Shown: piece by piece, positions 1-53,557 of the stretch | How positions within the stretch are numbered: position 1 is the stretch's first letter | Layout of the letters: each line of letters starts with the position of its first letter | Assembly: GCA_021203905.1 (NCBI GenBank) | Contig: JAJQAG010000005.1 | Coordinates: forward strand, 1 to 53,557 | Origin: Coprobacillus sp. | GTDB lineage: Bacteria; Bacillota_I; Bacilli_A; RFN20; CAG-826 | DNA: 53,557 bases | Direction of reading: 5' to 3' | Translations under genes and position numbers: made by a program | The notes under the pieces: generated by a model | What the model was told of the DNA's origin: nothing | What the model saw: the letters and a program-made list of their open reading frames with translations, nothing else | Databases searched by the model: none

Positions 1-852
<852 letters not shown>

Positions 853-929
853 TCTAGATTTCTAAAAAATTGACAAGTATTTAAGTTATAAGTGGACAAA
901 AAGAACAATTAAGGAGTAATATTCAGTTT

Positions 930-959
930 TGAGAGAACAAGTCACCCCTTCTTCTCTCA
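930..959 (+). other. Hairpin in the 23S-5S spacer, probable rRNA processing stem
   Basis: TGAGAGAA (930-937) and TTCTCTCA (952-959) are perfect 8-bp complements around a 14-base loop, lying between 23S and 5S. No T-run follows, so a processing stem is more likely than a terminator. Its role is inferred from position. Confidence 0.45.
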
Positions 960-976
960 CCTAAGAAGTTAAAAAA

Positions 977-1083
977 GCCTGGTGGTGATGGCGCGGTGGT
1001 CACACCTGTTCCCATCCCGAACACAGAAGTTAAGCACCGTAGTGGCGACAATACCGTATAGGAAGATAGCGAGCTGCCGGGCT
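977..1083 (+). rRNA. 5S ribosomal RNA
   Basis: The 5S core is clear, with CCCATCCCGAACACAGAAGT at 1011-1030 and a TTAAGC segment after it, framed by the terminal helix GCCTGG/CCGGGC. The gene is short for a bacterial 5S (about 107 nt). Helix I is extended by A6 upstream and T7 downstream, so the mature molecule and the terminator share the same hairpin. It is the last gene of the rrn operon. Confidence 0.93.
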
Positions 1084-1193
1084 TTTTTTATAACTCTTAG
1101 TTAAGCCGCGCAATTACTTATTATTTAATTATTAATTATTAATAGCGCGAGCGTGCGCACACGCAAAAGAGACGATGTCCTTTTTTGTTAAGC

Positions 1194-1220
1194 TTGTTTT
1201 TTTTTTTTTTCTTTTACACT
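1194..1220 (+). promoter_or_regulatory. Poly-T spacer promoter of the first lipoprotein gene
   Basis: A -35-like TTGTTT (1194-1199) is followed by an uninterrupted run of 14 T (1197-1210) and a -10-like TACACT (1215-1220), giving a 15-base spacer. A second possible -10, TATACT, lies at 1222-1227. Gain or loss of a T would change the spacing, so expression may switch by slippage. The start of transcription would fall near 1227, leaving a leader of about 90 bases. Confidence 0.5.
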
Positions 1221-1277
1221 TTATACTAATAAAGTGAGTGATAGTAAAAGAGATCTCTTAATTTACTCTTTTCCTAT
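1211..1277 (+). repeat. Leader element shared with the next lipoprotein gene (copy 1)
   Basis: The stretch after the T-run is closely matched at 3691-3757. Both copies contain GAGTGATAGTAAAAGAGATC and end in ACTCTTTT. Within each, AAAAGAG and CTCTTTT can pair across about 13 bases, so the transcript may carry a conserved hairpin before the ribosome binding site. The surrounding intergenic DNA is not conserved. Confidence 0.6.
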
Positions 1278-1317
1278 TTCTCCTTATATTTAACAAAGAA
1301 AGATAAAGGGTGATTTT

Positions 1318-3540
1318 ATGAAAAAATCTTTAATCTTATGTCTTGGACTTTTATTAAGTCTCTCTCTTACTAGTTGTGAAGAGGGTTCTCATCAAGGTTT
1401 TGTCCATGTCGATGAAAGTGATGACACAACGACGGTAGAACCACTTCCAGATGAAGATGATTCTGACACAGGTGGTACCCCTGAAGGTGGTGAGAGTGGT
1501 GAGAGTGGTGACACCGGTGAGAGTGGTGGCACAGAAACCCCTCACACTCACACAGCGGATACGACGTGGCACTACGACGAAACTGACTCAAGTCTCGGTC
1601 ACTGGCATGTTTGTGTGGATGATGGAGAGAAGATGGATGAGACTGTTGCTTCTCACACCTATGTTGACACCACTGTGGAGGCCACTCATACATCAGATGG
1701 CTCAATTACTCATACTTGTGAGTGTGGATACTCTTATGTTGAGGTGATACCCGCAAGCGGGCATAGCTATACAGATGTCTATACAGAACCCACATGCACA
1801 CAAGATGGATATACCACCTATACTTGTGAGTGTGGGGAATCTTATACTGTCACTAATGAAGGAAGTGCTCTTGGACATCTAGTGACAACATGGACCTATG
1901 TGGATGAAACATATCACAAGGGAACATGCACAAGGTGTAGTGAAGAGATTAGTGAAGAACACACAATTACAAGTAAAGAAGATGAAAGCTATTACTACAC
2001 CTATTGTTCTGTTTGTGATCCTAATTGTGAGCACCCTATTAGTACAGTAGATAAATCAGTGGAACACACTCACACAGAGAGCAGTAGTTGGACAACAGAT
2101 GGAGAGTATCACTGGAAAGTGTGTACTGAATGTGGACAAACTATTGACTCCACAAAAGCGGCTCATACAGTAGTGGAGTGGACTTCTTCAGATGAAACAT
2201 ATCATAAAGGTACCTGCACAGTCTGTGCAGCGGAGGTAACCGCACAACATACCTATAGTGATGGAGTGGTGACCGCTCCAACATGTGGAGAGGGTGGATA
2301 TACCACCTATACATGTGAATGTGGATACTCTTATACAGGTAATGAGACACAAGCCACAGGAGTGCATACATGGTCAGATTGGACTCCTGATAGCACAGAT
2401 ACAAGTAGTCACATCCACACATGTTCAGTTTGCGAAACAACAGAAAAAGAAAGTCACACAATCACATATGTGACTGATGGTGATTCCACTCACCATCCCT
2501 ACTGCGCTGTTTGTGGGTACACAGGTGAAAGTGTAGCGCACACTATTGTGACTACAGAAGATAGTGACTATACATATACCTATTGTTCCGTGTGTAATCA
2601 CCTTCTTAGTAAGGACGCTAAAGTTACTGAAGTCTTTGAGTCTTTTACATATCACATCACTATCAATGACAATTCCGGTAATTCATTAGGATATGCTGAA
2701 GGCATTACTCTCTTTGTCAAAGGATCATACAATGGTACTTGGAATGAAGGGGGCTGGTATGAATGGGGTGATGCCCAAGAACTTACCTGGAACGAAGAAT
2801 TAGGAACTTATGACTTGGTTCTTGATTTCATTCCTGAAAATAGCTCTAGTAATCTTAGTGAAGCGAGATACTTCTATGTCTATTACAGCTTGACAGATAG
2901 TATAAATGATGCAAGTGACATATACAAAGTTGGTTACTATGAGATAGGAACCAGTGAGAATGATCCAAATGCCGTTGGGGTCATTGAGAAAGCTATTTCT
3001 ATTTCTACTAGTCTCTCATCTTGGGAGGATTTGACTAGTAGTAGTGAGGGTTCGGATACCCCCACAGACTTCTATGTCGTAATCTTTGATTATGAATCCA
3101 GCAGTAAATCCACTCTTTATTCTACCTATACCACCTTGTCTGGCGGCCTAAATGATGACGAAACTTACAATTACTTTGATGGCAGCGATTCAACAACCTT
3201 TACCTCAGGAGAAACTGCTGCTGAATACTATAATCAACCCTATGTTGTCAGTGGAAAAGGCAGCGCGGAAGCGGGATATAAGACTGGTTTCTGGTTCACC
3301 GCTTATCATGATAGTTGGCAGGATCAATTAGTACTTGGAGGTTACATGGGAACAATTCCTGATACCTCTGAAAATACAGTGGCAGTCTTCTGTCTTGTAA
3401 AGAGTATGGAAGCAGATCATAGTACCTGGGAGCCATGGTGTGCGACCACAAATATTACTGGTATCTCAAATGGTTGGGTGACAGATGTCCCTAGTATTGA
3501 GACCTTCTTTAGCACTTATATCACTGGTTGGGTCAATTAA
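1318..3540 (+). CDS. Surface lipoprotein with His/Cys-module array and unknown C-terminal domain
   Basis: Predicted 740-residue exported lipoprotein. The signal peptide MKKSLILCLGLLLSLSLTSC ends in a lipobox (LTSC, Cys20), so the protein should be anchored to the outer face of the membrane. A Gly/Glu/Ser-rich linker follows to about residue 75. Residues 80-430 hold two alternating module types: one with His-His plus CxxC, and one of the form PTC..GYTTYTCECGYSY. They look like small metal-binding ribbons; metal binding is inference. Residues about 438-740 form a different region rich in Tyr, Trp, Ser and Asp that I do not recognise; a carbohydrate-binding beta-sandwich is one possibility. The start is supported by AAAGGGTGA upstream of the ATG. 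First gene of the island behind the rrn operon, with its own promoter and terminator. Confidence 0.85.
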   Translation: MKKSLILCLGLLLSLSLTSCEEGSHQGFVHVDESDDTTTVEPLPDEDDSDTGGTPEGGESGESGDTGESGGTETPHTHTADTTWHYDETDSSLGHWHVCVDDGEKMDETVASHTYVDTTVEATHTSDGSITHTCECGYSYVEVIPASGHSYTDVYTEPTCTQDGYTTYTCECGESYTVTNEGSALGHLVTTWTYVDETYHKGTCTRCSEEISEEHTITSKEDESYYYTYCSVCDPNCEHPISTVDKSVEHTHTESSSWTTDGEYHWKVCTECGQTIDSTKAAHTVVEWTSSDETYHKGTCTVCAAEVTAQHTYSDGVVTAPTCGEGGYTTYTCECGYSYTGNETQATGVHTWSDWTPDSTDTSSHIHTCSVCETTEKESHTITYVTDGDSTHHPYCAVCGYTGESVAHTIVTTEDSDYTYTYCSVCNHLLSKDAKVTEVFESFTYHITINDNSGNSLGYAEGITLFVKGSYNGTWNEGGWYEWGDAQELTWNEELGTYDLVLDFIPENSSSNLSEARYFYVYYSLTDSINDASDIYKVGYYEIGTSENDPNAVGVIEKAISISTSLSSWEDLTSSSEGSDTPTDFYVVIFDYESSSKSTLYSTYTTLSGGLNDDETYNYFDGSDSTTFTSGETAAEYYNQPYVVSGKGSAEAGYKTGFWFTAYHDSWQDQLVLGGYMGTIPDTSENTVAVFCLVKSMEADHSTWEPWCATTNITGISNGWVTDVPSIETFFSTYITGWVN

Positions 3541-3560
3541 CAACTAGTGCACCTTTTATA

Positions 3561-3594
3561 GAGCAGCGGACTAGGTTATCCGCTGCTCTTTTTG
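3561..3594 (+). terminator. Rho-independent terminator
   Basis: GAGCAGCGG (3561-3569) pairs with CCGCTGCTC (3580-3588), followed by TTTTTG. It lies 20 bases after the stop of the first lipoprotein gene. Confidence 0.9.
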
Positions 3595-3672
3595 TTTGTA
3601 TAAATGTAAGCAAGATACCTACGTCATAGCAGTGAACTTATTTATTCATTTCCTCTTCTTTCCCTATTCACC

Positions 3673-3700
3673 TTGTTTTTTTCCTTTTTTCTTCTACACT
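3673..3700 (+). promoter_or_regulatory. Promoter with interrupted T spacer, second lipoprotein gene
   Basis: TTGTTT (3673-3678) and TACACT (3695-3700) are 16 bases apart. The spacer is T-rich as in the first gene, but the run is split as T7-CC-T6, so it should slip less. The sequence after it (3691-3757) is the second copy of the leader element found at 1211-1277. Confidence 0.5.
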
Positions 3701-3757
3701 TTGAATAGTAAATGAGTGATAGTAAAAGAGATCCCTTAGTTCACTCTTTTCATATTT
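3691..3757 (+). repeat. Leader element shared with the first lipoprotein gene (copy 2)
   Basis: Matches 1211-1277, with the core GAGTGATAGTAAAAGAGATC and a terminal ACTCTTTT that can pair with AAAAGAG. The two copies suggest that both genes arose by duplication together with their control region, or that both respond to one regulator. Confidence 0.6.
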
Positions 3758-3800
3758 CATACAATTGATTTTAATAAAACAAAAGATAGAGGGTGCTACT

Positions 3801-5096
3801 ATGAAGAAAGCTTTAATCTTATGTGCGGGTATCTTAATAAGTCTTTCTCTTACCAGTTGTGAGGAAGGATACCATCAAAGTAATATTTATGAACCGAAAA
3901 CAATTGTGCACTACCCCGTAGAGGAGCATGATGAGCTCACCCATGTGACCACAATCGTGTGTGAGAAGTGTGGTGACATTTTACAGGTCATACCCATAGA
4001 AGAGAATATTTATTATTCTGTCACCAGTGAAGAGGTTCACACAAAGATGTGTCAGGTATGTGGAATCCTTGAAGAAGAAGAGGAGCACACAAATATCGGC
4101 GCCAAAGATGGTAACTGTGAGATCTGTGGTTTTACCGCTGGTCTCGTCTATCAAGTAAGAAGTGATGGAACCTATAGCATCTATAGTGTGGGAACCTACA
4201 CTGGTAAAGGTTTAGTCTTCCCTAATACCTATAAGGGTTGTGATGTCGTGAGAACCAGTGGTGGTGGAGCGTTTGGAATGCCTAATCACGCCGTCTCTCC
4301 CTATACCTATCTAAGAATCCCCAAGAACATGACTCAAATTGGATCTCTTGACTTTGTCAACTCGACGAATCTTGAAACCATTGAATTTGAACCAGGTAGT
4401 CAATTAAAGACTATTAAATATGATGCCTTCTACATTGAATCGGAGAATGAAGAGGAAGAAACCTCATTAAAAGAAGTCAATCTCCCCTCGAGTGTGACCA
4501 CGATTGAGAACCATGCCTTCTATCGACAAACATCTCTTGAAACGATCTCCTTTGGAGAGGAGAGTCAACTCACGACGATTGGAGCATCCGCTTTCAGTCA
4601 TTGTGAATCCCTTAAGAGTGTCGCGATCCCCGCGGGTGTGGAAACCATCGAAAATTATACTTTCTTCCATTGCCGCTCTCTGAGTTCAGTTACTCTCGAA
4701 GAGGGGCTTAAAGAAATTGGATTTGAGGCCTTCTGTGGTTGTACATCTCTCACATCAGTGACCATTCCCTCAAGTGTGGAATACATTGGCGGTTTAGCCT
4801 TTGGTAATAATAGTGCACTTTCAGAAGTAATCTTTACAGATTGCGCCGAGAGAACCACACCCTTAACCCTTGCTGCAGCCTTCTACTACAATACTTCTTT
4901 AAGGAAGATTACTCTTCCTCGCTCCCTTAGTGTGGAAGAAACTTGTTGGGAGAGCGGGGATGATATCGTCTACGCGCATCTCTTTGAGGGTTGTCGATAT
5001 CTCTTAACTATCTACTTCTATGGCACAGAAGAGGAGTGGAGCGCTCTAACAAATCTCGGAGATGTTTCCAAAGCGAAAATCTATTATCTCGGTTAA
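3801..5096 (+). CDS. Surface lipoprotein, three His/Cys modules plus BspA-type LRRs
   Basis: 431 residues from the ATG at 3801. I chose this start because GATAGAGGGTG precedes it and the signal peptide begins directly (MKKALILCAGILISLSLTSC, Cys20 lipidated); an in-frame ATG at 3765 would add 12 residues of no clear use. Modules with CEKC, CQVC and CEIC lie at about residues 50-110. From about 115 to 420 there are LRR_5/BspA repeats (pattern: ..I..YAF..C.SL..V.IP.SV..I) of about 23 residues. BspA-type LRRs are known in host-associated bacteria and protozoa as adhesion or binding surfaces. It is the shortest LRR member here, and it shares its leader element with the preceding gene. Confidence 0.88.
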   Translation: MKKALILCAGILISLSLTSCEEGYHQSNIYEPKTIVHYPVEEHDELTHVTTIVCEKCGDILQVIPIEENIYYSVTSEEVHTKMCQVCGILEEEEEHTNIGAKDGNCEICGFTAGLVYQVRSDGTYSIYSVGTYTGKGLVFPNTYKGCDVVRTSGGGAFGMPNHAVSPYTYLRIPKNMTQIGSLDFVNSTNLETIEFEPGSQLKTIKYDAFYIESENEEEETSLKEVNLPSSVTTIENHAFYRQTSLETISFGEESQLTTIGASAFSHCESLKSVAIPAGVETIENYTFFHCRSLSSVTLEEGLKEIGFEAFCGCTSLTSVTIPSSVEYIGGLAFGNNSALSEVIFTDCAERTTPLTLAAAFYYNTSLRKITLPRSLSVEETCWESGDDIVYAHLFEGCRYLLTIYFYGTEEEWSALTNLGDVSKAKIYYLG

Positions 5097-5120
5097 GAGA
5101 TTGATCATCATAAAGAATAA

Positions 5121-5147
5121 AGGACGGGTCAAACCCGTTCTTTTTCT
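5121..5147 (+). terminator. Rho-independent terminator
   Basis: GGACGGGT, a three-base loop and ACCCGTTC, followed by TTTTT, 25 bases after the second lipoprotein gene. Confidence 0.88.
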
Positions 5148-5237
5148 TTCCTTATCGCTTTATGTTTCCATTTATGGACACGCTTTTCTTTTTTTGTCTT
5201 TATATAGGGGATGTAATCCCCTCTTTCCCATTTATTA

Positions 5238-5266
5238 TTGGTTTTTTTTTTTTTTTAATTTACAAT
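5238..5266 (+). promoter_or_regulatory. Poly-T spacer promoter, third lipoprotein gene
   Basis: TTGGTT (5238-5243) and TACAAT (5261-5266) are separated by exactly 17 bases, 13 of which belong to a run of 15 T (5242-5256). This is close to a sigma-A consensus and would be active at the present tract length. The transcript would start near 5273. Confidence 0.6.
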
Positions 5267-5283
5267 TATACGTAATTCTCGAG

Positions 5284-5303
5284 GACATACCCATTGGTAT
5301 GTC
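5284..5303 (+). promoter_or_regulatory. Perfect inverted repeat in the leader of the third lipoprotein gene
   Basis: GACATACC (5284-5291) and GGTATGTC (5296-5303) are perfect complements around CATT. There is no T-run after it, so it is not a terminator. It lies about 10 bases after the predicted transcription start and 30 bases before the ATG, and could be an operator or an mRNA-protecting 5' hairpin. Confidence 0.5.
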
Positions 5304-5333
5304 ATAAAGAATCTAATTAAAAACTAGTCTAGT

Positions 5334-8300
5334 ATGAAAAGAAAAGCATTCCTTCTTTGTGCAGGTTTAGTCCTTACTCTATCTCTCTCTTCTTGTAGTG
5401 AGTTTGGATCGTTGATGAGTAGTCTTGATTTTACGATGAACTTTAATCCTGGTAACGCCGAAGTTGTTCCTGATGACTCCTATGACGATGGGAGTGACCC
5501 TAGTGAAGAAGAAAGTGATGAAGTAGTAAAGAATACAGTGCACACTCATGTGTGGTCTAGTGAGTGGAACCAGAATAGTGAGACCCACTGGAAAGTGTGT
5601 ACTAGCTGTGGAAAGATTGACTATCAAAGTGGCCATGATTTAGTCTACACGATACTCGATGGGACCAAGCATGAAGAGAGATGTGAAATCTGTGGCTATG
5701 TCAGTGAAGTGGAACACACCATTGAATATGAAGTCTTAGAAACAAGTAATCAACACCAAGCCAAGTGTGATGTCTGTGGTTATAAGGCCACTCCTGAGAG
5801 TCACTTCCTTAATATGATTAATGAAGGGGAAGAGATGCACCACACCGAATGCAGCGTCTGTAGTTATGTCAGTGAAAGTGAGAGTCATAAATTAGTGTCT
5901 ATCTCCACAAACGAGGAGTATCACACAGTCTCATGTGAGGAGTGCTCCTATAGTGTGAATATTGTCCACACTCTCTCTTATGCTTCTGTTGGAGATTCTC
6001 TCCACGAGATCTCATGCACAGAGTGTAACTACGCTGTTTATGAAGATCATAGTATCGAATATTATGACGACGATGAAGACAGTGAAGATGGTTTATATCA
6101 CCACGCAGAATGTTTAATCTGCAATTATGTTGGTCCCCAAGAGGAGCATCACTATGGTTATCATAAGTATGATGTTTATTATCACAATATCATCTGTAAT
6201 GAATGTGCGAAGAGTAAGAGATCTCAAGGACATGACCTTGTCTACATCCCTGTGGATAGTAGTTATCACCAAGTAAAATGCACTATCTGTGACTATATAG
6301 AAGAGGAAGTCTCTCATAATCTCTTCTATACCACTGAAGGGAGTGAGACTCACCACACCTCTTGTTCCACTTGTGGATATAGCAGCGGGAGTGTCCCCCA
6401 TGAATTTAACTACACAAACCTTGGTGAAGTCTATCATAGTGCGGAGTGTCCGTGTGGAGAAGTTAAATCCGCAGAAGGACACACTCTAGTATATACTGAT
6501 ACAGGAGATGATACCTGTCATGAGGTTAGTTGTACCTATTGTAATTATCAAGTAGAAATAGCGCACGATTATACTTATACCATGCTCTCTATAGGTAGTA
6601 GTGGTTATCATGAAGCGGCCTGCTCTATCTGTGGTCACCACATCGAAGAAAAACACACAATTGGATATGAAAGCGATGATGATACTTACCACCACGAAGT
6701 ATGTACACTATGTAGTTATGCTAGCACTGACCAACTGACCCACGAGTATGACTTTGTCTCCGCGAGTAGTACTTCTCATATTGAAGTTTGTAAATATTGT
6801 GAGCATGAGACCGAACCAGTAGATCACATCTTGGGCTATACAGATAATAATAATGGCACTCACCACGAAGAGTGTGACATCTGTGGTTATAGTGCGGACA
6901 TCAATCACACACTTGAATATGAAGCCGTAGATGATGATGTTCACGCGGAGAAGTGTGTCTATTGTACTTATCAAGAAGACTCTGCGCCTCATGATAAATA
7001 TGTTTCCATTACCGATGAGAATAGTCATACGACTATGTGCTATGGATGTGACTATGAAAAAGTAGAAACCCACACAAACGCAGGGGATACTAATAGTAAC
7101 TGTGAGGTTTGTAAATTCTCTGCGGGATTAAGCTATTCTACTACTTCTCTCTCTGGTAAAGGAACCTATAGTGGCACAGTCCTAGGGATACCAAATAGCT
7201 ATAATAGTTATCAAATCACCACAGTTAATAGCAGTGCCTTTAGTGTTAGTGGTGGTAATGGCTATACCGAAATTATTATCCCCAAGAACATGACCACGAT
7301 TAATAGTAATGCCTTTAGATATTGTTATGATTTAACAACCCTCACATTTGAGCCGAATAGTAATTTAACGAAGATTAATAGTTACGCTTTCGAATATTGC
7401 TATGTTCTAGAAGAGTTAACTATCCCTTCAACGGTGACGACAATAGGTTCAAATGCCTTCCGCAATTGGGATACAGAAGAGCAGGAGGATGGAGAAGTTA
7501 TCGAATATGGAAGCAGTTTAAGAAGCATTACTTTTGAAGAGGGAAGTAAAATAACAACTTTAGATTTATCCGCTTTCTATGGTTGCAACCATCTCGAGTC
7601 TGTAAATATTGAAGCCTGCACAGAACTCACTACAATCGCTAACTACGTCTTCTATAGATGCTCTATTTTAGAAAACATCAATCTGGGTGCATGTAGCAAA
7701 CTATCATCCATTGGTGATTATGCTTTCTATAATTGCTATGCTTTGAGCGTGGATCTAAATCTTGAAGACTGCACAAACCTCACATCCATTGGACAAAGTT
7801 CCTTCTATCAGTGCTATGCACTGAAATCCATTCATCTCCCCTCATGTCTAACAACAATGGGTAAATACTGCTTCTATGGTTGTCATGCAGTGGAATCTAT
7901 TTCCTTTGGAGAGGATACTCAACTTCAATATATCTCATATTGTAACTTCTACGATTGTCAATCACTCACTTCCATAACTATCCCTAAGGGCATCTCTTAT
8001 ATTGATAACTGGGCATTTAGAGATGCCGAGGTCATGACCACTTTAACCTTTGAAACTGGATCTATTTGTGAATCAATTGGTGATTATTCATTCTATCTTG
8101 GTTACGCATTGAAATCACTAATAATACCCGCGACAGTGAAGAGTATTGGTATTTATGCCTTCTGCAACTGTACAAGTCTTGAAACCTTGTCTTTTGAGCC
8201 AGGAAGTCAACTTGAAAGTATTGAGTCTCGCGCCTTCTATGGTTGTTCATCATTAACATCTATTATTATTCCTGCCTCTGTGAGTTATATCGCTGGAGGC

Positions 8301-9515
8301 GATACTGATGATAGTGGAAGCACTAAGGTTGGAGCCTTTGCCTATTGTACATCTCTTGGATCAGTGGTCTTTGAAGATAATAGCCAATTTAATGATTGGT
8401 CACGACTAGAGAGTATCTTTAATAAAGACACTATTGACCTCGATTTAAGAAACACTGGAATTACTGAAATTGAAAGTGGAATGTTTGAAAATAGCTCAAT
8501 TAGGTCTATCAGACTACCCGCGACAGTAACCTCTATAGGAGCGAATGCTTTTAGTGGCGCTTCGAATCTTGAGAATGTGGTCTTTGCTAGTGGGAGTCAA
8601 TTGACCTCTATAGGAGCGAATGCCTTCTCTAACACTCCATCACTCACCACCTTTGAGGTTCCCGCTTCTGTCACAAGTATTGGAAAACAAGCTTTCTGCT
8701 ACTCCCACTCTTCTAGTTATAACTGCTACCTTGAATCATTGACCTTCGAAGAAGGAAGTCAACTAACATCTATTGGAGATGATGCCTTCCGCGGGGCCAC
8801 AGACCTTGCCACTATGAACCTTGAAGATTGTACTTCTCTTACCTCTATTGGTTCTTACTCCTTTGCAGATGCTCATCTCTTAGATCACATTACGATTCCC
8901 GCAAGTCTTACTTCCTTTGGTAATCGTGCCTTTACCTATTGCTATGGAGCGAAGACCATTACCTTTGAAGAAGGTAGCCCCTTAACATCTATTTCTGATT
9001 ATGCCTTCCGTGATTGTAACTCTGTGACTGATATTACTCTTCCTAGTGGTGTAAAGACTATTGGAAGTTATTCATTCTCAGATTGCTATGATCTTGTCAA
9101 TATTAACTTTGATGAGTGTGCGAACCTCTCTGAGTTTGATAGTTATGCTTTTTATAAATGTAACTCTCTTGAAGAGATAAGATTTGTGAGTCCAATTAGC
9201 ACAGTGGATAACTATTCTTTTGCCAACGCGACAAGTCTTCGATATCTCTTCTTTACCAATAATGGATCTACGCAGTGTACTCTTAAAGCCAATTGTTTTA
9301 ATGGTTGTTCGGCCTTAGAGGCTCTTGTACTTCCATCATCTATAAGTTGGCCACTTTTTAGTTCTAGTCAGTTCAATAACTGTCCCAGCACCTGCATTGT
9401 CTACTTAAATGGTAATAGCACAATCACTTCAAGTTCTTATGGACTTAAAAACTGTACTCAATATAAGTCTGGTGCTTGGGCTTGGGGTGATGATGGTTAC
9501 CCCTATGTCCTATAA
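5334..9515 (+). CDS. Giant surface lipoprotein: about 19 His/Cys modules plus long BspA-type LRR domain
   Basis: 1393 residues. The signal peptide MKRKAFLLCAGLVLTLSLSSC ends at lipidated Cys21. An acidic linker runs to about residue 68. Residues 70-590 hold about 18 modules of 27-32 residues, each with His-x(2-3)-CxxC and a His at the boundary (CTSC, CEIC, CDVC, CSVC ... CEVC), plus one variant with CPC. Residues 600-1390 are about 30 LRR_5/BspA repeats ending in a WAWGDDGYPYVL tail. No catalytic motif was seen; a surface adhesin or metal-binding role is inference. There is no clear Shine-Dalgarno sequence before the ATG. It is a close paralogue of the next gene, with near-identical DNA over the signal peptide and over the first LRRs. 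Confidence 0.9.
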   Translation: MKRKAFLLCAGLVLTLSLSSCSEFGSLMSSLDFTMNFNPGNAEVVPDDSYDDGSDPSEEESDEVVKNTVHTHVWSSEWNQNSETHWKVCTSCGKIDYQSGHDLVYTILDGTKHEERCEICGYVSEVEHTIEYEVLETSNQHQAKCDVCGYKATPESHFLNMINEGEEMHHTECSVCSYVSESESHKLVSISTNEEYHTVSCEECSYSVNIVHTLSYASVGDSLHEISCTECNYAVYEDHSIEYYDDDEDSEDGLYHHAECLICNYVGPQEEHHYGYHKYDVYYHNIICNECAKSKRSQGHDLVYIPVDSSYHQVKCTICDYIEEEVSHNLFYTTEGSETHHTSCSTCGYSSGSVPHEFNYTNLGEVYHSAECPCGEVKSAEGHTLVYTDTGDDTCHEVSCTYCNYQVEIAHDYTYTMLSIGSSGYHEAACSICGHHIEEKHTIGYESDDDTYHHEVCTLCSYASTDQLTHEYDFVSASSTSHIEVCKYCEHETEPVDHILGYTDNNNGTHHEECDICGYSADINHTLEYEAVDDDVHAEKCVYCTYQEDSAPHDKYVSITDENSHTTMCYGCDYEKVETHTNAGDTNSNCEVCKFSAGLSYSTTSLSGKGTYSGTVLGIPNSYNSYQITTVNSSAFSVSGGNGYTEIIIPKNMTTINSNAFRYCYDLTTLTFEPNSNLTKINSYAFEYCYVLEELTIPSTVTTIGSNAFRNWDTEEQEDGEVIEYGSSLRSITFEEGSKITTLDLSAFYGCNHLESVNIEACTELTTIANYVFYRCSILENINLGACSKLSSIGDYAFYNCYALSVDLNLEDCTNLTSIGQSSFYQCYALKSIHLPSCLTTMGKYCFYGCHAVESISFGEDTQLQYISYCNFYDCQSLTSITIPKGISYIDNWAFRDAEVMTTLTFETGSICESIGDYSFYLGYALKSLIIPATVKSIGIYAFCNCTSLETLSFEPGSQLESIESRAFYGCSSLTSIIIPASVSYIAGGDTDDSGSTKVGAFAYCTSLGSVVFEDNSQFNDWSRLESIFNKDTIDLDLRNTGITEIESGMFENSSIRSIRLPATVTSIGANAFSGASNLENVVFASGSQLTSIGANAFSNTPSLTTFEVPASVTSIGKQAFCYSHSSSYNCYLESLTFEEGSQLTSIGDDAFRGATDLATMNLEDCTSLTSIGSYSFADAHLLDHITIPASLTSFGNRAFTYCYGAKTITFEEGSPLTSISDYAFRDCNSVTDITLPSGVKTIGSYSFSDCYDLVNINFDECANLSEFDSYAFYKCNSLEEIRFVSPISTVDNYSFANATSLRYLFFTNNGSTQCTLKANCFNGCSALEALVLPSSISWPLFSSSQFNNCPSTCIVYLNGNSTITSSSYGLKNCTQYKSGAWAWGDDGYPYVL

Positions 9516-9557
9516 TTAGGACAACATTAATATTCCAGTCTTAATATTAAGAATATT

Positions 9558-9588
9558 AAGAACGAACTTTGTTCGTTCTTATTTTTTT
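9558..9588 (+). terminator. Rho-independent terminator
   Basis: AAGAACGAAC, loop TTT, GTTCGTTCTT, then a T-rich run of seven T after one A. Confidence 0.88.
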
Positions 9589-9594
9589 GTGTGC

Positions 9595-9623
9595 TTGTTT
9601 TTTTTTTTTTTTGTAAATATAGT
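9595..9623 (+). promoter_or_regulatory. Poly-T spacer promoter, fourth lipoprotein gene
   Basis: TTGTTT (9595-9600) and TATAGT (9618-9623) are exactly 17 bases apart. The first 12 bases of the spacer belong to a run of 15 T (9598-9612). The transcript would start near 9630, giving a leader of about 100 bases. Confidence 0.6.
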
Positions 9624-9730
9624 AGATAGTGTAAGTGCCCCTAATATACATAGTATATTGGTCCACATACTAGGAATATTACATACATAGTTTTATATAA
9701 AGTATATAAAGAAGGTTCTACTCTCTAGTT

Positions 9731-12700
9731 ATGAAAAAGAAAGCTTTACTTATTTGTGCGGGTTTAGTCCTTACTCTATCTCTCTCTTCTTGTAGTGAGT
9801 TTGGATCGTTGATGAGTAGTCTTGATTTTACGATGAACCTTAATCCCGGTAACGCCGAAGTTGTCCCTGATGAAGATACTAGCGCTATGGCGGATGACGA
9901 AGAGGAAGAAGAAGTTGTTAATAAAGCCCATGTCCATAGTTGGGAAGAGGGGTGGAGCAATAATAGTGAGAGTCACTGGAAGGTCTGTTCCACCTGTGGA
10001 AAGATTGACTATCAAAGTGGTCATGAACTTGTCTTTAATGCCCTAGATAGCACCCACCACGAAGAAAGTTGTGAAACCTGTGGTTATGTCGCTGAAGTGG
10101 AGCACACCCTGACTTATGATATTTTAGAGACCACCAACCAACATCAAGCGGTCTGTACAATTTGTGAATATAAGGCCACTCCTGAGAGTCACTTCTTAAA
10201 GATGGTCAATGAAGGTAGTGATATGCATCACACCGAGTGCAGTGTGTGTGAATACATCAGTGAGAGTGAATATCATAAACTAGCCGCGGTTTCTATTAAT
10301 GACCAGTATCACACACTCTCATGTGAGGAGTGTTCCTATAGTGTGGATATTGTCCACACTATCTCTTATGATTCTTGTAGTGACACCGAACACAAGATCT
10401 CTTGCACAGAGTGTGACTATGCTGTTTATGAAGATCACACCATCGAATATTACGATGATGATGAAGATAATACTGATGGAGCATACCACCACAGCGAATG
10501 CTTAGTCTGTAATTATAGGACTGAGCCAGAAGAACACGATTATGGATACAATACAAGTGATAAGTATTATCACTATATTCAATGTAAACAATGTGCAAAG
10601 AGAAAAGGGAGCGCGGGTCACACTTTTATCTATCAAGCATGCGATGTCGAGCAACATGCGATTACTTGCCAAGATTGTGATTATGAAGAGTTAGTGGATC
10701 ACAATGCTGTTTATACAGATCTAGGGGATGAAGGTCATTTCTTTTACTGCCGAACTTGTGAATATCAAAGTGAAGTACTCCCCCATGAGTTTAACTATGC
10801 CTCTCTCGGATCGGTTTATCATAGTGCGGTGTGCTTATTCTGTAATGAGATAATCTCTAGTGAAGGGCACGATCTTATTATGGAAAGTGCGGATGATGAA
10901 TATCACACTGTCCGCTGCAGCGCCTGTAGCTACGAAGAAAAGATTAAACATAATTATGAATACACTATTGTGAGCTATGGGGCTAGTGGTCTCCATAAAG
11001 GTGTGTGTACAGATTGTGGACACACTATCGAAGAAGAACATGTCGTGGAGTTTGCTCCAAGTAGTGATGGGAGCAGCCACCACGAGGCTTGCACTTTATG
11101 TGCGTGGGCAAGTGAAGAAGAACTCAACCACGAGTTTGAATATAACTCCACAGGTTCCACAACGCACTCTGTGATCTGCTCATATTGCCACTATGAGGAT
11201 ACCCCTCAAGATCACACTCTTGAATACACCGATAATAATGATGGCACTCACCATGCCTATTGTGATGTCTGTAAGTATAGTGCGGATCTTAATCACACTC
11301 TTGAATATGAAGCCGTAGATGATGAGACTCACGCGGAAGCGTGTCTCTACTGCACTTATCAAGAAAATGCCGCCCCTCACGATAAATACTATTCCATAAC
11401 TGATGAGAATTGTCATACGACAATGTGTCGTGGATGTGACTATGCATCTAGTCCTGAAAGTCACAATATTAGCGATGGAAACTGCGAAGTTTGTAAGTTT
11501 GCCTCAGGCTTAAACTACTCAGGTAGTTCCGTTACGGGTAAAGGAAGTTATAGTGGCACAGTCCTAGGGATACCAAATAGCTATAATAGTAATCAAATCA
11601 CCACAGTTAATGGCAGTGCCTTTAGTGTTAGTGGTGGTAATGGCTATACCGAAATTATCATCCCCAAGAACATGACCACGATTAATAGTTATGGTTTTAG
11701 ATACTGCTATGATTTAACAACCCTCACATTTGAGCCAAATAGTAATTTAACGACGATTAATAGTTACGCTTTCGGATATTGCTATGTTTTAGAGTCTTTA
11801 ACCATTCCCTCGAGTGTCCAAACCATTGCCGCGGAGGCCTTCTATTATCCTGAAGGATTAGAGACCCTAGAGTTTGAAGAAGATAGTCAACTGACGACGA
11901 TTGGTAACTATGCCTTTGCTTATGCCCTGACCTTAGAGACAATTACTATCCCTAAGAGTGTGACCTCTATTGGTAACTATGCCTTCCGTACCTATTACTC
12001 ATCCACCGTGGATGGAGAAACAGTCTACCACTACGCAAACTTAAAGTCAGTGGTCTTTGAGCAAGGGAGCCAGCTCACCTCTATTGGTCAAGATGCCTTC
12101 TATTACAACATTACTTGTGAGTCCATTAATCTTGAGGCTTGCAGTGAACTGACCTCTATTGGTACTTATGCTTTCGCTTATAATGAGGCTCTGACGTCCA
12201 TTACTATTCCCGCTTCACTCACAAGTATTCCAGATCAAGGCTTCCGTGAGTGCTATGCTTTAGAGTCTCTCACATTTGCTGAAGGAAGTCAGTTAGAAAG
12301 TATTGGTCAAAGCGCCTTCTATGACTGTTATGTCTTAAAATCGCTTGTTCTTCCAGAACACGTTAATTCCCTTAGTAAGTGGAGTTTTTATCATTGTTAT
12401 GCCCTTGAAGAATTAGTCTTCCCTAAAGACACTACTATAGAAACCATCCCATATTCTTGCTTTAACCATTGTGATGTTTTAAAAGAACTCACTATTCCTA
12501 GTAGTGTGAGAGAGATTGATGAATATGGTTTCTATGATTGTTATGCTCTTGAGACACTAACATGGGAGAGTCCCGCGCAAATTCAAATTATTTTGGATTA
12601 TGCCTTCTGGCATTGTGAATCCCTAGAAGAGCTCACTCTCCCTGCATCCTTAGTGACCACAGGATATGGTTGCTTTGCTTGTCCTTATTCTTTAAAGACC

Positions 12701-13960
12701 CTTACCATCGAAGCGGGTAATAATATTGAAATCCTGGCCCATGATATCTTTACTAGTTGTTACGCCCTAGAAACTGTGAACTTTGGTTATGGAGTTACTG
12801 ATACGATTCTAGATACCTCAGTCTTCTATAATTGTAATTCTTTAAAACAGATTGTCATTCCCGCGAATGTCACTGAGATTGCGGATTGGGTCTTCTATGG
12901 TTGCAATCAGATGACAAATGTCACCTTTGAAAGTGGCAGTCGCCTAACAAGCATTAGTTTTAATGCCTTCTATAATTGTAATTCTCTCGTCAGTATTAAC
13001 TTTGAGAATTGCCAAGACTTAACATTCATTGATTATAGTGCGTTCTATAAGTGCTCCTCTTTAACATCAGTAACCTTCCCCGCAAATCTCGAAGAGGTAG
13101 GAACAAATTGCTTCCAAGGTTGTACCTCTCTTGAGACGGTTGACTTCGAGTATGGAAGTAAGATCGAGAGTCTTACCAACTTCTGTCTCAGTGATAGCAG
13201 TGCTTTAAGAGAAGTGGTTTTTGAAGGTAATAGTCAATTAGCGAGTATCGGCTCCGCTGAATTCCAGGATGTGACCACTCTCGAAGTCTTTGACTTTGGA
13301 GAGAACAGCAGTGTCTCCTCGATTGGTAAGAATGCTTTTAATAACACGAGAGTGAGTGATGTCTTTATCCCTGCAAATGTGACATCGATTGGTGACTATG
13401 CCTTCTGCTACCACTACACAAGTGGATTACTTGGCACGACAGACCACTACGATGGTTGTTGGGTGGAACATCTGACCTTTGAGGAAGGAAGTAAACTTAC
13501 TGAGATTGGGCAACATGCCTTCCATGGATGTACAGATCTAGAGACTCCTAACTTTGAAGCCTGTACAGCACTTACGACGATCAGTACCTATGCCTTCTAT
13601 GAATGCAGTCTCTTCAAAGAGATTAGACTTACTGGTGCAATAACCGAACTTACACAATATGTTTTCTATGGATGTACAAGTCTTGAATATCTCTTATTTA
13701 CAAATTCTTCAAAGGTTACTCTTAGACAATACTGCTGTTATAACTGTACTTCGATGATTGCAATCGTCCTCCCCTCTTCTGTTACTTTTGCCTCTATGGG
13801 CTATTATCAATTCACAAATATTCCTAGTACTTGTGATATCTACTTAAATGGAACAAGTACCCTTTCTCCTAACTCGAAATGTGGTATTGGTAGTGTCACT
13901 CAACACAAGTCCGGTACATGGGCTTGGGATGAGAATGGTTATCCTTATGTCATCTCATAA
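9731..13960 (+). CDS. Giant surface lipoprotein, paralogue of the preceding gene
   Basis: 1409 residues with the same plan as its upstream neighbour: signal peptide MKKKALLICAGLVLTLSLSSC (Cys21), acidic linker, about 19 His/Cys modules (residues 66-590; CSTC, CETC, CTIC ... CEVC), then LRR_5/BspA repeats to the end with the tail WAWDENGYPYVIS. The module array is collinear with that of the paralogue, but the LRR part has diverged in sequence and repeat order apart from its first 80 residues. A long signal-peptide segment and the LRR entry are almost identical at DNA level, which suggests gene conversion. It has its own poly-T promoter and its own terminator. Confidence 0.9.
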   Translation: MKKKALLICAGLVLTLSLSSCSEFGSLMSSLDFTMNLNPGNAEVVPDEDTSAMADDEEEEEVVNKAHVHSWEEGWSNNSESHWKVCSTCGKIDYQSGHELVFNALDSTHHEESCETCGYVAEVEHTLTYDILETTNQHQAVCTICEYKATPESHFLKMVNEGSDMHHTECSVCEYISESEYHKLAAVSINDQYHTLSCEECSYSVDIVHTISYDSCSDTEHKISCTECDYAVYEDHTIEYYDDDEDNTDGAYHHSECLVCNYRTEPEEHDYGYNTSDKYYHYIQCKQCAKRKGSAGHTFIYQACDVEQHAITCQDCDYEELVDHNAVYTDLGDEGHFFYCRTCEYQSEVLPHEFNYASLGSVYHSAVCLFCNEIISSEGHDLIMESADDEYHTVRCSACSYEEKIKHNYEYTIVSYGASGLHKGVCTDCGHTIEEEHVVEFAPSSDGSSHHEACTLCAWASEEELNHEFEYNSTGSTTHSVICSYCHYEDTPQDHTLEYTDNNDGTHHAYCDVCKYSADLNHTLEYEAVDDETHAEACLYCTYQENAAPHDKYYSITDENCHTTMCRGCDYASSPESHNISDGNCEVCKFASGLNYSGSSVTGKGSYSGTVLGIPNSYNSNQITTVNGSAFSVSGGNGYTEIIIPKNMTTINSYGFRYCYDLTTLTFEPNSNLTTINSYAFGYCYVLESLTIPSSVQTIAAEAFYYPEGLETLEFEEDSQLTTIGNYAFAYALTLETITIPKSVTSIGNYAFRTYYSSTVDGETVYHYANLKSVVFEQGSQLTSIGQDAFYYNITCESINLEACSELTSIGTYAFAYNEALTSITIPASLTSIPDQGFRECYALESLTFAEGSQLESIGQSAFYDCYVLKSLVLPEHVNSLSKWSFYHCYALEELVFPKDTTIETIPYSCFNHCDVLKELTIPSSVREIDEYGFYDCYALETLTWESPAQIQIILDYAFWHCESLEELTLPASLVTTGYGCFACPYSLKTLTIEAGNNIEILAHDIFTSCYALETVNFGYGVTDTILDTSVFYNCNSLKQIVIPANVTEIADWVFYGCNQMTNVTFESGSRLTSISFNAFYNCNSLVSINFENCQDLTFIDYSAFYKCSSLTSVTFPANLEEVGTNCFQGCTSLETVDFEYGSKIESLTNFCLSDSSALREVVFEGNSQLASIGSAEFQDVTTLEVFDFGENSSVSSIGKNAFNNTRVSDVFIPANVTSIGDYAFCYHYTSGLLGTTDHYDGCWVEHLTFEEGSKLTEIGQHAFHGCTDLETPNFEACTALTTISTYAFYECSLFKEIRLTGAITELTQYVFYGCTSLEYLLFTNSSKVTLRQYCCYNCTSMIAIVLPSSVTFASMGYYQFTNIPSTCDIYLNGTSTLSPNSKCGIGSVTQHKSGTWAWDENGYPYVIS

Positions 13961-13983
13961 GTAACCCAAATCTATGTATAAAT

Positions 13984-14010
13984 AAGGATGGATAAAATCC
14001 ATCCTTTTTT
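13984..14010 (+). terminator. Rho-independent terminator
   Basis: AAGGATGGAT, loop AAA, ATCCATCCTT, then TTTT, 23 bases after the stop of the fourth lipoprotein gene. Confidence 0.9.
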
Positions 14011-14160
14011 CTTTTGACCCTGCTTATTAATGACATAGAGGCAAACATATCTATTTTTACATAGATATATATCCTCTTCTGCATTAATATTAATAAAGTA
14101 GTTGTTTGTTAGGTGTATTTAATGCACTAAAAAGACAACAATACCATGAGGAGGAAGAAT

Positions 14161-14514
14161 ATGAAAAGAAAAGCTTTAGTGTTATGTCTAGGAGTTCTAG
14201 CCACCCTCTCATTAAGTGCGTGTCAAGATGACTATCACACGTACTTTATTCATGACACTCACAAAGAAGAGGTCACTGAACACATTCACGAAGCAAGCGA
14301 TGCTTGGAGTACTGATTCTAAGTGCCATTGGAAACTCTGTCGAGTCTGTCATGAAATCATGGAATCCACACGAGAAGAGCACATCGTTGAGGAGTGGACT
14401 CTTGGGGAAGATGAAGAAACCTATAGTGGTGTTTGTACCGTGTGTGGGCATGAACTCACCACAACTGAGCTCGATACCAGTGAGAATGCTAGTGAGACTC
14501 CAGACGGGGAGTAA
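14161..14514 (+). CDS. Small lipoprotein with His/Cys modules
   Basis: 117 residues. GAGGAGGAAGAAT just before 14161 fixes the start there; the in-frame ATG at 14146 overlaps this ribosome binding site. Signal peptide MKRKALVLCLGVLATLSLSAC, lipidated Cys21. Only one and a half modules follow (WSTDSKCHWKLCRVCHE, then CTVCGHE), with a Glu/Thr-rich tail. It resembles the N-terminal part of the larger family members and could be a free-standing module protein or a remnant of a longer gene; the clean stop and terminator favour a functional short protein. Unlike the four genes upstream, its promoter region has no T-run. Confidence 0.8.
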   Translation: MKRKALVLCLGVLATLSLSACQDDYHTYFIHDTHKEEVTEHIHEASDAWSTDSKCHWKLCRVCHEIMESTREEHIVEEWTLGEDEETYSGVCTVCGHELTTTELDTSENASETPDGE

Positions 14515-14542
14515 GACTACTTACTATCGACGAATAGGAAAC

Positions 14543-14572
14543 AAGAACGGACTTTGTCCGTTCTTTTCTTTT
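14543..14572 (+). terminator. Rho-independent terminator closing the lipoprotein island
   Basis: AAGAACGGAC, loop TTT, GTCCGTTCTT, then TTCTTTTT. The stem is very similar to the one at 9558-9580. Confidence 0.9.
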
Positions 14573-14605
14573 TACTTACTAGTAAGTAAATACATGAAAA
14601 ATATT

Positions 14606-14633
14606 TTTACATATTTAACAAATATGATAGAAT
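14606..14633 (+). promoter_or_regulatory. Promoter of the asp23-fakA operon
   Basis: TTTACA (14606-14611) and TAGAAT (14628-14633) with a 16-base spacer. Transcription would start near 14640. Confidence 0.5.
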
Positions 14634-14676
14634 AAATAATACATGTGAATCTATGATCATCAATGTGGAGATTTAT

Positions 14677-15021
14677 ATGCCTAGTAAAGAAGAAATTAAT
14701 GCCACTAATATATCAATAGAAATAGCGAAGACTGCTGTGGAGTCCGCTCTTTCATCATATGGAATTGAAGCGATCACCTCCCCCACTCTAGACTATGCTC
14801 CTCTTCCTAATGATGATGCCTACACTGGTATTAAAGTGGAGAAAGATAAAAGCAGTGATAAGTATTCTGTCTCTTTATATGTCACTCTCAGTGTGGGGAT
14901 TAAGATTACGGAAGTCTTATCTAGTGTCCAGAAGTTAGTGTTATTCAATCTCTCTAAGAAGTTTAATAACAAAATTAAAGAAGTCAATGTCTACGCTGTC
15001 GGCATTGTGGTGAATAAGTAA
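14677..15021 (+). CDS. Asp23/Gls24 family protein (YloU-like)
   Basis: 114 residues from the ATG at 14677, which is preceded by GTGGAG at a usual distance; an upstream in-frame ATG at 14653 would add eight residues. The family is identified from its size, the alternating beta/alpha pattern (ISIEIAKTAVESALSSYGIE, SLYVTLSVGIKITEVLSSVQ, VNVYAVGIVV) and its place directly before the fatty acid kinase gene, as in Bacillus (yloU-yloV). Asp23 proteins are small envelope-associated proteins, and in Staphylococcus one is membrane-tethered. The exact role here is not known. Three bases separate it from fakA. Confidence 0.75.
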   Translation: MPSKEEINATNISIEIAKTAVESALSSYGIEAITSPTLDYAPLPNDDAYTGIKVEKDKSSDKYSVSLYVTLSVGIKITEVLSSVQKLVLFNLSKKFNNKIKEVNVYAVGIVVNK

Positions 15022-15023
15022 GT

Positions 15024-16706
15024 ATGGATAAAATTGATGGTCAAACCTTAAAGACAATGCTCATCAGTGGGAGCAACAATCTCTTCAATCACTACCCTGA
15101 GATTGACGCTTTAAACGTATTCCCTGTTCCTGATGGAGATACCGGAATGAATATGAATCTCACCCTTTCTAGTGGTATTAGAGAGATTCAGAACAGGAGT
15201 GACTACTCCTGTAGTGATATGATGAAGTCTTTCTCTTATGGTCTCCTTATGGGAGCGAGAGGAAACTCCGGAGTGATTACCTCTCAAATCTTTAATGGCT
15301 TCTCTAAAGGAATTGAAGGAAAGAGTGAAATCACCATTGAAGACTTTATGTGGGCATGGAAGAGCGCCGTCGATGAAGCCTATCATGTGGTCAAGAAACC
15401 AGTGGAAGGCACAATCCTTACCGTGGTAAGAGAATCCACACAATCACTTCAAGATAACTTCTTTGATTCTATGACCTTTAAGAGAGCGATGGATATCTTA
15501 TGTGAAGAGGGACAGAGATCCTTAGAGAGAACCCCAGACTTACTTCCCATCTTAAAAGAAGTCGGCGTGGTTGATAGTGGGAGTCAAGGTCTTGTTCGTA
15601 TCTTTGAGGGGATGAGAAGTGCGCTTGATGGCATGATTGTGGAGCGTAATGATGAATCGATTATCCGCTCCCTTGAAAGCTCGGTTAAGAAAGCAGGCGC
15701 CCAAGTTGCAGATGATGAATTTGGTTATTGTACAGAGTTTATTCTTCGCTTAGGAAGTGAAGAGGACTCCAAAAAAGAGTTTAATGGAGCGAGATTCCAG
15801 ATGTATCTTGAAGCCCACGGTAACTCTATAGTCTATGTTAATAATGATGATTTAGTGAAAGTTCATATTCACACTCTCACTCCAGGAGTGGTTCTTAACT
15901 TTGCGCAACAATATGGAGAATTCCTTAAGGTTAAAGTGGATAACATGACCGAACAACACCACTCGATGACGGAAGTCACCCAAGAAGAGGTTACTCCAGC
16001 GGTTCAAGAGAAAGGTGTGGTTAGTCCCACTAAGAGATTCGCGATGATTGCGGTCTCTAGTGGAGAGGGGATTAACGAGTACTTCCGTGAGTGTGGCGTG
16101 GATGAGATCATCTCTGGAGGTCAGACCATGAACCCCTCTAGTGAGGATATCTTAAAAGCGATTAACGCCAGTGAAGGGGAGAATGTCTTTATCTTCCCCA
16201 ATAACTCTAATATCTTTATGGCGGCCTCTCAAGCCGCAGAACTATCAGATAAGTCCAAGAAGGTCTATATCATTCCTAGTAGGAACGTGAACCAAGGGAT
16301 AGCCTCCGCTTTTGCTTTTAATCCAGAAGCCGATGTTCAAGAGAACTTCAAAGAGATGAAGAATGCTCTTAAGAAGGTCAAGAGTGGAGAGATTACCTAT
16401 GCGATTAGAGATACAGAACTAGAAGGAGTCACTGTGAAAAAAGATGACTTTATGGCGATCTCTAATGGTGCGATTATTACCTCCTCTCCCTCCAAGATTG
16501 AAGTCTTTGATAAACTCCTTCATCACCTAGTTAAACCCACCAGTCAGATTGTGACCATCTTTACGGGTAAAGATGTCACCTCTAAAGAAGTGGAGGAAGT
16601 TGATAAGATCTTAGAAGAGACCTATAAGAAACAATACCCTGACACCGAGTTTGATGTCATTGATGGAGGGCAACCTGTCTACTGTTTCCTCGTTGGTGTG
16701 GAGTAG
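15024..16706 (+). CDS. fakA: Fatty acid kinase catalytic subunit FakA (DAK/DegV-type, YloV)
   Basis: 560 residues, the full length of the family. The N-terminal DAK nucleotide-binding domain has the metal-binding FPVPDGDTGMNMNLT and the MGARGNSGVITSQIF motif. The middle domain and the C-terminal DegV-like domain follow (SGGQTMNPSSEDI, FPNNSNIFMAA). With a FakB fatty-acid-binding partner (not in this window) FakA phosphorylates exogenous fatty acids, which PlsX and PlsY feed into phospholipids. With plsX nearby and no fab genes in this region, it suggests reliance on host fatty acids; that is inference. It probably shares a transcript with the asp23-like gene. Confidence 0.93.
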   Translation: MDKIDGQTLKTMLISGSNNLFNHYPEIDALNVFPVPDGDTGMNMNLTLSSGIREIQNRSDYSCSDMMKSFSYGLLMGARGNSGVITSQIFNGFSKGIEGKSEITIEDFMWAWKSAVDEAYHVVKKPVEGTILTVVRESTQSLQDNFFDSMTFKRAMDILCEEGQRSLERTPDLLPILKEVGVVDSGSQGLVRIFEGMRSALDGMIVERNDESIIRSLESSVKKAGAQVADDEFGYCTEFILRLGSEEDSKKEFNGARFQMYLEAHGNSIVYVNNDDLVKVHIHTLTPGVVLNFAQQYGEFLKVKVDNMTEQHHSMTEVTQEEVTPAVQEKGVVSPTKRFAMIAVSSGEGINEYFRECGVDEIISGGQTMNPSSEDILKAINASEGENVFIFPNNSNIFMAASQAAELSDKSKKVYIIPSRNVNQGIASAFAFNPEADVQENFKEMKNALKKVKSGEITYAIRDTELEGVTVKKDDFMAISNGAIITSSPSKIEVFDKLLHHLVKPTSQIVTIFTGKDVTSKEVEEVDKILEETYKKQYPDTEFDVIDGGQPVYCFLVGVE

Positions 16707-16735
16707 CTCTTCTCCTTATTAATCTCCTTTTATGT

Positions 16736-16741
16736 TATAAT
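16736..16741 (+). promoter_or_regulatory. Extended -10 promoter of recG
   Basis: TATAAT preceded by TGT forms an extended -10 (TGTTATAAT). No good -35 is visible. Predicted transcription start near 16748, only about 10 bases before the recG ATG, and no Shine-Dalgarno sequence. The same TATGTTATAAT occurs before the purine permease gene. Confidence 0.6.
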
Positions 16742-16757
16742 TACTTTTTAGGTAATT

Positions 16758-18755
16758 ATGAAACTCACTAATAGTCCAAGACTTAATAAGACTCTTTACG
16801 ATATGGATATTCATAGTTATTATGATGTCCTTTTTCATATTCCCCGGAAATATGAGTTTCATAATCTGACAGATGAGAGCACTCCGCTTAAAGATAAAGA
16901 TAAAGTCATCGTTATTGCTAAACTTATCGCCGAACCGGTGGCTCTTCCTTCCTATAAGGCAAAAAAGACCTTCTTTAGAGTGCACACTAAAAAGAATGAA
17001 TACAATGTTTTAGCGTATAACCAATCCTATCTAGAGCACACTCTTAAACTTGATACCTCCTATATCTTAGAGGGAGAGTATAACCAAAAGAGTGATAATA
17101 TTATCCTCTCTCGTATCAGTGAGGGAGAGAGTTATCTCAATCATATTGAACCTCTATATTCTCTTCCTTCTTCTTTAAAGCAATTTGAATATGTGAGACT
17201 CGTGAAAAAAGCCTTTAATGAACTCGAAGGAAAGATCTACACACAAGTCCCACCCACGCTTCTCTCTAAGTATCATCTCATTACCAAAGAGATAGCTTTA
17301 AGTAATGTGCACTTCCCTCAGAGCGTGGATGATATCAGAAGTGGACTCTTATATCTTAAGTATGAAGAGGCTCTCTCTTTTTCCACAAAAAACAAACTCA
17401 TCAGAGAGGAGAATAATCAACTCTCTAAGATCTTCTCTAACTATATTGAAGAGAAAGATATCGAGAAGTTTATAAGAACTCTCCCCTTTAAGTTAACTCT
17501 TGATCAACAAAGTGCTATCTCAGAGATTATTGATGATATGAACTCTTCCTCTTTGATGTATCGTCTCCTTCAAGGAGATGTCGGAAGTGGAAAGACCATT
17601 GTGGCTTTTATCGCCCTATACGCAAATTACCTAAGAGGAGAGCAAGGAGTACTACTCGCTCCTACAGAAACCTTAGCCAGACAACACTACGAGAATATGC
17701 TCTCCATCTTTAGCGAAACCAAAGTGAATATTAAACTCTTAACTGGTTCCCTAGAGACAGAAGAGAGGAGAAACATCCTTGATGATCTAAGGGATGGCAC
17801 TATCGATATCTTAGTGGGCACCCACTCTCTCTTCTCTAAGAGTACAGTGTACTCACATCTAGGACTTGTCATTGTGGATGAACAACACCGCTTTGGAGTG
17901 AACCAAAGAAGTGCTTTAGTGGATAAAGGAAAAGAAGTGGACTTACTTATGATGAGCGCTACTCCAATCCCACGAACTCTCGCACAAACTATTCTCTCTG
18001 ACCTCAGTGTCTCCACATTAACAACCTTTCCTAAACGAAAGAGAGCGGTCAAGACCAAGCTCATGAAAGATGAGAAGAAGATCTTTACTAAGGTTCAAGA
18101 ACTACTTGATAACCATCAAAAGGTCTATGTGGTCGCTCCAGTGATTGATAGTGATATTGAAGTGGATAACAATAAAGCCTTATATGAAAGATACACAAAG
18201 GCCTTTCCTAACCTTGTTAGTCAACTTAACGGAAGAATGACTAGCCAAGAGCAAGAAGCCGCTCTAGAGGCCTTTAAAAGCGGTTCTACACCCATCTTAG
18301 TGGCCACCCAGGTGGTGGAACTTGGGATTGATGTGGGGGATGCCTCTTGTATTATTATCTATGGGAGTAGAAGACTCGGTCTCTCCTCTCTTCATCAACT
18401 CCGTGGGAGAGTGGGTCGAAACGGTCAAGAAGCCTATTGCTACCTATACATAGGTAAAGACTATACAGATGAAGAGGTAACCAGACTAAAATACCTCACT
18501 CTCATTGAGGATGGTTTTACCTTAGCGGAGCTTGATTTAGCGAGTCGTGGACCGGGAGAACTCTCTGGCCTAAGACAGTCTGGACTTCCCGACTTTAAGT
18601 ACCTTAATGTCATTAATGATGTTAAGATCTTTCAAAGTGCAAACAAGGACGCAGATCTTATCCTACAAAACCGAGATAAAGATAAGGGGTATAGTTACTA
18701 TATTGAGAGACTAGAAAGAGAGATTGACTACGAAGGAGACATCCCGAAGAGTTAA
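16758..18755 (+). CDS. recG: ATP-dependent DNA helicase RecG
   Basis: 665 residues. The N-terminal wedge/OB domain is followed by superfamily 2 helicase motifs: Walker A LLQGDVGSGKTIVA, LLAPTETLA, the DEQH box VDEQHRFGVNQR, MMSATPIPRTLAQ, VATQVVELGIDV and QLRGRVGRNG, then the RecG-specific C-terminal region with ASRGPGELSG. RecG remodels stalled forks and branched DNA. The position before plsX is the same as in Bacillus. The ATG lies about 16 bases after a TATAAT box with no ribosome binding site, so the mRNA may be almost leaderless. Confidence 0.96.
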   Translation: MKLTNSPRLNKTLYDMDIHSYYDVLFHIPRKYEFHNLTDESTPLKDKDKVIVIAKLIAEPVALPSYKAKKTFFRVHTKKNEYNVLAYNQSYLEHTLKLDTSYILEGEYNQKSDNIILSRISEGESYLNHIEPLYSLPSSLKQFEYVRLVKKAFNELEGKIYTQVPPTLLSKYHLITKEIALSNVHFPQSVDDIRSGLLYLKYEEALSFSTKNKLIREENNQLSKIFSNYIEEKDIEKFIRTLPFKLTLDQQSAISEIIDDMNSSSLMYRLLQGDVGSGKTIVAFIALYANYLRGEQGVLLAPTETLARQHYENMLSIFSETKVNIKLLTGSLETEERRNILDDLRDGTIDILVGTHSLFSKSTVYSHLGLVIVDEQHRFGVNQRSALVDKGKEVDLLMMSATPIPRTLAQTILSDLSVSTLTTFPKRKRAVKTKLMKDEKKIFTKVQELLDNHQKVYVVAPVIDSDIEVDNNKALYERYTKAFPNLVSQLNGRMTSQEQEAALEAFKSGSTPILVATQVVELGIDVGDASCIIIYGSRRLGLSSLHQLRGRVGRNGQEAYCYLYIGKDYTDEEVTRLKYLTLIEDGFTLAELDLASRGPGELSGLRQSGLPDFKYLNVINDVKIFQSANKDADLILQNRDKDKGYSYYIERLEREIDYEGDIPKS

Positions 18756-18760
18756 ATAAA

Positions 18761-18781
18761 TTAAAACGAATTTCGTTTTAA
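18761..18781. promoter_or_regulatory. Palindrome upstream of plsX, operator or weak terminator
   Basis: TTAAAACGAA and TTCGTTTTAA are perfect complements separated by one base. The right arm overlaps TTCGTT (18772-18777), which stands 17 bases before TATGAT (18795-18800), a possible plsX promoter. It could be a repressor site controlling plsX or a terminator for recG; the lack of a T-run beyond the stem favours an operator. Confidence 0.45.
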
Positions 18782-18826
18782 ATGATATTTATGATATGAT
18801 AATTATTTGAATGAGGTGATGAAATT

Positions 18827-19816
18827 ATGAAAATTGTCGTGGATGCGATGGGCGGAGATAATGGTAGTAAGATCGTTGTGGACGCTCTCGTCGAATTTAA
18901 AAAAGAAAATCCTAGTGTGGATATCGTCGTTGTGGGAGATGAAAATGAACTCTCCTCTTTAAAAGATATCTGTGAGGTCGTTCCCTCTCAGAGTCAAGTC
19001 CCTATGGACGCGAAAGCTCTTGATGTCATGAGGATGAAAGATTCCTCGATGTTAATTGCTCTTAATAAGACTGTGGAGGAAGATGCTGACGCGGTGGTCA
19101 CCTGTGGAAGCACCGGAGGCTTCTTAAGTGCCTCCACATTAATGCTTAAGCTTATCCCTGGAGTGAAGAGAGCGGCCTTTGTCGCGCCATTCCCGACAGC
19201 GATTAAGGGGAAGAAAGTCGTCATCCTTGATGTTGGAGCGAACAATGAGAATACCTCTGATGAACTCTATCAGTTTGGTTATATGGGAAGAGCGTATTGT
19301 CAAGCGGTATACGGAATAGAAGAGCCTAATGTCTTCCTTCTTAATAATGGAACAGAAGAGGGGAAAGGCAGTCCCGCAGTAAAAGAAGCCTATACCCTTT
19401 TTAAGAAGAGTGAGTTCCCAGGCTTTATGGGTAACATTGAAGCCAGAACTGTCTTAAATGGTTTAGCGGATGTCGTCGTCTGTGATGGCTTCTCTGGTAA
19501 CACTCTCCTCAAAGGCACTGAAGGAACCGCTTCTCTGATCATGAATGAGTTTAAAAAGATTCTTCGTAAGAATTGGTGGACAAAGATTGGTTATATCCAC
19601 ATTCGTAAAGGAGTTAAAGAATTAAGAGAGACACTTGATTATAAGAGTGTCGGAGGCGCAATGCTTCTCGGAATTAATAAAGTCGCAGTTAAAGCCCATG
19701 GTAATAGTGACGCACACACCTTCTTATGTGCTCTAGATGTTGCCAAGAAGCTTGCGGAAAATGATGTTGTCACCAAGATCAAAGAGGGTTTAGGTGTCCA
19801 TGAGCCAGAACAGTAA
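18827..19816 (+). CDS. plsX: Phosphate acyltransferase PlsX
   Basis: 329 residues, full length. The N-terminal signature MKIVVDAMGGDNGSK is typical of PlsX, and other conserved segments are DAVVTCGSTGG, LDVGAN and VCDGFSGNTLLKG. PlsX interconverts acyl-ACP and acyl-phosphate, the donor for PlsY in phospholipid synthesis; acyl-phosphate from FakA/FakB enters at the same point. It has a good ribosome binding site (GAGGTGATG). fabD, fabG and acpP, which follow plsX in Bacillus, are absent, and the next gene is rnc, which overlaps the 3' end. Confidence 0.96.
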   Translation: MKIVVDAMGGDNGSKIVVDALVEFKKENPSVDIVVVGDENELSSLKDICEVVPSQSQVPMDAKALDVMRMKDSSMLIALNKTVEEDADAVVTCGSTGGFLSASTLMLKLIPGVKRAAFVAPFPTAIKGKKVVILDVGANNENTSDELYQFGYMGRAYCQAVYGIEEPNVFLLNNGTEEGKGSPAVKEAYTLFKKSEFPGFMGNIEARTVLNGLADVVVCDGFSGNTLLKGTEGTASLIMNEFKKILRKNWWTKIGYIHIRKGVKELRETLDYKSVGGAMLLGINKVAVKAHGNSDAHTFLCALDVAKKLAENDVVTKIKEGLGVHEPEQ

Positions 19817-20498
19817 TTCTCCTTTTATTGGTTTATATCTCTCTCTCAATATAGTTCCTCACAATGAGGAACTCTTTGAACTAGCCTTAACTCACTCTTC
19901 CTATAATAGTGACGCTAACACGAAACATCATGATTATGAGAGACTTGAGTTTATTGGAGATTCTGTCATTGGTTATATCGTCGCCGATTTAATCTATAAG
20001 AATAAGAAAGACATGGAACCAGGTGACATGTCAAAACTTAAAAGTTACTTAGTAAAGTCTCACTCTCTCGCTACCTTAGCGAGATCTCTTCATCTTCAAG
20101 ATTATATTAGAGTGGGTAACTCTATTGACCGGGAGAAGATGTTTCAAGCGGACAATGTCTTAGAAGATGTCTGTGAGTCTCTTGTAGGGGCCCTGTACCT
20201 TGATCAAGGGCTAGAGTTTACCTATGACCTTGTCAAAGAGCACATGCTCCCCTATGTCCTAAATACCGACGAAGATGTCATTATTGATTATAAGACGAAG
20301 CTTCAAGAAGATATGCAGACAGAATACAGAGAGAGTGTCCAATACGTCTTAGATAAAGTGGAAGGACCCGCTCACGACAGGACCTTTACGGTCTCTGTTA
20401 TCTTTAACGGGATGGTCTTAGCCCAAGGAACAGGAAAGAGAAAGAAAGACGCGGAAGAAGATGCGGCGAAGAACGCTCTCAAAAAGAGGAGTGTCTAA
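19800..20498 (+). CDS. rnc: Ribonuclease III
   Basis: 232 residues from ATG 19800; GTG 19794 is an alternative start. The gene overlaps plsX by 17 bases. The catalytic signature RLEFIGDSVIGY and the second acidic motif EDVCESLVGALYLDQG are present, followed by a C-terminal dsRNA-binding domain (YKTKLQEDMQTE ... GKRKKDAEEDAAKNAL). It cleaves double-stranded RNA, including rRNA precursors. The stop is followed directly by the ATG of ftsY. smc, usually between rnc and ftsY in Bacillota, is missing here. Confidence 0.95.
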   Translation: MSQNSNSPFIGLYLSLNIVPHNEELFELALTHSSYNSDANTKHHDYERLEFIGDSVIGYIVADLIYKNKKDMEPGDMSKLKSYLVKSHSLATLARSLHLQDYIRVGNSIDREKMFQADNVLEDVCESLVGALYLDQGLEFTYDLVKEHMLPYVLNTDEDVIIDYKTKLQEDMQTEYRESVQYVLDKVEGPAHDRTFTVSVIFNGMVLAQGTGKRKKDAEEDAAKNALKKRSV

Positions 20499-21470
20499 AT
20501 GGGATTAATCTCTTATCTAAAAGATAAATTTAAAAAGAAAGATAATGTTGATGAGAAATATGTCAGTGGGATGAGTAAATCTCGTCAAAACTTTTCCTCA
20601 CGACTCTCAGATCTTTCTCGTAGCTATAAGAAAGTCAATCAAGAGTATTTTGATGACCTAGAGCAGATTCTTATAGAATCTGATGTTGGTGTCTCTCTTT
20701 CTATTAGAATTATAGAAGAAGTATTAGAAGAAGCTAAAACCCAAAAGATTGATAACCCAGAAGAGATTAATGAGATCTTAGTGGATAAGATGTTTAGTGA
20801 CTATGCCTCTAAAGGAGAGGTCGTTAACGATATTCAGTTTGTGGCCAGTGGTCCTACAGTCTTACTGGTCGTTGGTGTGAATGGTGTGGGTAAAACCACC
20901 TCTATTGCTAAGTTAGCGTACCGCTACAAAGAGCAAGGAAAGAAAGTCATGCTCTGTGCTGCGGATACCTTTAGAGCCGCGGCAGTGGAGCAATTGAAGG
21001 TTTGGGCGGATCGACTCGAGATCCCTATTGTATCAGGTGCGAGTAATGCGGATCCCGCTTCAGTCGCTTATGAAGGAGCAAGAAGAGCGAAGCAAGAAGG
21101 CATAGACCTTTTAATTGTGGATACTGCGGGTCGACTTCAAACTAAATCTAATCTCATGGATGAATTAGCGAAGATTAGAAGAGTGTTATCCAAAGAGATA
21201 GAAGGAGCGCCTCATGAATGCTTCTTAATCATAGACGCTACTACAGGACAAAATGGCGTCATTCAAGCAAAGCAATTTAATGAGGTTTGCAACCTCACTG
21301 GAATTGTCATTACCAAGATGGACGGGACCTCTAAAGGTGGTATAATTTTAGCAATCAGAGATGAACTTGGTATCCCCGTTCGCTTCATTGGACTAGGAGA
21401 GAAAATCGATGATTTAGAGGAGTTTGATCTTGATCAATATCTCTATGGACTATGTGTGGGTAACTCATGA
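20499..21470 (+). CDS. ftsY: Signal recognition particle receptor FtsY
   Basis: 323 residues. A short charged N-terminal A region is followed by the N domain and the SRP-type GTPase G domain: G1 GVNGVGKTTSIAKL, the insertion-box motif DTFRAAAVEQLK, G3 DTAGRLQ and G4 TKMDGTSKGG. FtsY docks Ffh-ribosome complexes at the membrane for co-translational insertion. It starts directly after rnc and overlaps the following helix-turn-helix gene by four bases (ATGA). Confidence 0.96.
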   Translation: MGLISYLKDKFKKKDNVDEKYVSGMSKSRQNFSSRLSDLSRSYKKVNQEYFDDLEQILIESDVGVSLSIRIIEEVLEEAKTQKIDNPEEINEILVDKMFSDYASKGEVVNDIQFVASGPTVLLVVGVNGVGKTTSIAKLAYRYKEQGKKVMLCAADTFRAAAVEQLKVWADRLEIPIVSGASNADPASVAYEGARRAKQEGIDLLIVDTAGRLQTKSNLMDELAKIRRVLSKEIEGAPHECFLIIDATTGQNGVIQAKQFNEVCNLTGIVITKMDGTSKGGIILAIRDELGIPVRFIGLGEKIDDLEEFDLDQYLYGLCVGNS

Positions 21471-21802
21471 ATAAATTAGAAGAACGCGCTTATTACAATA
21501 ACCTACTTGATATATATGGAGAGTTGCTCTCTTCAAAGCAACGATCCATTCTCAGGGATGATTTATGCATGGATTTATCGATCTCTGAGATTGCGGATAA
21601 TAATCGGATTTCTCGCGCGGCGGTTAATGACGCAATCCAAAAAGGAAAAGCTAAATTAGATGCTTACGAGAGTAAACTTCATCTTAATGAAAAACAAAGC
21701 GAATGTTTAGATATCATTGCAGATCTCGAAGAAAAATGTACAAATGCGGAGGAATTACGCCTCCTTAAACGATTAGAGGAATTACATAAAAATGCCATTT
21801 GA
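21467..21802 (+). CDS. ylxM: YlxM-type helix-turn-helix protein
   Basis: 111 residues, placed between ftsY and ffh as in many Bacillota. A sigma-like helix-turn-helix is visible (MDLSISEIADNNRISRAAVNDAIQKGKAKL), followed by a helical tail. YlxM family proteins are linked to the SRP pathway. It overlaps ftsY by four bases and ffh by eleven, indicating translational coupling. Confidence 0.88.
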   Translation: MNKLEERAYYNNLLDIYGELLSSKQRSILRDDLCMDLSISEIADNNRISRAAVNDAIQKGKAKLDAYESKLHLNEKQSECLDIIADLEEKCTNAEELRLLKRLEELHKNAI

Positions 21803-23162
21803 AAATTTAACTGATAGATTTAAATCAATCTTTAAAACCCTTCGTGGTCAAGCTCGTTTAACTGAAGCTAACATGGATTCCATTATGAAAGAAATCCGTG
21901 TGGCCTTACTTGACGCCGATGTAAACTACAAAGTCGTTAAAGAATTTACCACGAATGTGCGCGATAAAGCGGTTCATGAAAAGGTGATTGGCTCTCTTGA
22001 TCCCTCACAAGTTTTTGTCAAAATTGTTCATGATGAACTTGAAGAATTACTTGGAAGTGGAGATAACTCTTTAAAGCTTAATGCTAATAAACCAACGATT
22101 ATTATGATGGTGGGTCTTCAAGGTACAGGTAAGACCACAACAACAGGGAAATTAGCCTATTACTTAAAGAATAAATTTAATAAAAAAGTTTTAGTAGCGG
22201 CTTGTGATGTCTATCGACCCGCTGCTATTGATCAACTTGTGACTGTGGCTAAACAAGTGGGGGTTGATTGTCTTAATATGGGAACAGAAACAAACCCTGT
22301 AGATATTGCGAAAGCCGCAAAAGAGAAAGCCTATAACGAACATTATGGAGTGGTTATCCTTGATACTGCGGGTCGTTTACAAATTGATGACCGACTCATG
22401 GACGAACTCAATCATATGAAGGATGCTGTCGAACCTGATGAGATTCTTCTTTTAGTGGACGCTATGAGTGGACAAGATGCAGTTAATGTCGCCACTGCTT
22501 TTAATGAGAGATTAGCCTTAACAGGTTGTGTCATGTCTAAACTTGATGGTGACGCTAGAGGAGGGGCCGCCCTCTCTATTAAATACATGTCTGGTGTTCC
22601 TATTAAGTTTATGGGAACGGGTGAAAAGTTTACGGACTTTGATGTCTTTCATCCTGACCGTATGGCGGACCGTATCCTTGGAATGGGTGATGTTGTTACT
22701 CTTGTGGAGCAAGCGGAAGAGAAGTTTGACGAACAAGAGATGAAGAAATCCGCAAATCGTCTCTATAGTGGCCAGTATGATCTTAATGATATGGTGGATA
22801 ATCTTAAGCAAGTCTCTAAGATTGGTTCCTTCTCTAAGATTATGTCTTTAATGCCGGGAATGCCTAAGGTCACTAAAGAGCAACTTGATCGCGCGGAGAG
22901 GCAAGCCAAAGATGTAGAGACCATTGTTAACTCTATGACCCCAGAAGAGAGAGCCCATCCTGAAATCTTAAAGTATTCCCGTAAGGTGAGAATTGCTAAT
23001 GGAAGTGGGAAGACTCTTGCGGATATTAATCGTGTCTTAAAACAATATGAAGAGATGAAAGCTCAGATGAAACAAGTTTCTAATATGACAAAGAATGGAA
23101 AAATGCCCACCGGCATGGGTGGGATGGGAGGAATAGGAGGTCTTGGTGGTTTTGGCCGCTAA
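21792..23162 (+). CDS. ffh: Signal recognition particle protein Ffh
   Basis: 456 residues. NG domain with G1 GLQGTGKTTTTGKLA, DVYRPAAIDQL, DTAGRLQID and SKLDGDARGGAAL, then a Met-rich M domain (MSLMPGMPKV, about residues 300-430) that binds the SRP RNA and signal peptides, and a Gly/Met tail (GMGGMGGIGGLGGFGR). It works with FtsY. The usual downstream gene rpsP is not next; the stop lies two bases from the convergent trmD stop, with no terminator between. Confidence 0.97.
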   Translation: MPFENLTDRFKSIFKTLRGQARLTEANMDSIMKEIRVALLDADVNYKVVKEFTTNVRDKAVHEKVIGSLDPSQVFVKIVHDELEELLGSGDNSLKLNANKPTIIMMVGLQGTGKTTTTGKLAYYLKNKFNKKVLVAACDVYRPAAIDQLVTVAKQVGVDCLNMGTETNPVDIAKAAKEKAYNEHYGVVILDTAGRLQIDDRLMDELNHMKDAVEPDEILLLVDAMSGQDAVNVATAFNERLALTGCVMSKLDGDARGGAALSIKYMSGVPIKFMGTGEKFTDFDVFHPDRMADRILGMGDVVTLVEQAEEKFDEQEMKKSANRLYSGQYDLNDMVDNLKQVSKIGSFSKIMSLMPGMPKVTKEQLDRAERQAKDVETIVNSMTPEERAHPEILKYSRKVRIANGSGKTLADINRVLKQYEEMKAQMKQVSNMTKNGKMPTGMGGMGGIGGLGGFGR

Positions 23163-23164
23163 GA

Positions 23165-23944
23165 CTATTCTTTAATAAATTTCTTTCCTTTTTTAAGAGC
23201 TTGTTGCATCCACTTAGGATGGTCATTGCCTTCTTCTATTTCCTTAAGAAGGCTTTTTTCTTCTTTAGTGAGTTCTCTCTTTTTAAGTAAATCTGGTCTT
23301 ATCTGTTTTGTGAGTCTAAGGCTTTCTTTTAAGCGATACTTTCTTATCGCTTCATGGTTACCACAATAAAGGATATCTGGAACCTTATCCCCATTATATT
23401 CATATGGTTCAGCGTACTGTGGATATTCTATTAAACCATTGTTAAATGATTCTTCATCTAGTGATTCATCACTAATGACCCCATCGATTAATCTGGTGAT
23501 AGAATCGGTAATGATCATCGCGGGAATCTCTCCTCCAGTGACAACATAATCTCCTACGGAGATTAGTTCATCAACATATTTATTTATTCTCTCATCTGTT
23601 CCTTCGTAGTGACCACAGATTAAGATGAGATCTTTATCAAGCTTTACTAATTCTTTTGCGACCTCTTGTGTATAGCTTCTTCCTTTTGGAGAGAGAAGGA
23701 TAGTGTGGCTATTCTCTCCTTTAACATCATCTAGACAATCTAGGATTGGTTGGCACTTCATAATTAATCCCGCTCCACCACCTATGGGAGCGCTATCCAC
23801 CCTCCCATTCTTATCAGTGGTGTATTTTCTGATATCAACCACCTCGACTTCAACAAGGCCCTTACCTATCGCTCTTTTCATAATAGAGCTCGTAAAGACA
23901 CCACTAAACATCTCTGGGAAAAGAGTTAAGATGGTGATTTTCAT
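23165..23944 (-). CDS. trmD: tRNA (guanine-37-N1)-methyltransferase TrmD
   Basis: 259 residues, a SPOUT-fold methyltransferase. Conserved motifs are TLFPEMFSGVF at the N terminus, APIGGGAGLIMK, LICGHYEGTDERI and the knot region SVGDYVVTGGEIPAM. It methylates G37 next to the anticodon, preventing frameshifts. Last gene of the minus-strand rpsP-khpA-rimM-trmD operon; its ATG overlaps the rimM stop region by four bases. It converges on ffh. Confidence 0.97.
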   Translation of the reverse strand: MKITILTLFPEMFSGVFTSSIMKRAIGKGLVEVEVVDIRKYTTDKNGRVDSAPIGGGAGLIMKCQPILDCLDDVKGENSHTILLSPKGRSYTQEVAKELVKLDKDLILICGHYEGTDERINKYVDELISVGDYVVTGGEIPAMIITDSITRLIDGVISDESLDEESFNNGLIEYPQYAEPYEYNGDKVPDILYCGNHEAIRKYRLKESLRLTKQIRPDLLKKRELTKEEKSLLKEIEEGNDHPKWMQQALKKGKKFIKE

Positions 23945-24453
23945 TCCATCATTCCCTCCACAACATGGATTTGAATAGTCTTACTCTCAATATCGACATT
24001 AAGGATGTATTCTTCCACAAATGGAACAAAAAATGTCTTTTTATTGGACTTTATCACTCTCAATGTGATCTGCGCGGGGAATTCTTCCACACTGAGGACT
24101 GTGCCTAATTCTTTATTATCTTCATCAATAACCTTGCATCCTTCTAGGTCAGAGAAGTAGTAGGTATCTTCATCAAGTTGAATATCATCTTTTTCTGCAT
24201 AGACTGAATAGTTAATATATTTCTCCGCTTCATTTGCACTATCTATCTCTTCACTAGTTACATAGTCAAACTTCCCATCTTGGTGGTGACTCTTCACCGT
24301 TAGTGGGAGAGTGGTCTTTCCTTCATCATTAGAGAGGTAGATGGTCTTTCCCTTTTTATAACGGGCACGAGAAAAGTATGTGGAGCTATAGATCTTAAAT
24401 TCTCCATGGACTCCTCTGAGTTTTGTAATCTTACCTAAAAGAACCAATGTCAT
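23941..24453 (-). CDS. rimM: Ribosome maturation factor RimM
   Basis: 170 residues. N-terminal beta-barrel (LGKITKLRGVHGEFKIYS) and C-terminal PRC-barrel-like domain (YYFSDLEGCKVIDEDNKELGTV, FFVPFVEEYILNVDIESKTI). RimM assists maturation of the 30S head around S19. The pairing with trmD is standard. The N-terminal region is of normal length, and the gap to khpA is 29 bases. Confidence 0.94.
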   Translation of the reverse strand: MTLVLLGKITKLRGVHGEFKIYSSTYFSRARYKKGKTIYLSNDEGKTTLPLTVKSHHQDGKFDYVTSEEIDSANEAEKYINYSVYAEKDDIQLDEDTYYFSDLEGCKVIDEDNKELGTVLSVEEFPAQITLRVIKSNKKTFFVPFVEEYILNVDIESKTIQIHVVEGMME

Positions 24454-24482
24454 TAATGTGCCCGCTATAAAAAGGGGATATC

Positions 24483-24746
24483 CTAGATATCCTCTTCTTT
24501 GTCAAATGATTCGAATGAGACATGAACATGTCTCTCTTCTTCTTTACCCGCAATAGAGATCACCTCTCTAATGGAGTTAGCGACGACCCCTTTACGACCA
24601 ATGAGTTTAGAGATGTCTTCGCCTTCTGCGGCAACGACAATTCTTAATTCTTTTTTCTCTGGATCTTCAATTTGACGAATAAGTACACTTTCAGGATGAG
24701 TAATAATGGGATCGATAATCGTGTGAATTAACTTCTCGTAGTCCAT
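24483..24746 (-). CDS. khpA: KH-domain RNA-binding protein KhpA
   Basis: 87 residues with the KH core KLIGRKGVVANSIREVISIA, including the GxxG-type loop. It is the YlqC/KhpA protein that in Bacillota lies between rpsP and rimM. KhpA usually acts with KhpB as an RNA-binding pair linked to cell division and elongation. Its start overlaps the rpsP stop (TAATG). The C-terminal tail is short and acidic. Confidence 0.93.
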   Translation of the reverse strand: MDYEKLIHTIIDPIITHPESVLIRQIEDPEKKELRIVVAAEGEDISKLIGRKGVVANSIREVISIAGKEEERHVHVSFESFDKEEDI

Positions 24747-25021
24747 TATTTCTTTCCTCTTTTTTGTTCTTCAAATTTTTCTAAGATGCCTTTGGCTTTA
24801 AAGATGGATCTCACAGTGTCACTTGGTATCGCTCCAAGGGATAACCACTTTAAGGCTAAGGTTTCATCCACAGTGGCTTTTGAGATGTCATCATGAGGAT
24901 CTACGAAACCAATTTGTTCAATGAATTTTCCGTCTCTTGCGTACTTAGAATCGGCAGCGACAATGCGGTAAAAGGGATCACGATGTCTACCAATTCTTGT
25001 TAATCTAATTTTGACTGCCAT
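24746..25021 (-). CDS. rpsP: 30S ribosomal protein S16
   Basis: 91 residues beginning MAVKIRLTRIGRHRDPFYRIV, the diagnostic S16 N terminus. Preceded by a strong AGGAGG on the minus strand (25030-25035). First gene of the inverted rpsP-khpA-rimM-trmD operon with a clear sigma-A promoter. In related genomes this gene directly follows ffh in the same direction. Confidence 0.98.
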   Translation of the reverse strand: MAVKIRLTRIGRHRDPFYRIVAADSKYARDGKFIEQIGFVDPHDDISKATVDETLALKWLSLGAIPSDTVRSIFKAKGILEKFEEQKRGKK

Positions 25022-25049
25022 GTTAGTTTCCTCCTAAACATGTAGTTGT

Positions 25050-25078
25050 ATTATCTTAAATAATAATATTCGTGTCAA
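25050..25078 (-). promoter_or_regulatory. Promoter of the rpsP-khpA-rimM-trmD operon
   Basis: On the minus strand TTGACA (25073-25078) is 17 bases from GATAAT (25050-25055). Transcription would start near 25043, giving a leader of about 20 bases that contains AGGAGG. Confidence 0.75.
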
Positions 25079-25129
25079 GTATTTTTGCTTTGCACTTTTT
25101 AAAAAGATTTTTTCACCCTCTTATTATGT

Positions 25130-25135
25130 TATAAT
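25130..25135 (+). promoter_or_regulatory. Extended -10 promoter of the purine permease gene
   Basis: TGTTATAAT, the same extended -10 as before recG. Predicted start near 25142, about 9 bases before the ATG. No Shine-Dalgarno sequence and no purine riboswitch is visible in the 128-base divergent gap. Confidence 0.6.
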
Positions 25136-25150
25136 AAACACCTAGAAATT

Positions 25151-26635
25151 ATGAAAACTGGGGTCATGGAAAGACTTTTTCATGTGAAGGAACGCGGTAG
25201 TTCTCTTAAAACTGAGATTATCGCTGGTTTAGTGACCTTTGCTTCTGTTTGTTATATTCTTCCAGTTAATGCCTCCATCTTATCAGACGCAGGAATGTCT
25301 AGTAGTGGAGTGTTTATGGCCACCGCTCTGGTGGCCTTTGTGGTCACGATGATTATGGGACTAGTGGCTAACTATCCCATTGTCTTAAGTGCGGGTATGG
25401 GTCTTAATGCTTTCTTTGCTTATAATATTTGTTTAAGCCAAGGATTTAATTGGCAAGAAGGCATGATTCTTCTCACTGTCAGCGGTATCATTTTCTTTGT
25501 TCTCTCGCTCACTCCTGTGAGGCGTTGGATTATCGACGCCATCCCAAAAAACATCCGTTATATTATCTCCGCTGCCCTTGGTTTATTTATTGCGTTTGTA
25601 GGTTTAAAGAATGCTGGGATAATTGTGAGTGATGAAAGCACAATTGTCTCCCTCGCTTCTTTTGTTGATCCTGCGATTATTATTGGCGTGGTGGGTATTA
25701 TAGTCTGTCTAGGACTGATGTTATCAAAGAATAAGATCTGTAAGAATTTTGCTATTCCCTTCTCTATTATTGGAGTCGCGGTTGTTGGCCTGATCTTATC
25801 CACAATCTTTATTGAGAGTGATATGCTTACCTATTCTGATGGATCATTTATATATACCTCAAAATATGTTAGTAATCTGGTTGGTTCCTCTTCCAAGCTT
25901 CCGATTTGGCCTGGATATGATTCTTCCGTTAAGTGGGCAGACTTTTCTGGATTTACTTCTGTGCTTTTCTATGGCAGTTTAGGCGAGGATAGCGTGAATT
26001 TTGGTCAAGCATGTGCGAATGTCTTCTCCTCTCCTGTATCCTATATTGGGATGTTCTCTCTTATCTTTGTCAATCTCTTTGATACCACTGCAACACTAAC
26101 CGCTGTCGGAGAAGGAGCGGGGATGATAGATGAGAATGGGAAGCTCAAGAATTATCGAAGAGCGATGTTAGCAGATGCGACAGGCGCTTTAATATGTGCG
26201 CCCCTTGGAACAAGCACGACAACCTCTTTTGCGGAGTCTAATGTTGGGGTTTCAATGGGAGCAAAGACTGGTCTTAGTGCCTGTACAGCGGGACTCTGTT
26301 TCTTACTCTGTATGTTTATCTATCCCGTCTTCTCTATCTTTACTGCGGGGAGCGTTACCGCTCCCGCACTAGTGTGCGTTGGTGGGTTAATCTTTGTTAA
26401 TAATATTAAGCAGATTGATTTTAAGAGTGGGGTCATAGGTTTTACCGCTTTTATTACCCTCATCTTTACTTTGTTAACTTACTCCATCACCATTGGTATT
26501 GGTCTTGGATTAATTTGCTATTGTGTGATGATGCTTTGTAGTAAACAAGCTAAGGAAGTAGGGACGGCCATATATGTGATCGCGTGCCTTTTCCTGGTCT
26601 ACTTTATCCTGGACGCTGTATTACTGTTGATCTAG
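25151..26635 (+). CDS. NCS2-family purine permease (AzgA/PbuG type)
   Basis: 494 residues with about 12-14 hydrophobic membrane segments. AzgA-type signatures: the N-terminal LKTEIIAGLVTFASVCYILPVNASIL, GLNAFFAYNI, and GTSTTTSFAESNVGVSMGAKTGL, the substrate-binding loop of the group. Known members import adenine, guanine or hypoxanthine by proton symport; the exact substrate cannot be read here. It carries extra hydrophilic residues between segments (about 225-270). It is placed between the inverted rpsP block and rplS, where no such gene sits in Bacillus, so it may have arrived with the rearrangement. Confidence 0.9.
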   Translation: MKTGVMERLFHVKERGSSLKTEIIAGLVTFASVCYILPVNASILSDAGMSSSGVFMATALVAFVVTMIMGLVANYPIVLSAGMGLNAFFAYNICLSQGFNWQEGMILLTVSGIIFFVLSLTPVRRWIIDAIPKNIRYIISAALGLFIAFVGLKNAGIIVSDESTIVSLASFVDPAIIIGVVGIIVCLGLMLSKNKICKNFAIPFSIIGVAVVGLILSTIFIESDMLTYSDGSFIYTSKYVSNLVGSSSKLPIWPGYDSSVKWADFSGFTSVLFYGSLGEDSVNFGQACANVFSSPVSYIGMFSLIFVNLFDTTATLTAVGEGAGMIDENGKLKNYRRAMLADATGALICAPLGTSTTTSFAESNVGVSMGAKTGLSACTAGLCFLLCMFIYPVFSIFTAGSVTAPALVCVGGLIFVNNIKQIDFKSGVIGFTAFITLIFTLLTYSITIGIGLGLICYCVMMLCSKQAKEVGTAIYVIACLFLVYFILDAVLLLI

Positions 26636-26667
26636 AAAATTAAAATATTGATATTTAATTTCTAGAT
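26630..26667 (+). other. AT-rich imperfect inverted repeat after the permease gene
   Basis: TCTAGAAAATTAAA and its near complement TTTAATTTCTAGA flank a short loop. The left arm includes the permease stop codon. No T-run follows, so it is a poor terminator; it may protect the 3' end of the mRNA. Confidence 0.4.
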
Positions 26668-26676
26668 TGATAAGAT
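26648..26676 (+). promoter_or_regulatory. Probable promoter of rplS
   Basis: TTGATA (26648-26653) and TAAGAT (26671-26676), 17 bases apart. Start near 26683 and a leader of about 69 bases. ATATTAAC (26675-26682) overlaps the -10 and is perfectly complementary to GTTAATAT (26701-26708), which could serve as an operator. Confidence 0.5.
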
Positions 26677-26751
26677 ATTAACCGCTGATATTCCGCTGTT
26701 GTTAATATGAATATCTTCTAAGAAAATACCTGTTAGAGGAGGACACTATCA

Positions 26752-27099
26752 ATGAATATGCAATTAGTTGATGAGATTACCAAGTCCCAAATGCGTACTG
26801 ACCTTCCTGATTTCAAATCAGGGGATGAAGTTAAGGTCAATGTGAAGATTATTGAAGGCAACAAGAGAAGAATTCAAACCTTCCAAGGTGTTGTCATTCA
26901 GGTCAGAGGAAGTAAACTCTCTAAGACCTTCACCGTGAGAAAGATGAGCGGTGGGATTGGAGTGGAGAGAACCTTCAATTACCACTCCCCTTCTATTGAT
27001 TCCATAGAAGTGGTGACAAGAGGTAAGGTCAGAAGGAACAAACTCTATTACTTACGCGGAAGAAGTGGTAAAGCAGCTCGTATCAAACGCAAACTTTAA
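26752..27099 (+). CDS. rplS: 50S ribosomal protein L19
   Basis: 115 residues, full length. Conserved L19 segments are [29 protein letters not shown] and [42 protein letters not shown]. The start ATG 26752 has AGAGGAGG nine bases upstream; ATG 26758 is a possible second choice. L19 lies at the 30S-50S interface. Normally it is the last gene of the rpsP-trmD operon, but here it keeps the ancestral orientation while that operon is inverted. Confidence 0.97.
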
Positions 27100-27109
27100 T
27101 GAGAAAGAG

Positions 27110-27140
27110 AAGGATTTCGAACATGAAATCCTTTTTTCTT
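27110..27140 (+). terminator. Rho-independent terminator after rplS
   Basis: AAGGATTTC, loop GAACAT, GAAATCCTT, then TTTTCTTC. Confidence 0.85.
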
Positions 27141-27148
27141 CTTTTCTC

Positions 27149-27177
27149 TTGTTTTAGATAACAAACTTCTATATATT
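27149..27177 (+). promoter_or_regulatory. Promoter of rbgA-rnhB
   Basis: TTGTTT (27149-27154) and TATATT (27172-27177), spacer 17. The predicted start near 27184 leaves a leader of about 12 bases without a Shine-Dalgarno sequence. Confidence 0.55.
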
Positions 27178-27196
27178 CTTATCGTTAGAAATATTT

Positions 27197-28084
27197 ATGG
27201 CAGAAGTACATTGGTTCCCAGGTCATATGAGTAAAGCCTTAAACGAGTTATACGAGAAGGTACAACTCGTTGATTTAGTTATCCTTATGCTTGACGCCAG
27301 AGCCCCCTATTCCTCTATTAATCCTGACTTCCTAAAAGCCATTGAAAATAAGCTTAAACTTATTGTCGTCTCCAAAGCGGATCTTGCGGATCCCTCTTAT
27401 CTCACAATTCAGATTGAGGCCTTAAAAGAGAAGTTTCCTGCGGTTATTTCCGTGAACACTATGAGTGCGGTGGCGAAGAAACTCATCCTCTCGGAAATTA
27501 ATCGTGTGTGTGAACCCAAGAGAAAGAAAGATGCCGCTCGTGGTCTTAAAGCCCAACCCATTAAGACTATGGTTATCGGTGTTCCTAATGTGGGTAAATC
27601 CACTCTTATAAATACCCTTGTGGGCCATAGTGCGGCCCCCACTGCTAACACTCCAGGTTTTACTCGTGGACAGAAGTGGATTAACATCTCTGATGATGTT
27701 CATCTCCTTGACACTCCAGGGATTCTTCCTAAGGGTTATCACGATAAAAGTGTGGCCACTCGTCTTGCCCTTGTCGGGTGTGTCAAAGAAACTATCTTAC
27801 CTAATACAGAGATTGTCGAGTATCTTCTCGCGTATCTAAAAGAATACTATCCTGACACTCTCCTTGAGAGATTTGATATTGGAGAGATTAGTGATTATGA
27901 GTCAGTCATGGAAACGATCTGCGATAATCGTCATCTCCTTAAAAGTGGTAATCAATATGACTTTTCTAGAGGAGAGACAGTCTTACTTAACGAGTTTAAG
28001 AATGGCCTTATTGGGCAGATCTCTTTAGAGAGAGATTTCTCTTTATGCTTAACGACGAACAACAATTCTACTCCCGTAAAATAA
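27197..28084 (+). CDS. rbgA: Ribosome biogenesis GTPase RbgA (YlqF)
   Basis: 295 residues. Circularly permuted GTPase: the N terminus MAEVHWFPGHMSKAL with the catalytic-type His residues, G4 VSKADLAD (about residue 60), then G1 GVPNVGKSTLIN (about 130) and G3 DTPGILPK. The C-terminal domain binds 23S rRNA. RbgA is needed for late 50S assembly, including loading of L16. Gene order rplS-rbgA-rnhB is standard. The last 40 bases overlap the start of rnhB in another frame. Confidence 0.96.
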   Translation: MAEVHWFPGHMSKALNELYEKVQLVDLVILMLDARAPYSSINPDFLKAIENKLKLIVVSKADLADPSYLTIQIEALKEKFPAVISVNTMSAVAKKLILSEINRVCEPKRKKDAARGLKAQPIKTMVIGVPNVGKSTLINTLVGHSAAPTANTPGFTRGQKWINISDDVHLLDTPGILPKGYHDKSVATRLALVGCVKETILPNTEIVEYLLAYLKEYYPDTLLERFDIGEISDYESVMETICDNRHLLKSGNQYDFSRGETVLLNEFKNGLIGQISLERDFSLCLTTNNNSTPVK

Positions 28085-28650
28085 AATACATTGTGGGCAC
28101 TGATGAAGTGGGTCGAGGTCCTCTTTTTGGTCCAGTTGTTGCTGCATGTGTAATTCTTCCTAAAGATTATGTTAATGAAGAGATAAATGATTCTAAGAAG
28201 TTAACTCCTAAAAAGAGAGAACTTTTAGCGGACATCATTAAAAGAGATGCAATTGCGTATTCTATCGCCAGTGTGGATGCTTCCACAATTGATGAGATCA
28301 ATATCCTAGAGGCTTCTCGTTTAGCGATGCATAACGCCTTAAAAGAGCTTCATCATCCCTACGACTTAATTCTTAGTGATGCGGTTAAACTCGATGAAGA
28401 AGTAGAGAATATCCCTATTATAAAAGGAGACGCTAAATGCTTGTGTATTGCCGCGGCCTCCATCATCGCGAAAGTCTATCGAGATAATCTCATGCTTATG
28501 TATGACAAAGAGTATCCTGAATATGACTTAAAACACAACAAAGGTTATGGTTCTAAAAAACACCTAGACGCTCTTAATAAATATGGTCCTATAGAGGGAT
28601 TACACCGCTATAGCTATGCTCCTATAAAGAAACTAATTTCCAAAAAGTAA
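28045..28650 (+). CDS. rnhB: Ribonuclease HII
   Basis: 201 residues. The motif GTDEVGRGPLFGPVVAACVIL carries the first two catalytic acids, and later acidic positions fit LILSDAVKL and AKVYRDNLM; NKGYGSKKHLDAL is also typical of RNase HII. It removes ribonucleotides and RNA primers from DNA-RNA hybrids. Translationally coupled to rbgA through a 40-base overlap. Confidence 0.95.
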   Translation: MLNDEQQFYSRKIKYIVGTDEVGRGPLFGPVVAACVILPKDYVNEEINDSKKLTPKKRELLADIIKRDAIAYSIASVDASTIDEINILEASRLAMHNALKELHHPYDLILSDAVKLDEEVENIPIIKGDAKCLCIAAASIIAKVYRDNLMLMYDKEYPEYDLKHNKGYGSKKHLDALNKYGPIEGLHRYSYAPIKKLISKK

Positions 28651-28676
28651 AATATTTTCTCCCAGATTATGCTCTG

Positions 28677-28709
28677 ATCCTCCTAATGAATATATAGACA
28701 AAGGAGGAT
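28677..28709 (+). promoter_or_regulatory. Hairpin that would mask the dprA ribosome binding site
   Basis: ATCCTCCT (28677-28684) is a perfect complement of AGGAGGAT (28702-28709) with a 17-base loop. The right arm contains the Shine-Dalgarno sequence of dprA, whose ATG is at 28713. If the stem forms in mRNA the ribosome cannot bind, so opening it could control DprA synthesis. Confidence 0.6.
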
Positions 28710-28712
28710 TTT

Positions 28713-29495
28713 ATGTTATCTGGAAGAGAAATGCTTATTTACTTCTCTTTAAAATATGATGGAGATTGGCAAAAGATCTATCAAGCCATCTTAGAGAAGC
28801 AACAGATTGATCCCGAAGATTTAAAGAAGTCATTAAGCAATGTGAAGAGCAATGTTGTGACAATGGTGGATCCGGACTACCCAAAACAATTCCTTCACTT
28901 AGCGAACGCTCCCTTTGTCTTATATTACTATGGAGATCTCTCTTTAATTAAGGATAGCGATAGTTGTCTCGCCGTCATTGGTTCAAGAGAAAATACTTCA
29001 TATGGTAAGCAAGTCACTGAGGAGATTGTCTCGGGTCTTTGTGATCAACTTGTGATTATCTCCGGAATGGCGAAAGGCATTGATTCCATTGCTACGAGGT
29101 GCGCACTTACAAACGGGGGTCATGCGGTTGCGGTGCTTGGTAGTGGAATCGATTATTGTTATCCCGCGAGAAATCAAGATCTCTATGAAGAATTAAAGCA
29201 ACACCACCTAGTTATTTCAGAGTATCCAGCAAGCCTTGAACCCAAGCCCTCTAATTTTATAGATAGGAATAGGATCATCGCTGCCCTCCCAAAGTGTATC
29301 TTAGTGACTGAAGCCAAGTATCGAAGCGGGACTTTATCCACAATTACATTTGGTCTCCAATATGGGAAAGAAGTCATCTGTGTTCCCCATCAAGCGGGAA
29401 GTGAATCTCTCTGCAATCGTCTCATTAAAGAAGGGTCCGCACTAATCGAAAATGCGGAAGATGTTCTCGACGAATACAAGTACATTTTTAAATAA
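28713..29495 (+). CDS. dprA: DNA processing protein DprA
   Basis: 260 residues. The Rossmann-like DprA core is present: VIGSRENTSYGKQVTE, ISGMAKGIDSIATRCAL, AVLGSGIDYCYPARN, FIDRNRIIAAL and GLQYGKEVICVPHQ. The C-terminal winged-helix domain of longer homologues is missing. DprA loads RecA on incoming single-stranded DNA in transformation. The strong AAGGAGG before the ATG lies inside a perfect hairpin. No other competence gene is seen in the window. Order rnhB-dprA-topA is standard. Confidence 0.94.
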   Translation: MLSGREMLIYFSLKYDGDWQKIYQAILEKQQIDPEDLKKSLSNVKSNVVTMVDPDYPKQFLHLANAPFVLYYYGDLSLIKDSDSCLAVIGSRENTSYGKQVTEEIVSGLCDQLVIISGMAKGIDSIATRCALTNGGHAVAVLGSGIDYCYPARNQDLYEELKQHHLVISEYPASLEPKPSNFIDRNRIIAALPKCILVTEAKYRSGTLSTITFGLQYGKEVICVPHQAGSESLCNRLIKEGSALIENAEDVLDEYKYIFK

Positions 29496-29539
29496 AATAT
29501 ATTGTTTTTATTTAAGGTGAAAAGTGAAATTTTCCCTTG

Positions 29540-29569
29540 TTGACAAAGGCATTTATTTTCCCATAGTAT
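29540..29569 (+). promoter_or_regulatory. Promoter of topA
   Basis: A perfect TTGACA (29540-29545) and TAGTAT (29564-29569), spacer 18. The predicted start, 29576-29577, coincides with the ATG of topA, so the mRNA would be leaderless. Confidence 0.65.
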
Positions 29570-29576
29570 GGGTTAT

Positions 29577-31541
29577 ATGAAGCTCGTAATTTTGGAATCA
29601 CCAGGTAAAACTCAGCACGTCCAGCAATACCTCGGGAAAGACTATTTAGTGATGTGCTCCGTTGGTCACATTAGGGATCTCGCGACCAATGGAAAAGGGC
29701 GCTTAGGCGTCGATGTTGATAACGGATTTAAACCCCGTTACGAAGTGGATCCTAATAAGAAGGATATTATTGCTTCTTTAAAAAAAGCGGTCAGTGCAGC
29801 GGACGAAGTCATCCTCGCCACCGATCCTGATAGGGAAGGAGAGGCCATCGCGTGGCACCTCACGCAGGTCTTAGATCTTGACCCCATAACCACAAAGAGA
29901 GTGACTTTTAATGAAATCACTAAAGAAGAAGTCACGACAAAGATCAACCAACCCACAGTCATTGATATGAATCTTGTCGCCTCTCAAGAGACGAGGAGAA
30001 TCCTTGATCGTATTATTGGTTTTGGTCTTTCTGCATGGGTACAAAAATATAATCACAGTGAGAGTGCGGGTCGTGTCCAATCCCCTGCTTTAAAACTTGT
30101 CTGTGATCAAGATGAATTAATCGATTCATTTGTTAGTGAAACCTATTATGTCATTAATGTCAATGGGCATATAAATGGAAGAGAATGTAAACTCATCTTT
30201 GATTCTTATAAGAATAATAAAGATAAGATAATAGATGAAGCTCTCGCTAAATCTATTATCGATACTCTCCCAAATGAGTTAGAAGTCGTAAAAGTAGTAA
30301 AGAGTAAAAAGGCGAGAAAACCCATTATTCCTTTTGAGACTGCAACTCTTTATACAGAGGCTTCTAATCGCCTTAAATGTTCCACTGACGCTGTTGCCTC
30401 TATGGCCCAAAACCTTTATCAAAATGGATATATAACTTATATCAGAACCGACTACACTGCTTTATCACCAACCTTCACTGGACCCGCTCAAGCGTATATC
30501 GCTGAGCATTATGGTAAGGAATATGTTGGTTATATTGCTAAAGCCAAGAAAGATGAGTTTACCCAAGCCGCACACGAGGGTATTAGACCCACAAGTATTT
30601 ATCGCACTCCCGAGTCTGTCAAAGGAGAGTTAAGCACGAGAGAATACCAACTCTATGAACTCATCTATAATCACACTCTTGCGTCTCTTATGAAGCCAAA
30701 AGAAGAAGAGATTCTTACTATTACTATTAGAAGTGGTGATAGTGAATTCCACTCTGACTTCGTCCGTACCAGCTTTGATGGATACTCTGTTTTAAATAAG
30801 TCAGATAATGACTATACTCCTTTACCAGAAATCTCAGTGGGCGATCATTACGTAGTCACAGAAAAAGACTATGAGACAAAGAGTACGGAACCACCCGCTC
30901 ACTACAGCGAAGGTGCGCTCACCGCTCTCATGAAAGAAAAAGGAATTGGAAGGCCTTCAACTTATTCCCCAACCATTAAAACTCTGAAGACAAGAGATTA
31001 TATTAAGTCTGAAAAAGGTGTTCTTATCTCCACTGATAAAGGGCGTAAGACATCCGCGATATTAAGTCAGTATTTCCCCCAATATGTGGACACCCAATTC
31101 ACCGCAAATATGGAGGATGATCTTGACCATATTGGGAGTAAGGAAACTACAAGTATTGATGTCTTACAAACTCACTATGATGAGTTCCAAGAAACTGTCA
31201 CTAAAGCTAATGAGAGAGCGGAGAAACAACCAAGGGAAGCTCCTAAGGAAACTGGAGAGTTCTGCGAGCTCTGTGGCGCCCCTCTGGTCTATAGGAAAAA
31301 CAAGAAAGATGGAACTACCTTTGTCGCGTGTATGAATTATCCAAAATGCAAGTACACAAGAAGCGAAAACTCAGCAGAATCGGCGCAAAATAATCAAAAT
31401 TTAAAACATTGTCCTAAATGTGATAGTGGTTATTTAATAAGAAAAAAGGGCGCGTATGGATACTTCTACGCCTGCAATAATCCTGAGTGTGATTACACGC
31501 AAAGTCTCCGTTCAAGAAAGAAATCTTATTACAAAAAATAG
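29577..31541 (+). CDS. topA: DNA topoisomerase I
   Basis: 654 residues from ATG 29577 (MKLVILESPGKTQHVQQYL). An in-frame ATG at 29568 overlaps the -10 box and is not used if the promoter call is right. Toprim domain at the N terminus (ATDPDREGEAIAWHL with the metal-binding DxD-type acids), active-site Tyr in TYIRTDYT, DNA gate domains, then two C-terminal zinc ribbons (CELCGAPL ... CMNYPKC and CPKCDSGY ... CNNPEC). It relaxes negative supercoils. trmFO, common after topA in Bacillota, is missing. Confidence 0.96.
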   Translation: MKLVILESPGKTQHVQQYLGKDYLVMCSVGHIRDLATNGKGRLGVDVDNGFKPRYEVDPNKKDIIASLKKAVSAADEVILATDPDREGEAIAWHLTQVLDLDPITTKRVTFNEITKEEVTTKINQPTVIDMNLVASQETRRILDRIIGFGLSAWVQKYNHSESAGRVQSPALKLVCDQDELIDSFVSETYYVINVNGHINGRECKLIFDSYKNNKDKIIDEALAKSIIDTLPNELEVVKVVKSKKARKPIIPFETATLYTEASNRLKCSTDAVASMAQNLYQNGYITYIRTDYTALSPTFTGPAQAYIAEHYGKEYVGYIAKAKKDEFTQAAHEGIRPTSIYRTPESVKGELSTREYQLYELIYNHTLASLMKPKEEEILTITIRSGDSEFHSDFVRTSFDGYSVLNKSDNDYTPLPEISVGDHYVVTEKDYETKSTEPPAHYSEGALTALMKEKGIGRPSTYSPTIKTLKTRDYIKSEKGVLISTDKGRKTSAILSQYFPQYVDTQFTANMEDDLDHIGSKETTSIDVLQTHYDEFQETVTKANERAEKQPREAPKETGEFCELCGAPLVYRKNKKDGTTFVACMNYPKCKYTRSENSAESAQNNQNLKHCPKCDSGYLIRKKGAYGYFYACNNPECDYTQSLRSRKKSYYKK

Positions 31542-31573
31542 AAACATTTTGCTAACTATGGCAAAATAAAAAT

Positions 31574-32473
31574 ATGAACAAAGTAGTGAGTGAATTTCTT
31601 GACTACTTAAAGAATGAAAGAAACTACACTGAGGCCACGATTAAAAGCTACGAAAATGACCTTGACAAATGGTTCCGGTTTTTAAGCCAGGAAGACATCC
31701 TCTATGATGATGTCGATCCAAGGATTGTCCGTAACTTTCTCTCGAGTGAGATGATGAAAGGCATCTCGAAAAGATCATGCCGAAGAAGACTCTCTTGCCT
31801 TTCTAGCTTCTACTCTTTTTGTCAGAGAAAAGGCTACGCGAAAGATAATCCCTTTGTCTTTGTTGAGGGACCAAAAACTGAAAAGAAATATCCTGATGTC
31901 TTATACAAAAATCAAGTGGAAGAACTCTTCCGTCTCAACGGAGAGAGAAGCGATGATTTAATGGTCCGTGACCAATGTATTATCAAGATGCTTTACTACA
32001 TGGGTCTTCGTGCGAGTGAGCTTTGCCATCTTCGTATTCAGGACATTGATTTCAAACAGAGAATTGCTAGGATCTATGGTAAAGGACAAAAAGAGAGACT
32101 CGTTCCTTTTAGTGAAGATTGTCAACAAGCGATGATCCGCTACAGAGACGAAAGTCGTATGGAGCTTATTAAAGAGAAAGTGACCCCCATCTTTATCGTT
32201 AATGCGGATGGTCTCCCCCTCACAGTGAGAGGCCTAGAGTATATCTTAAAAGAGATTGAGACCAAGTCAGGACTCTATCTTGGTCTTCATCCCCATACCT
32301 TGAGACACTCCTTTGCCACTCATTTACTTGAGAATGGTGCGGACCTTCGTGTCATTCAAGAACTCCTTGGACATGAGAGCATCAACGCCACTCAAATCTA
32401 CACCCATGTGTCCGATAAGGAAATGAAAGAGACCTACTCAAATTACCACCCAAGAGCCCATAAGGACAAATAG
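31574..32473 (+). CDS. Tyrosine recombinase, XerC/XerD type
   Basis: 299 residues, full length. N-terminal SAM-like domain (FLDYLKNERNYTEATIKSYENDL), then the catalytic domain with Arg in GLRASELCHL, HPHTLRHSFATHLL (His and Arg), LLGHESINATQIYTH (His, Tyr nucleophile). Position between topA and rpsB fits CodV/XerC; whether it is XerC or XerD cannot be decided from sequence alone. It resolves chromosome dimers at dif. Separated from topA by 32 bases with no clear ribosome binding site. Confidence 0.92.
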   Translation: MNKVVSEFLDYLKNERNYTEATIKSYENDLDKWFRFLSQEDILYDDVDPRIVRNFLSSEMMKGISKRSCRRRLSCLSSFYSFCQRKGYAKDNPFVFVEGPKTEKKYPDVLYKNQVEELFRLNGERSDDLMVRDQCIIKMLYYMGLRASELCHLRIQDIDFKQRIARIYGKGQKERLVPFSEDCQQAMIRYRDESRMELIKEKVTPIFIVNADGLPLTVRGLEYILKEIETKSGLYLGLHPHTLRHSFATHLLENGADLRVIQELLGHESINATQIYTHVSDKEMKETYSNYHPRAHKDK

Positions 32474-32494
32474 TACTAATTTCTATAAAATTAG

Positions 32495-32524
32495 TTGATA
32501 TTAATAAAGGCCTTTTGCTATAAT
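32495..32524 (+). promoter_or_regulatory. Promoter of the rpsB operon and its leader
   Basis: TTGATA (32495-32500) and TATAAT (32519-32524), spacer 18. The leader runs about 115 bases to the rpsB ATG. It contains a 12-base palindrome TCAGATATCTGA and a small CTGC/GCAG stem, then AAGGAGG. Such long leaders before rpsB often allow S2 feedback; I cannot confirm that here. Confidence 0.65.
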
Positions 32525-32646
32525 CTATCACGGCTCAGATATCTGAACTAAATTCACACATTGCGGATTGTATCCCTTTTGTCTGCTCAATATAGCAGTG
32601 GTGATATTTCGAAACAATGGAGGCATAACAATAAGGAGGTCTTCTC

Positions 32647-33885
32647 ATGGAAGAAGAAGAGAAAGTCGCAACTGAAGTAGTGGCAGAGACCCCTACTCAA
32701 GAAGCGAGTGCAGAGCCTAGCCCTGCTACAGAAGAAGTGAATATTATGGAACAAGTAATGCATGATCCTGATGCTCCTGTCATCACCATGAAGAAATTAC
32801 TTGAAGCAGGTGCTCACTTCGGTCATCAAACCAGACACTGGAATCCAAAGATGAAAAAGTTCATCTATGGAGCGAGAAGTGGTGTCTATATTATCGATCT
32901 TGCTCAAACTGTAACTTACATAGAGACAGCTTATAAAGCGATGAAAGATATCGTCGACAAAGGCGGTAAAGTGCTATTTGTTGGTGTCAAGAAACAAGTC
33001 CAAGAAGCCGTTGAAGCGGAAGCTTTAAGAAGTGGTAGTTTCTATATCACTAATCGATGGCTTGGTGGAACCCTTACCAACTTTAAGACCATTCAAGGTC
33101 GTATCCGTTATCTCCAAGAACTCGAGAGAAGAGAAGCGGATGGAGAGTTTGACGCTCTTCCAAAATCGGAAGCTGTTGTCTTAAAAAGACAATTAGCGAA
33201 ACTAGAGAAGAACTTCGGTGGGATTAAGGAAATGAGAAAGATTCCTAATGCCCTTGTGGTCATTGATCCATACACCGAAAGAAATGCGATTAAAGAAGCA
33301 AGAAAATTACATATCCCTGTCTTTGCTATCGTCGATACCAACTGTGATCCCGATGTTATTGATTATCCTATTCCTGCGAATGATGACGCCATTCGTTCCG
33401 TCTCCCTTATCTTAGCGGTTATCGCAGATGCGATTGTTGAGAGCAAGGGTGGTGTTCCTGTGGTGGCCTATGTCAAAGATGAAGGCGACACTGTCACCAT
33501 GAAAGATGTCATTCGTCAAACCGAAAAAGAAAATGCTGAGAAGTTAGCCAAGATTCGTGCGGAGAGAAAAGCTCGTCAAGAAGCCTATGAGAAAGAGCAA
33601 GCCCGTCGTCGTAAAGAAGAAGAAGATGCTCAAGCCGCAGACGAGAAAGCTCTTGCCGCAAAGAAGAACCCCTCCGCTCCGAGAGCAAAGAGACCAACCA
33701 CTCCTAAGAGTGAGGAAGAAACTCCAGTAGTGGAAGAAGCTCCCGTAGAAGAAGAGGTTGAAGAGACTGCTTTAAAAACCACCAAGACTACTTCTAAACC
33801 AAAAGCTACAAAGAAAAAAGAAGCTCCCACTGAGACTCCAGTTGTGGAAGAGACTCCAGTGGAAGAAACCAAAGTTGAGGAATAA
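32647..33885 (+). CDS. rpsB: 30S ribosomal protein S2 with long extensions
   Basis: 412 residues, far above the usual 230-260. Core S2 occupies about residues 46-280 ([61 protein letters not shown]). Before it is an acidic 45-residue extension ([17 protein letters not shown] ...). After it about 130 residues continue as a charged helix rich in Arg, Lys, Glu and Ala, then a Thr/Pro/Glu/Lys-rich tail with a repeated ETPVVEE.PVEE unit. AAGGAGG precedes the ATG. Operon with tsf, pyrH and frr. The tail is probably disordered. Confidence 0.95.
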
Positions 33886-33888
33886 TCC

Positions 33889-34770
33889 ATGGCAGAAGGA
33901 AATTCAATTGAATTAATCAAACTTCTCCGTGAGAGAACTGGTGCAGGCCTTATGGACTGCAAGAATGCTCTTGCAGCCAATGATAATGACCTTGATAAAG
34001 CCACTGATTGGATGAGAGAAAATGGTTTAGCCAAGGCTGCAAAGAAAGCGGATCGTATTGCCGCTGAAGGTTTAGCGGTTACCAAGACTTGCCCCAAGTG
34101 TGGGAAAGTTGTCATCCTTGAAGTTAACTGTGAGACTGACTTTGTCTCTCAAAGTGAGACATTCCATGATTTTGTGGATAAACTCTCTAGTAATCTCATT
34201 TCTCTTGAACCCACCAGTGTGGAAGAAGCAACAGAGAAGTGTGCAGATCTCTTTAGTGATGCCACTGTGAAGATGGGAGAGAAAATCTCTCTTAGAAGAT
34301 TTGAAACCATTCATCCAGAAGGAGAAGAAGCTATCGCTACTTATATCCATATGGGTGGAAAGATTGCTGTGGCTTGTGTTTTAGCTCACAAAGATGAAGA
34401 ATTTGGGAAGCAAATTGCCATGCACATTGCGGCGAACTCTCCTTCATATGTCTCTCTTAGTGATGTTCCTGATGATGTCAGAGAGCACGAAAGAGAAATC
34501 CAACTCGAAGCCGCCAAGAACGATGAAAAGCTTGCGGGCAAATCTCTAGAAATGATTAATCGAGTGGTGGAAGGTAAGGTCAATAAGACCTTTACAGAAA
34601 TGGCTCTTGAGTGTCAACCCTTCTTAATGGATGACAGTAAGAATGTCGGACAAGTTCTTAAAGAACACAACAACGCCGTTCTCAAGTTCGTCCGTTATCA
34701 AGTGGGTGAAGGCATTGAGAAGAAGAAAGATGACTTCGTCAGTGAAGTCATGAAAGAAGTTAATAAATAA
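33889..34770 (+). CDS. tsf: Translation elongation factor Ts
   Basis: 293 residues. Begins with the UBA-like domain (IKLLRERTGAGLMDCKNALAAND), then the core with VNCETDFVSQ and YIHMGGKIAV. EF-Ts recharges EF-Tu with GTP. Unusual: the beta-hairpin before VNCETDF, normally DGNKG-like, reads TCPKCGK, giving a CxxC plus the conserved Cys nearby. Starts three bases after rpsB and is followed by a short hairpin before pyrH. Confidence 0.96.
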   Translation: MAEGNSIELIKLLRERTGAGLMDCKNALAANDNDLDKATDWMRENGLAKAAKKADRIAAEGLAVTKTCPKCGKVVILEVNCETDFVSQSETFHDFVDKLSSNLISLEPTSVEEATEKCADLFSDATVKMGEKISLRRFETIHPEGEEAIATYIHMGGKIAVACVLAHKDEEFGKQIAMHIAANSPSYVSLSDVPDDVREHEREIQLEAAKNDEKLAGKSLEMINRVVEGKVNKTFTEMALECQPFLMDDSKNVGQVLKEHNNAVLKFVRYQVGEGIEKKKDDFVSEVMKEVNK

Positions 34771-34794
34771 AAGGAAGACTTTGTCTTTCTTTTG
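34771..34794 (+). terminator. Possible attenuator between tsf and pyrH
   Basis: AAGGAAGAC, loop TTT, GTCTTTCTT with one G-T pair, followed by TTG. A weak intrinsic terminator that would reduce transcription from rpsB-tsf into pyrH-frr. The pyrH ribosome binding site follows directly. Confidence 0.55.
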
Positions 34795-34809
34795 TTATGT
34801 GGAGGATAT

Positions 34810-35526
34810 ATGTATAAGCGCATCTTACTCAAGCTCAGTGGAGAATCTCTCCGCCAAGAAGGAACAAGACACACTATTGATGTCGATTATTTAAAAGAGA
34901 CCGCGCAAATCATCAAAGATGTCCATGACGAGGGAATCGAAGTGGCCATTGTTGTTGGTGCGGGTAACATCTGGCGTGGTAAACTTGCAAACCAAATTGG
35001 GATTGAGAGAGTCCCTGCGGATTATATGGGTATGCTTGGGACAGTGATTAACGCTGTGGCCATTAATTCCGCTTTGAAGAATTTGGGTTGTGCGGGAGAA
35101 GTCTTCTCCTCTATTACTCCTATCAAGGGAGTGACCAAGGCCTATAAGAAGTCAGCAGCGAAGAAGTCTCTTAGTGCTGGTAATGTCATCTTTTTAGCGG
35201 GTGGCACGGGTAAGCCTTATCTTACCACAGATACCGCCGCGGCAATGTTAGCCAAAGACATTAGTGTGGATGCCATCCTCATGTCCAAAAACAATGTCGA
35301 TGGAGTGTATGATTCTGATCCCAAAACTAATAAAGATGCCAAACTCCTTAAGACCATTACTTATCAAGATATTCTTGATAAAAACCTTGAAGTTATGGAC
35401 AAAGAAGCCGCTGAACTTCTTTGTGATACCAATATTGAAATCCGTGTCTTTAATGCTCAACCTGAGAACTTCGTAAAAGTCCTTAGTGATGAGACTCTCG
35501 GCACCACTGTCAGAAAGGAGAAATAA
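34810..35526 (+). CDS. pyrH: Uridylate kinase (UMP kinase)
   Basis: 238 residues. GGAGG at 34801-34805 fixes the start at 34810; the in-frame ATG at 34792 lies upstream of this site. Amino-acid-kinase fold: YKRILLKLSGESL at the N terminus, VVGAGNIWRG, ADYMGMLGTVINA, LAGGTGKPYLTTDTAAA and MSKNNVDGVYDSDPK. It phosphorylates UMP to UDP. The order rpsB-tsf-pyrH-frr is standard in bacteria. Two bases separate it from frr. Confidence 0.96.
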   Translation: MYKRILLKLSGESLRQEGTRHTIDVDYLKETAQIIKDVHDEGIEVAIVVGAGNIWRGKLANQIGIERVPADYMGMLGTVINAVAINSALKNLGCAGEVFSSITPIKGVTKAYKKSAAKKSLSAGNVIFLAGGTGKPYLTTDTAAAMLAKDISVDAILMSKNNVDGVYDSDPKTNKDAKLLKTITYQDILDKNLEVMDKEAAELLCDTNIEIRVFNAQPENFVKVLSDETLGTTVRKEK

Positions 35527-35528
35527 CC

Positions 35529-36074
35529 ATGGATGAAATCTCTCTCGACTGCAAAGAGAAAATGGAGAAGAGCCTTGATAACCTTACTAGTGGCTTAGCC
35601 ACACTAAGAACGGGTAAAGCCTCTCCGGCGATGCTTTCACACATTTTAGTGGACTATTATGGAGCACCCACTCCCATTATCCAAATCAGTCAGATTACTT
35701 CTCCTGAACCCCGACAATTACTCGTCAAACCATATGACAAGAATGATATTAAGAATATCATCATTGCTATCTCTTCTTCTGATTTAGGTCTTAACCCTGT
35801 CAGTGAAGGAAATGTCATTCGAATTACTATTCCCCCTCTCACAGAAGATAGGAGAAAAGAGATTGTTAAACAAGCTAAGAAGTATGGAGAGGAAGCTAAG
35901 ATTGTTGTTCGTAACATCCGTCGTGACTACATGTCCCTTGTTAAAGAAGACGAGAGCATGAGTGAAGATTATCAAGCGCTCCTCGAAGATGAAATCCAAA
36001 AAGTCACGGATGAAGTCGTCAAACAAATCGATCAAATCGTCTCTGAAAAAGAAAGCGATATTCTCTCAATTTAA
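35529..36074 (+). CDS. frr: Ribosome recycling factor
   Basis: 181 residues. N-terminal three-helix segment with LRTGKASPAMLSHILVDYYGAPTPI, core IRITIPPLTEDRRKEIVKQAKKYGEEAKIVVRNIRRD and the C-terminal DEIQKVTDEVVKQIDQIVSEKE. It splits post-termination ribosomes with EF-G. uppS, which usually follows frr, is not present; an untranslated gap of 123 bases precedes cdsA. Confidence 0.97.
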   Translation: MDEISLDCKEKMEKSLDNLTSGLATLRTGKASPAMLSHILVDYYGAPTPIIQISQITSPEPRQLLVKPYDKNDIKNIIIAISSSDLGLNPVSEGNVIRITIPPLTEDRRKEIVKQAKKYGEEAKIVVRNIRRDYMSLVKEDESMSEDYQALLEDEIQKVTDEVVKQIDQIVSEKESDILSI

Positions 36075-36158
36075 ATAATTATTTCTTTAGAAATAAACGG
36101 GCAATGGTTCCTCTTGTTGCTTTTTATACGCGTTTATTCCACGAGGGTAAAAGAATGA

Positions 36159-36187
36159 TAGTCATTATTCTTTTAACATGCTACAAT
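36159..36187 (+). promoter_or_regulatory. Promoter of the cdsA operon
   Basis: TAGTCA (36159-36164) and TACAAT (36182-36187, preceded by TGC as an extended -10), spacer 17. The predicted start near 36194 is about 4 bases before the cdsA ATG. The imperfect inverted repeat AAAAGAAT/ATTATTCTTTT overlaps the -35 region. Confidence 0.55.
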
Positions 36188-36197
36188 AAAAATCACC

Positions 36198-37220
36198 ATG
36201 AACGAAGTAGAAACCCCTAGACATAACCAAATAGATCAAAATCAGAAAAAATCAATTGTTACGAGAACGATCTCCGCTCTTGTTTTAGTGGCGATTGCCC
36301 TTCCCTGTATTTTTCTTGGGGATTGGTTTGTCTTTGCTCTCGCTCTTGCTTTAGCGGTTTTTGCCTCCTATGAGATGAGTAAGTGCGTTCAACCTACCCA
36401 CAAATGGTTAGTGACTTGTATCGCTCTTGTGATTGAACTACTCATCATGGCGTGGCCCATCTTTAGTGAGATGATTAATAACTACGCTGAAGTGTATAAT
36501 TCGAGTTTTAGAATTTATATCCCCTTTGAAGGCTTATCTCTCTCCGCAATTGTCTTAGTGGTGGGTCTCTTGTTCCTTGTGCTTACTAGTCTCTGCGATA
36601 AGACCTTCACCTTCAAGAGTGCTTTGTTTCTCTTTGCTTATCTCCTTCTTATTGGTCTTGGCTTACAATGTGCTCTCTATGTCCGTTATATTCCGCAGAT
36701 TACTAGTCCTGGCGATAGTGGAGATTACTTTAATCTCTACGATTCTCTTGGGAGCAGCATCTTTATGATTTATGTCATTCTTGCTACTTATCTTACTGAT
36801 GCGGGAGCTTTCTTTATTGGGATGCTTTTTGGTAAGCACAAACTCGCTCCAAAAATCTCTCCAAAAAAGACTGTGGAAGGCTTTATTGGGGGTGTAGTAA
36901 TTTCCTTTGTTATTAGTTTTGCCTTTGGGATGATAATGGCGGCGGTGGACTATCCCCTTCTCTCCATCTTTGATCTTAGCCATTGGTATCTCATTTTAGT
37001 GCTTTCTATTTTAATTCCGATCTTTGCCACTCTTGGAGATTTGCTCTTCTCCTTTGCTAAGAGGACTTACGGCATCAAAGATTTTGGTAATACCATTCCA
37101 GGACACGGAGGAGTCCTTGATCGAACCGATTCTCTCATCGTCACGATGATTATCTCAGCGATATTTGTCGTCATCTGTTATTCAGCGGGAACTGGTTCCA
37201 TCATAAATTTGGTGATGTGA
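36198..37220 (+). CDS. cdsA: Phosphatidate cytidylyltransferase
   Basis: 340 residues with about eight membrane segments. The C-terminal CDP-alcohol signature is clear: LTDAGAFFIGMLFGKHKLAPKISPKKTVEG and later LGDLLFSFAKRTYGIKDFGNTIPGHGGVLDRTDSL. It makes CDP-diacylglycerol for phospholipid synthesis, downstream of PlsX/PlsY. The N-terminal hydrophilic tail (about 20 residues) is slightly long. No ribosome binding site; near-leaderless start. One base separates its stop from dxr. Confidence 0.95.
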   Translation: MNEVETPRHNQIDQNQKKSIVTRTISALVLVAIALPCIFLGDWFVFALALALAVFASYEMSKCVQPTHKWLVTCIALVIELLIMAWPIFSEMINNYAEVYNSSFRIYIPFEGLSLSAIVLVVGLLFLVLTSLCDKTFTFKSALFLFAYLLLIGLGLQCALYVRYIPQITSPGDSGDYFNLYDSLGSSIFMIYVILATYLTDAGAFFIGMLFGKHKLAPKISPKKTVEGFIGGVVISFVISFAFGMIMAAVDYPLLSIFDLSHWYLILVLSILIPIFATLGDLLFSFAKRTYGIKDFGNTIPGHGGVLDRTDSLIVTMIISAIFVVICYSAGTGSIINLVM

Positions 37221-37221
37221 C

Positions 37222-38367
37222 ATGAAGATATTATTATTAGGCGCCAGTGGAAGCATTGGCACACAGACAAGAGATGTGATTTTAAAACACCACGACAAGT
37301 ATCAAGTCGTTGGTGTTTCTCTTGGAAGTAAAGATATTGTGAAACAAATTATTTCTGAGTTTCCTGAGATTGAGAGTATTTATCTCACTGATGGAGGACT
37401 CGCAAAGAAATATCAAGAGAGATATCCTCACGTAGCGTTCTATAGTGAACAAGAGGGGATTGAGACATTTATAACAAATGCTGACTATGACATGATGGTA
37501 AATGCTTTAAGCGGTTTCTTTGGCTTGCTCCCAAGCATTCTCGCTCTTAAGAGCGATAAGAAACTCGCTCTTGCTAATAAGGAATCCATTGTCTGTGGTG
37601 GAGATCTTCTTAAACCTCTTCTTACCAAAGGTAAAGGAGTCATCTATCCCATTGATAGTGAACACTCTGCGATTTGCCGTTGTCTTAAAGCGGAGCCAGA
37701 TAACATTAAGAAAGTGTGGCTTACCACTAGTGGTGGGGCTCTGTATAGTCTCAGTGAAGAAGAGCTTGATAAGGTGACACCCGCTCAAGCGCTTAAACAT
37801 CCGAACTGGAACATGGGTAAACTCATTACCGCTGAAAGTGCTCTAATGGTGAATAAGGCTTATGAAGTTGCAGAGGCTTGTTTCTTATTTAACTTTGAGC
37901 CCACTCAAATTGAAGTCGTCGTCGATAAAGCCTCTTTTGTCCACTCCGCAATTGAGTATAGCGATGGACATATTCGAGCCTATACTCATAAACCCTCAAT
38001 GGAGCAACCTATAGAATTTGCTCTTGAGGAGTGTGAATCGATTGATCCTAACTATGAGACAAAGACTTACTCTCAAGCGAGTTTAAAACTCGAACCTCTT
38101 GATGAAGAGAGTTATCCTTTATTCCGCTATTTTGAATCCATTATTCATTTTGGTTCCGTCTTTGGAACTGTCTTTAACGCGAGTGTTGAAACCCTCATTC
38201 AATCCTTTTTAGAGAAGCATATAAAATACACAGATATTACCGCAATAATTGAGTATTTATTTCAAAATATGCCTAAAAACCCCATGAAAGTTACGAATTA
38301 TGAACAACTTTTAGAAATAGATCACAAAGTGAGAGATCGAGTCAAGGAGGTGATAAATAAGTGGTAG
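37222..38367 (+). CDS. dxr: 1-deoxy-D-xylulose 5-phosphate reductoisomerase
   Basis: 381 residues. NADPH-binding LLGASGSIGTQTRDVI at the N terminus, catalytic LANKESIVCGG, PIDSEHSAICRCL and LTTSGGAL, then HPNWNMGKLITAESALMVNKAYEVAEA. Second step of the MEP isoprenoid pathway, so this organism makes isoprenoids from pyruvate and glyceraldehyde phosphate rather than mevalonate, at least in part. Coupled to rseP by a seven-base overlap. Place between cdsA and rseP is standard. Confidence 0.96.
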   Translation: MKILLLGASGSIGTQTRDVILKHHDKYQVVGVSLGSKDIVKQIISEFPEIESIYLTDGGLAKKYQERYPHVAFYSEQEGIETFITNADYDMMVNALSGFFGLLPSILALKSDKKLALANKESIVCGGDLLKPLLTKGKGVIYPIDSEHSAICRCLKAEPDNIKKVWLTTSGGALYSLSEEELDKVTPAQALKHPNWNMGKLITAESALMVNKAYEVAEACFLFNFEPTQIEVVVDKASFVHSAIEYSDGHIRAYTHKPSMEQPIEFALEECESIDPNYETKTYSQASLKLEPLDEESYPLFRYFESIIHFGSVFGTVFNASVETLIQSFLEKHIKYTDITAIIEYLFQNMPKNPMKVTNYEQLLEIDHKVRDRVKEVINKW

Positions 38368-39959
38368 CGGTCTACATTATCATCTTTATCATCGCACTTT
38401 CCATCCTCATCATTGTCCATGAACTTGGTCACTTTGCTATGGCCAAAGCTTTTCATGTCTATTGCTTTGATTTCTCTGTCGGTTTTGGACCCGCAATCGT
38501 TCATCGAAAGAGAAAAGGTGGTGAAACTTATTTTTCCTTTCGTTGTGTTCCTCTTGGGGGATATGTCTCCATGTATGGAGAGGATGAAGACGAAGATAAG
38601 AAGCATGTTAAAGGTGATGAAGAGAATATTGAAGAGGCCCCTAAAGAGAGTGAAGAAGATACCACTCAAAAGATTAGCACCGCTCAACTCTTAAATAGTC
38701 TCTCAACCTATGATATCCCCGAGACCAGTCTAGAGACACCTCAAGAAACCCCCAGTGAAGAAACGACACCAGTGGAGAGCGAACAAGAAGTTGTGGACTC
38801 CACACCTAGCCAAGAAGAGAAACCTCCTCATAAAGAAACTTGGAGAGAACGTCGCAAGAGAATCAAGCTTGAGGAGGAGAATCTCGTTATTGATCCTTCC
38901 CGCTCTATCATGGCACAGAATCGTGGTAAGCAAGCCACAGTCTATGTCGCGGGTATTGTCATGAACTGTCTCCTTGCCCTTGTTCTTTTCTTTGTCTACG
39001 ATGTCTTCTTCCCTCAAAAAGCTCTCTCTCCAGATATTATAAGAGTGGAGGAGAACTCAATAGCGGAATCTATTGGTTTAAGTGATGACGATGTCATTTA
39101 CTACCCTGAGGCTATCTCTATGCGCGTGGACCACGATAATTGCACCTTCTATGTTTTTGACGAGGATGTGCAAGTTAACTATGAAGGGGATATTGAGCAA
39201 ACGGAAACAGTATACGCTGGGATCCTTCTTCCTAGTTCTATCGCCGTGGACGCTCTTGACTACGATGACTACTTTAATGCCTTCTATGTCAGTTGTGATT
39301 ATGACGAGGATGGGAATCCTTTAGTCGATGAAGAAGGGTATATTACATATACCCTAGAGAACATCCTTGATCGAGTGGATACCCAATTACCAATCTCTCT
39401 TGATATTGACCTTTATTCCTATCCCTATGCCGATTATGAAACGGCGGATGAAATTACTTTGACCAATCGGTCATTTACTCTCAATCTCGAGTATAATGAA
39501 AAGAAGGACACTTACTCTTATGAATCTTTAGGATTAAAGATGTCTGTCGTAGAGTATAGTCAATCCTTTGGTCAAGCGATAACCAAAACCTTTACTGATT
39601 TTGGAGAGAGCTGCACCACCGTGGTCAAAGCTCTCGGAAGACTTTTTACTGGTAGTGGATGGAATCAACTCGGTGGGGTGATTGCCATTTATGGGCAGAC
39701 CACAACGGTGTTAACAGAATATGGATTTGGTTTCTTCCTCTATACTTGGGGACTGATCTCTGTCAATCTGGCGCTGCTTAATATTATCCCCATTCCTGGT
39801 CTTGATGGATGGCAACTACTCGTCTGTGGGATTGAAGCCGCTACTCGAAGAAAAGTTCCAAAGAAATTTAAGACCGTGATGTCAATTATTGGCTACGTCA
39901 TAATCATTGGATTATTCGTCGCCATCCTGTGTAAAGATCTGATAGCCCTGATAGTGTGA
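38361..39959 (+). CDS. rseP: Site-2 zinc metalloprotease RseP/RasP
   Basis: 532 residues; about 420 is usual. GTG start at 38361, six bases after a near-perfect AGGAGGTGAT. The HEXXH active site is in the first membrane segment (IIVHELGHFAMAKAF), and LNIIPIPGLDGWQLL near the C terminus supplies the third zinc ligand (Asp). Between residues about 75 and 190 there is an acidic Glu/Thr/Pro-rich insert. After the second membrane segment comes a large, divergent PDZ-containing extracytoplasmic region. It cleaves membrane-bound anti-sigma factors and signal-peptide remnants. proS, often next, is absent. Confidence 0.93.
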   Translation: MVAVYIIIFIIALSILIIVHELGHFAMAKAFHVYCFDFSVGFGPAIVHRKRKGGETYFSFRCVPLGGYVSMYGEDEDEDKKHVKGDEENIEEAPKESEEDTTQKISTAQLLNSLSTYDIPETSLETPQETPSEETTPVESEQEVVDSTPSQEEKPPHKETWRERRKRIKLEEENLVIDPSRSIMAQNRGKQATVYVAGIVMNCLLALVLFFVYDVFFPQKALSPDIIRVEENSIAESIGLSDDDVIYYPEAISMRVDHDNCTFYVFDEDVQVNYEGDIEQTETVYAGILLPSSIAVDALDYDDYFNAFYVSCDYDEDGNPLVDEEGYITYTLENILDRVDTQLPISLDIDLYSYPYADYETADEITLTNRSFTLNLEYNEKKDTYSYESLGLKMSVVEYSQSFGQAITKTFTDFGESCTTVVKALGRLFTGSGWNQLGGVIAIYGQTTTVLTEYGFGFFLYTWGLISVNLALLNIIPIPGLDGWQLLVCGIEAATRRKVPKKFKTVMSIIGYVIIIGLFVAILCKDLIALIV

Positions 39960-39964
39960 TAGTT

Positions 39965-42900
39965 ATGGATGATGTAATGCTTCGCTTCTTAAAGAGTATT
40001 TCTATCGATAATCCTGAGGATTACGATCTTCGTTTTGAAATGCTTCAAAAGGATCGTTTTGATAGTAAGAGATACAATATGGCCATCTGTAAAGAGACCC
40101 CATGGAACTACTCTCTCTTGCAGAATTTTATTGAACATCTCTCTAATATTACCTATCCCTATAGTCTCCGCTTCTCCTATGAACTCCGTCCAACAGTGGG
40201 GGATGTGGAGAGATTATATGAGGAGTGGTTCTCCTCAAATAATAATCTTCTTGCTAACCCCCTAGCTTTTACTGTCCAGGGTTCTAGTTTAGTGGTGACC
40301 TATACGAGTGAAAAAGAAAAAGAAGACTTTACTCCGATTATTAAAGAATTCAGAGAATTCTTAGCCTTTATCAACTATGACTTTGACATCAAAGAAGTTG
40401 AAGACTTCAGAGAAGAAGAAGTGCAATACACTAAGAAAGAAGTAAAAGATATCACCGCTGCTGCGGAAGAAGAAGCTCAAGAGACAATCAGTGCCTCTGT
40501 GAGTGAGGGCAGTGATTACTCCTACTATGCTGATATGAACGAAGAAAACAATGATGATAGTGATATCGGAGTGGAAGTTGAGGATGATATCTTACGCATC
40601 ATGAAACAAAACCAGAAACAGATGGAGAGAGAAAGGGAGAGAAATAGGATTAACAATCGTGGAACCTTTACTCCCTATAATCTCATCGATGAAATCGACG
40701 CCAATAGTGGGGATGTTGATATCTCGGGAGAAATCTTCTCTGTGAAACTTGGTGACTACCGAGATAAGAAAAATGCCTTAATAGGTATACATGACCACCA
40801 TGGTGGCGCCATTATGGTTCGTGCTTATGATTCTAGTGGCACTCCTGGTGATCTTTTTGATCAGTTCAAAAAGGGTATCAATGTTCGTGTTCGTGGTAGT
40901 GTCTTTGTTAATAAGGGTGTCCTAACTATTCGCGCTACCTTCATTGATCTTCTCCCACCAGACGAGATTAAACACGAAAAGGCTGAGACTCCCAGAGTGG
41001 AGCTACATCTCCACACAAGGATGTCTGCCTCTGATGCTGTCAGTTCGATTACAGATTATTGTGAATACGCTAAAGCACTTGGACATAAAGCCATTGCGGT
41101 TACTGATCACGGAGTGGTCCAGTCATTCCCTGAAGCTTATAAAGCGGGTCAAGACACGGGTTTAAAGATTATCTATGGTTGTGAACTCTATATGGTGGAT
41201 CATCACCAAACCTATGTCTATAACCCTAAAGATATTCCTCTTAAAGACGCTACTTACGTCGTCCTCGATTTAGAGACCACCGGGTTATCTGTAACCCGTA
41301 ATAATATTATCGAATTCGGTGCAGTTCGTGTGGAAAAAGGCTTCATTTCCCAGCGAATTGATTTACTTATCAATCCTGGTTATGAGCTCTCTAATAAGAT
41401 AATTAATCTCACTCACATCACCAATTCTATGATTGAACACGCCCCCTCTATTAAGGAGGCTCTTCCCCAAATTCTCGACTTTATTGGGGACTCTATCTTA
41501 GTCACTCACAATGCGGCCTTTGACCTTGAATTTCTTAACGAAGAATTAAAGAGAAATGGCTTTAGTCCACTCACCAATTCGGTAATTGATACAGTGGCCC
41601 TCTCTCGTTATTTCTTCCCTCAAAACCGCTCTCATAGACTTGGGGCGTTATGTCGTCGACTTGATGTCTACTACGATGAGAGTTCCGCTCATAGAGCGGA
41701 CTATGATGCCGAAGTCTTAAATGATGCGTGGCAGATTCTTCTCTCTAGTTATTTTAAAGAATATAAAGAACTCAACCTCAGAGATATTGAAAACCTTAAT
41801 GCTCCAGAGGGACTTATTAAGCATCTCCATCCTTATCATGTGACCGCTTTAGCAAAGAATCAAGCGGGCCTTAAAAACCTCTATAAACTCGTCTCTCTTT
41901 CTCACACACAATACTTCTCAGAAATCCCTAAAGTTCCTCGTCATGAACTCATTAATCATCGGGATGGACTCCTTCTTGGGAGTGCGTGTTTTAATGGAGA
42001 AGTCTTTGAGGTTGCCAGAAATAAAACTTATCAAGATTTACTCGAAATAATGAAGTTTTACGACTTTATTGAAATTCAACCACTAGAAAATTACTCATTC
42101 TTAGAGAATATTGATGAACTCTCTCATGACGAAGTGATTGAGATTATTAATACGATTATAAAGGCCGCTGATGAATTACATCTTCCTATCGTAGCCACAG
42201 GTGATGTTCACTATGTCAGCCCAGAAAAGAAGGTCTTTAGAGATGTCTATATTTCTTCCTTGGGAGTGGGTAAGATTAGGCATCCTCTTAATCCCACTAA
42301 CCGCAGTGATTACCCCGCTTTTGAGAATCCTGATCAACACTATCGAAGCACTGATGAAATGCTTAAGTGTTTTGAATATCTTGGAAAAGATAAAGCCTAT
42401 GAGTATGTGGTGACTAACACTAATCTTGTTGCTGATCAAATAGAAGAGATCTCTCCTGTTCCTATGGAGAAGTTACACACTCCTAACATCGGAGACAGTG
42501 GTCAAACTATAAGAGACATCTGCTACAAGAAAGCTCATGAGATTTATGGTGATCCTCTTCCTGATGTTATCGAAACCAGACTTGAAAAAGAATTAACTGG
42601 TATTATTGAACACGGATATGCGGTTATTTACTATATCGCTCACCTCATTGTCAAGAAGTGCAATGAGGATGGATTCATCGTTGGTAGTCGAGGGAGTGTG
42701 GGCTCTTCTTTAGCCGCTCACTTTGCGGGCATTACCGAAGTTAATCCTCTTCCTCCTCATTATGTTTGCCCCCATTGTCATCATTTTGAGTGGACCAGTG
42801 AGACTAATCCAGAGGCGAGAAGTGGATATGACTTAGCTGATAAGATGTGCCCAGAGTGTGGGACGAAGATGATTAATGAAGGACAGAATATTCCTTTTGA

Positions 42901-44392
42901 AACCTTCCTTGGTTATGAAGCAGAAAAGGTTCCTGATATTGATCTTAACTTTGCGGGTGAATATCAAAAGAAGGCCCATGACTACATGAGAGAATTACTC
43001 GGTGAGAATAATGTCTATCGAGCGGGAACGATTGAAACTGTTGCTGATAAGACTGCTTATGCTAAAGCGATAGATTATATTACCTGGCTTGGTTATAGTG
43101 CGGATACCTACAATAAGAATAAACTTAACTATCTTGCTAGTGGGTGTGTGGATGTTAAGAGAACCACTGGACAACACCCTGCAGGAATTATTGTTATTCC
43201 TAACGATTATGATGTCTATGACTTTACCCCCATTCAATATCCTGCGGATGATTTAAAATCGGATTGGAAGACCACTCACTTTGATTATCGTTCCCTTCAC
43301 GATACGATCCTCAAGATTGATTTACTTGGACATGATGATCCTTCCGCTTTAAAGATGATGTCTGACCTCACCGGAGTGGATATTAATTCGATTCCTCTTA
43401 ACGATAAGAAAGTCATCTCTATCTTTACCTCTACTAATGCTCTTAATCTTAAGAGCAACCCCTTAAATGAGAGAAATGGGGCTCTTGGTATTCCTGAGTT
43501 TGGAGCGAACTTTGCGCAAGGAGTGCTTGAAGAGACCAAACCTCAGTGCTTCTCTGATCTTGTCATTCTCTCTGGTATTTCTCATGGAAAGAAAGTCTGG
43601 GAAGGAAACGCTCAACAACTCTTACAAAATAAGACTTGCACTCTTTCAGAAGTTATAGGTTGTCGTGATGATATCATGACCCGTCTCATCTCCTATGGAG
43701 TGCCCTCTTCTGTCGCTTTCTCGGTCATGGAAGATGTGAGAAAAGGAAGAGGAGTAAAAGAAGAGTTTGCTAAAGTCATGAGAGCGAATAATGTTCCAGG
43801 TTATTACATCAATTCTTGCGATAAGATTAAATATCTCTTCCCAAAGGGACACGCAACGGCATATGTGATGATGGCCGTGAGAGTGGCCTACTTTAAGGTC
43901 TATTATCCCCTTGAATACTATGCAACCTTCTTCTCTGTGAGAAGTAAGGAGTTTGATGTGGTCACTATGAAACAAGGTGAAAAGGCCATTATGCAAAAGA
44001 TTGACGAGTTAAGAATGGCTCTTGTTAATAAAGGGGATGATGAAACCGATACCAAAGAGAATAACCTCATTAAGACTCTTCAGATGGCGTGTGAGATGGT
44101 GGAGAGAGGTTACCACTTTGCGGATATTGATCTTAAGAGGTCAGACGCCACTAACTTTATCATCGATAAAGAGAACAACACTCTTATTCCACCCTTTATT
44201 ACGATGCCAGGAATTGGGGATAAAGTGGCTCAATCTATTGTCACAGCGAGAAGTGAAAGAGAGTTCTTCTCCAAAGAGGATTTAGCGGAGCGCACCAATC
44301 TCTCTTCCACAAATATTAAAGATTTAGATGCCCTCGGAGTGCTTGATGGGTTGAGTGAAACCAATCAGATGTCACTCTTTGATTTATTCTAA
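39965..44392 (+). CDS. polC: DNA polymerase III alpha subunit, PolC type
   Basis: 1475 residues from ATG 39965; a GTG at 39956 overlapping the rseP stop is an alternative. Domains in order: N-terminal domains with a charged linker (to about 230), OB fold (DVDISGEIFSVKLGDYRDKKNALIG), PHP (HLHTRMSASDAVSSI, about 347), DEDD exonuclease inserted in PHP (VVLDLETTGLSVTRNNIIEFGAV, about 430), polymerase (VGSRGSVGSSLAAHFAGITEVNPLPPHY, zinc-binding CPHCHHF ... CPECG, DIDLNFAGEYQ, GHATAYVMMAVRVAYFK), and a C-terminal beta-clamp motif QMSLF. It is the main Gram-positive replicase with its own proofreading. Confidence 0.97.
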   Translation: MDDVMLRFLKSISIDNPEDYDLRFEMLQKDRFDSKRYNMAICKETPWNYSLLQNFIEHLSNITYPYSLRFSYELRPTVGDVERLYEEWFSSNNNLLANPLAFTVQGSSLVVTYTSEKEKEDFTPIIKEFREFLAFINYDFDIKEVEDFREEEVQYTKKEVKDITAAAEEEAQETISASVSEGSDYSYYADMNEENNDDSDIGVEVEDDILRIMKQNQKQMERERERNRINNRGTFTPYNLIDEIDANSGDVDISGEIFSVKLGDYRDKKNALIGIHDHHGGAIMVRAYDSSGTPGDLFDQFKKGINVRVRGSVFVNKGVLTIRATFIDLLPPDEIKHEKAETPRVELHLHTRMSASDAVSSITDYCEYAKALGHKAIAVTDHGVVQSFPEAYKAGQDTGLKIIYGCELYMVDHHQTYVYNPKDIPLKDATYVVLDLETTGLSVTRNNIIEFGAVRVEKGFISQRIDLLINPGYELSNKIINLTHITNSMIEHAPSIKEALPQILDFIGDSILVTHNAAFDLEFLNEELKRNGFSPLTNSVIDTVALSRYFFPQNRSHRLGALCRRLDVYYDESSAHRADYDAEVLNDAWQILLSSYFKEYKELNLRDIENLNAPEGLIKHLHPYHVTALAKNQAGLKNLYKLVSLSHTQYFSEIPKVPRHELINHRDGLLLGSACFNGEVFEVARNKTYQDLLEIMKFYDFIEIQPLENYSFLENIDELSHDEVIEIINTIIKAADELHLPIVATGDVHYVSPEKKVFRDVYISSLGVGKIRHPLNPTNRSDYPAFENPDQHYRSTDEMLKCFEYLGKDKAYEYVVTNTNLVADQIEEISPVPMEKLHTPNIGDSGQTIRDICYKKAHEIYGDPLPDVIETRLEKELTGIIEHGYAVIYYIAHLIVKKCNEDGFIVGSRGSVGSSLAAHFAGITEVNPLPPHYVCPHCHHFEWTSETNPEARSGYDLADKMCPECGTKMINEGQNIPFETFLGYEAEKVPDIDLNFAGEYQKKAHDYMRELLGENNVYRAGTIETVADKTAYAKAIDYITWLGYSADTYNKNKLNYLASGCVDVKRTTGQHPAGIIVIPNDYDVYDFTPIQYPADDLKSDWKTTHFDYRSLHDTILKIDLLGHDDPSALKMMSDLTGVDINSIPLNDKKVISIFTSTNALNLKSNPLNERNGALGIPEFGANFAQGVLEETKPQCFSDLVILSGISHGKKVWEGNAQQLLQNKTCTLSEVIGCRDDIMTRLISYGVPSSVAFSVMEDVRKGRGVKEEFAKVMRANNVPGYYINSCDKIKYLFPKGHATAYVMMAVRVAYFKVYYPLEYYATFFSVRSKEFDVVTMKQGEKAIMQKIDELRMALVNKGDDETDTKENNLIKTLQMACEMVERGYHFADIDLKRSDATNFIIDKENNTLIPPFITMPGIGDKVAQSIVTARSEREFFSKEDLAERTNLSSTNIKDLDALGVLDGLSETNQMSLFDLF

Positions 44393-44398
44393 TATTAT

Positions 44399-44475
44399 CG
44401 GGACGTAGCACAGCTTGGTAGTGCGCTTGGTTCGGGTCCAAGAGGTCATGAGTTCAAATCTCATCGTTCCGACCA
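44399..44475 (+). tRNA. tRNA-Pro (CGG)
   Basis: Cloverleaf with acceptor CGGGACG/CGTTCCG, anticodon stem CTTGG/CCAAG with loop TTCGGGT (anticodon CGG), T loop TTCAAAT, and encoded CCA. It lies six bases after polC, so it is probably on the same transcript. Confidence 0.93.
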
Positions 44476-44479
44476 GAGA

Positions 44480-44516
44480 ACAAAAAAAGACTCAGTGAAT
44501 GAGCCTTTTCTTTTGT
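44480..44516 (+). terminator. Terminator after tRNA-Pro
   Basis: A-rich arm with CTCA, loop, TGAG, then CTTTTCTTTTG. It stands between tRNA-Pro and the convergent mgtC-like gene, and its A-rich left arm could also serve the minus strand. Confidence 0.6.
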
Positions 44517-44526
44517 TTTGTTTCTT

Positions 44527-45291
44527 TTATTTCATTAAGGAGATATCGATTGGTTTGACTTCTTCCTTGAAGTCTTCAACGAACTTTTCAAGTTCCGCTC
44601 TCTGTTTACCCACACAAGTGAATTGCACACGAATGACCTTTTCTCCATTGTGTTCGGTAAAGTTAGAATCAAGCTCTCTATAGGTAATGTGATATTTCTC
44701 TAGATAAGAGAGAATATCATTAAGCACTGGTTGCTCAAGTGAGGCTAAAACGACGACGTGATTATTTCTTCTTCCCGCCCAGTCATCCACTCTATTAAAG
44801 AGGACTAAGACAATCATGGAGATAATCGTCGTGATGAGAGCGATAGTGAACATACCCGCACCACAACATAGTCCAATAGCGGTTACCAGCCAAATTGTTG
44901 CACTTGTGGTTAAACCTTTAATCGTTGCCCCATTTTTGATGATACAACCTGCTCCTAAGAAACCCGCACCAGTCACACCAGCCGCGGCAAGTCTCATTGG
45001 ATCTCTATCAGCGGTTAGACTAATACCATAGATTGAGATAACCATAATTAAAGCACAGGCTAATGAGATAAGGACATGAGTTCTAAACCCCGCGGAGTGA
45101 CCATTCATTTCTCTTTGTAATCCAATAATTCCACCGAAAATTGTCGCAAGAATTAAAGAGAGAAAAATGAGAATTAAATTGCCCCACCAACCTAAATCGT
45201 TGAAGAAATTAACGATAATACTATCGAGTCCTTCAGGAGTCTCAAAAGCACCTGATGCTGTATCGTCTAAAAGGGTAATGAAATTATTCAT
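44527..45291 (-). CDS. MgtC/SapB family membrane protein
   Basis: 254 residues. Four or five membrane segments with the family motifs GGIIGLQREMNGHSAGFRTH, DPMRLAAAGVTGAGFLGAGCII and GLTTSATIWLVTAIGL, then a C-terminal soluble ACT-like region (about 165-254). MgtC proteins act in adaptation to low magnesium and in intracellular survival of pathogens, while SapB-like members in Bacillota have less clear roles. Monocistronic, with AGGGGT before its ATG, convergent with tRNA-Pro. Confidence 0.9.
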   Translation of the reverse strand: MNNFITLLDDTASGAFETPEGLDSIIVNFFNDLGWWGNLILIFLSLILATIFGGIIGLQREMNGHSAGFRTHVLISLACALIMVISIYGISLTADRDPMRLAAAGVTGAGFLGAGCIIKNGATIKGLTTSATIWLVTAIGLCCGAGMFTIALITTIISMIVLVLFNRVDDWAGRRNNHVVVLASLEQPVLNDILSYLEKYHITYRELDSNFTEHNGEKVIRVQFTCVGKQRAELEKFVEDFKEEVKPIDISLMK

Positions 45292-45392
45292 ACCCCTATT
45301 GTAGACTTTGTCTTGTATATTATCAATACTTAAAATTTATTTTAAGACAAGGTAAAAATCACTAAATGTAAGTTAAAAAAAGCACAAAACTT

Positions 45393-45412
45393 ATATAAAT
45401 AATTATTTATAT
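45393..45412. repeat. 20-base perfect palindrome in the mgtC-like/acyltransferase gap
   Basis: ATATAAATAATTATTTATAT is its own reverse complement. It lies between two divergently transcribed genes, 45 bases before the acyltransferase ATG. It may be an operator, or simply the result of AT richness. Confidence 0.4.
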
Positions 45413-45456
45413 GCTCTTTGTAGTGGTGTATATTAATACACGTTATCAAGGTAGTT

Positions 45457-46236
45457 ATGGCAAGCGAAAAAACCCTTAGTGCACAACCAGACATTGAGCC
45501 CTTTACTAGAAAGAAAGTAAAGGCTTTTGATAAAAGAATTCACGAAATTGATTTTCTCCGTGGAATCTGCATCCTTTTAGTGGTTTTTGATCACCTTGCT
45601 TATAATTTCTACGCTTTCCAAGATATTGCTTTCTTTGATTGGTATTGGAGAAGTGAGTTTAGGTTATGGTTTAGACAGTTTATTCTCATGCTCTTCTGTT
45701 TCCTTTCAGGAATCTCATGTGCTTTCTCAAGAAATAACTGGCGAAGAGCATGTGAGTTAGTGATGATTTGGCTTGGTATTGCTCTTGTTACCCATATCCT
45801 TGCTAACACTCCCTTGCTTGAAGAATACGATGTCATTGACTTTAATATCATCTCTGTCTTAGCGGTGTCCACACTGATATATTGTTTTGTTCAGAACCGG
45901 TCGTGGGCTTGTTGGTTAGCTCTTTTACTTATCTTCTTGCTCTTTGCGATGTATTGCCTGGAGCCTCTTCAAGATGCCTATTATCATGAGATAAATATTC
46001 TCTTCTTATGGAATAATCAACCCTATGGAGATTACCTGTCTTGCTTCCCATACATCTGCTTCTTCTTTGCGGGTGCCATCTTCTCCTCATTCTTCTATAA
46101 GAATCGAGTTTCTCTCCTTAAGCATAAATCCAACCTTGAGAGACCCATCTGCTGGTGTGGCCGTCATACTATCTGGATTTACATCTTAGAGGAGGTTATT
46201 ACTTATCCAATATTCTGGCTTATCTATGTCGCGTAA
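45457..46236 (+). CDS. HGSNAT-like membrane acyltransferase (DUF1624 type)
   Basis: 259 residues. After a short Lys-rich cytoplasmic tail it reads RIHEIDFLRGICILLVVFDHLAYNFY, the first membrane segment typical of the heparan-alpha-glucosaminide N-acetyltransferase catalytic domain family (DUF1624), with the conserved Asp/Arg and His. About seven membrane segments follow and the end is WIYILEEVITYPIFWLIYV. Such proteins are thought to carry acyl groups across the membrane onto surface molecules; the substrate is unknown here. Two bases before an AMP-forming acyl ligase, so the two form an operon. Confidence 0.8.
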   Translation: MASEKTLSAQPDIEPFTRKKVKAFDKRIHEIDFLRGICILLVVFDHLAYNFYAFQDIAFFDWYWRSEFRLWFRQFILMLFCFLSGISCAFSRNNWRRACELVMIWLGIALVTHILANTPLLEEYDVIDFNIISVLAVSTLIYCFVQNRSWACWLALLLIFLLFAMYCLEPLQDAYYHEINILFLWNNQPYGDYLSCFPYICFFFAGAIFSSFFYKNRVSLLKHKSNLERPICWCGRHTIWIYILEEVITYPIFWLIYVA

Positions 46237-46238
46237 TT

Positions 46239-47885
46239 ATGGAATTCAAATTTGAAGGTCTAAGTATATATGAAGCCTTTAAGAAAGGCAGAGAGCTTCG
46301 TCCTAAAGAAGCCGCTATCTGGTTTGAAGGAAGACAGATATCTTTTAATAAAACCGATGCATTAATCGACAAATTTGCCGCAATTCTCCACAATACTTTA
46401 GGAATTTGTAAGGGGGATATCCTTTTAGTAGCACAACCAAACATTCCTCAAGCGGTCTTCTTCTTCTATGCAATTAATAAGATTGGAGCGGTCGCTAACT
46501 TTGTTCATCCTCTTACCCCATTTAACCAAATGAAAGCCATCATGGAGAGTAATGATGTCAAGTATGCTTTTCTCTTTGAGCAAGCCGTGAGTAAAGAACA
46601 TGAGAAGTATGAATCAATAAAGGATAAAATCTTTATCACTCGTGTGGAAACTTATCTCTCTCCATTTAAGAAGTGGGGGTATCATCTCTTCTATAATGGA
46701 AAGGTGAGAAAGAGTCTTAAAGGATTTACTTATTTCGATGATTTAAGTTGTGATTCTCTTGAAACAGAAACTGTGACTTCTTGGGCGAATGAGACCGCGG
46801 TGATCCTTCACAGTGGTTCCACCACAGGAGATCCGAAGGTGATTTGTCTTAGTAACACTAATGTGAACTTTATTGCCGCCCACGGAGAAGAATATTGTTG
46901 TGTGGATTTTTCTTCCCTCAAGAGAGAAGGTCTTCTCTCCGTTTTACCTTCTTTCCATGGTTTTGGTCTTGTAATGACCATTCACACCCCATTAACCAAT
47001 GGCTTTGCCACTGTGCAGATTCCAGACTTTAGTCCCAAAGCGGTCACCAAAGCGATAAATAGTTATCCGATGCTTGTCATCTGTGGGGTTCCTAATATGT
47101 ATGCTCGTCTTTTACAATATAAACCCTTTAGAAAGTGTAAAGGTTTAAAGAACCTTCATGTCGCTTGGTGTGGGGGAGATGTTCTCCCTCAAGCCTTAAA
47201 AGAAGATTTTGATAAAGTATGTCGAGATAATGGCTCTAAGTATGGAGCGTTATATGAAGGATATGGCTTAACAGAAGCTGTAACCGCGACCATCTTAAAT
47301 ACCCATGATCACCACTGTGAAGGAGCAATTGGATATCCAGGTAGTGGAGTGGAAGTCAAGATTGTGGATGAGAATCGAAAAGAAGTTCCTCTTGGTGAAA
47401 CAGGAGAGCTTGCCACGAGAAGTCTTGCTAATATGGTGGGCTACTATAAAGATGAGGATGCCACCAAAGCATGTATAGATGAAGAGGGATGGCTCTATAC
47501 AGGGGATCTTGCCAGCATGAATGAAGAGGGCTTCGTCTTTTTTAAACAACGCATAAAGAGAGTGATTAAGATCTCAGGAGTGGCAATCTTTCCAAGTGAA
47601 GTCGAGAAACACATTGAGACCATTAAAGGAGTCAGAGAAGTCTGCGCTATCTCTATTCCTTCTAAGAAGACAGGAGTGGGGATTAAAGTCTTTGTCGTGG
47701 GAAGTTATAGCGATGAGGAAGCAATGAGAGATACAATATTAGTAAGTTGTCAGCAGAATCTTATTCGTTGGGCGGTCCCTCAAGAGATTGAATTTAGAAA
47801 AAGCCTTCCTCATACGATGATTGGGAAAGTTGACTATAAAGTTCTTCAGCAAGAAGAAGATGAAAAAAGAAAGATTAATAACTAA
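46239..47885 (+). CDS. AMP-forming acyl-CoA synthetase/ligase
   Basis: 548 residues from ATG 46239, two bases after the upstream stop. ANL superfamily motifs in order: P-loop LHSGSTTGDPKVICLSN, GYGLTEAV, YTGDLASMNEEGFVFF, RVIKISGVAIFPSEVE and catalytic Lys in MIGKVDYKVL. It activates a carboxylic acid as an acyl-AMP and passes it to CoA or a carrier protein. The fatty or organic acid cannot be named from sequence. The pairing with a membrane acyltransferase suggests the two supply and transfer the same acyl group (inference). Confidence 0.9.
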   Translation: MEFKFEGLSIYEAFKKGRELRPKEAAIWFEGRQISFNKTDALIDKFAAILHNTLGICKGDILLVAQPNIPQAVFFFYAINKIGAVANFVHPLTPFNQMKAIMESNDVKYAFLFEQAVSKEHEKYESIKDKIFITRVETYLSPFKKWGYHLFYNGKVRKSLKGFTYFDDLSCDSLETETVTSWANETAVILHSGSTTGDPKVICLSNTNVNFIAAHGEEYCCVDFSSLKREGLLSVLPSFHGFGLVMTIHTPLTNGFATVQIPDFSPKAVTKAINSYPMLVICGVPNMYARLLQYKPFRKCKGLKNLHVAWCGGDVLPQALKEDFDKVCRDNGSKYGALYEGYGLTEAVTATILNTHDHHCEGAIGYPGSGVEVKIVDENRKEVPLGETGELATRSLANMVGYYKDEDATKACIDEEGWLYTGDLASMNEEGFVFFKQRIKRVIKISGVAIFPSEVEKHIETIKGVREVCAISIPSKKTGVGIKVFVVGSYSDEEAMRDTILVSCQQNLIRWAVPQEIEFRKSLPHTMIGKVDYKVLQQEEDEKRKINN

Positions 47886-47919
47886 TTGTACTTTGTACAA
47901 CTAAGTATTAATAAATCAT

Positions 47920-48008
47920 GTGGTCATGGCGAAAATGGCAAACGCGCTAGTCTCAGAAGCTAGTGGATAGTACTATCCTTAGAGGTTCGAATCCTCTTGG
48001 CCACACCA
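47920..48008 (+). tRNA. tRNA-Leu (CAG)
   Basis: Acceptor GTGGTCA/TGGCCAC, anticodon stem CTAGT/GCTAG with loop CTCAGAA (anticodon CAG), long class II variable arm (GGATAG/CTATCC), T loop TTCGAAT, encoded CCA. Confidence 0.93.
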
Positions 48009-48018
48009 TTTTCTAGAT

Positions 48019-48041
48019 AAGGTACAGCAGTGTACCTTTTT
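48019..48041 (+). terminator. Terminator after tRNA-Leu (CAG)
   Basis: AAGGTACA, loop GCAG, TGTACCTT, then TTT. Confidence 0.85.
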
Positions 48042-48085
48042 CTGTTTAGATGGTGATTTTATAGGACACCCTCTTTTATATTTGT

Positions 48086-48091
48086 TAAAAT
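48086..48091 (+). promoter_or_regulatory. Extended -10 promoter, leaderless start
   Basis: TGTTAAAAT gives an extended -10 (TAAAAT 48086-48091). The expected start is about 48098, exactly the A of the ATG of the next gene. Confidence 0.55.
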
Positions 48092-48097
48092 ATATGT

Positions 48098-48862
48098 ATG
48101 ACAGAAGAAGAGAATAAGACTATAGAAAAGAAAAGCACCCCTTCGTGGTTAAACGGCCTAGTCATTGGTCTTTTTGTTATCGGTATTATTCTTATCTTTG
48201 CGGGTGCCATATATGAATCCACGATTAACGAAGATACAACCTCTGATAGGATCCAAGCCATTAGTATTGTCGCCGCTATTCTCATTGTCGTCGGTATCTT
48301 ACTCATCATCCCCTTTATTGTGGTGAGAACTCGTCCCGGAAGACTTCAAAGAAAAGCTAATAAAGCCAAAGAAGATGAAAGAAGAAGCTTAGATCTTGAA
48401 GTGCAACTTAATCTTGATAGAAGCAAGTTCAATACCCAAACAAAGAGATTCCAAGAGGCGGAAAAGAATCTATCTAAACAAGAGAAGGAAGATAAGAACC
48501 ACACAAAACTCAAAGAGCTACTCTCTCGTTGTTATGAGGAGATTAATCTTGCCACCCGAGCGTTCAATGAAAAGAACCTCGATATGGTGGAGAAACATCT
48601 CGGACAGTTTGAAACCCTCATATTAAAAGTTAATAAGTATTACCCCACCATGGCGTCTCGATCAACCACGACTTCAAATACTAATGTGAATCAGCCCCAA
48701 TCTAGATCCACGAAAAGAAGTAGTGAGGAAGATGATAGTGATGTGATATATCCTGACGTGACCACAAAACAAGATCATGAATTCTTTGAAGAAGAAATAG
48801 AAGATGCTGAACTATTTGATGAACTCGATGAAATGGGTGATTGGTTTGACGATAATTTTTAA
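48098..48862 (+). CDS. Unknown protein with two membrane segments, coiled coil and acidic tail
   Basis: 254 residues, not recognised. After a 20-residue charged N terminus there are two membrane segments (about 24-46 and 60-85: GLVIGLFVIGIILIFAGAI; ISIVAAILIVVGILLII). Then a basic, helical region of likely coiled coil (about 90-185) and a Ser/Thr/Asn linker. The C terminus is strongly acidic and aromatic (EFFEEEIEDAELFDELDEM, WFDDNF), reminiscent of tails that bind basic proteins or act as short linear motifs. No Shine-Dalgarno sequence; predicted leaderless mRNA. Flanked by two tRNA-Leu genes. Confidence 0.75.
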   Translation: MTEEENKTIEKKSTPSWLNGLVIGLFVIGIILIFAGAIYESTINEDTTSDRIQAISIVAAILIVVGILLIIPFIVVRTRPGRLQRKANKAKEDERRSLDLEVQLNLDRSKFNTQTKRFQEAEKNLSKQEKEDKNHTKLKELLSRCYEEINLATRAFNEKNLDMVEKHLGQFETLILKVNKYYPTMASRSTTTSNTNVNQPQSRSTKRSSEEDDSDVIYPDVTTKQDHEFFEEEIEDAELFDELDEMGDWFDDNF

Positions 48863-48902
48863 ATACTAAAGAGAACCCTTCTTGTGATATATTATTATCA
48901 CT

Positions 48903-48989
48903 GCCCGAGTGGCGAAACTGGTAGACGCGCATGACTCAAAATCATGTGTTAGGAATAACATGTCGGTTCGAGTCCGACCCCGGGCACCA
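48903..48989 (+). tRNA. tRNA-Leu (CAA)
   Basis: Acceptor GCCCGAG/CCCGGGC with one A-C mismatch, anticodon stem CATGA/TCATG with loop CTCAAAA (anticodon CAA), class II variable arm (TGTTA/TAACA), T loop TTCGAGT, encoded CCA. Upstream, GTGATA/TATCAC form a small inverted repeat around the probable -10. Confidence 0.92.
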
Positions 48990-49003
48990 CTAAAAGCGAA
49001 AAG

Positions 49004-49030
49004 AAAACCGTCTTCTCGACGGTCTTTTTA
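49004..49030. terminator. Bidirectional terminator between tRNA-Leu and the Cys-rich lipoprotein gene
   Basis: ACCGTC, loop TTCTC, GACGGT with a T-run on the + side and an A-rich stretch on the other, so it can end both convergent transcripts. Confidence 0.8.
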
Positions 49031-49051
49031 TTTCTTGTTTGGTTTAATTAA

Positions 49052-51043
49052 TTAGCCTTCTTCTACTTCAAGTTCAGGTGGAACATAAGTCACGATTAAG
49101 TTTCTTCCACTCATCTGTTTTGTGGTGTCACTAGAGATATAACCAGTCTTATCAAGATCATAGTCCGCATAGTCATTAACGAAGGTTCCTTCATAGATGA
49201 ACTCACTAAGGTTTTCAGAGTAGATCATTCCGGTAAAGGTTCCTCCAGCAATGTTCACATGCACATAGTTAGGAATCACATTACAGGTGCATCCACACTC
49301 ACACTCAGTGGCGCACCCACAATCACAATCTTCCCCTTCACACTCACATTCGCATTCGTCTCCACAATCTTCGCATGTGCACCCTTCATCGCATTCGCAT
49401 TCGTCTCCACAATTATCGCAAGTGCAGTCATCCCCGCATTCGCCCTCGCACTCAGTGTCACATTCACAGTTACCTTCGCACTCGCACTCGCATTCGCAAT
49501 CTTCGTCGCAAGTACAACCACACTCGCAGTCAGGGACACATCCGCATTCGTCACATTCACATGTACATTTGCAAGTTTCACACTCACAAGGGGATACAAG
49601 GCTTACTTGATAGATAGCGTATGGACCTTCATGAATCTCTTCATTATCAAATCCACCCACAATGGTTCCGCTAGAGATGCTGACATTAATTCTATCTTCG
49701 CCAGTATAGATAATCGCAATACCCACTCCAGAAGTGGTATTGGTAGTATCATCGTAATTAAATGTTCCTTCAGCCTCGATATAGACATGTTCCTTACCTT
49801 CGGCAACATCTTCGATATTTAAGGTGCCACCTTTAATTTCAATTGCGGTGTCACCGCAGATATAACCACCAGTAATGTTACATGTTGTATGTTCAGCATT
49901 AAGACTAATCGCCGTGCTATTTTCGGAGACTATTTCTCCATCGCGGATATTAACCACTGAAGCATCAGTTTCATCTTCACTCATATTGACAATCTTATTA
50001 GTGATAATTGCGGGCCCGTCAACTGTCTCTATCTCACCACTATAGAAGTTAAAGGCAATGTGGTCATTTTGAGTGACAATCTCTTCTTCGTCCTCTTCTT
50101 GTTCACAACATTCACACTGACACTCCTCACCACACTCACCATTTTCACAATCTTCACAAGCACACTCTTCACATGTGCATGAATCACATCCACACTCACA
50201 AGCCTCGAGAGGTTGAACAAGATTTTCAGGTTCTATTTGTTCATTATTAATTGGTTCCGTGCCAATAATGACCACTCCATTGTTATCGGAAAGGATTGTG
50301 GCGCCGTAGACATTACAACTAGCGGTATCGTTTAGTTTAATTGCGGTGTCACTAGCGCTGATTTCTGCGCTTTCTTGTAGGCTGACACTACCTTCTCTAG
50401 TCGCGGCAATCGCCGTGCCCCCTTCGCTTTCATTATCAATGACACCATAGACGGAGAGAGTTCCTCCTTCTACAGAAACAAGTTCGTCCACCCCACTTGT
50501 GGCCACAAAGGAAACCCACTCACTGGTTTCTAGATAACCCGTATTACCAACGGTAATACCACTTCCAGAGAAGTGGACAGTTCCATCTCCCACAGGGATG
50601 GATTCATATTCTTCGTCTTCGTCTTCATAATCTTCATATTGAGAGCCTTCACTCACAATAGAGAGAGATCCTAAGACATTGAGACCATCATTCACATATA
50701 AGTCATAACCATTAAGGTCAAGAGTTACACTCGCACGACGAGAAACTGCTACAGTACTATTTAAAGTAATATTTTGCTGGAGCATTTGTGTTCCAGATTT
50801 GTTCATAGCATCTTCTAAAGCATCCTCACCATCAATGAGGAAGGTGCGGCCTTCAGTGTTACTGACAATATCTCCAATCGCGCCACAGGCAGTGCAGTAT
50901 TCATACCAGTCACCTTCAAAATAGGCAACAGTATCACCAGAGTCATAAGTATGAACATGAACTACTCGAAAGTAAAAAGTACAACCACTGAGGGTTAATG
51001 TCGAAAGAGCAATAACTGTAGCAAGAATAGGTGTTTTACGCAT
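49052..51043 (-). CDS. Lipoprotein with beta-helix-like body and two metallothionein-like Cys/acid-rich inserts
   Basis: 663 residues from the ATG at 51043; the reading frame is open upstream, but this start gives a direct lipoprotein signal MRKTPILATVIALSTLTLSGC (lipidated Cys21). Near residues 25-55 is one His/Cys module (HVHTYDSG ... YCTACG) as in the island proteins. The body (about 60-475) repeats short strands of the type VNIRDGEIVSENSTAISLN, ITGGYICGDTAIEIKGGTLNI, typical of parallel beta-helix polymers. Two inserts of CxC/CxxC runs interrupt it: residues about 280-312 (13 Cys in 32) and about 485-587 (38 Cys in 102), with Glu and Asp almost everywhere else and hardly any Lys. Metal sequestration at the surface is inference. 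Confidence 0.85.
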   Translation of the reverse strand: MRKTPILATVIALSTLTLSGCTFYFRVVHVHTYDSGDTVAYFEGDWYEYCTACGAIGDIVSNTEGRTFLIDGEDALEDAMNKSGTQMLQQNITLNSTVAVSRRASVTLDLNGYDLYVNDGLNVLGSLSIVSEGSQYEDYEDEDEEYESIPVGDGTVHFSGSGITVGNTGYLETSEWVSFVATSGVDELVSVEGGTLSVYGVIDNESEGGTAIAATREGSVSLQESAEISASDTAIKLNDTASCNVYGATILSDNNGVVIIGTEPINNEQIEPENLVQPLEACECGCDSCTCEECACEDCENGECGEECQCECCEQEEDEEEIVTQNDHIAFNFYSGEIETVDGPAIITNKIVNMSEDETDASVVNIRDGEIVSENSTAISLNAEHTTCNITGGYICGDTAIEIKGGTLNIEDVAEGKEHVYIEAEGTFNYDDTTNTTSGVGIAIIYTGEDRINVSISSGTIVGGFDNEEIHEGPYAIYQVSLVSPCECETCKCTCECDECGCVPDCECGCTCDEDCECECECEGNCECDTECEGECGDDCTCDNCGDECECDEGCTCEDCGDECECECEGEDCDCGCATECECGCTCNVIPNYVHVNIAGGTFTGMIYSENLSEFIYEGTFVNDYADYDLDKTGYISSDTTKQMSGRNLIVTYVPPELEVEEG

Positions 51044-51139
51044 ATCACATATAATAACCGATAAAAGGAAAAATATAAACAACCAAAATGAAATAATAAA
51101 TATTTACTATATTTAATCGAGAGAAAATTGTCCTTAATC

Positions 51140-51168
51140 TTTACAATACACATAAAAATGTACATAAT
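51140..51168 (+). promoter_or_regulatory. Promoter of nadE with a TGTACA palindrome
   Basis: TTTACA (51140-51145) and CATAAT (51163-51168), spacer 17. The palindrome ATGTACAT (51158-51165) sits at the end of the spacer and overlaps the -10. TGTACA is the core of the operator bound by E. coli YefM, and the downstream gene begins with a YefM-like domain. Expected start near 51175, ten bases before the ATG. Confidence 0.5.
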
Positions 51169-51184
51169 TATGTCAAGAGTTATT

Positions 51185-53284
51185 ATGGCTAAGATTATTC
51201 CAATTAAAGATTTGAGGGACACTAATAAAATTAGTGAGGAGTGTCATTCTAGTGATGAACCCTTGTTTGTCACAAAGAACGGATACGCTGATTTAGTGGT
51301 GCTTTCCAATAACTTATATGAAGAATTGCTTCATCAGAAGCCTTCTTCTAGAGAAGAATTACATTTTACGAACTCTAACCCCATTAACATGTCTTTAGAT
51401 CCAGAATTTATGGGCTTTGTGAAAGTGGGTGCAGCCTCTCTCAATGTTAAAGTAGGAGATGTTAATCATCACGTTGAAGAGATAAAAAAGTATGTGCGAA
51501 TAGCGGTGGAGCAAGGGGTAAAAGTCTTGGTCTTTCCTGAACTTTGTATTACTGGATATACATGTGGTGATCTCTTTTATAATGATGACCTATTAAAAGA
51601 AACGGAAGCCGCTCTTGTTAGTTTAAGAGAATTCTCTAAGGATTATGATGTTCTCTTTGTTGTTGGCGCTCCACTTCGATATAACGGCAAGATTTATAAC
51701 ACCGCTCCTATTATTTATCATGGAGAAATTCTTGCGGTTTATGCTAAGAGATATTTACCCCACCATAGGGAATATTACGAGAGCAGACAATTCAATGAAT
51801 ATCATGGTATTAACACAACTATTACTATAGGTGATAAACAGTGTCTATTTGGTAATCGCTTTATTCTTCAAAATACCCTCCATTATAAGATGTGTATCGG
51901 AGTGGAGATCTGTGAAGATATGTGGGCGGTTAATACTCCATCTAGCGAAGAAGCCCTTAATGGAGCGAACATCATCCTCAATCTCTCTGCTTCTAATGAA
52001 GTCATTGGAAAAGGTGAGTTTAGGGAACAACTTATAAGTGCAACCTCTGCGCGATTAATAAGTGGTTATATCTTCTCCTCTTGTGGAGCGAGTGAATCCA
52101 CAACAGATATTCTCTTCTCTGGTTATAAGGGCATTTATGAGAACGGAGACTTATTAGAGGAATCTCCTTATTTTGATGATGGACTTATTGTCTCGGATAT
52201 TGATATCGAGAGATTAGAGAATGAAAGAATGCACTCATCCTCTTTTGTTAATGAGTATGGTGTCAATGTGGATGTCATCCCCTTTAGGATGAAACTCAAT
52301 AATTCGACATTAAATCGAAAAATTTCGCAAAATCCATTTATTTTTGATGAAACTACATATGAAAAGGTCATCCACATGCAAGCGCTCGGACTTAAAAAGA
52401 GACTAGAAGCCACCAAGACAGAAAATGTTGTTGTGGGGCTCTCTGGAGGCTTAGATTCCGCTTTAGCACTCATTGTGTGTACTGAAACAATGAAATTAAT
52501 GAATCTTCCTCTCACTAACGTTCATGCCATTATTCTTCCAGCCTTTGGAACAAGTGATAGAACATTAAATAATGCCATAAATTTAGCAAAAGAGATAGAA
52601 GTCACCTATCAAATTGTCGATATTAAAAATAGTGTCACCTCACATTTAAAAGACATTGGTCATGATTTAACGACTCAGGATGTGACTTACGAAAACGCTC
52701 AAGCGAGAGAGAGAACCCAAGTGCTCTTTGATATGGCCAACAAAGTTCATGGTATTGTCGTGGGGACCGGAGACTTATCGGAACTATGTCTTGGCTGGAC
52801 CACCTTTAACGCGGATCATATGTCTAACTATTCTGTCAATATTTCTATACCTAAAACCCTTGTCAAAGAGTTAGTTAATTACTACGCAAAAAATCACCCT
52901 ACTTGTAGTGATACACTTAATGATATTTTACTCACTCCAATTTCTCCTGAACTCACAAAAGAAGGGGAGTCTATTGATCAGTTAACCGAAGATAAGATTG
53001 GACCTTATGAACTCAATGATTTCTTCATCTACTACTATTTGAGACACAACTATTCTTTGAAGAAAATTCTCTTTCTAGCAGTGGATGTTTTTGTGGATAA
53101 GTACACCCCTGAATTTATCAAGTCTTGTCTTGTTAATTTCATCAAGAGATTTCACTCTAATCAGTTTAAGAGAAGCACTCTTCCAGATGGTATTAAGATC
53201 AGTGAAGTCTCGGTTTCTCCCAGAGGAGATTTAAGACTCCCATCCGATATGAGTGTGGACACTCTTCTTAGTGAACTCGACTAG
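51185..53284 (+). CDS. nadE: Glutamine-dependent NAD+ synthetase with N-terminal Phd/YefM-like domain
   Basis: 699 residues from ATG 51185 (MAKIIPIKDLRDTNKISEEC). Residues 1-52 match the Phd/YefM antitoxin fold (PIKDLRDTNKI, PLFVTKNGYADLVVLSNNLYEELL). A short linker leads to the nitrilase-type glutaminase, where normal NadE proteins begin (MGFVKVGAAS, about residue 75): Glu in FPELCITGY, Lys in AKRYLPHHREY, Cys in GVEICEDMW. The C-terminal synthetase has the PP-loop SGGLDSALAL and GTGDLSELCLGW. It turns deamido-NAD, ATP and glutamine into NAD. An internal start at 51401 or 51408 would drop the extra domain, but has no ribosome binding site. No toxin gene is nearby. Confidence 0.93.
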   Translation: MAKIIPIKDLRDTNKISEECHSSDEPLFVTKNGYADLVVLSNNLYEELLHQKPSSREELHFTNSNPINMSLDPEFMGFVKVGAASLNVKVGDVNHHVEEIKKYVRIAVEQGVKVLVFPELCITGYTCGDLFYNDDLLKETEAALVSLREFSKDYDVLFVVGAPLRYNGKIYNTAPIIYHGEILAVYAKRYLPHHREYYESRQFNEYHGINTTITIGDKQCLFGNRFILQNTLHYKMCIGVEICEDMWAVNTPSSEEALNGANIILNLSASNEVIGKGEFREQLISATSARLISGYIFSSCGASESTTDILFSGYKGIYENGDLLEESPYFDDGLIVSDIDIERLENERMHSSSFVNEYGVNVDVIPFRMKLNNSTLNRKISQNPFIFDETTYEKVIHMQALGLKKRLEATKTENVVVGLSGGLDSALALIVCTETMKLMNLPLTNVHAIILPAFGTSDRTLNNAINLAKEIEVTYQIVDIKNSVTSHLKDIGHDLTTQDVTYENAQARERTQVLFDMANKVHGIVVGTGDLSELCLGWTTFNADHMSNYSVNISIPKTLVKELVNYYAKNHPTCSDTLNDILLTPISPELTKEGESIDQLTEDKIGPYELNDFFIYYYLRHNYSLKKILFLAVDVFVDKYTPEFIKSCLVNFIKRFHSNQFKRSTLPDGIKISEVSVSPRGDLRLPSDMSVDTLLSELD

Positions 53285-53290
53285 TTATTA

Positions 53291-53318
53291 TTGCTATTTC
53301 TAGTCTAGTGTTTATTAT
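53291..53318 (+). promoter_or_regulatory. Promoter of tRNA-Thr
   Basis: TTGCTA (53291-53296) and TATTAT (53313-53318), spacer 16, ending about 10 bases before the tRNA. Confidence 0.5.
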
Positions 53319-53328
53319 TATTACATAT

Positions 53329-53405
53329 GCCGACTTAGCTCAATCTGGCAGAGCAGCTGAATCGTAATCAGTTGGTTATGGGTTCAAATCCTATAGTCGG
53401 CACCA
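53329..53405 (+). tRNA. tRNA-Thr (CGT)
   Basis: Acceptor GCCGACT/AGTCGGC, D arm AGCTCAATCTGGCAGAGCA, anticodon stem GCTGA/TCAGT with loop ATCGTAA (anticodon CGT), T loop TTCAAAT, encoded CCA. Confidence 0.93.
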
Positions 53406-53414
53406 GATGTATGT

Positions 53415-53434
53415 AAAGTCCCTTGGGACTTTTT
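53415..53434 (+). terminator. Terminator after tRNA-Thr
   Basis: AAAGTCCC, loop TT, GGGACTTT, then TT. Confidence 0.88.
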
Positions 53435-53453
53435 ATATTAATCTTCAATACAA

Positions 53454-53481
53454 TTGAAAATAAATCTAATTGTTGTATAAT
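53454..53481 (+). promoter_or_regulatory. Promoter of tRNA-Val
   Basis: TTGAAA (53454-53459) and TATAAT (53476-53481), spacer 16. The palindrome CACTGCAATTGCAGTG (53487-53502) begins at the expected transcription start. Confidence 0.7.
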
Positions 53482-53510
53482 TAAAACACTGCAATTGCAG
53501 TGCCCAGTGT

Positions 53511-53557
53511 GGATACTTAGCTCAGCTGGGAGAGCATCTGTTTGACGTACAGAAGGT
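53511..53557 (+). tRNA. tRNA-Val (GAC), cut by the window end
   Basis: Starts GGATACTTAGCTCAGCTGGG. The anticodon stem TCTGT/ACAGA has loop TTGACGT (anticodon GAC). The variable and T arms lie beyond the window. Confidence 0.9.

Follow-up and report, generated by a model that had tools for sequence, protein, structure and literature searches.

The hairpin that pairs with the ribosome-binding site of dprA in a 53,557-nucleotide stretch of Coprobacillus sp. DNA (the window) is, judging from its sequence, one copy of a control element common to DNA-uptake genes. We consider it reasonably probable that this element carries a competence promoter within a terminator-like hairpin, the 3' arm of which is formed by the Shine-Dalgarno (SD) sequence. 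The hairpin probably prevents unwanted expression driven from adjacent genes, and a switch-on signal in its loop probably starts a message that escapes the hairpin.

The dprA gene, whose name is backed by TIGR00732 and whose assignment to natural transformation in the earlier note is supported, lies in the order rplS-rbgA-rnhB-dprA-topA-xerC-rpsB-tsf (rnhB named by RNase HII models; rplS, xerC, rpsB and tsf by reading). The stem was found exactly where it had first been described (Table 1): ATCCTCCT and AGGAGGAT are perfectly complementary over 8 bp across a 17-nt loop, and the right arm is indeed the SD itself, with AGGAGG at 28702-28707. The distance from the rnhB stop codon (28648-28650) to the left arm, first given as about 25 bases, is 27.

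Table 1. Features between rnhB and dprA and the two flanking genes, in window coordinates
Feature	Position	Strand	Remark
rnhB (RNase HII)	28045..28650	+	upstream co-directional gene; possible source of read-through RNA
TTTTCTCCCA box (-35-like)	28655..28664	+	also present, at a closely similar offset, at comEA and peptide-radC of this genome; putative promoter role
Left arm (anti-SD) ATCCTCCT	28677..28684	+	covaries with the right arm; missing at the peptide-radC copy
Three-copy core CTAATGAATATATAGACAAAGGAGG	28683..28707	+	contains loop and SD; three sites in the genome, 0 mismatches
Right arm AGGAGGAT	28702..28709	+	holds the SD
Short U-tract, stem to start codon	28709..28712	+	TTTT here; TTTTTT at comEA of the same genome
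dprA	28713..29495	+	ATG at 28713

By itself, the stem is only moderately unusual. The 51 nt around it fold at -11.7 kcal/mol (z -1.84) and the 85 nt with flanks at -25.4 (z -3.74; none of 200 shuffles as good), and the exact arm pattern with a gap of 5-30 nt occurs once in the 790-kb genome. An outer stem between 28655-28667 and 28718-28730 raises the fold score; we treat this pairing as coincidental because its 5' half is the box that is also kept at comEA and peptide-radC. Rfam returned no family, the single match (snR33) falling under its gathering score (22.1 vs 45 bits). Chance complementarity would fit the low z of the 51-nt fold and the fact that equally long arms, meaning perfect Watson-Crick arms of at least 8 overlapping the SD core, occur in 3 of 1707 control genes (9 of 129 at dprA). 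It is hardly credible, since the hairpin is conserved and covaries over the family and most of the order, a comparison that refutes chance and lifts the hairpin far beyond it.

For this comparison, 130 of the 191 family genomes with dprA were used, namely that of the window (our own below), the 29 other best loci and 100 taken by rising E-value with some skipped, so that the sample is not random. One locus at a contig edge (L120) was left out, giving 129 dprA loci with our own included; dprA starts were corrected at L025, L120, L139 and L153, and the controls were 1705 other genes in the same stretches, with starts picked by one rule. The SD is paired upstream with a probability above 0.5 at 125 of 129 dprA loci against 636 of 1705 controls, and pairing goes together with folding at -7 kcal/mol or below at 110 and 336, respectively. 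T-runs of at least 5 in the last 14 nt occur at 69 of 129 dprA loci and 43 of 1705 controls, and all three traits coincide at 63/129 and 10/1705. Because the genomes are related, p-values are too favourable; when each genus is represented by a single genome, SD pairing is found at 22/22 dprA, 20/22 comEA and 108/322 control genes of those stretches. Other families of the order (f2-f7) show SD pairing at 33 of 36 loci and the fold as well at 27, and the class families f12, f18, f22 and f23 at 9 and 5 of 24, with a T-run of 5 at none; loci from genomes already counted and the fragments L238, L245 and L246 were excluded from these counts. The gene rnhB lies directly upstream on the same strand at 119 of 130 dprA genes, with a median of 54 nt from its stop to the dprA ATG (118 loci). 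Two loci (L031, L021) are without the lock although rnhB adjoins dprA and no separate terminator was found, and two copies from related genomes (L024, L028) do not fit, the SD hairpin being absent and rnhB missing from the upstream stretch searched.

The earlier note had named loss of the left arm with retention of the right as the pattern that would tell against it; in the relatives, both arms are kept by covariation. Native halves fold better than cross-genome chimeras (mean -10.6 vs -7.7, p 3e-17), and pairing of the SD core is barely higher in natives (0.83 vs 0.77), so that the native match lies mostly in the outer pairs. A 24-mer has 26 copies with up to 3 mismatches in the genomes G029 and G160 (reversed control 0; six other genomes of the genus 0). 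The stem is kept at these copies, and the flanking pair reads CG in 7, UA in 6, AU in 3, UG in 2 and otherwise in 4 of the 22 distinct rows. No slid version and none of 500 shuffles reach the covariation score of this set, in which just one of nine pairs changes on both sides. Within our own genome, the outer stem pair is U-A at dprA and A-U at comEA. A DNA operator, in which the inverted repeat flanking the core is the site of a dimeric repressor or activator and RNA pairing is incidental, could likewise show palindrome positions that covary, and a promoter-like core does sit between two repeats. However, the arms of dprA and comEA differ in G025 while loop and upstream box stay, G-U pairs occur in 9 cells of the 22 distinct rows (columns 3/28, 5/26 and 8/23), and T-runs follow the stem and are scarce beside separate terminators; we hold an operator to be distinctly improbable.

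The core CTAATnnnTATATAGACAAAGGAGG, which comprises loop and SD, was found at exactly three sites of our own genome, all with 0 mismatches though 3 were allowed (reversed control 0), preceding dprA, comEA-comEC and a pair formed by a 60-aa peptide gene and radC. The upstream box TTTTCTCC is invariant at all three; it is situated beyond the hairpin, some 47 nt 5' of the SD, and is conserved alongside the loop. Here, comEA is identified by PF12836 (8e-16) and followed by a comEC-like ORF (comEC by sequence reading only), and radC by TIGR00608 (138 bits, above cut-off). The co-directional upstream genes are rnhB for dprA, greA for comEA and an ORF read as valS for peptide-radC. At dprA and comEA, both arms are present, with no sign of a separate terminator. 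At peptide-radC, AATCACttcgGTGATTTTTTC, a terminator-like sequence distinct from the element, lies between it and the valS-like gene; there the left arm and the T-run are absent, box, core and SD are kept, and the SD is predicted to be free.

These copies change the earlier picture of a hairpin controlling dprA. Sequestration of the SD is backed by folding predictions and the arms covary; on the other hand, the hairpin is not dprA-specific, carries terminator signs in its T-run enrichment, and has a promoter-like conserved loop and box. Riboregulation of dprA only is too narrow, as the element also precedes comEA-comEC, peptide-radC and other genes of relatives, and an RNA-only reading fits less well with the upstream box and the arm-less copy. 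In a translational, riboswitch-like lock, the competence mRNA would carry the hairpin and be opened by temperature, a small RNA, a loop-binding protein or the ribosome finishing rnhB. The sequestered SD and covarying arms agree with such a lock, and loop conservation within the genome would make a loop-binding factor possible, but the conserved box lies outside the hairpin, box, core and SD are kept at peptide-radC in the absence of a left arm, and the T-run enrichment would be unneeded, which leaves this explanation unlikely. The box outside the hairpin, the conserved loop and the arm-less copy argue rather for a promoter whose spacer has been made complementary to the SD.

The peptide at the third copy (about 60 aa; L334:1311-1493, minus strand) ends in PGGW or PGGY plus a few residues and lies behind the competence element, with radC next in our own genome; similar peptides are encoded at L253, L257, L266, L283 and L290. 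The own peptide gave no Pfam or NCBIfam match above cut-off. It is a candidate competence-induced secreted peptide.

In relatives, the pattern CTCCT-N3-20-AGGAG-N-TTTT-N0-4-ATG occurs at 55 sites in 31 of 97 family genomes (reversed control 2). Among the 30 loci returned for it, 14, by sequence reading, precede dprA (1), comEA (5), GGW-peptide genes (3), C39-type genes (2), sigma-like genes (2) and an ABC ATPase gene (1); the other 16 precede other or short ORFs, some transposase-like, and not competence, peptide, exporter or sigma genes. The C39 domain at L265 matches PF03412 (4e-15), and the ABC domain at L282, a G029 copy, PF00005 (5e-36). The sequences upstream of the SD of dprA and comEA resemble each other more within one genome than between genera (mean local score 19.0 vs 10.2; permutation p 1e-4; 28 genomes), and a genome's own comEA is the strict best match of its dprA upstream sequence in 12 of the 28. 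The 24-mer copies of G029 and G160 precede dprA, comEA, comFA (by reading), exporters and peptides, among others.

In the scan, no long ORF begins immediately after ten of these 26 copies, two of which are explained by comFA with a non-standard start: at L278 and L287, a comFA-like frame runs from the SD and T-run into ATT or ATA with no ATG, GTG or TTG nearby, so that an ATT or ATA start codon is possible. The other ORF-less copies are L279, L284, L286, L295, L297, L298, L301 and L302, of which L297 lies near transposon-like sequence and L279 and L284 near repeats; some have a drifted 3' arm and no T-run. Several ORF-less copies keep the left arm and are without the U-tract, and the arm may have a further role. 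The interval from box to core also varies by genus (by-eye count: about 26 nt to TATATA here, 22 nt to TATTAA in G029), which is odd for one promoter class.

Where a co-directional gene lies upstream (151 sites), T-runs of at least 5 are rarer beside a separate terminator (3/14 vs 84/137 without, p 0.005), as are folds of -7 or better (8/14 vs 114/137, p 0.03); given the relatedness of the sites, these p-values serve only as a guide, and the counts exclude likely separate terminators seen by eye at L026 and at comEA of G035. The own dprA has a U-tract of only four T, and a terminator scan, which allows loops of 3-8 only, did not list its hairpin; no sigma-70 promoter was listed on the plus strand between rnhB and dprA. 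According to the accessible part of one study, a terminator about 28 bp past a stop codon works at about 90% in E. coli and one at 5 bp under 10%, a terminator few bp past the stop being suppressed by the ribosome (PMC4824070). In its stem and U-tract, and in a left arm 27 nt past the stop against those approximately 28 bp, the element may be compared with a rho-independent terminator behind a stop codon (PMC4824070, as far as accessible); it is unlike one in that the 3' arm doubles as the SD and the loop carries a common core. An ordinary rnhB terminator in a compact genome that reused its 3' arm as the SD, without a promoter specific to competence, would account for the T-run enrichment and the inverse relation to separate terminators. 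Yet the core is common to unlinked competence genes and persists where the terminator parts are gone, and we give this explanation little credence.

Based on these observations, we propose the following hypothetical mechanism for an element that consists, from 5' to 3', of a T-rich box, a spacer with the anti-SD arm, a loop with the core, the SD right arm, a T-rich spacer and the ATG: (i) in non-competent cells, polymerase coming from rnhB reads through the element and the arms pair in the resulting RNA; (ii) stem and U-tract would terminate part of this read-through RNA, and in the rest the SD would be locked; (iii) in competent cells, an alternative, ComX/SigH-like sigma factor would recognise the core in the loop as its -10 region; (iv) transcription would then begin at or just after the loop, yielding an mRNA that lacks the left arm and has a free SD. 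The sequence suggests a putative -10 region within the loop of the core and a putative start site at about 28695-28702. In an RNA starting in the loop, the SD is predicted to be mostly unpaired (centroid structure). If transcription does start there, the competence mRNA would begin past 28684, the second pattern that the earlier note had named as telling against it; the lock would then be confined to read-through RNA, and opening the stem would require neither a temperature sensor nor a small RNA nor a ribosome.

Tentatively, and with less confidence than we place in the nested promoter itself, we extend this proposal to a modular switch of about 60 bp used throughout the regulon, combining a terminator for the upstream gene, a translational lock on read-through RNA and a competence promoter. 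Its arms would drift freely while covarying, and its core would change from lineage to lineage together with the regulon; wherever a separate terminator already shields the gene, the lock would be lost. On the same tentative footing, its parts would do double duty: the spacer of the promoter would be complementary to the SD, the loop would serve as the promoter core, and the U-tract as the spacer from SD to start codon. In families f12 and f18 of the class, the dprA start has GTATATA within 40 nt at 6 of 6 and 4 of 14 loci, respectively (L187-L210), next to the SD and mostly without a hairpin; this sequence hints at a promoter adjoining the SD, possibly one that predates the evolution of the lock.

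As to the sigma factor, PF04542 had one match only in our own genome and indicated no second sigma factor, and the same model also misses the L271 protein. Sigma-like genes lie behind the element in G121 and G133, with TIGR02937 matches of 2.8e-13 (L270, above cut-off) and 1.7e-7 (L271, below). These genes (L270:898-1503 and L271:892-1506, both minus strand) adjoin genes read as rlmB and cysS, the neighbourhood of B. subtilis sigH, and they possibly encode an autoregulated competence sigma factor. If the proposal is true, the element would be a way in which small-genome bacteria silence competence genes sitting right behind housekeeping operons. It would also offer a means of tracing, by sequence, the competence regulon in an uncultured lineage, candidate peptide and exporters included.

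The set of genes behind the element recalls the ComX/SigX core regulon of streptococci, which includes comEA, comEC, comFA, dprA and radC, and bacteriocin genes are linked to competence in these bacteria (accessible parts of PMC5069739 and PMC5167698, respectively). The match comprises dprA, comEA-comEC and peptide-radC in our own genome, and comFA, by reading, in G029 and G160. In contrast, the cin-box YTACGAAYW differs from CTAATnnnTATATAGACAAAGGAGG, and the accessible parts of both papers mention no SD-locking hairpin (PMC5069739, PMC5167698). No common cin-box was found across the dprA upstream sequences, CGTA being unenriched (0.08 vs 0.09 per sequence) and CGAAT occurring 14 times in 129 sequences. 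Our literature search found no title or abstract opening describing the element, although its coverage of subscription papers was poor and absence is thus unproven; the accessible parts of PMC3364868 and PMC2988021 hold nothing bearing on it.

A close likeness is to locks on the ribosome-binding site (RBS) of read-through RNA, with which the element shares an SD predicted to pair with a 5' arm and a co-directional gene directly upstream. In the phage T4 genes I-TevI, segB, mobE, soc and e, the RBS is hidden in the long read-through RNA but accessible in RNA from a promoter placed so as to leave out the 5' arm (PMC2988022, accessible part). The T4 late-gene hairpins are alike in that the long RNA is locked and the promoter-proximal RNA free, with a start that was mapped in several T4 cases (same source) and is placed by inference here; they differ in that each phage gene has its own hairpin, whereas here a chromosomal competence regulon has a U-tract and a core common within the genome. 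For B. subtilis sigG, the accessible part of PMC5942855 describes a predicted hairpin that blocks translation of spoIIG-operon read-through and cannot form in the RNA from its own promoter; unlike our element, it concerns one sporulation gene and a stem of 20 or more pairs, and no regulon-wide copy is described there. By this comparison, the logic of a locked long and a free short RNA is already known from T4 and sigG, and what would set the present element apart is its regulon-wide use in competence, with a U-tract and a common core. If true, it would extend the logic of phage T4 and sigG to a regulon-wide and order-wide design.

Follow-up and report, generated by a model that had tools for sequence, protein, structure and literature searches.

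Known bacterial metallothioneins are small, cytosolic proteins (PMC7558416; PMC8790569), some of which are controlled by SmtB/ArsR repressors (PMC8790569). Cys-rich copper storage proteins also exist: Csp1 and Csp3 use many Cys per chain for Cu(I) storage (PMC7558416). Cys is generally avoided in the exported proteins of Gram-positive bacteria, a tendency termed 'cysteine exclusion', and in the Lactococcus lactis membrane proteins Llmg_0524 and Llmg_0526 a CX2CX10CX2C motif binds zinc (PMC4628341). In the open-licence papers searched, we met no account of metallothionein-like modules on lipoproteins of bacteria.

The window, which is the whole stretch of 53,557 nucleotides analysed here, encodes a lipoprotein with two Cys inserts that share with SmtA/BmtA, NmtA and MymT a very high Cys content in CxC/CxxC spacing, about one third of their residues being Cys in these motifs. 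Those metallothioneins are small and cytosolic and have no signal peptide, whereas the modules described below are acidic and lie within lipoproteins of 600-700 residues, outside the membrane; the window protein itself has 663 residues and a lipoprotein signal peptide, and is thus neither a small stand-alone protein nor, by its signal, a cytosolic one. Csp1 and Csp3 are pre-folded four-helix bundles, while the modules consist of low-complexity CxC sequence in which no helix is predicted. Llmg_0524 and Llmg_0526 likewise present a Cys motif in Gram-positive membrane proteins, but this motif has four Cys, forms one site and has no acidic CxC run. Against the background of cysteine exclusion, exported proteins with tens of conserved and densely packed Cys are a clear exception.

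The window belongs to a 790 kb draft genome, 97% complete and in five contigs, which is probably a MAG; judging from the kind of organism, its source is probably an anaerobic gut commensal, a small bacterium of the Bacilli class. The lipoprotein gene is a single uninterrupted minus-strand frame (49052-51043, ATG to TAA) of 663 residues plus stop. Its N-terminus, MRKTPILATVIALSTLTLSGC, reads by eye as a type II signal peptide at residues 1-21 (50981-51043, minus strand) with the lipobox LSGC at residues 18-21, which ends in the predicted acylated Cys21. The sequence-only reading, which had proposed a lipoprotein signal and had named frame errors as a danger to its claim, is upheld on both points, since the lipobox is present and the 663 codons contain no internal stop. 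An intrinsic terminator lies 3' of the stop codon (49004-49026, minus strand), with a 9-pair stem including 4 GC pairs followed by a T-rich tail. A possible promoter, TTTATA-17-TATTAT (51051-51079, minus strand), ends 7 bases before the ATG, so that the transcript may be leaderless; its 9/12 match is weak, such matches occurring at background frequency. Neither a metal regulator nor a transporter adjoins the gene.

Insert 1, CECGCDSCTCEECACEDCENGECGEECQCECC, covers residues 282-313 (50105-50200, minus strand) and contains 13 Cys in 32 residues with a net charge of -11. Insert 2 covers residues 486-587 (49283-49588, minus strand) and contains 38 Cys in 102 residues with a net charge of -38, the Cys following CxC, CxxC and CxxxC spacing with no CC. 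Two acidic CxC/CxxC inserts with metallothionein-like composition and spacing had been noticed before, and the analysis bears them out: the earlier counts are exact, and only the coordinates were off by a few bases. The Cys spacing of the inserts is mostly 2-4, a single CC occurs in insert 1, and the two inserts together have one Lys, no Arg and no Tyr. The densest 30-residue stretch of the lipoprotein has 13 Cys; among the window's other frames of 100 or more codons the densest such stretch has 5. Shuffling this Cys-rich protein 5000 times gave no 102-residue stretch with more than 23 Cys, against the 38 observed, and within insert 2 the CC dipeptide is absent (shuffled mean 10.2, minimum 5) while CxC occurs 22 times (shuffled mean 13.7). 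The repeated 5-mers of insert 2 have 51% of codons in common, which is the level of random synonymous choice (50% for Cys), and its Cys codons are 19 TGC and 19 TGT; Tandem Repeats Finder reported only a 45-bp unit in about 2 imperfect copies. With codons randomised in this way and so short a repeat, the non-random Cys pattern is not the product of a recent DNA repeat expansion. Profile searches gave no metallothionein family at curated cut-off (NCBIfam none), the best Pfam match being Metallothio_Euk (PF12749) over insert 1 at E 0.017 and 15.6 bits, below the cut-off of 22. As the match is below cut-off and insert 1 differs from the eukaryotic metallothioneins both in composition, not being Lys-rich, and in setting, we take this likeness as convergence.

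The inserts are positioned in long acidic stretches of the lipoprotein body, which also contains an acidic loop without Cys, QYEDYEDEDEEYES (50599-50640, minus strand). No Pfam or NCBIfam family at cut-off and no PDB relative by sequence were found for this body. AlphaFold, run on the single sequence, gave short repeating strands with a pLDDT of 40 (whole protein) and 53 (residues 60-281), and Foldseek searches with these low-confidence models returned no match at E <= 0.001; many of the weak matches listed are beta-solenoids, namely ice-binding proteins, tapirins and solenoids of autotransporters. These models make a beta-solenoid the likely guess, and no more than that; the beta-helix-like body suggested by the sequence-only reading is plausible from the sequence.

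Relatives of the whole protein were searched for in 144 related genomes, with no homologue at E<=0.001; the sole non-self match in the whole-protein and insert searches, a U32-peptidase-like protein of G117, was rejected as chance. The N-terminal body had no match in the genus at E<=10, in a search run with no positive control. Other species of the genus share the neighbourhood, an AMP-binding ligase gene and nadE, but G001, G002, G003 and G015 have no counterpart of the lipoprotein at this syntenic locus as far as their contigs extend over it; that of G001 stops about 800 bases upstream of nadE. The search for Cys-rich proteins elsewhere in the window genome was by sequence pattern alone.

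The same kind of module is found on other lipoproteins of the genus. The DNA pattern C[ED]C[ED]CxC, searched in 279 genomes of the order, gave 28 sites in 19 genomes among the matches listed, and 3 in the reversed control. In the window genome it identified a 5'-nucleotidase lipoprotein (L048, 7850-9877, minus strand) with the module CTCPSCVEGCECECEGECDGECECECEC, 11 Cys in 28 residues, located within a roughly 90-residue acidic insertion inside the C-terminal domain; its nearest relatives, in G009 (39% identity) and G030 (31%), lack the insert and their sequence is continuous across the site. A second pattern, CxCxxCxC, was applied to the genus. In G001 it matched an SNase-domain lipoprotein that has four repeats of the CECGCVDCTCEDCEGCATGEECTCEECECECHE type at its C-terminus, amounting to 48 Cys in 151 residues, and the tail module CECGCVDCTCEDC of this nuclease matches the start of insert 1 at 10 of 13 residues. 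In G002 the pattern occurs in paralogous lipoproteins that have two Cys clusters at the C-terminus. G001 and G002 are independent genomes of two further species. No CxCxxCxC module was found in G003 (81% complete), and the other matches of the window's own genome and G003, as examined, were discarded as frames under 30 codons. By domain, the 5'-nucleotidase and the G001 SNase are ordinary members of the Gram-positive surface 5'-nucleotidases and thermonucleases that have an acidic Cys insert or tail in addition, which for the 5'-nucleotidase sets the carrier apart from the relatives compared. The module is thus put on several unrelated lipoprotein carriers in the genus, and the similar acidic Cys runs that the sequence-only reading had proposed to look for do occur, on the 5'-nucleotidase, the SNase and the G002 lipoproteins. 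A profile built from 13 module pieces was run over the same 279 genomes; it matched in G001 and G002 only and missed the inserts of the window protein. For this reason insert 2 is likened to the other modules and homology is not claimed. The upstream regions of the window gene and of the other module lipoprotein genes showed no shared operator. In favour of a role in metal binding, an HMA-domain copper-chaperone-like gene adjoins the Cys-tail lipoproteins of G002, where the contigs L269 and L270 have the same gene order in diverged copies, the HMA-domain gene being convergent to a three-lipoprotein operon.

The thiol state of these exported Cys was approached through the oxidases of the host. 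VKOR (PF07884) and Thioredoxin_4 (PF13462, BdbD/DsbA-like) are absent from the four genus genomes and from four other family members, in a search of these two families that gave positive-control matches in known genomes. Completeness is 72-81% for three of the four genus genomes, so that the absence is firm mainly for the window genome. A recognised disulfide oxidase, as would be expected in the host of a disulfide-stabilised exported domain, is therefore lacking as far as these two families go, which favours reduced, metal-binding thiols over disulfides. The disulfide pad that the sequence-only reading had offered as its alternative is thereby made less likely. According to this explanation the exported Cys would oxidise and either cross-link surface lipoproteins or bind thiol-rich mucins by thiol-disulfide exchange, leading to a tough coat or an adhesin. 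The exported location and the many evenly spaced Cys are in its favour, a solenoid-like body would suit an adhesin, and a host gut contains Cys-rich mucins. However, in addition to the missing oxidases, one module is located in a loop of an enzyme domain, that of the 5'-nucleotidase, and CxC spacing together with many acidic residues is unusual in folded disulfide domains and typical of metal clusters. We consider this explanation unlikely, although it is the one that has to be weighed most seriously.

It could also be argued that acidic surface linkers grow by slippage and have become Cys-rich by accident, their Cys being functionless. The modules are indeed located in acidic low-complexity loops and tails, part of insert 2 is a 45-bp imperfect repeat, and acidic CDC runs are also seen in linkers and tails of unrelated cytosolic proteins. 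The comparison of module copies speaks against such a drift. In the four repeats of the G001 nuclease, Cys is retained at each of the 12 Cys columns in every one of the six pairwise comparisons (72/72), with 20 TGC/TGT changes that are synonymous, whereas 69 of the 145 other positions differ. Similarly, the tails of the G002 paralogues keep 18 of 20 aligned Cys while 24 of 57 other tail positions differ, as do 115 of 208 positions (55%) of the bodies. Cys columns that are kept while codons and neighbouring residues change indicate that selection, and not a recent repeat expansion, holds the pattern. Furthermore, the Cys of the window inserts stay while their codons are randomised, and these inserts are almost without CC and lack Arg and Tyr, though TGY is one transition from CGY and TAY. 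Accidental growth is thus an improbable origin, and the Cys pattern appears to be functional, for which the G001 repeats and G002 paralogues provide the strongest evidence. The Cys conservation in relatives on which the sequence-only reading had made its claim depend therefore holds between module copies in other lipoproteins of the genus, no orthologues of the window protein having been found.

A redox role, in which the modules would hold Fe-S clusters, polysulfide or persulfide, or would act as a surface reductant protecting an anaerobe from oxygen, is compatible with modules that are rich in CxC and CxxC, acidic and probably reduced. Nevertheless, the profile searches gave no match to a ferredoxin-type or other Fe-S family and no redox partner gene lies beside the lipoprotein gene within the window, and we regard this role as slightly more doubtful still. 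Finally, Cys runs arising from misassembly or out-of-frame reading, for which one could invoke a five-contig draft that is probably a MAG, are very improbable in view of the intact 663-codon frame with its signal peptide and terminator, and of the same kind of module on other lipoproteins in the independent genomes of two further species.

A possible link to metal came from more distant genomes. The tightened pattern CxCxxCxC[ED]xC gave 25 sites in 392 genomes of the phylum compared with 1 in the control, most of them short or noise. In the low-GC code-4 genomes G292, G369 and G393 the match falls in a mollicute microprotein of 21-28 residues, e.g. MKNISNACNNNECTCENCTCDNCTCNK (plus strand; L306, 1465-1545; L307, 1465-1548; L305, near 1480-1543). 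Its gene has a strong Shine-Dalgarno sequence, AGGAGG, and a terminator-like stem, and lies behind a tandem pair of ATCTATATAGAT palindromes, of which one copy differs by a single change. On the minus strand, 3' to 3' with each microprotein gene, is a regulator gene of the ArsR family (Pfam HTH_5, E 1e-10 to 1e-12) (L306, 1573-1896; L307, 1587-1904; L305, 1570-1887). This layout of microprotein, ArsR gene and palindromes would fit a metal-controlled metallothionein. Similar microproteins without ArsR are found at L309 and L299. The core CTC[ED]xC[TA]C[ED]xC is common to the mollicute microproteins and insert 1 (CTCEECACEDC). SmtB/ArsR control is known for bacterial metallothioneins (PMC8790569), whereas here the ArsR gene adjoins only the mollicute microproteins with the common core; the tie to the window modules is drawn through distant genomes, and so short a core could be convergent.

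Other Cys-rich proteins were met in the searches. The sequence-only reading had attributed a shared metal role to the His/Cys-module proteins at 5334-13960, which the analysis does not support, these being long LRR_5 proteins whose His/CxxC repeat is spaced and of a different kind. They are two paralogous BspA-type LRR lipoproteins (5334-9515 and 9731-13960, plus strand) with 74-76 Cys each and many such repeats before the LRR region; by eye, one short His/Cys stretch of the window lipoprotein, HVHTYDSGDTVAYFEGDWYEYCTACG at residues 30-55 (50879-50956, minus strand), resembles this repeat (HVHTYD...YCTACG). Genes named by eye as HisRS in two genera of the order (L028, 166-1578, plus strand; L037, minus strand) have acidic Cys/His tails (CECCCGDDCECECCDGDCDCDCDCDHDADGHKCCCHNH and similar), and acidic CDC/CEC runs end cytosolic-looking proteins of the order or class at L021, L026, L020, L030, L023, L031 and L300, for which by-eye names are PduL-like, GrpE-like, DUF1292-like, HesB/IscA-like and uncharacterised small protein. 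An anaerobic ribonucleotide reductase-like frame (L310; G567:C24:13585), also read by eye, has HECKCDDCKCDNCECE between the reductase end and a glutaredoxin-like domain. Most of the collection-wide DNA matches to C[ED]C[ED]C[ED]CxxxC were rejected, being antisense or simple repeats from genomes of high GC. A crude frame filter let through 34 of 185 stretches, many of them still noise; acidic linkers of zinc-ribbon-like proteins from Clostridia are among the true ones. Of these Clostridia proteins, those at L054, L060, L157 and L169, from several species, have a zinc-ribbon-like end and CDCDCDC runs inside the acidic linker. A related pattern in viral contigs left 8 of 120 stretches past the frame filter, mostly unlike the module; a 941-residue frame on an IMG/VR contig classed viral (L366, minus strand) has 57 Cys and an acidic CxC-rich stretch.

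Taking together these data, which come from MAGs, we propose, with a probability of roughly 0.6, that the inserts are extracytoplasmic metallothionein-like modules holding soft metal ions at the cell surface. In this mechanism the reduced Cys thiolates of the flexible acidic inserts, arranged as CxC and CxxC, would gather several soft metal ions, such as Zn(II), Cu(I) or Cd(II), into thiolate clusters. These would lie on the membrane's outer face, where the lipid anchor keeps the modules at the cell surface. The Glu and Asp around the Cys may attract cations and keep the metal-free form soluble. The presence of modules on unrelated lipoproteins (solenoid-like, 5'-nucleotidase, nuclease and an uncharacterised family) suggests that the module would act as a surface metal buffer or scavenger and that the carriers would be mainly anchors. 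Metallothioneins use about three Cys per divalent ion, and by this stoichiometry the capacity for divalent ions could be a dozen or so in insert 2 and about four in insert 1.

More tentatively, and somewhat short of an even chance in our estimation, this small-genome Bacilli genus would graft a portable acidic metallothionein-like module onto unrelated lipoproteins, enzymes included, whose reduced thiols would capture and buffer metal outside the membrane, as permitted by an anoxic niche without disulfide oxidase. Were the modules oxidised, the genus would have to possess an unrecognised route to disulfides. If they bind metal, metallothionein chemistry would take place outside the cell in the form of a portable domain, which bears on the competition of host-associated bacteria for zinc and copper.

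Follow-up and report, generated by a model that had tools for sequence, protein, structure and literature searches.

The nadE gene in the analysed window (the whole stretch of 53,557 nucleotides of Coprobacillus sp. DNA) encodes an NAD+ synthetase that carries a Phd/YefM-type antitoxin domain at its N terminus, and this NadE is very probably a repressor of its own gene, acting through the antitoxin-derived domain and a putative operator. A single open frame of 699 amino acids runs from the ATG at 51185 to the stop codon at 53284. On the forward strand it comprises a DNA-binding/dimerisation domain (residues 1–50; 51185–51334), a variable linker that is probably disordered, given its low identity and low pLDDT (residues 51–75; 51335–51409), and the amidohydrolase and synthetase domains of a glutamine-dependent NAD+ synthetase (51410–53281). 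The original prediction, which described this fusion, allowed that the protein might begin at an internal methionine at 51401 or 51408. The internal ATGs are located at 51389 and 51410, not exactly at those positions, and an internal start was ruled out because in dozens of species the N-domain is present in frame and has a start codon of its own, which also confirms the fusion itself. As predicted, no toxin gene adjoins nadE among the frames of the window.

The N-terminal region of the window protein alone matched the Pfam PhdYeFM_antitox profile (PF02604) at 20–21 bits (E 4.5e-4 and 2.1e-4), under the curated cutoff of 29.8, and all 30 of the aligned fused N-domains matched PF02604, with a best E of 6.9e-12. 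A phmmer search of PDB sequences with the N-domain alone returned no match and an N-domain profile returned weak matches only; therefore, structure comparison was needed. AlphaFold2 modelled residues 1–52 with a pLDDT of 91 and a predicted topology of strand, two helices, two strands and helix. The Foldseek PDB matches at probability 1.00 were mostly Phd/YefM/RelB-type antitoxins, operator-bound Phd among them, so profile and structure comparison agree with the initial assignment of residues 1–52 to a Phd/YefM-like fold. R11 is present in 30/30 fused homologues, and position 31 is lysine in 29 and arginine in the remaining one. By motif position, R11 and K/R31 are the predicted equivalents of the DNA-binding YefM residues R10 and R31 (LR...ITKNG versus AR...ITRQNG in E. 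coli YefM), position 11 being placed by the motif rather than computed residue by residue. R10 and R31 of YefM are essential for operator binding (PMC4803016, PMC3920265).

The remainder of the protein produced a full-length match to NF002730 (NAD(+) synthase) at 725 bits against a cutoff of 473. The glutaminase residues E119, K188 and C243 and the synthetase SGGLDS motif (S420-G421-D424) are present, which bears out the claim of a full-length glutamine-dependent NadE with all catalytic residues. Its closest PDB relative is M. tuberculosis NadE (3dla, E 4.9e-121), which belongs to octameric type 1 (PMC7196632). The window protein has the full amidohydrolase and synthetase domains and the catalytic residues in common with this type, but adds the predicted N-terminal DNA-binding domain and a putative operator of its own. 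In two other fused NadE proteins (L027 and L029, genus g19), the nucleophile cysteine column, window residue 243, reads G and S, which suggests that glutamine use may be lost there.

A survey for the same fusion, proposed with the original prediction, found it in about 67 of the 279 genomes of the host's order (small-genome Bacilli) among the matches listed; this count takes listed matches in frames of 627–752 aa, with NadE aligned full-length for 30 and the rest judged by frame length. N-domain homologues are fused likewise in the same genus, family and order. Most other N-domain matches in the order were short free-standing proteins; no fusion to another partner was found in this survey, as the long open frames were all about NadE-sized. 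In a draw of 395 genomes from the class, matches listed from beyond the order lay in short frames of at most 206 aa. Mean identity to the window protein is 54% in the N-domain, against 45% and 53% in the catalytic pair; conservation of the N-domain is on a par with that of the catalytic domains, and the linker is not conserved to this degree. A quick NadE tree placed all fused proteins in one clade (support 100) together with four non-fused NadE. One gain and two losses would explain this clade, although counting labels on the tree does not by itself distinguish a gain from a loss.

Upstream of the window nadE, two putative operator palindromes, ACATAAAAATGT (imperfect dyad; 51150–51161) and ACATAATTATGT (perfect dyad; 51162–51173; exact match once in the window), are spaced 12 bp apart. 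In the tandem ACATAAAAATGT-ACATAATTATGT at 51150–51173, a single helical turn separates the two, and the site overlies the predicted -10 box. The -10 hexamer of the predicted sigma-A promoter, TTTACA-N17-CATAAT (51140–51168, forward strand), lies inside the second palindrome; the consensus scan gave 10/12 matches, which is weak alone, as shuffled sequence yields 1.2 sites per region. In some enzymes, a DNA-binding domain has functions beyond repression, and the protein could bind this operator and activate transcription or tune it both ways, which we consider quite improbable. The palindromes cover the predicted -10 box, however, and this position is typical of repression and is used by YefM (PMC4803016), whose operator consists of two palindromes 12 bp apart, one of them over the -10 box (PMC4803016, PMC3920265). 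Because the strict tandem site occurs once in the genome of the host, binding is predicted at the nadE promoter only. Single CATAATTATG sites number just 4 in the 790 kb of this genome; the other sites, C4:10949 and C5:40216 (inside ORFs) and C2:88531 (at an ORF 5' end), were rejected as none is tandem.

The operator is tied to the fused domain across genomes. The core CATAATTATG was located upstream of fused nadE exactly in 15/32 cases and with one mismatch or fewer in 25/32 (shuffles, 0.04 and 1.0), whereas none of the 74 non-fused nadE of other taxa and none of the 18 from relatives within the order and class has the exact core. The tandem pattern, defined as CATAATTATG-N1/2-CATAATTATG with copies 11–12 bp apart and 4 or fewer of 20 mismatches, lies upstream of 25/34 fused nadE (0.16 expected in shuffles) and of none of the 18 non-fused nadE of relatives or the 74 other non-fused nadE. 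A weight matrix was trained on those 25 tandem sites, with a pass defined as a score above the 99% shuffle level. It passed 18/20 held-out fused nadE and 7/9 of those missing the simple pattern; in the non-fused sets, 1/18 and 1/73 passed. Across 95 whole genomes, the strict pattern occurred eight times; seven of these sites immediately precede fused nadE and are correctly oriented, and the reversed pattern, used as a control, did not occur. The tandem site is missing from non-fused nadE, also from the four that fall within the fused clade, and it is therefore a feature of the domain rather than of nadE or of a promoter alone.

The motif partly overlaps an extended -10 box, and its conservation could in part be that of the promoter. 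The non-fused controls, although imperfect as promoter controls because non-fused nadE is often inside an operon, and the whole-genome rarity of the site argue against this being the whole story. Four of the non-fused genes from the order and family (L131, L132, L134 and L136) directly abut the end of an upstream frame resembling the C terminus of NadD by eye (YVIDILKKEG). They are thus apparently part of nadD-nadE operons, whereas fused nadE genes have their own promoter. The eighth strict site (G097:C5:25119-25139; L204 1220-1240) is intergenic, in a genome without a detected fused NadE; the sequence retrieved beyond it contains no ORF that reaches 60 aa, and Rfam gave no hit. In genus g25, the fused nadE genes L020, L147, L228 and L233 are without the common operator and have another palindrome-like element, for example TGTCATTATAATGACA in L020. 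The related fused genes L020, G069, G264 and G249 gave no motif score, and another palindrome-like element was recognised by eye; a shift of specificity alongside a divergent N-domain is possible in this genus.

Phd/YefM domains dimerise, and it had also been suggested that the domain became an oligomerisation unit. If assembly were its only function, the operator would be a relic of a promoter that may have come along with the domain. We regard this as quite improbable: an unused operator would not be expected to be so conserved at the promoter position across dozens of species, the DNA-contact residues R11 and K/R31 are kept in all 30 homologues, and the strict site is missing from the nested non-fused genes. 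As a sole role, oligomerisation leaves the operator unexplained.

The operator of fused nadE is shared with free-standing antitoxins. Those nearest the fused domain have LRDT or LRNT at positions 10–13 and virtually the same operator, which is found at L114, L179, L245/L246 and L181; that of L179 is GGCATAATTATGCTATAATTTTGTC and that of L245, from outside the order, is GACATAATTATGCTATAATAATGAT. L114 matches PF02604 at 34.5 bits and adjoins a ParE toxin (37.3 bits), the ParE-like toxin adjoining L179 was recognised by eye, and a toxin-like frame follows L245/L246. More distant antitoxin groups (LKDT, LRNQY) have different palindromes in the same place. As the operator varies with the antitoxin group and is shared by the closest cousins, it appears that DNA specificity goes with the domain, and that the specificity of the toxin-antitoxin cousins has been kept in the fused protein. 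The N-terminal fold, R11/K31 and tandem palindromes 11–12 bp apart at the promoter are common to the fused NadE and to Phd/YefM antitoxins (YefM-YoeB, L114, L179 and L245), and the operator sequences of L114, L179 and L245 are nearly the same as the fused nadE site. Unlike these antitoxins, the fused NadE is without a toxin-binding tail or partner toxin and is joined to a metabolic enzyme. We hypothesize that an ancestral nadE acquired the promoter, the operator and roughly 50 initial codons from the Phd/YefM antitoxin gene of a ParE-type operon, and that the toxin-binding tail and the toxin were then lost. Use of the same operator by standalone antitoxins of the order would also fit a real operator to which some other protein, for instance a free-standing antitoxin, binds in trans. 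This is highly improbable, as the fused copy is the sole domain match in its own genome, where no second Phd/YefM protein was found, and in several other fused genomes (e.g., G021, G033 and G043).

The linker stands where the toxin-binding tail of an antitoxin would be, and this tail is gone. No C-terminal toxin-binding segment was found in the fused protein, in which the N-domain is followed by the non-conserved linker (mean identity to the window 11%, length 12–41 residues among homologues; pLDDT 40–45, with residues 52–66 of the full-length model below 50) and then NadE. These data bear on the earlier suggestion that the domain is still an antitoxin that neutralises an unlinked toxin, coupling NAD supply to growth control. 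The domain is homologous to antitoxins adjoining ParE toxins, and ParE-family toxins are present in the congeners G001 and G003. The genome of the host (97% complete), however, yielded no match to ParE or YoeB, and the only Fic match, at 14.5 bits, fell short of the cutoff of 24. With the toxin-binding tail replaced by the linker and no ParE or YoeB found, an antitoxin role is very unlikely.

Autorepression, which the original prediction had listed among its possible meanings, has strong support from sequence: the operator is conserved, accompanies the domain and agrees with that of the closest true antitoxin operons. NadE subunits would pair through their N-domains, and two N-domain dimers would occupy the two adjacent 12-bp palindromes. 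The occupied palindromes would cover the -10 box and exclude RNA polymerase, transcription would be blocked, and NadE would limit its own level. With eight N-domains, a type 1 NadE would have enough of them to bind cooperatively, and its oligomer or substrate state possibly tunes operator binding. More tentatively, NadE may be a one-protein NAD homeostat, in which its ligand or assembly state (NaAD, ATP, glutamine, NAD+) is coupled to operator binding, the enzyme would sense the demand for NAD, and the antitoxin-derived domain sets transcription of its own gene; this remains rather doubtful.

Enzymes with a DNA-binding domain that control their own pathway include PutA, BirA and NadR. The fused NadE resembles these in outline, in that the domain and a putative promoter site co-occur, but its DNA-binding fold is different and of toxin-antitoxin origin, the enzyme is NadE, and it has one clear target site in the genome; the likeness is predicted from sequence, and the ligand switch is hypothetical. 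NadR is likewise an enzyme with a DNA-binding domain that regulates its pathway (PMC7196632). In the open literature, with subscription journals mostly outside this search, no report was found of a NadE-antitoxin fusion, of an antitoxin-derived enzyme-repressor or of any enzyme-repressor based on NadE. If our model is true, a toxin-antitoxin module has been domesticated into metabolic control: promoter, operator and antitoxin head were attached as a single cassette to the gene of an essential enzyme and have been retained across the order, and the few enzymes known to control their own genes gain a new fold. On the same condition, the fused NadE would give these small-genome Bacilli a candidate regulator of NAD synthesis; in one of them, a NiaR-type 3H protein was looked for and not detected.

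The divergent neighbour of nadE (49052–51082, reverse strand) encodes a predicted lipoprotein-like protein, one stretch of which is extremely rich in Cys, Glu and Asp (CECDECGC...). Elsewhere in the window, 5334–9515 and 9731–13960 encode two very large repeat proteins that resemble each other and contain Cys-rich as well as BspA-like leucine-rich repeats; by eye, they are probably surface proteins.
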